Below, one piece after another: positions 1-34,644 of a stretch of 34,644 nt of DNA. Under the pieces are notes generated by a model. That model had not been told where the DNA came from, ran no database searches, and was given only the letters and a program-made list of their open reading frames with translations. Position numbers and translations under genes: made by a program. The DNA is from Deltaproteobacteria bacterium (GTDB lineage: Bacteria > Desulfobacterota > Desulfobulbia > Desulfobulbales > SURF-16): the NCBI GenBank assembly GCA_030667965.1, contig DAOUUW010000011.1, positions 1 to 34,644 on the forward strand, given 5' to 3'. Within the stretch, counting starts at the first letter, position 1, and each line of letters begins with the position of its first letter.

Positions 1-1531
1 AATCAATCTCATATTTATGGATTTTATAATTAATGATCCTGAGACTCGTATCAAGCATCTTGGCTGCCTTGGTCTGGTTGCCCTTGGATTTTTTCAACGC
101 CTCAACAACGAGCTCCTTTTCAAAATTCTCCACAGCCGCGGAAAAAGAAAGCGGATTCCCATTCGTACCGTTGACGTTTTCTACACTTTGCAGTGTGGGC
201 GGCAGATGATAGCTTTTAATGGCCTCTTCGTCACAGATGAGCACGGCGCGCTCCATACAGTTCTGCAATTCCCGCACATTGCCTGGCCAATGATACTGCA
301 TGAGCAGGTCAATGGCGGGAGTCGAAATGCGGGTTATCTCCTTGCTGTTTTCTTCACAAAACTTTTTCATAAAATATTCAGCTAAAAGAAGAATGTCCGT
401 GCGTCTTTCACGAAGAGGCGGCAGATAAACAGGAAAGACGTTGAGTCGATAGTAGAAATCCTCTCGGAAATGACCCTCTTCCACCGCTTTTTCCAAATCC
501 TTATGTGTTGCGGTTACCAGACGAACATTGCATTTGATCGGTTTAACACCGCCGAGACGCTGAAATTCCCTGTCCTGCACGACATTAAGCAGCTTTACCT
601 GAACTGCATGGGAGAGGTCGCCGATCTCATCTAAAAAAATCGTCCCCGCCTCAGCCTGCTCAAAACGGCCTTTTTTCAAGCTGTTTGCCCCGGTAAAAGC
701 CCCTTTTTCATGACCAAAGAGCTCACTTTCCAGCAATGTTTCAGGCAGGGCCGAACAGTTGACAACCACAAACGGTTTTTTTACCCGCTTACTGTTATAA
801 TGAATGGCCTTGGCCACCAGGGTCTTGCCGGTGCCCGATTCACCGCGCAGAAGTACGGTGGCGTTGGAATCCGCCACCCGGTACATCATTTCAAAAACCT
901 CCTGCATGCGGCTGCTGTTACTGACAATATTTCCTATCTGGTACTTCCCCCGCAATTCTTTTCTTAGCAGGACATTTTCCCGTTCAAGCTTTTTTTGTTC
1001 TTTGTTAACCGCAAGTATACGGGTAACCGACTGGGCAATCAGGCCACTTAAGATTGTCAGAAAACGCAGGTCATTGTCAAAATCGAGCCCTTCCAGATAC
1101 TGGCGATCAACACTCAAAGCCCCGATTGACTGTTGTCCCTGCTTAATAGGCACACAAAGAAAAGAAACCATTTCCCGGTTAATATCCCCACGGGAGCGAG
1201 TTCTATTCAGAAAAAGAGGTTCTTCACTTATCTGAGGCACGACAATGGGAGCGCCGCTTGCGACAACCCGACCGGTAATTCCCTCCCCAACCTGGTACTT
1301 TCCACGTTTCCTGGCCTCGGCCGTCATATCACGTGCCACTTCAATTTCCAAATTTGCCGTGGCGGGATTAATGATACTGACAGTGCCGTTTCTCATCCCT
1401 TTCTTCTCGGATAAAATACGCATGACCTGCTTCAGGCACTTGCGTAAATCCATGGAAGAGGCAAGGATCCTGGTAATCTCATAAAGGGTTGTTATTTCAG
1501 CTAATTCATATTCTGCTGTATGTACATTCAT
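1..1531 (-). CDS. nifA: NifA-like sigma-54-dependent transcriptional activator (partial, 3' end outside window)
   Basis: Sigma-54 enhancer-binding protein, most like NifA, the activator of nitrogen-fixation genes. The frame opens at ATG 1531-1529 and runs about 510 codons to the window edge with no stop. A GAF domain occupies roughly residues 15-170. The AAA+ domain follows, with Walker A GESGTGKT at about residues 230-237 and the sigma-54 contact motif GAFTGA at 277-282. A Fis-type helix-turn-helix with NQTKAAKMLDTSLR is at the very end, so only a few residues should be missing. GAF plus AAA+ plus Fis HTH is the NifA layout. I do not see the complete cysteine cluster reported for oxygen-sensitive rhizobial NifA, although single cysteines occur after the AAA+ core. 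No nif structural genes lie in the window, so the exact regulon is inferred. Confidence 0.85.
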   Translation of the reverse strand, partial: MNVHTAEYELAEITTLYEITRILASSMDLRKCLKQVMRILSEKKGMRNGTVSIINPATANLEIEVARDMTAEARKRGKYQVGEGITGRVVASGAPIVVPQISEEPLFLNRTRSRGDINREMVSFLCVPIKQGQQSIGALSVDRQYLEGLDFDNDLRFLTILSGLIAQSVTRILAVNKEQKKLERENVLLRKELRGKYQIGNIVSNSSRMQEVFEMMYRVADSNATVLLRGESGTGKTLVAKAIHYNSKRVKKPFVVVNCSALPETLLESELFGHEKGAFTGANSLKKGRFEQAEAGTIFLDEIGDLSHAVQVKLLNVVQDREFQRLGGVKPIKCNVRLVTATHKDLEKAVEEGHFREDFYYRLNVFPVYLPPLRERRTDILLLAEYFMKKFCEENSKEITRISTPAIDLLMQYHWPGNVRELQNCMERAVLICDEEAIKSYHLPPTLQSVENVNGTNGNPLSFSAAVENFEKELVVEALKKSKGNQTKAAKMLDTSLRIINYKIHKYEID

Positions 1532-1716
1532 GCTCTCTTCCATAAGAGACCGGCAGCCCGGCCATCACGGTAAAACAAAACCCGAAAAAAGGGGAGACTC
1601 TGATAATAAAATTTTGCCCATTTTTTGAACAGAATTTTCAAGGAAATATAGTAGATTAAACGAAAAAGGAAGAAAAAACAATTTGATCTTGAAACTTAGG
1701 CGAGAGAATTCAACAC

Positions 1717-1732
1717 TGCAACAATTCCCCCT
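1717..1732 (-). promoter_or_regulatory. possible sigma-54 (-24/-12) promoter upstream of nifA
   Basis: On the minus strand the 16-nt site AGGGGGAATTGTTGCA has the GG-N10-GC spacing of sigma-54 promoters and a perfect TTGCA -12 element. The -24 half matches only GG. It lies about 185 bases upstream of the nifA start, in the 261-base gap between the two minus-strand genes. The rest of the gap is AT-rich and shows nothing else recognisable. A chance match is quite possible. Confidence 0.2.
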
Positions 1733-1792
1733 GCAAGTTCAATTGAAAAAGGCGGAGAAAACAGGAAACAATCCGATGCAGATACATTTTTA

Positions 1793-2050
1793 TTAATCAA
1801 TCATTTCCGAGGAGGGGAAAAGAACGGTGACATCTTCCCTATTGAGACTGAGAAACTTTGTTTTGGCAATAAGGGAGCCATCGGCAAGATTGTAAATAGT
1901 GGCATTTGTCACAGGAAGATTATTCGAGGTGGACTCACCCATAAAATCCGTCAAACGCTCCTGGGGCAGGGTATAAATTGTCCCCACGATTTTAAGCGTT
2001 GCCGTCATAATGACCACTTCGAATGATTCTTTATCAATCTTTACATACAT
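1793..2050 (-). CDS. small conserved-looking protein (DUF6812-like), 85 aa
   Basis: An 85-residue soluble protein of unknown function. It resembles, from memory, short proteins of the DUF6812 type: a beta-rich N-terminus (VVIMTATLKIVGTIY), then a central stretch where residues named in that family recur (LPQERLTDFM, then LPVTNATIY). The start at 2050 is supported by AGGTG five bases upstream on the minus strand. No signal peptide or membrane segment is present. It precedes nifA in the same orientation with a 261-base gap, so linkage to nitrogen regulation is possible but unproven. Family assignment needs a profile search. Confidence 0.6.
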   Translation of the reverse strand: MYVKIDKESFEVVIMTATLKIVGTIYTLPQERLTDFMGESTSNNLPVTNATIYNLADGSLIAKTKFLSLNREDVTVLFPSSEMID

Positions 2051-2498
2051 ATGAACACCTGATTAATGTTGCCAGAAAAAAATACAAGCGATTAATTGAT
2101 TGTCTTGCAGCCGACAAAGCAGGCTGACTACCATGCATTACGAAATTAAATTATTAGCCTGAGCAGAACCCTCTTTCACAGGCCAACCCTGAGCTCAATA
2201 CCTGAAAAAGAATATCACCGCTCCGATGAAATAGCAAGAAAAGTCTCTGCAAAAATCACATTCCCCCAAGCCCACACAACTGCTTGGACAAAACTCCTGC
2301 CCAACACTCATATCCCTCTGCAGTCAAATGCACCCCATCCTCCATATCAACTATCAGTTTACAAAAAAATAACCAAAAATAAGTATACTTTCTTTTCAAA
2401 AATGATTATTATTATCTTTAAGGTCAAAAGTCCTGGATGACAAAAACAACATCCTTTGCCATCCGGGTCCACTTTCAACAAAAAAAACAGGAGCAGCC
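2051..2498. other. intergenic region with a gene remnant
   Basis: This 448-base gap separates divergently transcribed genes. It contains a short remnant of an SGNH/GDSL hydrolase gene on the minus strand (listed separately) and an AT-rich stretch at about 2355-2430 just upstream of the DUF1566 gene that could hold its promoter. I see no convincing -35/-10 pair. Confidence 0.5.
2256..2360 (-). pseudogene. 3' remnant of an SGNH/GDSL-family hydrolase gene
   Basis: About 34 codons on the minus strand, ending at a TGA (2258-2256), read VDMEDGVHLTAEGYECWA followed by a leucine-rich tail. D-x-V-H-L-T-x-x-G-Y is the C-terminal catalytic Asp/His block (block V) of SGNH/GDSL hydrolases, and these proteins normally end shortly afterwards. 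Upstream of it the frame turns into AT-rich, low-complexity sequence with no other SGNH block and no start, so the 5' nine-tenths of the gene is gone. It is interpreted as a decayed or recombined gene end. Confidence 0.5.
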
Positions 2499-3443
2499 AT
2501 GGGTTTATTTAAAGATTTAGGATTCACCGATGTTGTCCAGCCCAACATAGACTGGGACCTTTTTCCAGCTGAAACCTTTGCCATGTTTGAAAGTTGGGGA
2601 GGAAAAGAACGGATAAGCAGTGCAACAGAACGATTTTATTATTTCTTCATTGACACCTGGAAAGAGCCTGCAACCCTTTGCCTGATGGAACGAGGCATCA
2701 AGCATGCAAAGATTCTTGCCCGTATTGATGCGCCCCAGGATATGATCAACCAAGCGGTTGCCGACCAGGGAAAAACCATGGGCATGGACAAACATTACGC
2801 CATTGATGACGTCCTGAAAAAATGGCTGAAGGAAAATGTTGTCGATTATGACAATTTTTCATTAGTCACCCCTTTTGCAAACGTCGCCAAAAAAGAATCA
2901 AGGGTAACAGGGTTACCCGATAAAGACACACCAGTGCCCGCTACCTTACAAAAAACAATCCTTAACAGCACGCCTGTACAGTTAAAGGATGAAGAAATAA
3001 CCCCAATTATCAAAAAAGGAAATTTCTTTGACAGCCGCTACAATCCAAACGGAAATTTTGACAATTTTCTCGTAGACAACAATGACGACCTCACCATAAC
3101 CGACAAGGCAACCAACCTCATGTGGCAACGAGATGGGTACGACCTGACAAGTATTCGCAAAATGATTACCCACGTCAAAAAGGCAAATGACAGTCGTTTC
3201 GCCGGATGCAAAAGCTGGCGATTGCCAACCATGGAAGAAGCCCTGTCTCTTATGGAGCCGAAATTAAATCAGAAAGGAATCCATCTGCACCCATGTTTTT
3301 CCGCAGAACAACCCTTTATTTTTCTTGCGGAAAAGCGCGATCCCGGCGGCTACTGGTCCTGTGACTTTAAACAGGGGACAATCTTCTGGGCCTCCGGCAC
3401 CATCCCCGGAGCATTTGGCAGACTCTGTCGGACCGTAGAATAA
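2499..3443 (+). CDS. DUF1566 (Lcl C-terminal) domain protein, 314 aa
   Basis: A 314-residue protein whose C-terminal half (about 190-314) matches the DUF1566/Lcl pattern: LTITDKATNLMWQRDG, then a helical segment, SWRLPTMEEALSL, and a terminal GYWSCDF...GRLCRTVE. These domains occur in bacterial surface or secreted proteins and are of uncertain function. The first 170 residues are unlike any domain I know and contain no signal peptide, which is unusual for the family. The start is supported by AGGAG five bases before ATG 2499. The gene converges with the next one, with stop codons only 13 bases apart. Confidence 0.75.
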   Translation: MGLFKDLGFTDVVQPNIDWDLFPAETFAMFESWGGKERISSATERFYYFFIDTWKEPATLCLMERGIKHAKILARIDAPQDMINQAVADQGKTMGMDKHYAIDDVLKKWLKENVVDYDNFSLVTPFANVAKKESRVTGLPDKDTPVPATLQKTILNSTPVQLKDEEITPIIKKGNFFDSRYNPNGNFDNFLVDNNDDLTITDKATNLMWQRDGYDLTSIRKMITHVKKANDSRFAGCKSWRLPTMEEALSLMEPKLNQKGIHLHPCFSAEQPFIFLAEKRDPGGYWSCDFKQGTIFWASGTIPGAFGRLCRTVE

Positions 3444-3470
3444 AAAGGATCGGGCGTTATTTAATCCTTT
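3444..3470. terminator. possible bidirectional terminator between convergent genes
   Basis: AAAGGAT (3444-3450) and ATCCTTT (3464-3470) form a 7-bp inverted repeat with a 13-nt loop, exactly where two genes converge. It is flanked by A residues on one side and T residues on the other. It is AT-rich and weak, and overlaps the last codons of the minus-strand gene. Confidence 0.3.
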
Positions 3471-3903
3471 CTCCTGTCAAGATATCAACAATACCATCAT
3501 CGCCCGAAATATCCTTTGAGCTTTGAGCCGATGACTTGGCTACGGGGGCGGCTTTTGAGCCGCCCTTTCTATTTATGGTCAGATCAAGAAAACCCTTGTC
3601 CTCCCTCTCCTCCACCGGCAAAGCATCCTGTTGTGGAGCCGTTGGGGGGGGAATGATCTGCGGCTGATGAACCTCCTCCTGCGATGCCTGCTCAAAGTCT
3701 CCCTCAAGGACCAGTTGAGAAAATGCGCCGAGTGCGTCTGTTACCTTTTCCATCTTACCGGCAAGCTGCGGGTCTACTCCAAAAAGCGCTCCCCGGGCAA
3801 TGCTGATAATTTCCAGACAGGCAAACACATCTTCAATGCGTCTCAAGTCGTAAGTTTGTCCACTATCGCCATCGGCTCCCATTCCACTCTTCCTTGTCAT
3901 CAT
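3457..3903 (-). CDS. hypothetical protein, 148 aa
   Basis: I do not recognise this protein. The N-terminal half (about residues 15-70) is predicted helical (RRIEDVFACLEIISIARGAL, then GKMEKVTDALGAFSQLV). The middle is proline/glutamine-rich linker, and the C-terminus is a lysine/serine-rich tail ending in DGIVDILTGERIK. There is no signal peptide or membrane span, so it is probably cytoplasmic. Two starts are possible: the ATG at 3903, or an internal ATG (Met8) preceded by AAGGA about eight bases away. It looks coding by composition and because it fills the gap convergent with the DUF1566 gene, but no function can be suggested. Confidence 0.5.
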   Translation of the reverse strand: MMTRKSGMGADGDSGQTYDLRRIEDVFACLEIISIARGALFGVDPQLAGKMEKVTDALGAFSQLVLEGDFEQASQEEVHQPQIIPPPTAPQQDALPVEEREDKGFLDLTINRKGGSKAAPVAKSSAQSSKDISGDDGIVDILTGERIK

Positions 3904-3982
3904 CCATATTTAGTCCCGACGGGTTCCCGCCGGCACGGCCATGTCCAAGTGATCCTTAACAATCTGAAAAAAAGTGATTATC

Positions 3983-4079
3983 TACCACGAAGGCCATGAA
4001 GCGCTCGAAGAAAAAAATAAAACATTTTCTTTTTTGTTTTCAACAAGTTGTCCTTCGTGAGCTTCGTGGCCTTCGTGGT
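3983..4079. repeat. long inverted repeat built from CTTCGTG units
   Basis: The arm at 4053-4079 (three CTTCGTG-like units) is matched by its inverted copy at 3983-4010, with about 24 of 27 positions complementary and a 42-nt AT-rich loop. A 17-base stretch of the right arm, CTTCGTGAGCTTCGTGG, recurs exactly at 27219-27235. The structure is that of a dispersed REP/MITE-like intergenic element able to fold into a large hairpin. It encodes nothing. Confidence 0.65.
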
Positions 4080-4242
4080 TAACAGCAATTTATAATGAAC
4101 TTTGACGTTACCCTGCTCCCGCCGGAAATGCAAAGACCCTATATACTAAAAGAGTATAAAATTGTATCATGATTGTCATGTGATTTCCTTTCTTTTTTCT
4201 GATCCCCTGCAAACCAGGAGTTCGGGCCGGCAAAAATCAGTG

Positions 4243-4271
4243 TTGACAAAAAAAGTGATCCTTTGCTAAAA
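4243..4271 (+). promoter_or_regulatory. candidate sigma-70 promoter for the Bat operon
   Basis: A perfect -35 hexamer TTGACA (4243-4248) is followed after 17 bases by GCTAAA (4266-4271), a poor -10 match. It lies about 105 bases upstream of the moxR start, in the right orientation. The -35 is convincing and the -10 is not. Confidence 0.25.
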
Positions 4272-4376
4272 AAACAGGCAACCTTCCGGCATAACAGCTG
4301 TCTACAACAGCATCCCATGCCAATGAAAAAACCATACGCGCTGCACTTCAAAACAACCAACAAATGAGGACTAATA

Positions 4377-5366
4377 ATGTCTACGGATGTCCAACTTCTG
4401 ACAAAAGAGGTTGAGCAAGAAGCCCTGCTGCTTGACCAGATACGTCGGGAAATCGGCAAGGTGATTGTCGGCCAGGCAACCCTGGTTGAGCGCCTCCTGG
4501 TCGCCCTTCTCTGCAACCATCATGTGCTGATTGAAGGCGTGCCGGGATTAGCCAAGACCCTGACCGTGACTACCCTGGCCAGGGCTATCAAGGCATCTTT
4601 TCAACGCATCCAGTTCACCCCGGACCTGTTGCCGGGCGATCTGGTCGGCACATTGATCTACAATCCCAAATCCGGAAATTTTTCCACAAAAAAGGGACCC
4701 ATATTCACAAACATCGTGCTGGCTGATGAAATCAACCGCGCCCCGGCAAAGGTGCAGAGTGCCCTTCTTGAGGCCATGCAGGAACGACAGGTTACCATAG
4801 GCGAGGAAACCTTCCCCCTTGCGGAGCCGTTTATGGTGCTGGCCACCCAGAACCCGGTGGAACAGGAAGGCACCTATCCCCTGCCTGAAGCTCAGGTTGA
4901 TCGCTTCATGCTGAAACTGACTGTCACCTATCCCTCAAAAAACGAAGAACAGCAGATCCTGCGCCTCATGACCTCTGCTGTCGCTCCTCCGGCAATTTCA
5001 CCGATTATCAGCCCTGAAGACATCATAAGACTACGCCGCAAAACAACGGGAATTTACCTGGATGAAAAAATTGAGGAGTATATCGTTAACCTGGTTGACG
5101 CCACGCGCAATCCCACCGCCTATAAACTTCACATCAACCATCTTATCCAGTATGGAGCCTCCCCCCGGGCAACGATCTTTCTCGCCCTGGCGGCAAAAGC
5201 CTGTGCCCTCCTCTCCGGTCGCGGCTTTGTTACCCCCCAGGACGTAAAAACCATTGCCATGGATGTTCTGCGCCACCGTGTCATCATCACCTATGAAGCT
5301 GAAGCCGAGGAAAAAACCAGTGAAGACGTGGTGCAAATGATCCTGGACACGATTGAAGTCCCATGA
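4377..5366 (+). CDS. MoxR-family AAA+ ATPase, first gene of the Bat operon
   Basis: A 329-residue cytoplasmic AAA+ ATPase of the MoxR class, which typically acts as a chaperone for neighbouring von Willebrand factor A proteins. Walker A is GVPGLAKT at about residues 54-61. Walker B is LADEINRAP with Asp117-Glu118. The sensor-1 region has ATQNPVEQEGTYPLPEAQVD, and the C-terminal lid domain is present. Length is normal for the family. The start is supported by GAGGA six bases before ATG 4377. The last codons overlap the ATG of the DUF58 gene by four bases (ATGA), indicating translational coupling. In this context it probably serves the BatA/BatB proteins. Confidence 0.93.
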   Translation: MSTDVQLLTKEVEQEALLLDQIRREIGKVIVGQATLVERLLVALLCNHHVLIEGVPGLAKTLTVTTLARAIKASFQRIQFTPDLLPGDLVGTLIYNPKSGNFSTKKGPIFTNIVLADEINRAPAKVQSALLEAMQERQVTIGEETFPLAEPFMVLATQNPVEQEGTYPLPEAQVDRFMLKLTVTYPSKNEEQQILRLMTSAVAPPAISPIISPEDIIRLRRKTTGIYLDEKIEEYIVNLVDATRNPTAYKLHINHLIQYGASPRATIFLALAAKACALLSGRGFVTPQDVKTIAMDVLRHRVIITYEAEAEEKTSEDVVQMILDTIEVP

Positions 5367-6256
5367 TCAACAGCGATCTTGAAAAAAAAATCCGCACCAT
5401 CCGCATTTACACCAACAAAGCGGTCAATGATGTGCTTGCCGGTGAATACGAAAGTGTATTCAAGGGCAGGGGCATGGAATTTGACGAGGTACGCGAATAC
5501 CAGCCTGGTGATGATGTACGTTCCATTGACTGGAATGTCACGGCCCGCACCGGTCAGCCCTATGTAAAAAAATATGTTGAGGAGCGCGAGCTGACGGTTT
5601 TTTTTCTTGTTGATCTTTCCGCCTCCGGCTCCTTCGGCAGCAGCGGCAAACTCAAAAACGAAGTGGCTGCAGAGCTATGCGCCCTGCTTGCCTTTTCAGC
5701 CATAAAAAACAACGACAAGGTGGGACTCGTTGTTTTTACCGACATCGTGGAAATGTTCATCCCTCCTAAAAAAGGGGCAACCCATGTCCTGCGGCTTATT
5801 CGAGAAATTTTAAGTTTCTCGCCTGAAAGAAAGGAAACAAAAATCCATGCAGCCCTGGAATTTTTCGGCAGAATCTGTCGCAAACGTTCCGTTGCCTTTC
5901 TGCTTTCGGATTTTATTGACAAGGGCTTTCACAATCCCATGCGCATTGTCGCCCGACGCCATGACCTTATTGCCGTCTCCATCACTGATCCCAGAGAGGA
6001 AATGCTGCCTGAGAGGGGCCTGGTGGAACTTGAAGATGCTGAATCGGGCAAAAGAGTCATACTTGACTGCAAAAATGCCCAGGTACGGCGGGCATTTGCC
6101 GCTTCGGCCGCCAGACGCTCAGCTGCACTTGCCGTACAATTTTCCTCCATGGGAGTAGACCATATCCCCTTGCGGACAATCAATGATTACGTCCTTGACC
6201 TGGTTCGTTTTTTCAAAATGAGAGAACGACGACAACGTCACCGCTACACATTGTAA
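5363..6256 (+). CDS. DUF58 domain protein
   Basis: A 297-residue protein with the DUF58 signature: YQPGDDVRSIDWNVTA at about residues 47-62, then VEERELTVFFLVDLSASGSF, the strand and metal-site-like segment of a degenerate VWA fold. The fold continues to the end. There is no membrane span, so it is cytoplasmic or peripherally membrane-associated. DUF58 proteins almost always lie next to moxR and VWA genes, as here, and are thought to be part of the MoxR/VWA assembly system, though the biochemical role is unknown. The start overlaps the moxR stop by four bases. The following gene begins six bases after its stop. Confidence 0.92.
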   Translation: MINSDLEKKIRTIRIYTNKAVNDVLAGEYESVFKGRGMEFDEVREYQPGDDVRSIDWNVTARTGQPYVKKYVEERELTVFFLVDLSASGSFGSSGKLKNEVAAELCALLAFSAIKNNDKVGLVVFTDIVEMFIPPKKGATHVLRLIREILSFSPERKETKIHAALEFFGRICRKRSVAFLLSDFIDKGFHNPMRIVARRHDLIAVSITDPREEMLPERGLVELEDAESGKRVILDCKNAQVRRAFAASAARRSAALAVQFSSMGVDHIPLRTINDYVLDLVRFFKMRERRQRHRYTL

Positions 6257-6262
6257 GCAGCC

Positions 6263-7270
6263 ATGAGTATGACACTGCACAGAACGCTTCTCCTTCTTTT
6301 TCTTCTCCTCCCGACCCTGACAGGATGCTCTCAGCCTGACAAACAGGCGAATGAAGCAGTTCCGGCGATCAGCCGCCATGAAATCAGCAACGGACCCATT
6401 CGTGTAACCCTGGAACTTTCAGCTGAAAAAATTACTCCGGCAGACACCCTGCAGCTTCATCTCACAGCTTTGGCGCCGGAAGAATTCGACATAATTTTTC
6501 CTGAATTTTCAGCAAGCCTTGGCGACTTCACCCTGCAGGAAACCCATTCTCTTACAAAAGAATTGACAGCTTCCGGGGTGCGGCATGGCCGCATATGGAC
6601 ACTTTCCCCCTTTCTTGCCGGAGAGTATGCCATCCCGGCCATGGAAATCATTGCTTTGAAAAACACAGGCGACAAATCACCCATTGTTATTTCTACACCC
6701 GATTTGACGATAAAGGTCTCTTCTTTCCTGCAGCCCAATGAAAAGGAACCTGAACTCTCCGACATTGTGCCGCCGCTTGAGGTTCCCTTTTCTCCCTTGT
6801 ATCTGGTCTTTGCGGCGGGGACTGTTCTCCTTGGCATAGGCCTTCTGCTATATCTCGTTAAACGGCGCAGCTGCCGAAAAACATTACCACCCGCGCTTGC
6901 CGCCCATATCATCGCTTTTGAACAGATTGACAAGCTGCTTGCGGGCAGCGAAAAGACGGACATCCCCCATTTTTTCAATCGTCTCTCCCTTATTCTGCGC
7001 TATTATATTGAAGCGCAATTCGGCATGAATGCAGCGGAGCAGACCAGTGAGGAATTTCTCGCAAGCCTGCACCATTCATCGGTTTTTTCCTCTGAACAAA
7101 AAAAAGTTTTAGAAAATTTCCTCCTGCAAAGTGATCTGATTAAATTCGCCAAAAGAATGCCCACCGACCGGGAGGCCATGCAAAGCGTTGAACTATGCCG
7201 CAATTTCATCGCGGCCACTGCTGAAAACGCCGCCCCTGAAGAAGACGCGAGAACAGGAGGAAAACTATGA
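6263..7270 (+). CDS. Bat-operon lipoprotein with one transmembrane segment (BatD-like), 335 aa
   Basis: The N-terminus (LLLLFLLLPTLTGCSQPD) is a lipoprotein signal with lipobox LTGC, giving a lipidated Cys near residue 22. A beta-rich extracytoplasmic domain follows to about residue 170. A single transmembrane helix (YLVFAAGTVLLGIGLLLYLV) is at about 175-198, then a helical cytoplasmic domain. This is the topology of a short BatD-like or DUF4381-type protein, often found between the DUF58 and batA genes. It overlaps batA by four bases. A role in assembling or anchoring the VWA proteins is inferred from position only. Confidence 0.8.
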   Translation: MSMTLHRTLLLLFLLLPTLTGCSQPDKQANEAVPAISRHEISNGPIRVTLELSAEKITPADTLQLHLTALAPEEFDIIFPEFSASLGDFTLQETHSLTKELTASGVRHGRIWTLSPFLAGEYAIPAMEIIALKNTGDKSPIVISTPDLTIKVSSFLQPNEKEPELSDIVPPLEVPFSPLYLVFAAGTVLLGIGLLLYLVKRRSCRKTLPPALAAHIIAFEQIDKLLAGSEKTDIPHFFNRLSLILRYYIEAQFGMNAAEQTSEEFLASLHHSSVFSSEQKKVLENFLLQSDLIKFAKRMPTDREAMQSVELCRNFIAATAENAAPEEDARTGGKL

Positions 7271-8331
7271 GTTTTGCCTCTCCATGGGCCTTTATCGCCC
7301 TGCTGCTCATCCCCATCCACCTTTTTTTCCAGTTTCGCAGCCGCAGGAAAACTTCTCCGGCAATCAAATTTTCGTCCATTGACCTGCTGCTTCCCGCAGG
7401 CGCCTCATGGCGCCGGCGTTTTTTACACCTGCCGCTCTTTCTACGCGCCCTTGCTTTTCTTCTCCTTATCGTGGCCCTTGCCCGTCCCCAACTGGGTATT
7501 GAAAAAATCTATGACACCAGCCACGGCATTGCCATCGAGATGGTCATTGACCGTTCAAGCAGCATGGGGGAGGAAATGATATTGAACCACAAAAAGACAA
7601 ACCGGCTGGAGGTGGTGAAATACGTTTTTGAGGAATTTGTCACCGGCAACAATGAACAGCTTGCGGGCCGCCCAAATGACATTATTGGCCTTGTCACCTT
7701 TGCCCGCTTTCCGGAAACGCTTTGCCCCCTGACCCTGTCCCACGAAACATTAAGCGGATTTGTCCAGCAAATCCGGCTTGTGAACAGGCGCGAGGAAGAC
7801 GGCACCGGTATCGGCGACGGTATCGCCCTGGCTGCCGCCCGCCTGCAAAAAGCAGACGAAAATATTGCCGTGGAGAACAAGAAAAATTCTGCAAAAGATT
7901 ATGAGATAAAAAGTAAAATTATTATCCTCCTCACCGATGGCGCTCATAATGCCGGTGGCCTCACCCCTATTGAGGCGGCCGAACTTGCCAGGCAATGGGG
8001 GATAAAAATCTACACCATCGGCATTGGTCAGGACAATAACAGTGCCGGCATCGGCGGGTTTTTCGCCATACTGCAGCGCCCGGGAGGCAATGTTGACCAA
8101 AAGACCCTGCAGGAAATTGCCCAAAAAACAGGGGGGATTTTCCGCATGGCCTCCGACGTCGAGGGGTTACGAGCTATTTACGAAGAAATTGACCGGATGG
8201 AAAAAAGTAAAATTGAAAGCGTCCGCCATGTGGATTATGCAGAATATTTTTCTTATTTTGTCCTGGCAGCCCTGGCCCTTCTTGTTCTTGAAACGCTGCT
8301 GCGCACAACCCTGCTGCGTAAAATTCCATGA
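7267..8331 (+). CDS. batA: BatA, von Willebrand factor A membrane protein
   Basis: A 354-residue inner-membrane protein with the Bat-A layout: two N-terminal membrane segments (about 5-22 and 58-76) bracketing a short arginine-rich loop, a VWA domain from about residue 88, and a C-terminal membrane helix (about 326-346). The metal-ion-dependent adhesion site is intact (Asp95-x-Ser-x-Ser in VIDRSSSMGEE), and LLTDGAHNAGG supplies the distal aspartate. Bat proteins were named for Bacteroides aerotolerance and are linked to survival of oxidative stress, but their molecular action is unsettled. The start and stop codons overlap both neighbours by four bases. Confidence 0.92.
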   Translation: MSFASPWAFIALLLIPIHLFFQFRSRRKTSPAIKFSSIDLLLPAGASWRRRFLHLPLFLRALAFLLLIVALARPQLGIEKIYDTSHGIAIEMVIDRSSSMGEEMILNHKKTNRLEVVKYVFEEFVTGNNEQLAGRPNDIIGLVTFARFPETLCPLTLSHETLSGFVQQIRLVNRREEDGTGIGDGIALAAARLQKADENIAVENKKNSAKDYEIKSKIIILLTDGAHNAGGLTPIEAAELARQWGIKIYTIGIGQDNNSAGIGGFFAILQRPGGNVDQKTLQEIAQKTGGIFRMASDVEGLRAIYEEIDRMEKSKIESVRHVDYAEYFSYFVLAALALLVLETLLRTTLLRKIP

Positions 8332-10268
8332 GCGACATGCACTTCACACATATAGAGATGTTTCTCTATCTCTGGCTGCTGCCGCTGCTGGCACTTCTCT
8401 TCATGTATGCAGCCGGACGCCGCAGGAAGGAGTTAGCCGCCTTTATAGAACCCGGTCTTCTGAACAAATTCCCTCTTGCCACTGGTTCTGCCGGACGGAC
8501 ACGGCGTTTCATTCTCCTCTGTACGGCAATTACCCTGCTGGTCATCAGTCTTGCACGACCGGCCTGGAATCTCAGCGAAACCACGATTAAACAATCGGGC
8601 CGTGATGTGGTGTTCATGGTTGACGTGTCAAACAGCATGCTGGCCACCGACCTCAAACCGAACAGGCTGGAGCGGGCCAAGCTGGCAATGCGGGACTGCA
8701 TTGAAAAACTTGCGGGAGACAGGGTGGCTCTGGTGGCTTTTTCCGGCACGGCTTCCGTGAAATGCCCCCTCACCAGAGATTACGGATTTTTCCTGATGAT
8801 GCTTGACTCAATCAACACAACAAGCACCGGCCAGGGCGGCACCCTTATCGGCGACGGCCTGCGGACCACCATGGAGCAGGTTTTTGATGACCAGGAAAAA
8901 CAATTTAAGGACATAATCCTCATCACTGACGGCGAAGACCATGAAAGTTTTCCTGTCCAGGCCGCCCAGGCTGCGGGTGATGCAGGAATACGGCTGTTAA
9001 TTATCGGCCTTGGCGATGAAAAAAAGGGTCGTCGCATTCCGTTAACCACGCAAGACGGCAAAACCACATTTTTAAAATATAACGGCCGCGAGGTATGGAC
9101 AAAACTTGACGGGCAAACCCTGCGCGAAATGGCCCTGGCCACTCCGGGCGGACGCTATCTGCCGGTTGCCACCGGCACCATTGATCTCGGAGAAGTGTAT
9201 CAGGATCTTATTTCCTCTGCCGAACGTAAGGAACTTGAATCGAAAACCATCAAAAGATATGAAGAAAAATTTCAGATTTTTCTTGGTGCTGCCATTCTTC
9301 TGCTGGCGGCAGAAGGGCTTGTCGGTAAAACATTTTTACTCCTGTTTTTTGTCCTTCTCCCCCTGATCTCACCTGAACAGGGCATGGCGGCATCCCCACG
9401 CAGCCTGGTTGCCAAAGGCAATGAGGCGTATGAAAATAAAAAATTCAGTGAAGCGGAAAAGCTCTACAACGAGGCCCTTGATAAGGCGCCGAAAAAATAT
9501 GAAGCTCTTTTCAACAAAGGCAACAGCCTCTTTCGCCTGGACAAATTCGACCAGGCCGAGCAAACATACCGGCAGGCCCTCTTCAACGCAGAAAGCACAA
9601 AATCAGAGAGTCAATGCTGGTTTAACATGGGCAACAGCCGTTTCCGTCTTGCTGAACAGAAAGACGGCTTGCAGGCAAAGCTGACAGAACTTCAGGAAAG
9701 CGCCAATTTTTTTCTAAAGGCCTTCCAGCTTGGAGCAAATCAGACACAGGCGGGCCATAACCTGGAAATTACGCGAAAAAAGATAAAAGAAATCGAAGAG
9801 AAAATACAGGAACAGAAAAAGAAGGAAAAAAAGGAAAAGAAGCAACAAGAGCAACAAGAGCAACAAGAGCAACAAGAGCAACAAGAGCAACAAGAGCAAC
9901 AAGAGCAACAAGAGCAACAAGAGCAACAAGAGCAACAAGAGCAACAAGAGCAGAATACTTCACAGGATAATACAAAGCAACAGGACAACAGCGCCGATCC
10001 GGGAAAAAATCAGGAGCAGCAAAAAGAACAGGAGCAGCAAAAACAAGACGCTGCAGATCAACAAACCGATCAAGAATCAGACAATTTGTCGGAGCAGAAC
10101 GGAACCCCTCCATCATCGCAAAATGAAATACAGGCAAATGAAACAGACAAACAACAGGACTTGACAAAGAAAACCGTGGAAGCGATCCTGGAAGCTGAAA
10201 AAAAACTCCAGCAAATGCGAAATGAACAAATGAGAGGCCGCAGTGCTCCAGTTGACAAAAACTGGTAA
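8328..10268 (+). CDS. batB: BatB-BatC fusion: VWA domain plus TPR and (QQE)n tail, 646 aa
   Basis: The first 330 residues are BatB: membrane segments at about 10-27 and 62-80, a VWA domain with intact MIDAS (Asp99-x-Ser-x-Ser in MVDVSNSMLATD), and a C-terminal membrane segment (about 319-350). The frame then continues without a stop into a BatC-like region with two to three TPR repeats (about 355-480), ending in a charged Gln/Glu/Lys-rich tail. BatB and BatC are separate genes in Bacteroides, so this is a natural fusion. The TPRs would follow the last membrane segment directly. Residues 506-541 are twelve QQE triplets encoded by a perfect 9-bp tandem repeat. It overlaps batA by four bases. 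Confidence 0.9.
   Translation: MSDMHFTHIEMFLYLWLLPLLALLFMYAAGRRRKELAAFIEPGLLNKFPLATGSAGRTRRFILLCTAITLLVISLARPAWNLSETTIKQSGRDVVFMVDVSNSMLATDLKPNRLERAKLAMRDCIEKLAGDRVALVAFSGTASVKCPLTRDYGFFLMMLDSINTTSTGQGGTLIGDGLRTTMEQVFDDQEKQFKDIILITDGEDHESFPVQAAQAAGDAGIRLLIIGLGDEKKGRRIPLTTQDGKTTFLKYNGREVWTKLDGQTLREMALATPGGRYLPVATGTIDLGEVYQDLISSAERKELESKTIKRYEEKFQIFLGAAILLLAAEGLVGKTFLLLFFVLLPLISPEQGMAASPRSLVAKGNEAYENKKFSEAEKLYNEALDKAPKKYEALFNKGNSLFRLDKFDQAEQTYRQALFNAESTKSESQCWFNMGNSRFRLAEQKDGLQAKLTELQESANFFLKAFQLGANQTQAGHNLEITRKKIKEIEEKIQEQKKKEKKEKKQQEQQEQQEQQEQQEQQEQQEQQEQQEQQEQQEQQEQNTSQDNTKQQDNSADPGKNQEQQKEQEQQKQDAADQQTDQESDNLSEQNGTPPSSQNEIQANETDKQQDLTKKTVEAILEAEKKLQQMRNEQMRGRSAPVDKNW
9843..9950 (+). repeat. 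12 perfect copies of a 9-bp tandem repeat (CAACAAGAG)
   Basis: The unit CAACAAGAG occurs 12 times without a single mismatch over 108 bases, encoding (Gln-Gln-Glu)12 in the tail of the BatB-BatC fusion. Because the unit is three codons, gain or loss of copies by replication slippage keeps the frame. Perfect identity suggests recent expansion. Confidence 0.97.
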
Positions 10269-10271
10269 GCT

Positions 10272-10341
10272 TTGCCCCTTCGGAGTCTCGCAGATAGCGA
10301 GGAACGAGACTTCGGGCTCGCTTTCCGCCCCTTTGCCCCTT
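10272..10341. repeat. small dispersed palindromic repeat between batB/C and batD
   Basis: This 70-base element fills the gap between the batB/C fusion and batD. It begins with CCCCTTCGGAGTCTCGC and ends with CGCCCCTTTGCCCCTT. Inside, AGTCTCG (10284-10290) pairs with CGAGACT (10305-10311), and a nested CTCGC/GCGAG palindrome offers an alternative fold. A related, internally shorter copy is at 26147-26188, and a degenerate inverted fragment is near 33979-33996. It resembles a REP-type element that inserted between two operon genes. Confidence 0.6.
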
Positions 10342-10349
10342 AAAAAAAC

Positions 10350-12203
10350 ATGAAAACAAATAAATTCCCCATCATCCTCTTTATTCTTCTCTGCCTTGCA
10401 CTTCTCCCGGCATTGCATCTTGCCGCAGCGGATATCTCCGTTGAAACCGTCATTGAACAGCAAGAGGCCTTTGTCGGGGAACCCTTTAGCATGCAGATAC
10501 GGGTAGACGGATCAAGCTCGGCGGAAGAGCCCGACCTGTCCGGTCTGGATGCCTTTCATGTGCAGAACAGGGGCGGCCAGAGCAACAGCAGCACCCAGGT
10601 TTCCAATATCAACGGATCATGGCAGCGCGTAACCCACCTCGGGTATATTTTCACCTACACCATTACCGCAATAAAGTCCGGCAACCTGACCATCCCCGCC
10701 CTGACTATAATTGTCGACGGCAAGCCATACCGGACCGATGCTCTATCAATCATGGCCCGTAAACCTGAGGAAACAGAAGATTTCAAACTCCGCATCTTTC
10801 TTTCTTCAAAAAATTGCTATGCCGGTGAACCCGTCACCATGACCACCACCTGGTTTGTCGGTAAAGATGTAAACAACTTTGAATTCCAGCTGCCGATTCT
10901 GGATGATGCCGACTTTGAAATCATACCGCAAAAGCCTAATTCAGGCGTCGCCGCCGGGGACGAAATAAAAATTAAAGCGGGCGGCCATACCCTTACTGCA
11001 TATAAGGGACAGGGAGAGTTAAACGGCAGAGAATTTCTCACCGTCACCCTGCAACACCTGCTTGTTGTAAAAAAAGCAGGCACATTCACCCTGCCCCAGG
11101 CCACAGTGGCCTGCCAGGTCGTCAGTGGTTTTCGCCAGTCACACAGGCGTGATCCGTCTGGTGGTTTCAGCAATTTTGACGATTTCTTCGGCAGTGGCCG
11201 ACAGCCACGTTACCGCACTCTGGTGACACCTTCCAACGAACCTGTTTTAAAGGTATTGCCTCTGCCGAAAAAAAACAGGCCTGCCAACTTTACCGGCCTG
11301 GTTGGGAACTACTCAATCAACGCCAAAGCATCCCCCCTGGAGGTGCACATAGGTGATCCCATCACCCTGACAGTTGATATAAACGGCCCTTTTGCCCACA
11401 AGGCCGAGTTGCCGCATCTTGCTACCTTTCTCAGCGAATCATCCTTTAAAATTCCCGAGGTCATAGCTCCGGCTGAAACAGAAGAATCGCGAAAAACTTT
11501 CTCCCAAACCATCAGGGTCAAAGAAGAAACGGTCAGGGAGATTCCCTCCATTGAACTCACCTATTTTGATCCTGAAAAAAAAGAATACGAAAAGGCCGGA
11601 ACAGATCCTATTCCTCTTGTTGTTCATGAAAACCGGGTTATAACTGCCCTGGATGCGGTGGGGGCAGGCCCATCCGCCACAACGACCGCCAACAAAATCA
11701 ATGAGGCTTCACGGGGCCTGGCTGCCAATTATGAAGGATTGGATGTGCTTATTGACATGGCCCGCAATAAACATGGCATGACATGGACATGGTGGCTTCT
11801 TTTTACCCTTCCGCCTTTGCTTTTTTTGCTGATGGCAATTCGGACTTTTTATCGCAAACAGCACGAAAAAAATCCGCTTGGCAAACTATCTAAAAATGCC
11901 ATGGCAACATTAAAACGCAATCTTGCAGAACCATCGTTGTCACCGCACGCCTTATCCAGGGCCCTCAAGGAATATCTTGGAGCGAAACTGCAAAAAAATC
12001 CGGGCTCACTTTTATACAACGATATTCATGCCCCTCTCAAAGAGATTGGGGTCGATGAGGCAATTCTACAGAGATTACAAAAAATGTTTAACCTCTTTGA
12101 GTCGTGGCAATATGGCGGGGAAATATCCAACACTGCGAAGATGAATGAGATGACGGAAAAAACCCTGCAGTTGGCAGAAGAAGTGGAAATCCATTTTTCT
12201 TAA
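10350..12203 (+). CDS. batD: BatD-like protein, 617 aa
   Basis: A large secreted and membrane-anchored protein with the BatD layout. It has an N-terminal signal peptide (FPIILFILLCLALLPALHLAAA), a long beta-rich extracytoplasmic region with Ig-like modules to about residue 465, and a single transmembrane helix (WTWWLLFTLPPLLFLLMAI) near 473-492. A helical cytoplasmic domain of about 120 residues follows. BatD is usually the last large protein of the Bat system. It follows the VWA genes in the same orientation but is separated from them by an 81-base gap holding a palindromic repeat. No clear Shine-Dalgarno sequence precedes the ATG. Confidence 0.88.
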   Translation: MKTNKFPIILFILLCLALLPALHLAAADISVETVIEQQEAFVGEPFSMQIRVDGSSSAEEPDLSGLDAFHVQNRGGQSNSSTQVSNINGSWQRVTHLGYIFTYTITAIKSGNLTIPALTIIVDGKPYRTDALSIMARKPEETEDFKLRIFLSSKNCYAGEPVTMTTTWFVGKDVNNFEFQLPILDDADFEIIPQKPNSGVAAGDEIKIKAGGHTLTAYKGQGELNGREFLTVTLQHLLVVKKAGTFTLPQATVACQVVSGFRQSHRRDPSGGFSNFDDFFGSGRQPRYRTLVTPSNEPVLKVLPLPKKNRPANFTGLVGNYSINAKASPLEVHIGDPITLTVDINGPFAHKAELPHLATFLSESSFKIPEVIAPAETEESRKTFSQTIRVKEETVREIPSIELTYFDPEKKEYEKAGTDPIPLVVHENRVITALDAVGAGPSATTTANKINEASRGLAANYEGLDVLIDMARNKHGMTWTWWLLFTLPPLLFLLMAIRTFYRKQHEKNPLGKLSKNAMATLKRNLAEPSLSPHALSRALKEYLGAKLQKNPGSLLYNDIHAPLKEIGVDEAILQRLQKMFNLFESWQYGGEISNTAKMNEMTEKTLQLAEEVEIHFS

Positions 12204-12314
12204 AAATATTGTATTTTCTTTATGAATATGTGATACAAACAAATTATTCTTACTCTGACATACTGTACAGAAGGCCGTAAAAACGGACATATCAACTTTA
12301 CCCATTTAAAAATT

Positions 12315-12689
12315 ATGACAGGAAAAAAGATTCTGGTCATCGAGGACAACGAGCTCAACCTCAAACTTGTTCGTACTCTGCTGGAGATGGCCGACTATAC
12401 CGTACTGGCGGCCGGCAATGCCGAACAGGGTATTGCTCTGGCCCGTGATGCCTCTCCCGATCTCATCCTCATGGACATCCAGTTGCCGGGGCTTGACGGA
12501 TTAAGTGCCACCAGGAACATTCAGGCCGATCCTCAGCTCAGCCATATCCCCATTATTGCCGTCACATCATTTGCCATGGAAGGGGATCAGCAGAAGGCCT
12601 TTGATGCGGGATGCACTGGATATATTGCCAAGCCCATAGACACCCGTAATTTCATAAACCAAGTCAACACCTACCTGGAGAGCAAATAA
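12315..12689 (+). CDS. single-domain response regulator (CheY/DivK-like)
   Basis: A 124-residue stand-alone receiver domain. The acidic pocket is Glu10-Asp11, the phosphoacceptor is Asp54 in LILMDIQLPG, and the switch residues are Thr84 (VTSFAM) and Lys106 (YIAKP). There is no output domain, so it signals by protein contact or relays phosphate. The sequence style (ILVIEDNELNLKLV, PLDG-like loop) is closest to DivK-type receivers. Its stop codon is one base before the start of the first rhodanese gene, so the two are almost certainly co-transcribed. The membrane kinase at 14499 is the nearest candidate partner. No strong ribosome-binding site is visible. Confidence 0.92.
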   Translation: MTGKKILVIEDNELNLKLVRTLLEMADYTVLAAGNAEQGIALARDASPDLILMDIQLPGLDGLSATRNIQADPQLSHIPIIAVTSFAMEGDQQKAFDAGCTGYIAKPIDTRNFINQVNTYLESK

Positions 12690-12690
12690 A

Positions 12691-13506
12691 ATGCCTTTTC
12701 AGGAGGGTAAACAATTTCAGCGAATTTCCCGCCCAATGCGTCTCCTTGTTGCATTTCTCGCCATTATTCATCTGCTGAGCATATCCCCTGCGTTTGCCCG
12801 GGAATTGCAAATCATCACCGCACCTGAAGTAAAAAACATGATGGAAAACGACCCGAGGGTAGTGGTCATTAACGCCTTAAGCAGCATCGAATACAACTCA
12901 CTGCATATTCCCGGTTCTATCAATATTCCCGTGGTCGACTTTCGCACTTCCAAGCTGCTTCCCGAAGATAAATCAACCCCCTTGATCACTTACTGCATGG
13001 GGCATAACTGACCATACGGCCCCAGGACTGCAAGGATTGCAGTGGAGCTTGGCTATACCAATGTGTATTGTTTTAAGGGCGGCATCCCGGAATGGCGCAC
13101 TTTCAATTATCCCTTGATGGAGGATGAAGATTATCCGAGCATTAAAATAAACAAAATCAGCCCCAAAGCCCTCTACGGGCTCCTGCAAAAAGACAGCTCT
13201 ATTTTTATCCTCGATGTCTGTCCCATTGACTGCGAAAGAGACCATCTTTACATCGAAAATTCCGTTATATGCCCCATGGTCTATCTTGAAGACTGGTACC
13301 ATAATATCCCGAAAGACAGAGACATCGTCATTATTGACTGGGCCAACAAAAAATCACTCGTTGCGGGAAAATTCCTCAAGAAAAAGGGCTATAAGGTCAT
13401 CGGCAGCCTCAAAGGAGGACTCCTTCGATGGCATGCGGAAAACATGCCGGTTGTCGAGGTGAAAGACCCTCTCAAACATATCACTAATATTCCGTGCACA
13501 CATTGA
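12691..13506 (+). CDS. secreted selenocysteine-containing double-rhodanese protein 1 (TGA at 13009-13011 read as Sec)
   Basis: Two open segments (12691-13008 and 13012-13506) lie in one frame, separated only by TGA. Read through, they give 271 residues: a signal peptide (core LLVAFLAIIHLLSISPAFA, possibly starting at Met17) and two rhodanese domains. In domain 1 the catalytic loop is Cys102-Met-Gly-His-Asn-Sec107, directly followed by PYGPRTARIAVELGY and GGIPEW, the conserved second half of the fold. As recalled, relatives with a Cys-x4-Cys loop have cysteine at this place. In domain 2 the catalytic Cys is replaced by Asp (IIDWANKKS), so it is probably structural. The likely role is periplasmic sulfur or selenium transfer, or redox chemistry. 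The alternative, a nonsense mutation, is disfavoured by the identical arrangement in the next gene. Confidence 0.85.
13009..13043 (+). promoter_or_regulatory. UGA-Sec codon with SECIS-like hairpin, gene 1
   Basis: After TGA (13009-13011), ACTGCA (13027-13032) and TGCAGT (13038-13043) form a perfect 6-bp stem closed by the 5-nt loop AGGAT. The loop starts 21 nt after the TGA, within the usual 16-37 nt window for bacterial SECIS elements, and carries G in its first two bases. The same element follows the TGA of the downstream paralogue. Confidence 0.72.
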
Positions 13507-13507
13507 C

Positions 13508-14350
13508 ATGAAAAAATTATCCTGGTTATACTGTTTTTCAGCAATCCTGCTGCTGGTCACGCTCCTCGCATTTCCAGGAAGCTCTAACGCTTCTGAACCA
13601 TCTCTGGAAGGGTATACGGATATTACGGCGCCGGAGCTGAAACAGATGATTGACGACGGCGACAAAATTTTGCTCATCAATGTTCTCAGTGAAATTGAAT
13701 TTAACATCCAGCATATCACCGGCTCCATTAATATTCCGGTCATCGATATGCTCGGCACAGAGCAACTTCCCGAGGACAAAAATATCCCCCTTGTCTTTCA
13801 TTGCCTGAGCAACAGGTGAAACTATGGTAAAAAAGCCGCAAGGATTGCGGTGGCACGAGGCTACAAAAAAGTTTACAATTTTATTGGCGGTGTTCCGAAA
13901 TGGCGTTTCTTTAATTTCCCCATGACCGAGGATAACAAATGGCGGGACATAAAAGTGGCAAAAATCCCTCCAGAGAAGTTTCAACAGATCCTTTCCGAAG
14001 AACAAGACATCTTCCTTCTCGATGTACGAAGCCTGGATGCAGAATCGTTGAAAGATGAAAAATTCGTCTTCAAATTCAACAACTCCTCCATGTCAGGCAG
14101 CTATATAAAAGGGGCCTTGCACTGTCCCCTTCTCGCCCTGGAGGAAAACTATCATTTTATTCCCAAAGATCGCAAGGTTATAATAACCGACTGGATCATG
14201 AAACAATCTATTATTGCCGCCAAATTTCTTTCTTCCAAAGGCTATGAAGTCGTGGGAGTTTTAAAGGGAGGATCAGCCCGCTGGCAGACAGAACAAATGC
14301 CGCTGATACAGAGCGAGAACAAACTGCATAAACAACTTTTATGTGATTAA
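13508..14350 (+). CDS. secreted selenocysteine-containing double-rhodanese protein 2 (TGA at 13817-13819 read as Sec)
   Basis: A paralogue of the preceding gene, starting one base after its stop. Segments 13508-13816 and 13820-14350 share one frame around TGA and give 280 residues. There is a signal peptide (WLYCFSAILLLVTLLAF). Rhodanese domain 1 has the loop Cys99-Leu-Ser-Asn-Arg-Sec104, followed by NYGKKAARIAVARGY and GGVPKW. In degenerate domain 2, Asp stands in for the catalytic Cys (IITDWIMKQS). The two proteins have diverged clearly outside the conserved blocks, so this is not a recent duplication, yet the TGA has been kept at the homologous codon. The start lacks a good ribosome-binding site, so coupling to gene 1 is likely. 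Function is inferred as for gene 1. Confidence 0.85.
13817..13851 (+). promoter_or_regulatory. UGA-Sec codon with SECIS-like hairpin, gene 2
   Basis: After TGA (13817-13819), GCCGCA (13835-13840) and TGCGGT (13846-13851) pair, with one G-U pair at the base, and enclose the same AGGAT loop. The spacing from the TGA is again 21 nt. Compared with gene 1, a U-A pair has become C-G by changes in both arms (13029/13041 versus 13837/13849), both at third codon positions. Confidence 0.72.
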
Positions 14351-14498
14351 TGGTCTTGCTGAAAAAACGGCCCCCGCGTCATATGCATCCCATGCAAAAT
14401 CCAGCCTGCAGAACAAATACCAATCAACAAAATTTCTTCGCATCCTTTTCGAAGACAGTCTCTTTATACCCTCCCGATTTTTTTGCTGAGCAACTCCC

Positions 14499-16409
14499 AT
14501 GAACCCCTCCCTGCCTCATGCCGGCGAAAAACACGATAAAGGACCGCACAGAACAATTATCCGCAGGATCGTCCTCCTTTTCATCCTGCTCATTGCCATG
14601 ATCATCGGCAATGCCATTTTCTCTTCCATTCAGGAAAACAAAAAAGTCAATGAACAGTTAAACAACAAACTGCATTCCGGGCAGGTTATCGCCAAGTCCA
14701 TCTTAAACACCGAACTGGACAAGCTCAGCATGATTTCCGGCATTGTTAAAGAACAAAACAAGAAATTTGTAGATTTTCTTGATTACGACAAGCTCAAACC
14801 AATCACCGTCATGCTGCAGACCATTGCCACCAAGCATAATATTGACATGGTCTTTCTCTTTGACGGAGACAACAACCTGCTGACCTGCAACCGCCTGGGC
14901 ACTGATTTCGCCCATTCCGACCTCTATAAAATATTTACAAAAAACCACGAAACCCAATTAGGCATTCAAGAAATACCTGTCAGCATCCTTGAACTGCAGA
15001 AGTTGTCAGACAAAGTTGTACCATATCAGAAAAAAATCCTTGCATTCCAATCAATTATCCATCTTTTGCACGACTCCGGGGACATATACGGCCACATTGT
15101 CATGATCAAACTGATTAACGGCAACCAGCAACTTGCCGGCCAGATGTCCTCCATCAGCGGAACGGAAATTATATTTTTTAACCATGATATGCAGACGGCG
15201 TTGACCAGTTTTCCAAACACCCAGCTAACCTTTCCCTTGAACGACACCCTGATCCACAACTCCACTTCGTATGCAACCAGTACGATAGAGCTCAAAAACT
15301 ATGAAGAAAAAATTATCGGCCACTTAACCGTGGCCCTGGACCAAGAAAATTTCATCCTGCAGAGACGACGATTGATCACGACCAACCTCATTCCCTTCTT
15401 CGGCTCCGTGATAATTTCCATGGCCCTCTTTTTCCTGCTGCGTTTCCGCGTGTTCAACAAAATCAATCAGCTCATCATTGCCCTTCATCAGGTGACGGAA
15501 AAAAAAGGGAATTTAAGCATCAGGCTCCCCGAGCCAACTGACAGGGAAAAGGGGATTGACGAGGTCGAAAACATGGCCATCGACTTTAACGCCATGATGA
15601 ACACCCTGGAGGAGACATACAACCAGCTTATCAGGGCCAGGCAGGAAGCGGAGGTGGCAAATATCTCCAAGAGTGAATTTCTGGCCAATATGAGTCATGA
15701 ATTACGCACTCCCCTCAATGCGATCATCGGCTTTACGGAGATCGTCCTTGACAGACATTTTGGCAAACTCAATGCAACCCAGGAAGACTACCTCGGCGAC
15801 GTGCTTCAATCAAGCCGCCATCTTCTCTCGGTTATCAATGACATTCTCGACCTTTCCAAAGTGGAAGCAGGAAAACTCGAGTTGAACCTCTCCGAGTTTC
15901 ACCTTGGCGAGCTTCTTTCCAACAGCTTTATCATGATTAAGGAGAAAGCACAGCAAAACAACATCACACTCAATCTGGACGCAAAAGACAACCTGCCGGA
16001 AACTATTTTTGCAGATGAAAGGAAAATAAAACAGATACTCTTCAACCTCCTGGCAAATGCGGTTAAATTCACCAAACCAGGCGGTCACATTACATTGAAG
16101 GCACGCAACAGCGATATTTCGGACTGGCCCCTGAACACTTCCATAGACGACAGAGACTCCATTCTTCCGGAACGGAAACTCATCAAAATTTCCGTTATTG
16201 ACTCGGGGATAGGGATTCACAAAGAAGACCTGGAAAGAATATTCCTTCCCTTTGAACAGGCAGACGGATCAACAAGCAAATTATATCAGGGAACAGGCCT
16301 TGGACTGTCGCTGACCAAACGACTGGTAGAACTGCATAACGGACGAATCCGGGCGGAAAGCCGGGGAGGCGGCAAAGGCAGTACCTTCTCCTTTATCCTG
16401 CCGGTTTAA
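14499..16409 (+). CDS. membrane sensor histidine kinase with periplasmic sensor and HAMP domain
   Basis: A 636-residue kinase. A first membrane helix (about 24-43) leads to a periplasmic sensor region of about 250 residues that I cannot assign firmly, perhaps Cache-like. A second helix (about 298-316) is followed by HAMP to about 375 and a short coiled coil. HisKA has [16 protein letters not shown] with phosphoacceptor His400, and the HATPase domain has the N box ([11 protein letters not shown]), DSGIGI and GTGLGLSL. There is no receiver or DNA-binding domain, so phosphate must pass to a separate protein. The lone receiver at 12315 is the closest candidate. It lies 148 bases downstream of the second rhodanese gene, in the same orientation. 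Confidence 0.92.
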
Positions 16410-16444
16410 ATTTCTTTGCCTTCAATATTCAGCCTGATACATCC

Positions 16445-18391
16445 TTAATACTTATCCCCCTTCCACATATCCGGAGAAAAAGAAACCACCCTGTTGCGAC
16501 CAGTGTCCTTGGCCCGGTACAGGGCAACATCGGCAAACTTAATCGCCTCCCAGAAACCATCAGTATCGCCGGGGAATTCACTGAGTCCGATACTCATGGT
16601 TTTTTGCAGTGTACCATCAGGGACATTGATCACTGTTTGTGCCATGGCTTTACGAATCTTTTCTGCCAGATCGATAATATCCTGCCGGCTCTTTACATCA
16701 ATGAGCAGGACAACAAACTCCTCGCCGCCGTAACGGATGACCATATCCGAGGCCCTGATACAGTTCTTCAGCACTTCAGCCGTCTTGACCAGCACAACAT
16801 CACCGATTTCGTGGCCATAAGTGTCATTGACTTCCTTGAAAAAATCCATGTCGCACATGAGAATGCCAAGCTTCGTCTTCCTGCGCAGGGTGCTTGCCAC
16901 CAAAGTGTCGGTATATGATTCCAGAAAACGCCTGTTATACAGATCCGTCATGGGATCACGCAAGGTTGACTCATGCAGGACGGAGGCAAAACGCTTGGCC
17001 TCGATGACCGGTGTGGCCTCCTTGATATAACGTTTCGCCCTTTTCACCTGGTCGACAAACAGCTTTTTACTCTCTTCCGAGCTGCCTTTTTCATGGAGGA
17101 ACTGAACAACACCCACCACTTTACCGCTGGCAATCATAGGGATACAATGATGGTCAAGCCGGTCTCCATGGGGAAATTTTTTACAGATTTCGGGAAAATC
17201 AATGGATGAAATAGAATGACCGGTACGCTTGGCCCTGCAGAAATTTGACTCATCAAATATCTCAGGATTGCAGACGTCATCATAATCAGTGGCATAGGCA
17301 ATAGACATATTGTTTTTTGTGCCTGTCCGCTCATAAATAAAAAACTTGTCACAACCAAACCGTTCCCGCATGACATGGGCCAGACGCTGGTTGACCTCGG
17401 TGGTGGACTCCTCCTCTTCAATAACGGCCTTAAAAAAGTTGAGGCTGAAAATACTGTCCACAAGGGTATTAAATTGATGAGCAAGTTGCCCCACCTCATC
17501 ATTGCTCTTGACCTCAATTCTCTGGGCAAGATCACCTCCCCCTTTGGCAATAAAACTGATCTTATCAAGAACATCCCGCAGCGGATGGACAATAACAAGA
17601 ATGTAAAGCAGGGTGGCAATTGTCAGCACTGCCGCAACGACAAGACCTATCCAGAGCGAGCGGGTAATGGAGGTACTGACAATATCATCCAGTTCGCCAA
17701 ACTCTTCTTTGTTTTCCCTGTTAATCTCAACAGTCATGTCAATAACCAGATCATACACCTCGGCAAGACTGCCCAGTACATCCGACAGGAACTCGTCCTG
17801 CTCGGCATCGGGACATTCTTCGATCAAGCATTGTGTCAGTCCATGAAACGACTCCTTGAGAAAAACAATCTCCTCATCAATATCGACGATGAGATCATTC
17901 ATAACCGGATCATCTTTTTTCTCCACCGTAAAAACATCCAGGGTCTTACTGGAAACCCTGGCCATATCAAGCACGGAACCTCCGTCTCTCAGAGCAGCCA
18001 CCATTGTGCCCATATCCTCAAGCCGCCTGACATTCGCCTTTACATTTTGATCATCTCCTTTTATTTTGTCGGAATCAAGAATATGTATCAGGGAAATTTT
18101 AAAGCCGTTGATGCTGCGCAAAATATATTGACTGATTTTGTAGCGGGGAATAGATATATCGTCGATAATCCTGTTGTGTTCTTCAATGTGTTGTAGAGAA
18201 CGCGTGTTGAGCACAGTAACGAGAGAAAACCCCAGCAGGGAAACCACCAGCATGCCGATCAGCTTGCCGGTAATACTGGTATCAAGGCATTTCTGTATCA
18301 GGCAGCCTGGAAAACTTTCAGAGGTGCACTTGACCAGTCCAAAAATGGAAAAACTACCTTTTTGTTGACAAATTTTTTCTGGTGTAGACAT
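16445..18391 (-). CDS. diguanylate cyclase with membrane sensor, HAMP and GAF-like region
   Basis: A 648-residue membrane enzyme predicted to make cyclic di-GMP. Two membrane helices (about 42-62 and 236-258) bracket a helical periplasmic sensor, followed by HAMP (to about 312). A GAF-like segment (about 320-455) and a C-terminal GGDEF domain follow. The active-site motif is GGEEF at residues 555-559. The inhibitory I-site RxxD is intact (Arg546 to Asp549), so product inhibition is expected. AGGA seven bases upstream supports the start at 18391. It converges with the histidine kinase (35-base gap) and is divergent from batE. Confidence 0.92.
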   Translation of the reverse strand: MSTPEKICQQKGSFSIFGLVKCTSESFPGCLIQKCLDTSITGKLIGMLVVSLLGFSLVTVLNTRSLQHIEEHNRIIDDISIPRYKISQYILRSINGFKISLIHILDSDKIKGDDQNVKANVRRLEDMGTMVAALRDGGSVLDMARVSSKTLDVFTVEKKDDPVMNDLIVDIDEEIVFLKESFHGLTQCLIEECPDAEQDEFLSDVLGSLAEVYDLVIDMTVEINRENKEEFGELDDIVSTSITRSLWIGLVVAAVLTIATLLYILVIVHPLRDVLDKISFIAKGGGDLAQRIEVKSNDEVGQLAHQFNTLVDSIFSLNFFKAVIEEEESTTEVNQRLAHVMRERFGCDKFFIYERTGTKNNMSIAYATDYDDVCNPEIFDESNFCRAKRTGHSISSIDFPEICKKFPHGDRLDHHCIPMIASGKVVGVVQFLHEKGSSEESKKLFVDQVKRAKRYIKEATPVIEAKRFASVLHESTLRDPMTDLYNRRFLESYTDTLVASTLRRKTKLGILMCDMDFFKEVNDTYGHEIGDVVLVKTAEVLKNCIRASDMVIRYGGEEFVVLLIDVKSRQDIIDLAEKIRKAMAQTVINVPDGTLQKTMSIGLSEFPGDTDGFWEAIKFADVALYRAKDTGRNRVVSFSPDMWKGDKY

Positions 18392-18506
18392 GTCACTTTC
18401 CTGCTAATATGGTTTAGAAATTTCAAAATATTTTTAAATTTTATCATAAAGAAATTTCGCATACAAGCAGAGGCTATGTACTTTTTCCCTGCGAAAAAGG
18501 ACTAAA

Positions 18507-19304
18507 ATGAAAACATTTTTTTTCATCTCCACCAGCATACTGATACATTTTTTCACGTTTCACTGTTCACTTGGTTTTGCCAACCAGGAAAACACCCGTC
18601 TCTTCCAAGAGGCAAACAGTTTTTTCCATCAGGCGAACGAGTTAAAGAATCAGCATGACGCCCGTAAACTTTACGAGAAAGCCCTGCTTCGTTATGAAAA
18701 AATTAACAAAGATATCTCCAACGGCAGACTTTCATATAATATAGGAAATATTTATTCCAGTCTTGGCGATACAGGCAAAGCCATACTCCATTACCGAAGA
18801 GCGGAACAGCTCATTCCCGCTGACGAAAACCTGAAGCAGAACCTGACCCTGGTGCTGGAAAAACGCAGGGACGCCATTCCTGAAAAAAAAGAAAAAACAT
18901 TACTGCACACCCTTTTTTCCCTGCATTACGATCTCTCTTTTCAGGCAAGGCTCATTCTTTTCTCAATAGCCAATATCTCATTCTGGGTTGCCGCAGGGCT
19001 GATGTTTTTTTCCCGTTTTCCCTTACCTGCCTGGTTGACGAGTTTTTTGCTTTCTCTCACTCTGCTGCCGGCCACCTCCTTATGCATAGATCATTTTCAG
19101 CACAAAACACCAAAAGGGGTTATTATTGGCGAAGAAGTTATGGCCCGGCAGGGTGATGGACGCAGCTATCAGCCAAGCTTCACAGCCCCTCTCCACGCAG
19201 GCACGGAATTTATCCTGCTCGAAAAGCGGCCAAACTGGTATCATGTACAATTGCATGACAAAAGACAATGCCGGCTGCCGGTACAGAGCAGTGAATTAAT
19301 CTGA
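18507..19304 (+). CDS. batE: BatE-like TPR/SH3 membrane protein
   Basis: A 265-residue protein with the architecture of BatE: an N-terminal signal or membrane segment, TPR repeats (about 30-125, with LSYNIGNIYSSLGDTGKAIL), two adjacent membrane helices (about 150-190), and a C-terminal SH3-like domain (VMARQGDGRSYQPSF to the end, including NWYHVQL). The start is supported by AAGGA five bases before the ATG. Bat operons usually end with batE next to batD. Here it lies more than 6 kb away, beyond the signalling block, and begins the cluster leading into the export genes. Confidence 0.8.
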   Translation: MKTFFFISTSILIHFFTFHCSLGFANQENTRLFQEANSFFHQANELKNQHDARKLYEKALLRYEKINKDISNGRLSYNIGNIYSSLGDTGKAILHYRRAEQLIPADENLKQNLTLVLEKRRDAIPEKKEKTLLHTLFSLHYDLSFQARLILFSIANISFWVAAGLMFFSRFPLPAWLTSFLLSLTLLPATSLCIDHFQHKTPKGVIIGEEVMARQGDGRSYQPSFTAPLHAGTEFILLEKRPNWYHVQLHDKRQCRLPVQSSELI

Positions 19305-19339
19305 GCAACGGGTACAAAACAGAAAAAACTGCAGAAAAA

Positions 19340-21133
19340 ATGCCCTTGCCATCGATAAAAAAATTATACCTACGCCTCCCATGCGCCCTGCTCCTGCTGC
19401 TCTCCGCCTGTGCCAATCCTGACCGGCAGGCAGAAATAGCAGAGAGCATAGCCCTTGAAAAAATTAATACCGTACGCTCAGAAATCCTTAACGCACAAGA
19501 CATCACATTCATCTCTGCCGAACAGGCATTACGTAAACAACTTCAAATAGACCAGCATCTTCCTCTTGGCAATTTAGCATCTCTCCATCGCAGCGACCTT
19601 GCCATAGAAATCGCCAACAAGGATAATTACACCGGCAAGGAGCAGACTGCCCAGCCATGCTCCACCCTGAAACTGACCCTCATTGATGCCCTGCAGGCAG
19701 GCGCAGGCAACAGCCGCGAATACCGGCAGGCCAAGGAAGACATTTTCCGCCGGGCCCTTGATCTTGACCTGCAGGAGAACGTATTCAGGCACAGCCTTAC
19801 CGCCCTGGCCGGCAGCCTGCTCAGCACCGATCTCAGCGGCGATGACACGGTCAGCGGCAGCGAAACCGACGCCAAAGCCAACTGGGGGAAGAAATTCACC
19901 ACCGGCCTGGAACTCACCGCCCAGCTCGGCCTTGATCTTGTCAAGCTGCTCACATCTCCAAACAATTCCTCCCTCGGTATTTTTGTTGATACAACCATCA
20001 GTATCCCCCTGCTTCGCGGGGCCGGCAAAGATATTGTCCGTGAACCGCTGACCCGGGCTGAAAGAGAACTTGTATACGCCATCTATCGATTTGAGCGTTT
20101 TAAACGGGTCTTTGCCGTGACCCTTGTCAGCGATTATCTGCAGGTCGTCAAACAGCTTGACGTTATCAAAAATGAAGCAAACAATTATAAAGGGTTACAG
20201 GAAGTAGTCACGATTTCCAGGCGTCTGTCCGAGGCTGGAAGGCTGCCGGAGATACAGGTGGACCAAGCCTTCCAGGACATGCTGCAGGCAAGAGACAGAT
20301 GGCTGGTGGCCGAGCAGAATTACGGCCGTCTGCTGGACCGTTTCAAAATGACCCTTGGCCTGCCGCCGGACGCCCTCATTGAACTCGACCCGGAGGAGCT
20401 GAAGCTTCTTGCCGGCCACTTTACGGATGACAGCCAAAGCCCTCGAGAAGAAAACAATAATGACCAGTCATTTCCATCTCTGACGGATTTCAACAGGGAT
20501 TTTATCCTCACGGCTCTGGAAAACAGGACGGACCTGCGTGTTGCCCATGGCTACCTGCACGATGCAAACCGGGCTCTGCGCATCGCCGCTGACGCCTTTC
20601 TACCCGGAGTCAACCTGACAGGCACGGCATCTTTCGGAGAAGGCCGCAGCCTTGCATCAGCCGGAGAAGACAATGCCCGCCTCCGGCCGGAACGGGGATT
20701 TTTTTCCGCCTTTCTCGATCTGGACCGACCATTTAATCTGACGGAGGAACGAAACGCCTATCGTCAGAGCCTGCTTGACGTTGACCAGGCAAAACGCGAT
20801 GTCCAGGAACTGGAAGACCAGATAAAACTCGACGTGCGCAACAGGCTGCGTGACAAAATTGAATACAAGGAAGTTACCATCATTCAGGAAAAATCAGTTG
20901 AACTTGCCACGCGCCGGGTAGACAGCACCACCCTTCTGCTGAAGGCGGGCCGCTCCCAGATGCGCGACCTGCTCGAAGCCCAGGAAGCCCTTGTCAGGGC
21001 AAAAAACAGTCTGACCGCAGCCAGGGTCAACAAAAACATTGCAGAACTTGCTCGCGCCAGGGACATGGGAACCCTTCACGTCGGTGAGGACGATCTGATT
21101 ATTTCCCCCGAAGGAAAAGGAATAAAGCAATGA
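19340..21133 (+). CDS. TolC-family outer-membrane efflux lipoprotein, 597 aa
   Basis: An outer-membrane channel of a tripartite exporter. The N-terminus (LPCALLLLLSACANPD) is a lipoprotein signal with lipobox LSAC. The body has the two long, related helical halves of TolC-type outer-membrane efflux proteins, with long heptad-rich stretches (for example VDQAKRDVQELEDQIKL near the end). At 597 residues it is longer than the usual 450-500, with an extended N-terminal part. The last codons overlap the ATG of the adaptor gene by four bases, so the two are translationally coupled. The ribosome-binding site is weak. Confidence 0.85.
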   Translation: MPLPSIKKLYLRLPCALLLLLSACANPDRQAEIAESIALEKINTVRSEILNAQDITFISAEQALRKQLQIDQHLPLGNLASLHRSDLAIEIANKDNYTGKEQTAQPCSTLKLTLIDALQAGAGNSREYRQAKEDIFRRALDLDLQENVFRHSLTALAGSLLSTDLSGDDTVSGSETDAKANWGKKFTTGLELTAQLGLDLVKLLTSPNNSSLGIFVDTTISIPLLRGAGKDIVREPLTRAERELVYAIYRFERFKRVFAVTLVSDYLQVVKQLDVIKNEANNYKGLQEVVTISRRLSEAGRLPEIQVDQAFQDMLQARDRWLVAEQNYGRLLDRFKMTLGLPPDALIELDPEELKLLAGHFTDDSQSPREENNNDQSFPSLTDFNRDFILTALENRTDLRVAHGYLHDANRALRIAADAFLPGVNLTGTASFGEGRSLASAGEDNARLRPERGFFSAFLDLDRPFNLTEERNAYRQSLLDVDQAKRDVQELEDQIKLDVRNRLRDKIEYKEVTIIQEKSVELATRRVDSTTLLLKAGRSQMRDLLEAQEALVRAKNSLTAARVNKNIAELARARDMGTLHVGEDDLIISPEGKGIKQ

Positions 21134-22611
21134 TAAAGAAGGGTGCAGCCGTTCTCATTATGCTTTTTCTGCTGCTGGCGGGACTGTCGCTGATGATTGG
21201 CAAAAAAGGAAACAGGCAACAGGAAAAGCTGCAGAAAGCGGATTTCTTTGTTGTCAGGGAAGGACCTTTGACCATCGAGGTTTCCGAGGCGGGTGTTATC
21301 AAGGCCCGCGACCAGGTTATCATCAAAAATGAGGTTGAGGGGCAGACATCAATTCTGTGGATTATAGATGAAGGCAAGGAGGTCAAGAATGGCGACCTGC
21401 TGCTTGAACTTGACGCAAGCAAGCTTGAGGCGGACCTTGTGGACCAGGAAATCAAGGTGCAAAATGCCGAAGCCGCTTATATCAATGCCAGGGAAAATCT
21501 TGATGTAACGAAAAATCAGGCTGAAAGCGATGTTGACCAGGCTGAGCTGAAAGCCACATTTGCCGGACAGGATCTGAAAAAATATCTTGAAGGTGAGTAT
21601 CCCCAGGAACTCAAAGAAGCCCAATCAAAAATCACCGTGGCCGAAGAAGAGCTGCGCCGGGCTGAAGAAAAAATGGAATGGTCCCGGGTGCTGTTTGAAG
21701 AAAAATATTTATCCCAAAGTGAACTTGACGGTGACATCCTTGCTGCCAGAAAAGCGGACCTCGACCTTGACCTGGCCAGCACCAAGCTGGACCTGCTGAA
21801 AAACTACGCCTACGGGCGGAAATCAGCAGAGCTTGAAAGCGAAGCAAAACAGACTGTCATGGCCCTTGAAAGGGCAAAACAAAAGGCGGAATCAGACATG
21901 ATCCAGGCCCGGGCCGACCTGCTGGCCAAGGAGTCTGAATACAACCGTGAAAAAGACAAACTGGCCGGCCTGAAGGACCAGATTCAGAAAACAAAGGTCA
22001 CCGCTCCGACCGCAGGTCTCGTCATATATTCCACCACAGCCAAAGGGAACTGGCGCGGTAATGAGGAGCCCCTGGCAGCGGGCCAGGCAGTAAAAGAGCG
22101 GCAGGAGCTGATCTATCTGCCCAAGGCGTCTTCCGTACTGGCTGAAGTAAAAATTCATGAATCCAATGTGGAGAAGATCAAAGTGGGTATGGAGGCAAAA
22201 GTAACGGTTGACGCCCTGCCCGGGCGAATGTTTACCGGCGCGATCGCCTCTATTTCCCCCCTGCCCGATCCCACCAGCATGTGGCTTAACGCGGACCTGA
22301 AACTCTACACCACTATCATTCACCTGGAAGGAGACGACGACGCTCTGAAAACAGGCATGAGCTGCCGGGCGGACATTCTTGTGGCCCTTTTCGAGAAAAC
22401 CCTGGCCGTTCCGGTGCAAGCCGTTGTCCTGGTTGACGACCAGCCAACTGTTTATCTTGCCTCCGACGCCGGAGAGAACAACCTGCAAAAAATCAAGCCC
22501 CGTACTGTCGAAGTCGGCATGGACAACAATATCATGATGCGGATTGTCAGCGGCCTTCAGGTGGGGGAACATGTGCTGCTTTCTCCACCGCTGGACCGAA
22601 ATATTTATTAG
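21130..22611 (+). CDS. HlyD/MacA-type periplasmic adaptor of an ABC exporter
   Basis: A 493-residue membrane-fusion protein. One N-terminal membrane helix (about 5-20) anchors it. A barrel-sandwich (lipoyl-like) half-motif follows at about 45-100. A long coiled coil runs from about 110 to 290. The lipoyl and beta-barrel domains then resume (KVTAPTAGLVIYS, about residue 291 on). It would bridge the TolC-like channel and the inner-membrane ABC permease. It overlaps the channel gene by four bases and is followed after 14 bases by the ATPase. The substrate is unknown. Confidence 0.9.
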   Translation: MIKKGAAVLIMLFLLLAGLSLMIGKKGNRQQEKLQKADFFVVREGPLTIEVSEAGVIKARDQVIIKNEVEGQTSILWIIDEGKEVKNGDLLLELDASKLEADLVDQEIKVQNAEAAYINARENLDVTKNQAESDVDQAELKATFAGQDLKKYLEGEYPQELKEAQSKITVAEEELRRAEEKMEWSRVLFEEKYLSQSELDGDILAARKADLDLDLASTKLDLLKNYAYGRKSAELESEAKQTVMALERAKQKAESDMIQARADLLAKESEYNREKDKLAGLKDQIQKTKVTAPTAGLVIYSTTAKGNWRGNEEPLAAGQAVKERQELIYLPKASSVLAEVKIHESNVEKIKVGMEAKVTVDALPGRMFTGAIASISPLPDPTSMWLNADLKLYTTIIHLEGDDDALKTGMSCRADILVALFEKTLAVPVQAVVLVDDQPTVYLASDAGENNLQKIKPRTVEVGMDNNIMMRIVSGLQVGEHVLLSPPLDRNIY

Positions 22612-22625
22612 GGGAGGATAACTGC

Positions 22626-23321
22626 TTGGCAGATGCCGCAACAATACAATGCGAATGCCGCCTGGAAAAAGTCAACAAAATTTACCAGATCGGCGGCCGC
22701 ACAGTCAGCGCCCTGACCGACATCAACTTTGAGATACAAAGCGGTGAATTCTGGGCCATCATGGGTCCCAGCGGAGCAGGCAAGTCAAGCCTGCTCAACC
22801 TGCTTGGCTGCCTGGACAGGCCTACTTCAGGTAATTTTCACCTCTGCGGGCAGGATATCAGCACCCTGGACGACAACGGCCTGAGCGAGCTGCGCTTACG
22901 AAAGCTTGGCTTTATCTTTCAAAGTTTTCATCTCATCCCGGAACTGACGGTCCGGGAAAATATTGAACTGCCCCTTTTTTACCTGGATCGCAACAGCAGC
23001 CGCAACCGGCAAAGGGCTCAGGAACTTGCCGTGCTCGTCGGACTCGACGACCGACTGCGCCACCGTCCAAGCGAACTTTCCGGGGGCCAGCAGCAGCGGG
23101 TTGCCGTGGCACGTGCTCTGGCCAACGATCCAGCGATTCTCCTTGCCGATGAGCCCACGGGAAACCTGGACTCGGCAACCGGCAAAAAAATCATGGACAT
23201 GCTCCTGCAATTAAACGAACGTGGCAAAACCATCATCATGGTGACCCATGAGGCAAGCGTCGCCACCTACGCCCGCCGCACCCTCCACATGCGGGACGGA
23301 CGCATTGACTTTTTTTCCTGA
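22626..23321 (+). CDS. MacB/LolD-type ABC transporter ATP-binding protein (TTG start)
   Basis: A 231-residue ATPase. Walker A is GPSGAGKSS (47-55), the signature is LSGGQQQRVAVARAL, and Walker B is ILLADEPTGNLDSATG, with the switch histidine in MVTHEA. The pattern is that of the MacB/LolD/FtsE group. The start codon is TTG at 22626, preceded by GGGAGGA seven bases upstream; no in-frame ATG fits as well. It powers the permease encoded 11 bases downstream. Confidence 0.93.
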   Translation: MADAATIQCECRLEKVNKIYQIGGRTVSALTDINFEIQSGEFWAIMGPSGAGKSSLLNLLGCLDRPTSGNFHLCGQDISTLDDNGLSELRLRKLGFIFQSFHLIPELTVRENIELPLFYLDRNSSRNRQRAQELAVLVGLDDRLRHRPSELSGGQQQRVAVARALANDPAILLADEPTGNLDSATGKKIMDMLLQLNERGKTIIMVTHEASVATYARRTLHMRDGRIDFFS

Positions 23322-23332
23322 GCCTTACTGCC

Positions 23333-24595
23333 ATGTTTTATTATTTTATACGTGAAATAAAACTGGGAATAAAAAACCTGCTCCTGCATGGGTTGCGCTC
23401 CCTGCTGACCATGCTCGGCATGGTCTTCGGGGTGGGAAGCGTTATTGCCATGCTTGCCGTGGGTGAAGGTGCAAGCCGGGAGGCCCTGCAGCAGATCCTT
23501 CTGCTCGGCAGCAACAATATCATCATCAACACGGTCAAACCGGCTGATGGCGGAGGCTCCAAAAGCCAGGTCCGCAACAATCTGAGTATGTACGGCCTGC
23601 TTCATGACGATGTTGACCGCCTGGTCACATTCTCCTCCATTGAAAAAATCGTGCCGGTTCGCCTGCTCAGCAAAGAGGCTCGGCTCGGCAAGCAATCCAT
23701 TGAGGTCCGCCTGGTTGGAACATTGCCCGCCTGGTTTGACATGGTGGGAAGAGACTTTGTTGCCGGCCGCCCTCTGCTCGACGCAGATGAAAAAACAAAG
23801 GCCAACGTGGTGGTGCTCACCGAATACGCGGCCAGAAAACTGCTCGCCGGGCATAAATCCATCGGCCAATACGTCCGTATAGGCGGTAATGTCTTCCAGG
23901 TGGTGGGCATTGTCCGCAGCAGGGGAGGAGCAGGAGGCACGGTAAAAGTGCCGGATCAGACTAATGATGCCTATATACCGCTCAGTTCCATGAATGAACG
24001 ATTCGGCACCATTGATGTGCGCCGGTCGGCCGGATCCCGGGAGCGGGAACTGGTGGAGTTACACCAGATTCTTGTTCAGGTTGATGAGAACACTGTGGAG
24101 GCAACGGCCAGGGGCATCCGAGCCATGCTGGAGCGCTTTCACACGAAAAACGATTTTCTCCTCCATATCCCGCTGGCCCTGCTCAAACAGGCGGAAGAAA
24201 CAAAAAGAACCTTTAATATCGTCCTCGGTTCCATTGCCGGTATCAGCCTGCTTGTCGGCGGTATCGGCATCATGAACATCATGCTGGCCTCGGTGACGGA
24301 GAGAACCCGCGAAATCGGTATCCGCCGCGCCATTGGCGCGAAAAGGAAACATATTGTCGGCCAATTCCTGGTAGAAACAGTAGTTCTGTCTACAACCGGC
24401 GGCCTGACCGGCATTGCCGTCGGTCTTCTCATCCCATGGTTCATCTCCAGACTATCCGGCCTGCCCACTGTTGTCACCCCCCTCAGCCTTATCCTGTCCC
24501 TTGCCATCAGCATGGCGGTGGGCATTATTTTCGGTCTCTATCCCGCCATCCGCGCAGCCCGCCTGGACCCGATCGTCGCCCTGCGGCATGATTAA
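23333..24595 (+). CDS. MacB-like ABC transporter permease
   Basis: A 420-residue permease of the MacB/FtsX type. It has one membrane helix at about 20-40, an extracytoplasmic MacB periplasmic core domain (about 50-255), then three membrane helices (about 285-310, 335-355 and 375-405). The fold is marked by LRSLLTMLGMVFGVGSV near the start and by TERTREIGIRRAIGAKR and YPAIRAARLDPIVALR near the end. With the preceding ATPase, adaptor and channel it forms a complete MacAB-TolC-like tripartite exporter. Such systems move peptides, lipoproteins or macrolide-like compounds, and nothing here identifies the cargo. Confidence 0.93.
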   Translation: MFYYFIREIKLGIKNLLLHGLRSLLTMLGMVFGVGSVIAMLAVGEGASREALQQILLLGSNNIIINTVKPADGGGSKSQVRNNLSMYGLLHDDVDRLVTFSSIEKIVPVRLLSKEARLGKQSIEVRLVGTLPAWFDMVGRDFVAGRPLLDADEKTKANVVVLTEYAARKLLAGHKSIGQYVRIGGNVFQVVGIVRSRGGAGGTVKVPDQTNDAYIPLSSMNERFGTIDVRRSAGSRERELVELHQILVQVDENTVEATARGIRAMLERFHTKNDFLLHIPLALLKQAEETKRTFNIVLGSIAGISLLVGGIGIMNIMLASVTERTREIGIRRAIGAKRKHIVGQFLVETVVLSTTGGLTGIAVGLLIPWFISRLSGLPTVVTPLSLILSLAISMAVGIIFGLYPAIRAARLDPIVALRHD

Positions 24596-24637
24596 ATCCT
24601 GTGCACTCTTTTTTCGAGCTATGATGCATACAACAAA

Positions 24638-24667
24638 TTGCTTGTGTTTCAAAACACACTCAAGCAA
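24638..24667. other. stem-loop between the permease and hemerythrin genes
   Basis: TTGCTTG (24638-24644) pairs with CAAGCAA (24661-24667), with partial pairing of TGTTT and AACA inside. It is followed by an AT-rich stretch but not by a clear T-run. It could be a weak terminator of the export operon or a leader structure for the hemerythrin gene. Confidence 0.35.
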
Positions 24668-24716
24668 ACTTTATATATACATTTGCCCTCTTCATTGACG
24701 AACAAAGGAACCCGTA

Positions 24717-25145
24717 ATGAAAAAAATTTTCTGGAAAAGCAATTTCAGTGTGCAGTCTCGCTACATTGACCAACAGCACCAGAATCTTTTAATGATTCTC
24801 AATGATTTTAATGAATCGATTAACCAGGGCAAAGGAACAGATAAGGCCTTTTCAATCTTAAACAGGCTGGTGCAGTATGCGGAGGAGCATTTCAGGGATG
24901 AAGAACTGCTGATGGAGACGGCCCGCTTTCCGCAGGATAAACTGAATGCCCACAAAAATGAGCATGAAAAACTGACCCAGGATATTTTCCAGCTCTGTGA
25001 AAACTGGAGCAGCCGCAAAAAAGAGTCCTTACCGGAGATAAGTCATTTTTTAGAGAAATGGCTGCTGCTCCACATCCTCAAAACCGACATGGAATACAGT
25101 AAATACGTGGACCATATCGACGATTCGTTCATGTTTGCCAAATAA
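24717..25145 (+). CDS. bacteriohemerythrin
   Basis: A 142-residue single-domain hemerythrin that should bind a non-heme di-iron site and dioxygen. All expected ligands are present: His21 in DQQH, His58 and Glu62 in HFRDEE, His79 and His83 in HKNEH, and His119 and Asp124 in HILKTD. There is no fused signalling domain, so it is probably an oxygen carrier, buffer or sensor in the cytoplasm, as in many anaerobic or microaerophilic bacteria. AAAGGA seven bases before the ATG supports the start. It is convergent with the next gene, with only seven bases between stops. Confidence 0.95.
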   Translation: MKKIFWKSNFSVQSRYIDQQHQNLLMILNDFNESINQGKGTDKAFSILNRLVQYAEEHFRDEELLMETARFPQDKLNAHKNEHEKLTQDIFQLCENWSSRKKESLPEISHFLEKWLLLHILKTDMEYSKYVDHIDDSFMFAK

Positions 25146-25152
25146 AATCGTT

Positions 25153-26115
25153 TTACCCTCTTTCAACATCCACCCAGTTCCCACTCCCTGCTGACTGCTG
25201 ACAGGCAGCACAAACTCTCAGGGCAGTCAGTCCCTCCTCGCCGGAGATGGGGTTGTCAGCTTCACCTCGCAGAAACGCATACCAGTCAACAAGCAAGGGG
25301 ATAATGGTTCCAGACAGGGGATTATGGTCCAGGGGCTGCAGGGCGGCGCCGCTAAGATAGTCCATGCGGCCATGGATCTGATCGGCATGGAGTTCGCCGT
25401 TTATGCCGATGAACTCATAGCGGCCCGTGCGGGCTTTGCCGATTTTGCAGGCATCCACCGTGCCGGCCACATTGTTTTCCATTTCAAGCTGGGCGGTAAA
25501 CAGGTCCTCCACTCCAGGATTATGGATATGGAAACTGGAAGCCCGTACCCTGACCACTTCATGCCCGGTAATAAAACGCAGGGCGTCAAACATATGCACC
25601 GCCGTATGGAGAATAACACCACCGCCTGCCACAGCGGGATCTTCCAGCCAGCCCAACGTCGAAGGCTCCAGGCGGTGACTTGCTGAAAAACCTAAAAAAC
25701 GCCCCACCCTGTAAAAATTGTCACGCAAGCCCTGAATGACCGTATTGTAACGAAGTGTCTGGCCAATGGTAAGCGGAAGCGACGCTTTATCAAACAGGGC
25801 AACAATTTCCTCCCCTGCCACCACATCCACTGACAGGGGTTTTTCAAGAAGAAGGGGTTTTCCCGCCGCAGCACAGTGACGGGCAATGTCCAGATTTAAC
25901 ACAGGAGGCGTGACGGCAATAACCGCGTCCACCTGGCTATCTTCAATCAAATCCTGCCAATTCTTATAATAGCGCACACCCCATTCCTGTGCCTGCACAT
26001 GACCCTCATTCGACCTCCGGCAGACAGCCGCAAGCTCCAGCCCATCAATATCACGCAGAATATGCCTGGCATAGCGCGACCCATGTTTGCCTGTGCCGAT
26101 AATCCCGATTTTCAT
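25153..26115 (-). CDS. Gfo/Idh/MocA-family NAD(P)-dependent oxidoreductase
   Basis: A 320-residue oxidoreductase with an N-terminal Rossmann fold: dinucleotide motif GIIGTGKHG at residues 4-12, then AAVCRRS. The catalytic lysine motif is LLLEKPLSV at about residue 90. The C-terminal alpha/beta domain carries the GGVILHTAVHMFDALRF helix with the histidine typical of the family. These enzymes act on sugars, sugar-nucleotide derivatives or cyclitols, and the substrate cannot be read from the sequence. It appears to be a single-gene unit. Downstream of its start lie only repeats and gene remnants, giving no pathway context. Confidence 0.92.
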   Translation of the reverse strand: MKIGIIGTGKHGSRYARHILRDIDGLELAAVCRRSNEGHVQAQEWGVRYYKNWQDLIEDSQVDAVIAVTPPVLNLDIARHCAAAGKPLLLEKPLSVDVVAGEEIVALFDKASLPLTIGQTLRYNTVIQGLRDNFYRVGRFLGFSASHRLEPSTLGWLEDPAVAGGGVILHTAVHMFDALRFITGHEVVRVRASSFHIHNPGVEDLFTAQLEMENNVAGTVDACKIGKARTGRYEFIGINGELHADQIHGRMDYLSGAALQPLDHNPLSGTIIPLLVDWYAFLRGEADNPISGEEGLTALRVCAACQQSAGSGNWVDVERG

Positions 26116-26146
26116 CCCGACTTAATCACCGTCACTTTGTCCCTCT

Positions 26147-26188
26147 ACCCCTCCGGAGTCTCGCTTACCTGCCCCTCTGCCCCTCTGA
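26147..26188. repeat. shorter copy of the 10272-10341 repeat
   Basis: This stretch reads CCCCTCCGGAGTCTCGC followed by CTGCCCCTCTGCCCCT. It aligns with both ends of the element at 10272-10341 but lacks the internal palindromic part of roughly 30 bases. It lies between the Gfo/Idh gene and the SPASM remnant. Confidence 0.5.
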
Positions 26189-26190
26189 CC

Positions 26191-26529
26191 CTAGTCCTTC
26201 ATAAAACAATAAGGATCCATATCCTCAAACACATTCAGTCCAAAACCATGCACCACAGCCAGGCACCCACCGCACACCGGCCGGATGGAGCATGACAAAC
26301 AGGCAACGGAGCCTGCCCGGCAACGTCTGCCCAGCTCTCCGTGGTAAATCTCGGAAAGACTCTGCTCAAAGGCATTGCCGATATAGGAGGGCAGTTTACG
26401 GCAGGCATGGGCTTCACCATCGGGCAACAGAGAAAAGAAATTAAAGGCCGCGCCACAGCCATGGCCGGCACAGCCTCCGAAAAAGGGAAGCCCTTCTTCT
26501 TTGCGGATAATATTGCCGTATGACCATAA
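26191..26529 (-). pseudogene. 3' remnant of a radical-SAM/SPASM maturase gene
   Basis: The minus strand is open from a TAG at 26532-26530 to the stop at 26193-26191. It encodes the C-terminal SPASM-type cysteine cluster of a radical-SAM protein: GGCAGHGCGAAFNF, HACRKL, then ACLSCSIRPVCGGCLAV and DPYCF at the end. The radical-SAM core itself (CxxxCxxC and the barrel) and the start are missing; an in-frame stop and AT-rich sequence take their place. The cysteine spacing suits auxiliary Fe-S clusters of peptide-modifying enzymes. From memory it resembles maturases of selenobiotic-type peptides in Desulfobacterota, a weak attribution. It is probably non-functional. Confidence 0.65.
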
Positions 26530-26617
26530 CTAAAAATTATCAATAACAATTATTATCTGCAAAAGCTATACTCAAGTCAATAAATATACAAAAAACCTTT
26601 TTCATTCGTTTGCTTGA

Positions 26618-27164
<547 letters not shown>

Positions 27165-27209
27165 AGGATTGCCGCCAAGATGCCGGCGGAACAGAAGATG
27201 CTCTTTTTT

Positions 27210-27237
27210 CTTCGTGTACTTCGTGAGCTTCGTGGTG
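27210..27237. repeat. copy of the CTTCGTG repeat
   Basis: Three consecutive CTTCGTG-like units lie here. Bases 27219-27235 (CTTCGTGAGCTTCGTGG) are identical to 4053-4069. Only one arm is present; I see no inverted partner nearby. It is in the 218-base gap between the recQ remnant and ettA, which otherwise holds nothing I can support beyond the ettA ribosome-binding site. Confidence 0.55.
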
Positions 27238-27382
27238 CAAAATTTGACATGACACTGTTAAGAGAGGTAAATGGTTGACTACACGCTCAGAAGACTGGTA
27301 AAAGATCTTTTTTTGCTGCCGGAGAGCTTACCAATACAACTCAAAAAGCAACAACCCACCAACAAAATACAAGGAACCCCCA

Positions 27383-29065
27383 ATGAGCAACGAACCTGAC
27401 AAAATCATCTACTCGATGATCAGAGTAAGCAAATTCTATGAAAAAAAGCCCATCTTAAAAGACATCAGTCTCTCCTATTTCTACGGAGCCAAAATCGGCG
27501 TACTGGGCCTGAACGGATCGGGCAAGAGTTCCCTCCTGCGCATACTGGCAGGTGTGGATAAAGACTTCGAGGGCCGCACTTCCATTTCCCCGGGCCTGAC
27601 AGTTGGCATGCTGGAGCAGGAGCCCCTTCTTGATGAGAATAAAACCGTCAAGGAGACCGTAGAGGAGGCTGTGCAGGACACCGTCAATCTACTGGAAGAG
27701 TTCAATCAAATTAACGAAAAATTCGCCGAGCCCATGACTGACGACGAGATGAACGATCTCATTGCCAGACAGGGCGAGGTGCAGGAAAAACTCGACCATC
27801 TCGACGCCTGGGAACTGGACTCAAAACTTGAAATGGCCATGGATGCCCTGCGTTGTCCTGCCGGAGAAACCAGTGTCAATGTTCTGTCCGGAGGCGAGAA
27901 ACGACGGGTGGCCTTGTGCAGACTGCTGCTGCAAAAACCCGACATCCTGCTGCTGGACGAGCCCACCAACCATCTTGACGCCGAGTCGGTCGCCTGGCTG
28001 GAGCATCACCTGCAGCGCTACGAGGGCACGATCATTGCCGTTACCCATGACCGCTACTTTCTCGACAATGTTGCCGGCTGGATTCTGGAGCTTGATCGCG
28101 GCCAGGGAATACCGTGGAAAGGCAACTACTCGTCCTGGCTTTTCCAAAAGGCTAAACGGTTGAAACAGGAAGAGAAACAGGAAAGCGGCCGGCAGAAAAC
28201 CCTGCAGCGCGAGCTTGAGTGGATCAATATGAGCGCCAAGGGAAGGCGAGCCAAATCAAAGGCAAGAATTAAATCCTACGAAGAACTGCTTGGCAAGGAA
28301 GGCGAAAAACGGACAAAGGATCTGGAAATTTTCATTCCACCCGGTCCACGTCTCGGCAAGGTTGTCATTGAAGCGGACAAAGTCAGCAAGGCATTTGACG
28401 GCAAGTTGCTGGTGGAGGACATGAGCTTCTCCCTGCCTCCCGGTGGCATTGTCGGGGTCATCGGCCCCAACGGCGCAGGCAAATCAACCCTTTTCAAGAT
28501 GATTACCGGCCAGGAAAAACCGGATTCCGGCACCATCAACCTCGGCGACACGGTGAAACTTGCCTATATGGACCAGAGCCGGGACGCCCTTGATTCGGAA
28601 AAGAGCATCTGGCAGGTCATCTCAGAAGGACAGGATGTTATTTACCTGGGAACCAGGGAGATCAATTCCAGAGCCTATGTGGGCCGCTTTAATTTTTCCG
28701 GCTCCGACCAGCAGAAAAAGGTGGGTCTGCTGTCCGGCGGCCAGAGAAACCGGGTACACCTGGCCATGATGCTCAAGGAAGGGGCAAACGTCCTCCTGCT
28801 GGACGAGCCCACCAATGACCTTGACGTCAACACCCTGCGCGCCCTGGAAGAGGCATTGGAAAATTTCGGCGGCTGCGCTGTGGTCATCAGCCATGACCGC
28901 TGGTTCCTTGATCGCATCGCCACCCACATCCTGGCCTTTGAAGGAGACAGCAAGGTCGTTTTTTTTGACGGCAACTACACGGAATATGAAGCTGCCCGCA
29001 AAAAACGGCTGGGAGCTGCGGCCGATCAGCCCCACAGGATTAAATATAGACAGTTGACGAGGTAA
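27383..29065 (+). CDS. ettA: EttA, energy-dependent translational throttle protein (ABC-F ATPase)
   Basis: A 560-residue ABC-F protein, close to the 555 of E. coli EttA, that binds the ribosomal E site and gates translation according to ATP level. It has two ABC cassettes with no membrane domain. Cassette 1 has Walker A LGLNGSGKSS and signature LSGGEKRRVALCRLL, with LLLDEPTNHLDAESVAW. Cassette 2 has GPNGAGKSTLF and LSGGQRNRVHLAMML, with LLLDEPTNDLDVNTLR. The interdomain linker includes SAKGRRAKSKARIKSYEEL. WILELDRGQGIPWKGNYSSW and the closing RIKYRQL are EttA-specific. AAGGA seven bases before the ATG supports the start. Confidence 0.96.
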   Translation: MSNEPDKIIYSMIRVSKFYEKKPILKDISLSYFYGAKIGVLGLNGSGKSSLLRILAGVDKDFEGRTSISPGLTVGMLEQEPLLDENKTVKETVEEAVQDTVNLLEEFNQINEKFAEPMTDDEMNDLIARQGEVQEKLDHLDAWELDSKLEMAMDALRCPAGETSVNVLSGGEKRRVALCRLLLQKPDILLLDEPTNHLDAESVAWLEHHLQRYEGTIIAVTHDRYFLDNVAGWILELDRGQGIPWKGNYSSWLFQKAKRLKQEEKQESGRQKTLQRELEWINMSAKGRRAKSKARIKSYEELLGKEGEKRTKDLEIFIPPGPRLGKVVIEADKVSKAFDGKLLVEDMSFSLPPGGIVGVIGPNGAGKSTLFKMITGQEKPDSGTINLGDTVKLAYMDQSRDALDSEKSIWQVISEGQDVIYLGTREINSRAYVGRFNFSGSDQQKKVGLLSGGQRNRVHLAMMLKEGANVLLLDEPTNDLDVNTLRALEEALENFGGCAVVISHDRWFLDRIATHILAFEGDSKVVFFDGNYTEYEAARKKRLGAAADQPHRIKYRQLTR

Positions 29066-29134
29066 AAACCGGTCTGGTTGGTCTTAATCGATGTCCCCTT
29101 TTTCCTTTCCGGCAGGGTGGCTCATGAAGTTGGG

Positions 29135-31453
29135 TTACGTATCCAAAACTTCCCTTATTATGAGAGACAAATCCTTCATGGTAAACGGTTTCTGGATAAA
29201 ATTGTTTGCCCCTTGCTGCAAAATCTCTGTCGCTTCTCCATTTATATTGTATCCGCTGGAAATAAGAACTTTAATCTTCTCGTTGATTCCTTTGAGTATG
29301 GCGTAAACCTCTTGCCCGCTCATACCGGGCAAGATCATGTCGAGAATAACCATATCGATTTTATCCTTATTTGCCTTATAGCGCTCAATCGCCTCATCTC
29401 CTTCAGAGGCCGTGAGCACCTTATATCCCAGCGCATCAAGCATCCCCCTGCCAACATCCAGAATAATCTGTTCATCATCAACCAAAAGGATCGTTTCGTT
29501 GCCACGTTGTATCTCTTGTGGGCCGGGGAATGCTTCCTGAACAACAACGCCGCTTCCTTCTATTGCCGGCAGATAAATATTAAAGGTAGTGCCGTGGGCT
29601 TTTTCACTTTCAACATTAATCACACCACCATGACCTTTAATAATGCCATAGACTGAAGCCAATCCCAATCCCGTTCCTCTGCCCATCCCCTTTGTTGTAA
29701 AGAATGGGTCGAATATCTGTCTTTGCGTCTCTGCATCCATACCGACTCCGGTATCGGTAATAGATATCTTAATGTATTTTCCGGGCTGCACGTAATACGT
29801 TTGGATAAGATATTCGTCCAAGATAACATTGCGCGTATCGATAACCAGATCGCCTTTGTCGGGCATGGCTTGCCATGCATTGACATAAAGATTCAAAAGA
29901 ACCTGCTCTATCTGCCCTTGATCGACTTTTACCGTCCAGAGATCCTTGGCATATTTTTCTCTAATGGAAATTTCTTTTTTGGTACGACCAAACATGTGGG
30001 CGCTTTTTCTGATTAATGCATTCATGTCCGTGGGTTTAACATGATATTTGCCGCGCCTGGCAAACCCTAATAATTGGGCAGTGAGATTTGCGCCGCTTTC
30101 CACCTGTTCCTGCATGCTCTTAAGCCTGGTATAAAATGGATGCGTCTGTTCCAAATCGTTCAACATCAACGATGTGTAGCCCTGAATACCCATAAGCAGA
30201 TTATTGAAATCATGGGCGATTCCTCCTGCCAAGGTGCCGATGGACTCCATCTTCTGCGCCTGCTGGAACTGTTTTTGTAATTTCTCTTTTTCCTGCTCTG
30301 CCTGTTTTCTCTTAGTGATGTCGCGTATTATTCCCGTGGCATGCCATTTGCCTTGAATTTGTATGGCGGCAATAGAAAGTTCAACAGGGCATTCCGTTCC
30401 ATCCTTTCTCATGGCCGACAATTCAATGGTTTTGCCGATGGCAGTGCCTTGGCCTGTTTTCCGAAACTTCCCAAATCCTATATTATAGACTTCCTGGTAT
30501 TTTTCCGGGACGAGAAGCATATGCATTTTTTTGCCAAGCGCCTCTTCCGGCGTATAACCGAATATTTTTTCCGCAGCAGGATTCCAATATGAAATATTGC
30601 CCTGATCATCGAGCATGACAATGGCGTCCTGGGCGAAGTTGGTGATTGTCCGATACTTCTCCTCACTCTCCCGCAGCGCCTGCTCGGCTTTCCTGCGCTG
30701 GGTAATATCCTGGAAGACGATAACAACACCGGTAATATCTCCCTTGGCATTTTTGATCGGTGCGCCGCTGTCATCAATGGGTATCTCGGTTCCATCCCTG
30801 GCGATCAACAAAGTGTGATTTGCAAAACCGACAATACCACCTTCTTGAAATACTTTTGACGCAGGGTCTTCTACCTGTTGCCGCGTTTTTTCGTTTATAA
30901 TGTTAAAAATCCTGCTCAGGGGTTCTCCCACCGCCTCTTTCTCCTGCCATCCTGTCAAAGACTGGGCAATACTATTCATGAATTTGACGATTCCTTTTTC
31001 ATCCGTTACAATCACTGCGTCGCCGATGCTTTTGAGTATTGTCGATAGCCACTCTTCGCGTTCCAGCAGCCTGTTCTCCATCTTTGATTTGTACAGGGCC
31101 ATTTCCACGGCAGTGCGTAATTCTCTGCCATCAAACGGCTTGACAATATAGCCGAACGGCTCGGTCAACTTGGCCCGTTCCAGGGTCTTCACATCTGTAT
31201 ATGCAGTGAGATATATGACAGGAATGTTATAGCGGGAACGTATTTGAGCAGCTGTTTCAATGCCGTCCAGTTCTCCCCTGAGAACGATATCCATCAGAAC
31301 CAGATCAGGGATGTTCTTTGCCGTCTCTTTAAGGGCTTCCTCTCCTGAAGACGCTACAGCAGAAACCATATACCCCATATTCTGCAGGCTCTGCCGGATG
31401 TCTTCGGCAACAATACCCTCATCCTCGACAACCAGAATTTGCGTTTTTGTCAT
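29135..31453 (-). CDS. hybrid sensor kinase: receiver - PAS - PAS - kinase - receiver, 772 aa
   Basis: A soluble hybrid kinase without membrane helices. It starts with a receiver domain (about 1-125, phosphoacceptor in LVLMDIVLRG), followed by two PAS domains (about 135-255 and 265-385). The kinase has His in GGIAHDFNNLLMG, the NtrB-like HisKA type, and an HATPase domain (ISITDTGVGMD, GTGLGLASVYGIIKGHGG). A C-terminal receiver ends it (MVILDMILPGMSG; IQKPF). The N-terminal receiver may take its input from the kinase encoded just upstream, whose stop overlaps this start by four bases (31450-31453). No DNA-binding output is present. It converges with ettA, leaving a 69-base gap. Confidence 0.92.
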   Translation of the reverse strand: MTKTQILVVEDEGIVAEDIRQSLQNMGYMVSAVASSGEEALKETAKNIPDLVLMDIVLRGELDGIETAAQIRSRYNIPVIYLTAYTDVKTLERAKLTEPFGYIVKPFDGRELRTAVEMALYKSKMENRLLEREEWLSTILKSIGDAVIVTDEKGIVKFMNSIAQSLTGWQEKEAVGEPLSRIFNIINEKTRQQVEDPASKVFQEGGIVGFANHTLLIARDGTEIPIDDSGAPIKNAKGDITGVVIVFQDITQRRKAEQALRESEEKYRTITNFAQDAIVMLDDQGNISYWNPAAEKIFGYTPEEALGKKMHMLLVPEKYQEVYNIGFGKFRKTGQGTAIGKTIELSAMRKDGTECPVELSIAAIQIQGKWHATGIIRDITKRKQAEQEKEKLQKQFQQAQKMESIGTLAGGIAHDFNNLLMGIQGYTSLMLNDLEQTHPFYTRLKSMQEQVESGANLTAQLLGFARRGKYHVKPTDMNALIRKSAHMFGRTKKEISIREKYAKDLWTVKVDQGQIEQVLLNLYVNAWQAMPDKGDLVIDTRNVILDEYLIQTYYVQPGKYIKISITDTGVGMDAETQRQIFDPFFTTKGMGRGTGLGLASVYGIIKGHGGVINVESEKAHGTTFNIYLPAIEGSGVVVQEAFPGPQEIQRGNETILLVDDEQIILDVGRGMLDALGYKVLTASEGDEAIERYKANKDKIDMVILDMILPGMSGQEVYAILKGINEKIKVLISSGYNINGEATEILQQGANNFIQKPFTMKDLSLIIREVLDT

Positions 31454-33882
31454 GATTGCACAGACTCACTTGATTTGCTGAATCGAATATGAAACACTGT
31501 CCCTTCCTTTCTGTCCATTGTCAGACTGCCGCAGATCTGTTTTGTCAGTATGTTAACCAGTTTTAAACCGAGCGAATCGACATTTGTATAATCAAGTTCC
31601 TCCGGTATACCTACACCGTTGTCCCCGACTGTCAATTCCATTTCGTTTTCATCGATTACATGGAGAGATATGTTGATTGCCCCGTTTTTTACCCCCGGGA
31701 AGGCATGTTTCAAGGAATTGGATACAAGTTCATTGATAATCAAACCACATGGAATAGCAGTATCAAGTGCTAATGTCACATCCTCAACATCTATTGAGGG
31801 CGTAATTTCTCCGTTATTCATTCCATAGGACCGAGCCAGCATATCGGTCAGATTCCTGATATACTCCTTGAAGTTAATATTCGCCAACCCATCGGATTGA
31901 TAAAGTTTTTCATGCACAAGAGCCATAGATTTTATCCGGTTTCGGCTCTCTTTAAACATCTCGACATCGTCTTTGTCCTTGATATATTCGGACTGCAGCT
32001 TGAGCAGGCTGGAAATGACCTGCATGTTGTTTTTGACCCGGTGGTGAATTTCTCTCAGCAGCACCTCTTTCTCTCTGAGCGATTTCCTGATTTCCTCTTC
32101 CGCCTGCTTACGTTCCGTAATGTCAACGTTGACTTCGGCAACCAGCCATTCGCCTTTTTCATTCCGGAACGGTTTGGTGGTGACCTGTATCGGCCTGTTC
32201 CCCTCCTTCACCAGCACCTCTTCGGTAACAGTGGCTTTCTTTGTCTCAAGGGCCTGCGGAATCCCACAGCCAGGGCACATCTCGCTGCGGTCCATGAAGT
32301 ACTCATAACATTTTCTTCCGGTCGGGTCGCCGTACATCCTGCCCCATTCCGGATCAATGTATCGGACGTTAAATTGCGCATCAATAATGTCGATGCCGGT
32401 GTTTGTGGTGCCAAGGATGAACTCGATTTGCTGCTTGAGCTCTGTAAGTTCCATTTCCGCCCGTTTACGTTCCGTTATATCACGCAAAAACTCCACCACC
32501 ATTTTAGGGCTGCCGTCTTTATGTCGCGCAGCCACGCTGGCCGTACACCAGAAGTTCATCGGATTGCCGTCGGGCCCTGTAATTTTCGTTTCAAACTCGT
32601 GAATCCTGCCATCTTCGAAACACTTCTTGACGATGCACGGTCGGCAGATTGTATCACGTCCGTGATAAATGCGATGACATTTCCGGCCGACTATGTCCCG
32701 GCCGAACATGTCCTTTGCAACATCGTTGGCCCATACAATAGTAAAGTGCTCATCAATCATGATCATGAGGTCGATGACGGAATCAACAATCCCTGCAAGC
32801 TTCCCCTCGCTCTCCCGGCGCGCTTCCTCTACCCGCCGGCGCTCGGTTACTTCCTGCTTCAGTTCTCTATTTTTAAGAAGAATATCTGATGTTCTCCTTC
32901 TCTCCATTCTGTAAAACAAAAAGCCGCCGGCAATGAGCAGGCCCATAATAAGCGCTGTAATCTCAGCGTGGTGCATTGCATGATCGCGAACGGGTTCTGC
33001 AATTTCGGAATAATCCATGGAAACGCCGACCGACCATAGCCGATTGCCAAAATAAACCGGGACATAGGCGATAATCCTTTTGCCGTATGTAGCGCACACA
33101 TACGTGCCTACGCTTTTTTGACCCGCGGTCGATTTGTGTATTATATCTTCCAATGCGGACCAGTCATGATCAGGAAACTGCTCCTTTGCCGACGTAAGAA
33201 CATGTGTATTGATCCGGCTCGCATCGGGATGAACCAACAGTGTTCCCCGTTCATCCAACAGCCAGAGAAAACCGTTTTTGCCTACCTTGACCGGCTGGAT
33301 AAAGCGTTTGGCGATCGTATCGATGCTGATCATCCATCGCACAATTCCAACAAATTCCTCTTTTTCAAATACCGGTTCGTTAATAGAGAAGGCGGGTCTG
33401 CCTAAATTGTTTTGAAACACTCCGCTGACATACGGCTTATGCTCGTGCATGACGTACGCTACCCCCGGCTTGTCGCTAAGGTCAGTATTGATTCTGTCCA
33501 TGTCGTCCTCCCCGAAGGGATGCCTGTGCAGCATAATTCCATCGGCATCAAGCGAGGTAAGCGCATCAACCTTATCTTTATGGGCCATATAAAAAATTTT
33601 GATCGGGCATATATGCCGGCTCGTCTGCCGGACTCTCTCCTTGATTTCTTTTTGAATCACAGGCTCATCCGCAAGAATTCTTGCCTCGGTTGCAAGGTTC
33701 TCGGCGAATTCTTCCATCCTTGCCGCCGTTGTCTTTGCAATCGTCAGCAACTGATCCTGGGTTTGCGAAATCGCTGCCTTTTCAAAATCTTTGTGGCACA
33801 GATATGACAGATATATGAAAATTACGATAACGATAAAAATTGAAACAAGGACGAGAATTTTATTTTTATTGAGGCGGCGCAT
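31450..33882 (-). CDS. Cache-PAS-PAS sensor histidine kinase of the HisKA_2 type, 810 aa
   Basis: A membrane sensor kinase. One helix (about 10-28) leads to a long periplasmic double-Cache-like sensor (about 35-300; YVSGVFQNNLGRPAFSINEP, DERGTLLVHPD). A second helix (about 308-326), then two PAS domains and the kinase core follow. The phosphoacceptor region is REIHHRVKNNMQVISSLLKL, typical of HisKA_2 (LytS/HWE-like) kinases, and the HATPase has IINELVSNSLKHAF and VGDNGVGIPE. Both PAS domains contain cysteines with the same C-x10-C-x2-C spacing (Cys402, 413, 416 and Cys525, 536, 539). It is the first gene of a two-gene operon with the hybrid kinase and overlaps it by four bases. Confidence 0.92.
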   Translation of the reverse strand: MRRLNKNKILVLVSIFIVIVIFIYLSYLCHKDFEKAAISQTQDQLLTIAKTTAARMEEFAENLATEARILADEPVIQKEIKERVRQTSRHICPIKIFYMAHKDKVDALTSLDADGIMLHRHPFGEDDMDRINTDLSDKPGVAYVMHEHKPYVSGVFQNNLGRPAFSINEPVFEKEEFVGIVRWMISIDTIAKRFIQPVKVGKNGFLWLLDERGTLLVHPDASRINTHVLTSAKEQFPDHDWSALEDIIHKSTAGQKSVGTYVCATYGKRIIAYVPVYFGNRLWSVGVSMDYSEIAEPVRDHAMHHAEITALIMGLLIAGGFLFYRMERRRTSDILLKNRELKQEVTERRRVEEARRESEGKLAGIVDSVIDLMIMIDEHFTIVWANDVAKDMFGRDIVGRKCHRIYHGRDTICRPCIVKKCFEDGRIHEFETKITGPDGNPMNFWCTASVAARHKDGSPKMVVEFLRDITERKRAEMELTELKQQIEFILGTTNTGIDIIDAQFNVRYIDPEWGRMYGDPTGRKCYEYFMDRSEMCPGCGIPQALETKKATVTEEVLVKEGNRPIQVTTKPFRNEKGEWLVAEVNVDITERKQAEEEIRKSLREKEVLLREIHHRVKNNMQVISSLLKLQSEYIKDKDDVEMFKESRNRIKSMALVHEKLYQSDGLANINFKEYIRNLTDMLARSYGMNNGEITPSIDVEDVTLALDTAIPCGLIINELVSNSLKHAFPGVKNGAINISLHVIDENEMELTVGDNGVGIPEELDYTNVDSLGLKLVNILTKQICGSLTMDRKEGTVFHIRFSKSSESVQS

Positions 33883-34205
33883 TTTTGAAATACCGGGATC
33901 AGGTTTTGAGATATTAATTTTTTTTTAAAGTTTCGTTCATTTCTCACTTTTTTTCAAGAAAAGTTTGTGCAAGGCGGTGCAAGGGGCAAGGGGTCAAATA
34001 TTTATCCTTGACAAATAAACTCCGATCGAATTATTCCGATCCCTTTCCGGCTGCCATCGTGATTTTTTGAAGCTGGATATAAATAAATTGAAGGATTGAA
34101 GAACCGAGAAATCGGCATCAGGTAGGAAGACTTTGAATCATGGGCGACAAGCTCAGCTTGCCCACAACAAAATAAAAAAAAAGATAACTAAATTTCCCCG
34201 CCGAA
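33883..34205. other. intergenic region between feoB and the sensor-kinase operon
   Basis: This 323-base gap should contain the promoter of the minus-strand kinase operon. It holds an imperfect hairpin at 34141-34164 and, near 33979-33996, a short GGGGCAAGGGG stretch resembling the end of the dispersed repeat at 10272 in inverted orientation. I see no gene and no clear promoter. Confidence 0.5.
34141..34164. other. imperfect stem-loop downstream of feoB
   Basis: TGGG and CAAGC (34141-34144 and 34148-34152) pair with GCTTG and CCCA (34156-34164), with a three-base bulge and a three-base loop. A run of nine A residues follows on the plus strand, so on the minus strand, the direction of feoB, the U-run precedes the hairpin. 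It is therefore not a standard terminator. Confidence 0.4.
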
Positions 34206-34644
34206 CTACCTCACCAGCAAAGAGCCAACCTGGAAAACGACTGTGGCAAAGATAAAGGCAAAAACCGTATTAAAAACCATGGAAAAAAGACCCCATTTCC
34301 ACGATCCCGCCTCCTTGGCAATACAGACCACCGTAACAAAACAGGGGGCGTAATATGAGAGAAAGAGCAGAACGCTAAGGGCCTTTATCGGATTCCAATC
34401 AGGATCTGCGGCAAGAATCTCGCCAAGCGAGCCGCTTTCCTCCGGATCAACTTCTCCCATGGAGTAAGCAGTACCAAGGGTGGAAAGAACGACCTCCTTT
34501 GCTGCAATGCCGCCTAGCAGGGCAATATTTGTCCGCCAGTCAAATCCTGCCAACCAACTGACGCTTTCCATGGCCGTACCCACCCGGCCGGCCACGGAAA
34601 AACGCAGGGCCTTTTCCATTTCCGCATTATCAATTGCAGTCAGT
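34206..34644 (-). CDS. feoB: FeoB, ferrous iron transporter, C-terminal part (partial)
   Basis: The last 146 or so residues of FeoB, open to the window edge with no in-window start. It shows the C-terminal gate/membrane region of this inner-membrane Fe(II) transporter: DWRTNIALLGGIAAKEVVLS with the conserved GGxxAKE segment, STLGTAYSMGE, then LSVLLFLSYYAPCFVTVVCI with a cysteine in the second gate helix, and a final helix to the terminal Arg. The GTPase domain would lie to the right of the window. FeoB supports iron uptake under anoxic conditions. Confidence 0.93.
   Translation of the reverse strand, partial: LTAIDNAEMEKALRFSVAGRVGTAMESVSWLAGFDWRTNIALLGGIAAKEVVLSTLGTAYSMGEVDPEESGSLGEILAADPDWNPIKALSVLLFLSYYAPCFVTVVCIAKEAGSWKWGLFSMVFNTVFAFIFATVVFQVGSLLVR

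Follow-up and report, generated by a model that had tools for sequence, protein, structure and literature searches.

The two adjacent rhodanese genes in the window analyzed here (the whole stretch of 34,644 nucleotides, from contig DAOUUW010000011.1 of a Deltaproteobacteria bacterium) pose the question of how an in-frame TGA codon in each of them is read, and of what the resulting proteins would do. The genes, coding for RhoA (gene A, coordinates 12691 to 13506) and its tandem paralogue RhoB (gene B, 13508 to 14350), lie on the forward strand, as do the other genes and the RNA hairpins of the conserved cluster described below. Each reading frame contains a single TGA, at residue 107 of RhoA (13009 to 13011) ahead of the gene's own stop, and at residue 104 of RhoB (13817 to 13819), where the frame then runs to a terminal TAA. 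RhoA and RhoB are approximately 44% identical, and the TGA codons fall in the homologous column, within the motifs YCMGHN-U-PYG in RhoA (Cys102-x4-Sec107) and HCLSNR-U-NYG in RhoB, such that the C-x4-TGA arrangement in domain 1 that was reported in the first-pass annotation is seen in both genes.

Both proteins belong to the rhodanese family, with Pfam Rhodanese (PF00581) scores of 78.1 and 86.5 bits against a gathering threshold of 22.2, and each has two matching stretches; a structure model of RhoB (pLDDT 84) likewise matches tandem rhodaneses, the best being 6mxv. The earlier description as double rhodaneses is thus accurate for the fold but not for the chemistry, because Asp-Trp replaces the catalytic Cys in domain 2 and the catalytic Cys is kept in domain 1 alone. 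The precursors, with Sec included, are 271 aa (RhoA) and 280 aa (RhoB), slightly longer than the 27-30 kDa proposed previously would imply. Domain 1 has its Cys in 28/28 sequences of the clade, and Cys102 and Sec107 are the only Cys/Sec positions that are invariant among these 28 members; a domain-2 Cys in a CP motif is present in 22/28, and a C-terminal Cys in all nine RhoB proteins. The RhoA and RhoB clades are each monophyletic (tree support 1.000 and 0.996, respectively), which is consistent with one duplication and retention of Sec in both copies. Both proteins are predicted to be exported, as judged by eye from N-termini that resemble export signals.

One possibility is that the TGA codons are real stops, and that the genes are split, are pseudogenes, or contain sequencing errors. 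Gene callers would indeed split both genes, and the Sec reading given here is one made from sequence. However, the genome encodes SelA, SelB, SelD, and a tRNA-Sec with a TCA anticodon, all scoring above curated cut-offs, so that the Sec machinery on which the first-pass annotation had made its reading depend is present; the selD gene of this genome also has an in-frame TGA. Furthermore, the Sec column in 79 distinct homologues holds TGA in 50, TGC or TGT in 26, and codons for other residues in three, and never TAA or TAG; in the close clade (>280 bits), TGA is present in 30/30 matches. The TAA and TAG codons that do appear in the homologue search tables were considered as counterevidence and set aside, being terminal stops or, in a few cases, lying before the start codon. 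The argument that two nonsense mutations would not arise by chance at the same codon of diverged paralogues is well borne out by these counts.

The sequence downstream of the TGA codons also behaves as coding sequence. Comparison of orthologues gives dN values much lower than dS on both sides of the TGA (post-TGA dN of 0.048 and dS of 0.33 for gene A of genomes G622 and G621, and 0.027 and 0.24 for loci L027 and L028), and these low ratios indicate that what follows the TGA is translated and functional. Further evidence comes from bSECIS-like hairpins in the two genes, at 13027 to 13043 in RhoA (ACTGCAA-GGA-TTGCAGT) and 13835 to 13851 in RhoB (GCCGCAA-GGA-TTGCGGT), the latter having the same stem in a pattern scan. 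In both genes the stem starts 15 nt and the GGA loop 22 nt past the UGA, and the two hairpins differ by a compensatory change from a T-A to a C-G pair. They conform to the published bSECIS model, which specifies a loop of 3-9 nt with a G in its first two bases, 16-37 nt after the UGA (PMC13188914).

The hairpin is paired and covaries in relatives. Across 29 of them, 98.0% of the hairpin cells are paired, with one pair (21-33) being C-G in 17, U-A in 10, and U-G in two, and the covariation score is reached by none of 500 shuffles and drops when the partner is slid. Hairpin scores are higher after TGA (49 sequences) than after Cys codons (26 homologues; Mann-Whitney p of 1.8e-6, an optimistic value given that the sequences are related). 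The loop Arg is encoded by AGG in 25/25 sequences. By comparison, all six codons occur for an Arg located three codons upstream, and AGG makes up only 14% of the Arg codons in the window genes (47 of 325). With the column codons, the covariation, and the selection all pointing against real stops or pseudogenes, we reject that explanation on sequence grounds as vanishingly improbable; RhoA and RhoB are almost certainly genuine selenoproteins in which UGA is read as Sec.

Rhodaneses with Sec are not new in themselves. The first-pass annotation knew of no characterized protein of this kind, and suspected that selenoproteome surveys might list related ones; the suspicion was right, and the novelty is reduced to that extent (PMC13188914, PMC1088965, PMC2398784; see also PMC5029168 and PMC9312934). 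Rhodanese-like selenoproteins have been listed as forms 1-5, of which forms 1, 2, and 4 are PF00581 proteins with UxxS or UxxG, given by accession and motif without a partner or role (PMC13188914, Table 1). The window proteins share with these forms the rhodanese domain with one Sec in a UxxG/UxxS context (UPYG and UNYG here, and UPYS in relatives), and, as compared by motif, the UxxG/UxxS forms may include the window family (the reference sequences are MBM9537886.1 for form 2 and WP_010941598.1 for form 1). There is no mention of a histidine kinase, two-component system, or sensor in PMC13188914, and we found no description of a link between a Sec rhodanese and a sensor protein in the open-licence literature searched.

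The best NCBIfam matches of the window proteins are TsoB (NF045694) and rhodanese_LYCAU (NF041203), and both fall under their cut-offs (57.0 and 53.8 bits against 805 for TsoB; 69.7 and 53.2 bits against 115 for rhodanese_LYCAU). TsoB, which resembles a rhodanese/DsbD fusion with a UxxxxU motif, has its second Sec as far from the catalytic position as the window Sec is, but the window proteins start the motif with Cys rather than Sec (CxxxxU) and have no DsbD part; rhodanese_LYCAU differs in having CxU. We note that a relative, at L054:1447-2286, has two TGA codons (YUMGYTUVYS), with Sec in place of the catalytic Cys as well as at the second position, a U-x4-U arrangement as in TsoB; a full-length TsoB match was not found for it. 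The PQQ-associated CXXCW rhodanese (TIGR03865) is also exported, as the window proteins are predicted to be, and is weakly similar to them, but it has Cys instead of Sec and is tied to PQQ alcohol dehydrogenases; at 34.2 and 31.7 bits against a cut-off of 128, membership in this family was also rejected. A comparable rhodanese, PP_2666, is encoded near two-component genes in the ped cluster of Pseudomonas putida (PMC12997753).

The genes flanking RhoA and RhoB provide the partner that the first-pass annotation had missed, and this is the more interesting part of the locus. The first gene of the cluster (12315 to 12689) codes for a single-domain response regulator of 124 aa that consists of a receiver (REC) domain only (Pfam Response_reg, E 3.8e-28), with no output or DNA-binding domain found by Pfam, and the last (14499 to 16409) for a 636-aa membrane sensor histidine kinase with Pfam HisKA and HATPase_c domains. 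The four genes are separated by gaps of 1, 1, and 148 nt, and the order REC, RhoA, RhoB, sensor kinase is kept in loci L021-L025 and L068/L069, where the REC orthologue (70-76%) is directly upstream of the tandem rhodaneses. The N-terminal ∼330 aa of the kinase form a sensor region with a predicted dCache/LuxQ-like extracytoplasmic domain, followed by HisKA and HATPase_c. Comparison of this region with the PDB by sequence gave nothing meaningful, and the likeness comes from a structure model (pLDDT 83) for which Foldseek matches LuxQ, PctA, and other dCache ectodomains.

This arrangement is reminiscent of LuxP-LuxQ, in which LuxP has a sugar-binding-protein fold and binds AI-2. As there, the kinase has a predicted dCache/LuxQ-like ectodomain (match to 3c38 with a TM-score of 0.71 on the target) and a separate, predicted exported protein is encoded beside it in the same operon, but this partner is a rhodanese with Sec, and the likeness is one of gene order and predicted fold only. 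What varies among relatives is the output. L026 has a single Sec-rhodanese followed by a hybrid kinase, and L027 and L028 have a single Sec-rhodanese followed by a SpoIIE phosphatase, in each case with the same N-terminal sensor region; over all of the receptors the outputs comprise HisKA/HATPase, HisKA-REC-REC-Hpt, PAS-HisKA, and SpoIIE, whereas sensor and rhodanese are constant.

Two other neighbors were considered. In the window, a MoxR-DUF58-Bat operon lies upstream of the rhodaneses and includes a BatB/BatC-like protein (8328 to 10268) in which Glu-Gln-Gln is repeated many times close to the C terminus. Several relatives also have a Bat/MoxR operon nearby, but other genes intervene in L022 and L025 and it is missing from the vicinity of the rhodanese in L027 and L028, and we rejected it as the partner. 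On the opposite strand, a HAMP-GAF-GGDEF diguanylate cyclase (16445 to 18391) is convergent with the sensor kinase and adjoins it also in L022-L025, L068, and L069; it is possibly part of the same signaling circuit.

To what extent do the sensor and the Sec-rhodanese occur together? A profile of the sensor region finds matches in three of 395 genomes sampled across the phylum and, within the order, in 19 of 258. The gene immediately before the sensor codes for a Sec-rhodanese of this clade in 18 of the 19; in the remaining genome, G613, no rhodanese adjoins the sensor, which is the most divergent of all. Reciprocally, rhodanese-profile matches of at least 286 bits occur in 18 genomes, each with TGA and all within the 19 with the sensor, and none of the 258 genomes of the order has this Sec-rhodanese clade without the sensor. 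The pair is also present in three more genomes, to which L027, L028, and L029 belong (in the last, the rhodanese is split over two contig ends), giving a Sec-rhodanese beside the sensor in 21/22 sensor genomes. Many of the genomes sampled are metagenome-assembled and mutually related. Relatives borne on plasmids are distant rhodaneses only, with the best of the matches listed below 30% identity. From this pattern of gene content, a partnership of Sec-rhodanese and sensor seems likely, with the reservation that gene adjacency is functional association and not proof of physical contact.

How might such a partnership work? The reading that we favor, and consider reasonably probable, is that the receptor is built like LuxP-LuxQ, with a periplasmic Cys/Sec rhodanese as the subunit that does the chemical sensing. 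With UGA decoded as Sec by way of the hairpin starting 15 nt downstream, each protein has one Cys-x4-Sec rhodanese domain, which would be the chemically active one, and one Cys-less domain, and in the periplasm the two proteins would provide the chemical input for the neighboring sensor protein. The Cys/Sec pair may react with a sulfane-sulfur or thiol-oxidizing compound, such as polysulfide, a thiosulfate-type compound, or a selenium analogue, to give a persulfide or a Cys-S-Se-Sec bond, and the changed state of the pair could alter docking on the dCache/LuxQ-like extracytoplasmic domain. Docking would then be relayed to the output, which is the histidine kinase and stand-alone receiver here, and a hybrid kinase or SpoIIE phosphatase elsewhere. 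A reading in which a selenoprotein is the sensory subunit of a transmembrane receptor, with the rhodanese pair informing a dCache sensor of interchangeable output about sulfane sulfur or redox state outside the cytoplasm, could about equally well be right or wrong.

The main competing explanation gives the rhodaneses an enzymatic role of their own in the periplasm, in sulfur or selenium transfer or as oxidoreductases, with the kinase sensing their substrate through its dCache domain and controlling the response; the two would then answer to a shared stress without contact. It has the merit that the rhodanese fold and catalytic Cys are kept, that dCache domains usually bind small molecules directly (with PctA being among the structural matches), and that co-regulation likewise yields conserved clusters. 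However, the stand-alone REC protein lacks a DNA-binding domain and so hardly looks like the operon's regulator, the rhodanese is linked to the sensor region and not to the output, and the sensor is hardly found alone (18/19 with the rhodanese); we regard this explanation as unlikely, albeit a serious one.

A role as accessory factor was also weighed, in which the rhodaneses, acting like reductases or chaperones, preserve a functional thiol state of the sensor domain or of some other periplasmic protein and do not themselves provide the input. Cys-x4-Sec does resemble a thiol/selenol redox pair, and the sensor has one Cys (Cys130) in the main clade. In L026-L028, however, Cys130 is replaced by Thr or Ser and the rhodanese is still there, and no other sensor Cys is common to all receptors, making the accessory role highly improbable. 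The same substitutions led us to reject direct thiol transfer to a sensor Cys as a general mechanism.

If the rhodaneses do act as the sensing subunit, they would, as far as the open-licence literature searched shows, be the first case of a selenoprotein put forward as part of a receptor, and the locus suggests a selenium-based sensing module not previously described. Most bacterial selenoproteins have no known role and are usually assumed to be redox enzymes, and the near-exclusive genomic link between this Sec-rhodanese clade and a sensor domain offers a concrete, testable role in signaling; the sensor partner and the proposed signaling role are what is new. Because automatic annotation splits these genes at the UGA, the link between rhodanese and sensor has been hidden. 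It also points to a way in which sulfate-reducing and sulfur-disproportionating bacteria might detect polysulfide or zero-valent sulfur on the extracytoplasmic side.

Other Sec-containing rhodaneses were observed in addition to the window pair. The same genome has two more with TGA codons, one (L019; C119:7632-8111) with YCASGT-U-WKS in the C-x4-U spacing, and the other (L020; C147:31076-31318) with VVY-U-AIGGRS, in which Sec takes the place of the catalytic Cys. Elsewhere in the phylum, the C-x4-U motif and a SECIS-like hairpin occur in further rhodanese groups (L046, L050, L036-L038, L051, L053, L058, and L060) for which Cys versions exist, and repeated exchange between Cys and Sec seems to have taken place in the C-x4-C rhodanese loop. 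Separately, the window contains a RecQ-like helicase remnant (26642 to 27164) in which the opening and closing motifs run directly into each other, as though the central part had been lost by deletion, with a frame change downstream.

Follow-up and report, generated by a model that had tools for sequence, protein, structure and literature searches.

Hairpins downstream of in-frame TGA codons as probable bacterial SECIS elements in tandem C-x4-U two-domain rhodanese genes

Introduction

The main text of a 2026 catalogue (PMC13188914) lists five forms of rhodanese selenoprotein, which carry the motifs UxxS, UxxG, CxU, a second UxxG, and, in TsoB, UxxxxU. The same text describes the bacterial selenocysteine insertion element (bSECIS) as an apical loop of 3 to 9 nt carried by an upper stem of 4 to 16 bp, with a G among the first two loop positions. 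The loop commonly has the form N1-G-[G/U]-N-N2, wherein N1 and N2 pair. The distance from the selenocysteine (Sec) UGA to the apical loop is given as 16 to 37 nt, and the minimum free energy as −7.5 kcal/mol or lower (PMC13188914).

Here we describe two adjacent genes, A and B, in a 34,644-nt stretch of DNA from a Deltaproteobacteria bacterium (hereafter, the window). An initial annotation of this DNA proposed that an in-frame TGA in each gene is followed by a SECIS-like hairpin, and that the two hairpins covary. The comparison with homologues described below indicates that both hairpins are, with high probability, bSECIS elements that direct Sec into tandem two-domain rhodaneses of a C-x4-U form.

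Results

Two adjacent rhodanese genes each carry a single in-frame TGA

The features of the locus, all on the forward strand, are as follows.

12315..12689, +, response regulator receiver protein upstream of A (Pfam Response_reg)
12691..13506, +, gene A, predicted two-domain rhodanese selenoprotein of 271 aa with U at position 107, translated with TGA as U
13009..13011, +, predicted Sec-TGA of gene A; TGA is kept in A homologues, and TGC or TGT is aligned in Cys homologues
13027..13043, +, putative bSECIS hairpin of gene A, 6 bp with loop AGGAU (or 7 bp with loop GGA)
13504..13506, +, ordinary TGA stop of gene A, an internal control that lacks a SECIS-like hairpin (fold of −2.2 kcal/mol)
13508..14350, +, gene B, paralogue of A, predicted two-domain rhodanese selenoprotein of 280 aa with U at position 104
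13817..13819, +, predicted Sec-TGA of gene B, from translation and aligned homologues
13835..13851, +, putative bSECIS hairpin of gene B, 6 bp with loop AGGAU (or 7 bp with loop GGA)
14499..16409, +, sensor histidine kinase (HisKA, HATPase_c) that follows B

Both proteins match the Pfam Rhodanese model (PF00581) in two stretches, with scores of 78.1 bits (A) and 86.5 bits (B) against a gathering cut-off of 22.2. The TGA codons reside in the first rhodanese domain, within its active-site loop, five residues past the catalytic Cys (C-x4-U), within the motifs Y-C-M-G-H-N-U (A) and H-C-L-S-N-R-U (B). Because the Cys position of the second domain reads D-W (I-I-D-W-A in A and I-T-D-W-I in B), the C-terminal domain is probably non-catalytic. 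A hydrophobic N-terminus is present in both proteins, which are probably exported rhodaneses. An AlphaFold model of A, built from a 16-row alignment, has a mean pLDDT of 84, and the fold that it matches best is that of the rhodanese-like protein 6mxv. No match was obtained when gene A was used as a query against viral contigs.

Without recoding, both genes appear truncated. Mechanically called ORFs indeed end at the two TGAs and resume at GTG codons at 13042 and 13850, as would be seen if the TGAs were true stops in truncated, split, or decaying genes. However, such a break would fall inside the active-site loop of a single rhodanese domain. Moreover, TGA occupies the identical codon in all 33 rows (25 loci) of the clade that includes A and B, with conserved protein on both sides, Cys stands at this place in relatives, and the genome carries the full Sec machinery. 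We therefore give the true-stop explanation almost no weight.

The machinery in question comprises SelA, SelB, SelD, and tRNA-Sec, each of which scores over its cut-off. The SelD gene of this genome (L174, C43) contains an in-frame TGA, and SelD is probably itself a selenoprotein. TGA also serves as an ordinary stop in 8 of the 22 window ORFs examined, gene A included, and none of these eight stops, that of gene A among them, is followed by a hairpin at −7.5 kcal/mol or better. The frame through the in-frame TGAs would be open whatever residue is inserted, so that readthrough by another route, such as a near-cognate tRNA or a reassigned code in which UGA encodes Trp, would yield the same ORFs. 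Yet relatives align Cys rather than Trp, TGA terminates other genes in the window, and tRNA-Sec is present, which together make such a route exceedingly improbable. As judged from these sequence features, the TGAs of A and B are very probably read as Sec.

The hairpins in the window are modest evidence by themselves

Direct reading of the DNA bears out the description given in the initial annotation, wherein each TGA is followed, at a TGA-to-loop distance of 21 nt, by a 6-bp stem closed by the loop AGGAT. In gene A, nucleotides 13027-13032 (ACTGCA) pair with 13038-13043 (TGCAGT) around the loop at 13033-13037, and in gene B nucleotides 13835-13840 (GCCGCA) pair with 13846-13851 (TGCGGT) around the loop at 13841-13845. 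The reported replacement of a U-A pair by a C-G pair is likewise found, with T13029 and A13041 of gene A corresponding to C13837 and G13849 of gene B, all at third codon positions. The outer pair is A-U in gene A and G-U in gene B, and the loop-closing pair (13032/13038 in A), whose two arms likewise lie at third positions, is A-U in each gene. RNAfold predicts the same hairpin in A and B with one additional A-U pair, resulting in a 7-bp stem and the loop GGA. As a gauge of chance within the window, 11 of 1322 TGA triplets on the two strands, a count that takes in A and B, precede a hairpin of 6 bp or more at −6.4 kcal/mol or better with its loop at offset 21 or 22.

Several observations indicate that these two copies alone constitute only modest to weak evidence for selection at the RNA level, and that the strength of the case comes from homologues. 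The window evidence is weak because the codons for Ala-Ala-x-x-Ala-Val (GCN-GCN-N6-GCN-GTN) are self-complementary and force four of the six stem pairs. In gene A, only the pairs 13029/13041 and 13032/13038 have third positions free on both arms. Furthermore, A and B are paralogues, and thus their likeness is not independent. Single-sequence folds give shuffle z values of −0.5 to −1.5, which are not significant and are uninformative. Covariation based on the A/B pair alone was dropped as an argument, since the peptide accounts for four of the six pairs.

These same facts raise the possibility that the hairpin simply follows from the conserved Ala-Ala-Arg-Ile-Ala-Val peptide and has no RNA role. 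Permutation of synonymous codons within each gene is compatible with such an origin, as an equally good hairpin arises in 11% of trials for A and 5% for B (p = 0.11 and 0.05). The comparison of TGA-containing and Cys-containing homologues, wherein the peptide is often shared, speaks directly to this explanation.

The hairpin is maintained in TGA homologues and lost in Cys homologues

Homologues were collected from searches of the family (22 genomes), the order (257 genomes), and a genome collection (48 loci). Once identical copies had been removed and a C-x4-[U/C] frame was required, the set comprised 104 genes, of which 52 carry TGA and 52 carry TGC or TGT at the site. Rows were kept if they had Cys at position −5, TGA, TGC, or TGT at the site, and sufficient downstream sequence. 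Double-Sec U-x4-U proteins (L178-L182) and rhodanese genes of other build (e.g., L001 and L043) lie outside this set. Throughout the set, the in-frame TGA aligns with Cys and the flanking protein sequence is conserved.

All six stem pairs are present in 40 of the 52 TGA genes versus 3 of the 52 Cys genes (Fisher p = 3e-14, a value that ignores kinship). At the pair equivalent to 13029/13041, the 52 TGA genes carry CG (27), TA (17), TG (3), GC (1), or GT (1), with only three unpaired, and at 13032/13038 they carry AT (27), CG (14), or TA (1), with ten unpaired. The corresponding numbers of paired Cys genes are 22 and 25 of 52. With the hairpin scan set to the published bSECIS limits and the expectation drawn from permuted synonymous codons, hairpins that reach −7.5 kcal/mol occur in 43 of the 52 TGA genes, where 9.1 are expected, and in 7 of the 52 Cys genes, where 3.8 are expected.

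A more restricted alignment of 42 of the 52 TGA rows (41 distinct), comprising those with bit scores of at least 124 plus L004, was used to assess covariation. The ten TGA rows outside it are the most divergent, and several are in another register. In the 42 rows, 98.4% of the cells are paired, and this value falls to between 18 and 60% when one arm is slid by 1 to 3 columns. The alignment pair 21/33 (equivalent to 13029/13041) is represented by CG (21), UA (16), UG (3), and GC (1), and the pair 24/30 (equivalent to 13032/13038) by AU (27), CG (11), and other combinations (3). The resulting covariation score is 0.372 compared with 0.185 for shuffled data, and none of 500 shuffles gave a score as high. 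Three of the pairs (20/34, 22/32, and 23/31) are invariant among the TGA rows, which is what a hairpin dictated by the peptide would produce, given that the codons force four of the six pairs. In contrast, the two synonymous pairs that covary strongly in TGA rows covary barely above shuffles in an alignment of 45 of the 52 Cys rows, often despite the same Ala-Ala-x-x-Ala frame. RNAalifold recovers exactly the six pairs from the 42 TGA rows and no structure from the 45 Cys rows. The structure is therefore conserved in Sec-encoding homologues but not in those that encode Cys.

Codon choice in the loop provides a second line of evidence. Where TGA genes have an Arg in the loop, its codon is AGG in 36 of 38 cases, versus none of the 7 Cys genes, and of the remaining 638 Arg codons counted in the TGA genes, 17% are AGG. 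The initial annotation had cautioned that loop identity might merely mirror the protein. This concern is answered by the finding that AGG is favored only in the loop of the TGA genes, which argues that the loop is more than a reflection of Arg-Ile. Genes of the TGA clade that lack the loop Arg (L062, L064, L065, L066, L069, and L114) have a loop that still starts with GG or AGT. Given this codon preference, the excess of hairpins over the permuted expectation, and the covariation confined to TGA rows, we regard a by-product of the peptide as a very unlikely explanation, although slightly less so than the alternatives considered above.

Twelve of the 52 TGA homologues do not have all six pairs in the register of A and B. 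The loop-closing pair is broken in L027, L028, and L029, which are closely related A genes from a single genus. Several divergent TGA genes (L145, L146, and L148-L152) instead have a stem of 5 to 6 bp and a 4-nt loop (GGTC, AGTT, or AGGT) one register off. The use of another register for stem and loop in these divergent genes argues that the element is a shape rather than a fixed sequence. Separately, in one Cys homologue with TGC at the site (L035), all six pairs form around a loop that contains G, with an energy of −12.0 kcal/mol; this hairpin (permutation p = 0.06) may have arisen by chance or may descend from an earlier SECIS element.

Paired changes recur during evolution of the family

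A tree built from 93 of the 104 proteins (those of at least 120 aa) requires at least six exchanges between TGA and Cys, of which well-supported branches force four. The 33 TGA genes akin to A and B fall into a single supported group, which lies near Cys genes of gammaproteobacteria (L071-L075 and L077-L079). On this tree, the pair 21/33 has undergone at least 11 state changes among the 42 TGA rows. In seven independent row pairs, the other arm follows the change in 5.3 on average and opposes it in none, with phylogenetic sign tests that fall short of the 0.05 level (median p = 0.06).

Taken together, the claim that covariation reflects selection on the RNA is supported by the homologues. As originally framed, it relied on a single difference between A and B, which is insufficient, and the evidence resides in two pairs only. 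A lack of conserved pairing among further TGA homologues had been named as the observation that would overturn the proposal, but pairing is retained there, with compensatory changes, and is lost in Cys homologues.

A sensor kinase gene is consistently linked to the rhodanese genes

In all 24 testable loci of the TGA clade (the clade has 25 loci, with L076 cut), the rhodanese gene is followed immediately, on its own strand, by a homologue of the sensor region of this kinase, with rhodanese-to-kinase gaps estimated at about −22 to 151 nt. The sensor-region homologue also adjoins 5 of the 8 nearest Cys genes (weakly at L075, E = 2e-5), and it is found beside none of the 20 more distant rows that have at least 800 nt of room. 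The loci considered for this linkage are L026-L033, L060-L075, and L113-L120. Even at L068 and L069, which differ in the transmitter part, the sensor region is retained, and a search of this region against Pfam gave no confident match. Upstream of gene A, a response regulator homologue with 66 to 76% identity is present in all six of the A/B loci examined (L055-L060). The histidine kinase is a probable signaling partner of the rhodanese genes, and its linkage suggests a role in redox or sulfur sensing. Because of this linkage, the rhodanese may be the input of a two-component system.

Discussion

The findings described above strongly support SelB-directed insertion of Sec at both TGAs. With the ribosome at the in-frame UGA, Sec-tRNA-Sec would be brought in by SelB, which would bind the apical (A)GG(A) loop of the stem 21 nt downstream and deliver Sec in place of termination. 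The expected products are two paralogous rhodaneses whose active N-terminal domain carries the catalytic Cys followed by Sec (C-x4-U). Sec might then act as the resolving partner of the catalytic Cys, either by accepting the persulfide or by forming a selenylsulfide. This redox or persulfide exchange between Cys and Sec is suggested by the motif, viewed in light of general rhodanese chemistry.

The rhodanese could, in turn, signal to the histidine kinase encoded by the adjacent gene. We tentatively propose, with somewhat more doubt than conviction, that A and B constitute a Sec-based periplasmic sensing device, wherein an exported C-x4-Sec rhodanese reads the sulfur or redox state and passes this information to the sensor region of the downstream kinase, with certain gammaproteobacteria using Cys where relatives of sulfate reducers use Sec. 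Because the linkage to a single sensor kinase is constant, a function becomes testable. Covariation at synonymous positions indicates that SECIS elements within coding regions are under selection separate from that on the protein, and a family rich in both Sec and Cys members offers a usable natural test set.

Comparison with known SECIS elements and rhodanese selenoproteins

When compared with the bSECIS consensus as presented in the main text of the catalogue, the hairpins of A and B agree in stem and loop size (a 5-nt loop on 6 bp or a 3-nt loop on 7 bp), in loop pattern (AGGAU, read as A-GGA-U), and in spacing (21 nt, or 22 nt to the GGA loop). The gene B hairpin has an energy of −8.2 kcal/mol for the helix alone and −8.7 kcal/mol with flanks. 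The bare helix of gene A, at −6.4 kcal/mol, is weaker than the −7.5 limit, which is reached only when flanking pairs are counted (−9.6 kcal/mol for 37 nt and −14.0 kcal/mol for 45 nt). A search of Rfam revealed no family that matches the hairpins, with chance hits only (E of 3.8 or worse) in the region. Apart from the weaker bare helix of gene A, there is no essential difference from the consensus as given there, and the hairpins are very probably further SECIS elements of a known kind.

The proteins appear to be less familiar. Rhodanese forms 1, 2, and 4 of the catalogue (U-x-x-S and U-x-x-G) resemble A and B in having a rhodanese domain with Sec, but, as judged by motif, their Sec occupies the position of the catalytic Cys itself. 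Rhodaneses with TGA at the catalytic Cys were also encountered during the searches. One (L001, C147), from the same genome as A and B, has the sequence Y-U-A-I-G-G-R-S followed by a hairpin, and another (L043) is apparently fused to a ferritin-like domain. The best NCBIfam match of gene A is form 3, rhodanese_LYCAU (NF041203, C-x-U), at 69.7 bits, with B scoring 53.2. Like this family, A and B have a catalytic Cys and then Sec, but they fall below its 115-bit cut-off and have Sec at +5 rather than +2. The genome also encodes a further C-x4-U rhodanese (L004/L183, C119; Y-C-A-S-G-T-U-W) with the same hairpin and the loop AGGTT.

TsoB (NF045694, U-x4-U, rhodanese/DsbD fusion-like) shares with A and B the place of Sec, five residues after the catalytic position. 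A and B have Cys at the catalytic position and a second rhodanese domain, whereas TsoB carries another Sec and a DsbD/thioredoxin part in their stead. Scores of 57.0 bits (A) and 53.8 bits (B) against a cut-off of 805 show that neither is TsoB, whereas the TsoB of a relative (L178), included as a control, scores 928 bits. In L178, the second Sec stands at the place equivalent to that of A and B, its TGA is followed by a hairpin in roughly the corresponding position, and A and B thus look like a Cys-first relative of TsoB that lacks the DsbD part. A two-domain rhodanese of ~280 aa with two TGAs (L182; Y-U-M-G-Y-R-U) and without DsbD is a double-Sec relative of A and B. The main text of the catalogue, as searched for CxxxxU and in its rhodanese rows, contains no C-x4-U form. 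Within this scope, C-x4-U is apparently an uncatalogued form of selenium-containing rhodanese, which adds a further rhodanese form to the list of selenoproteins.
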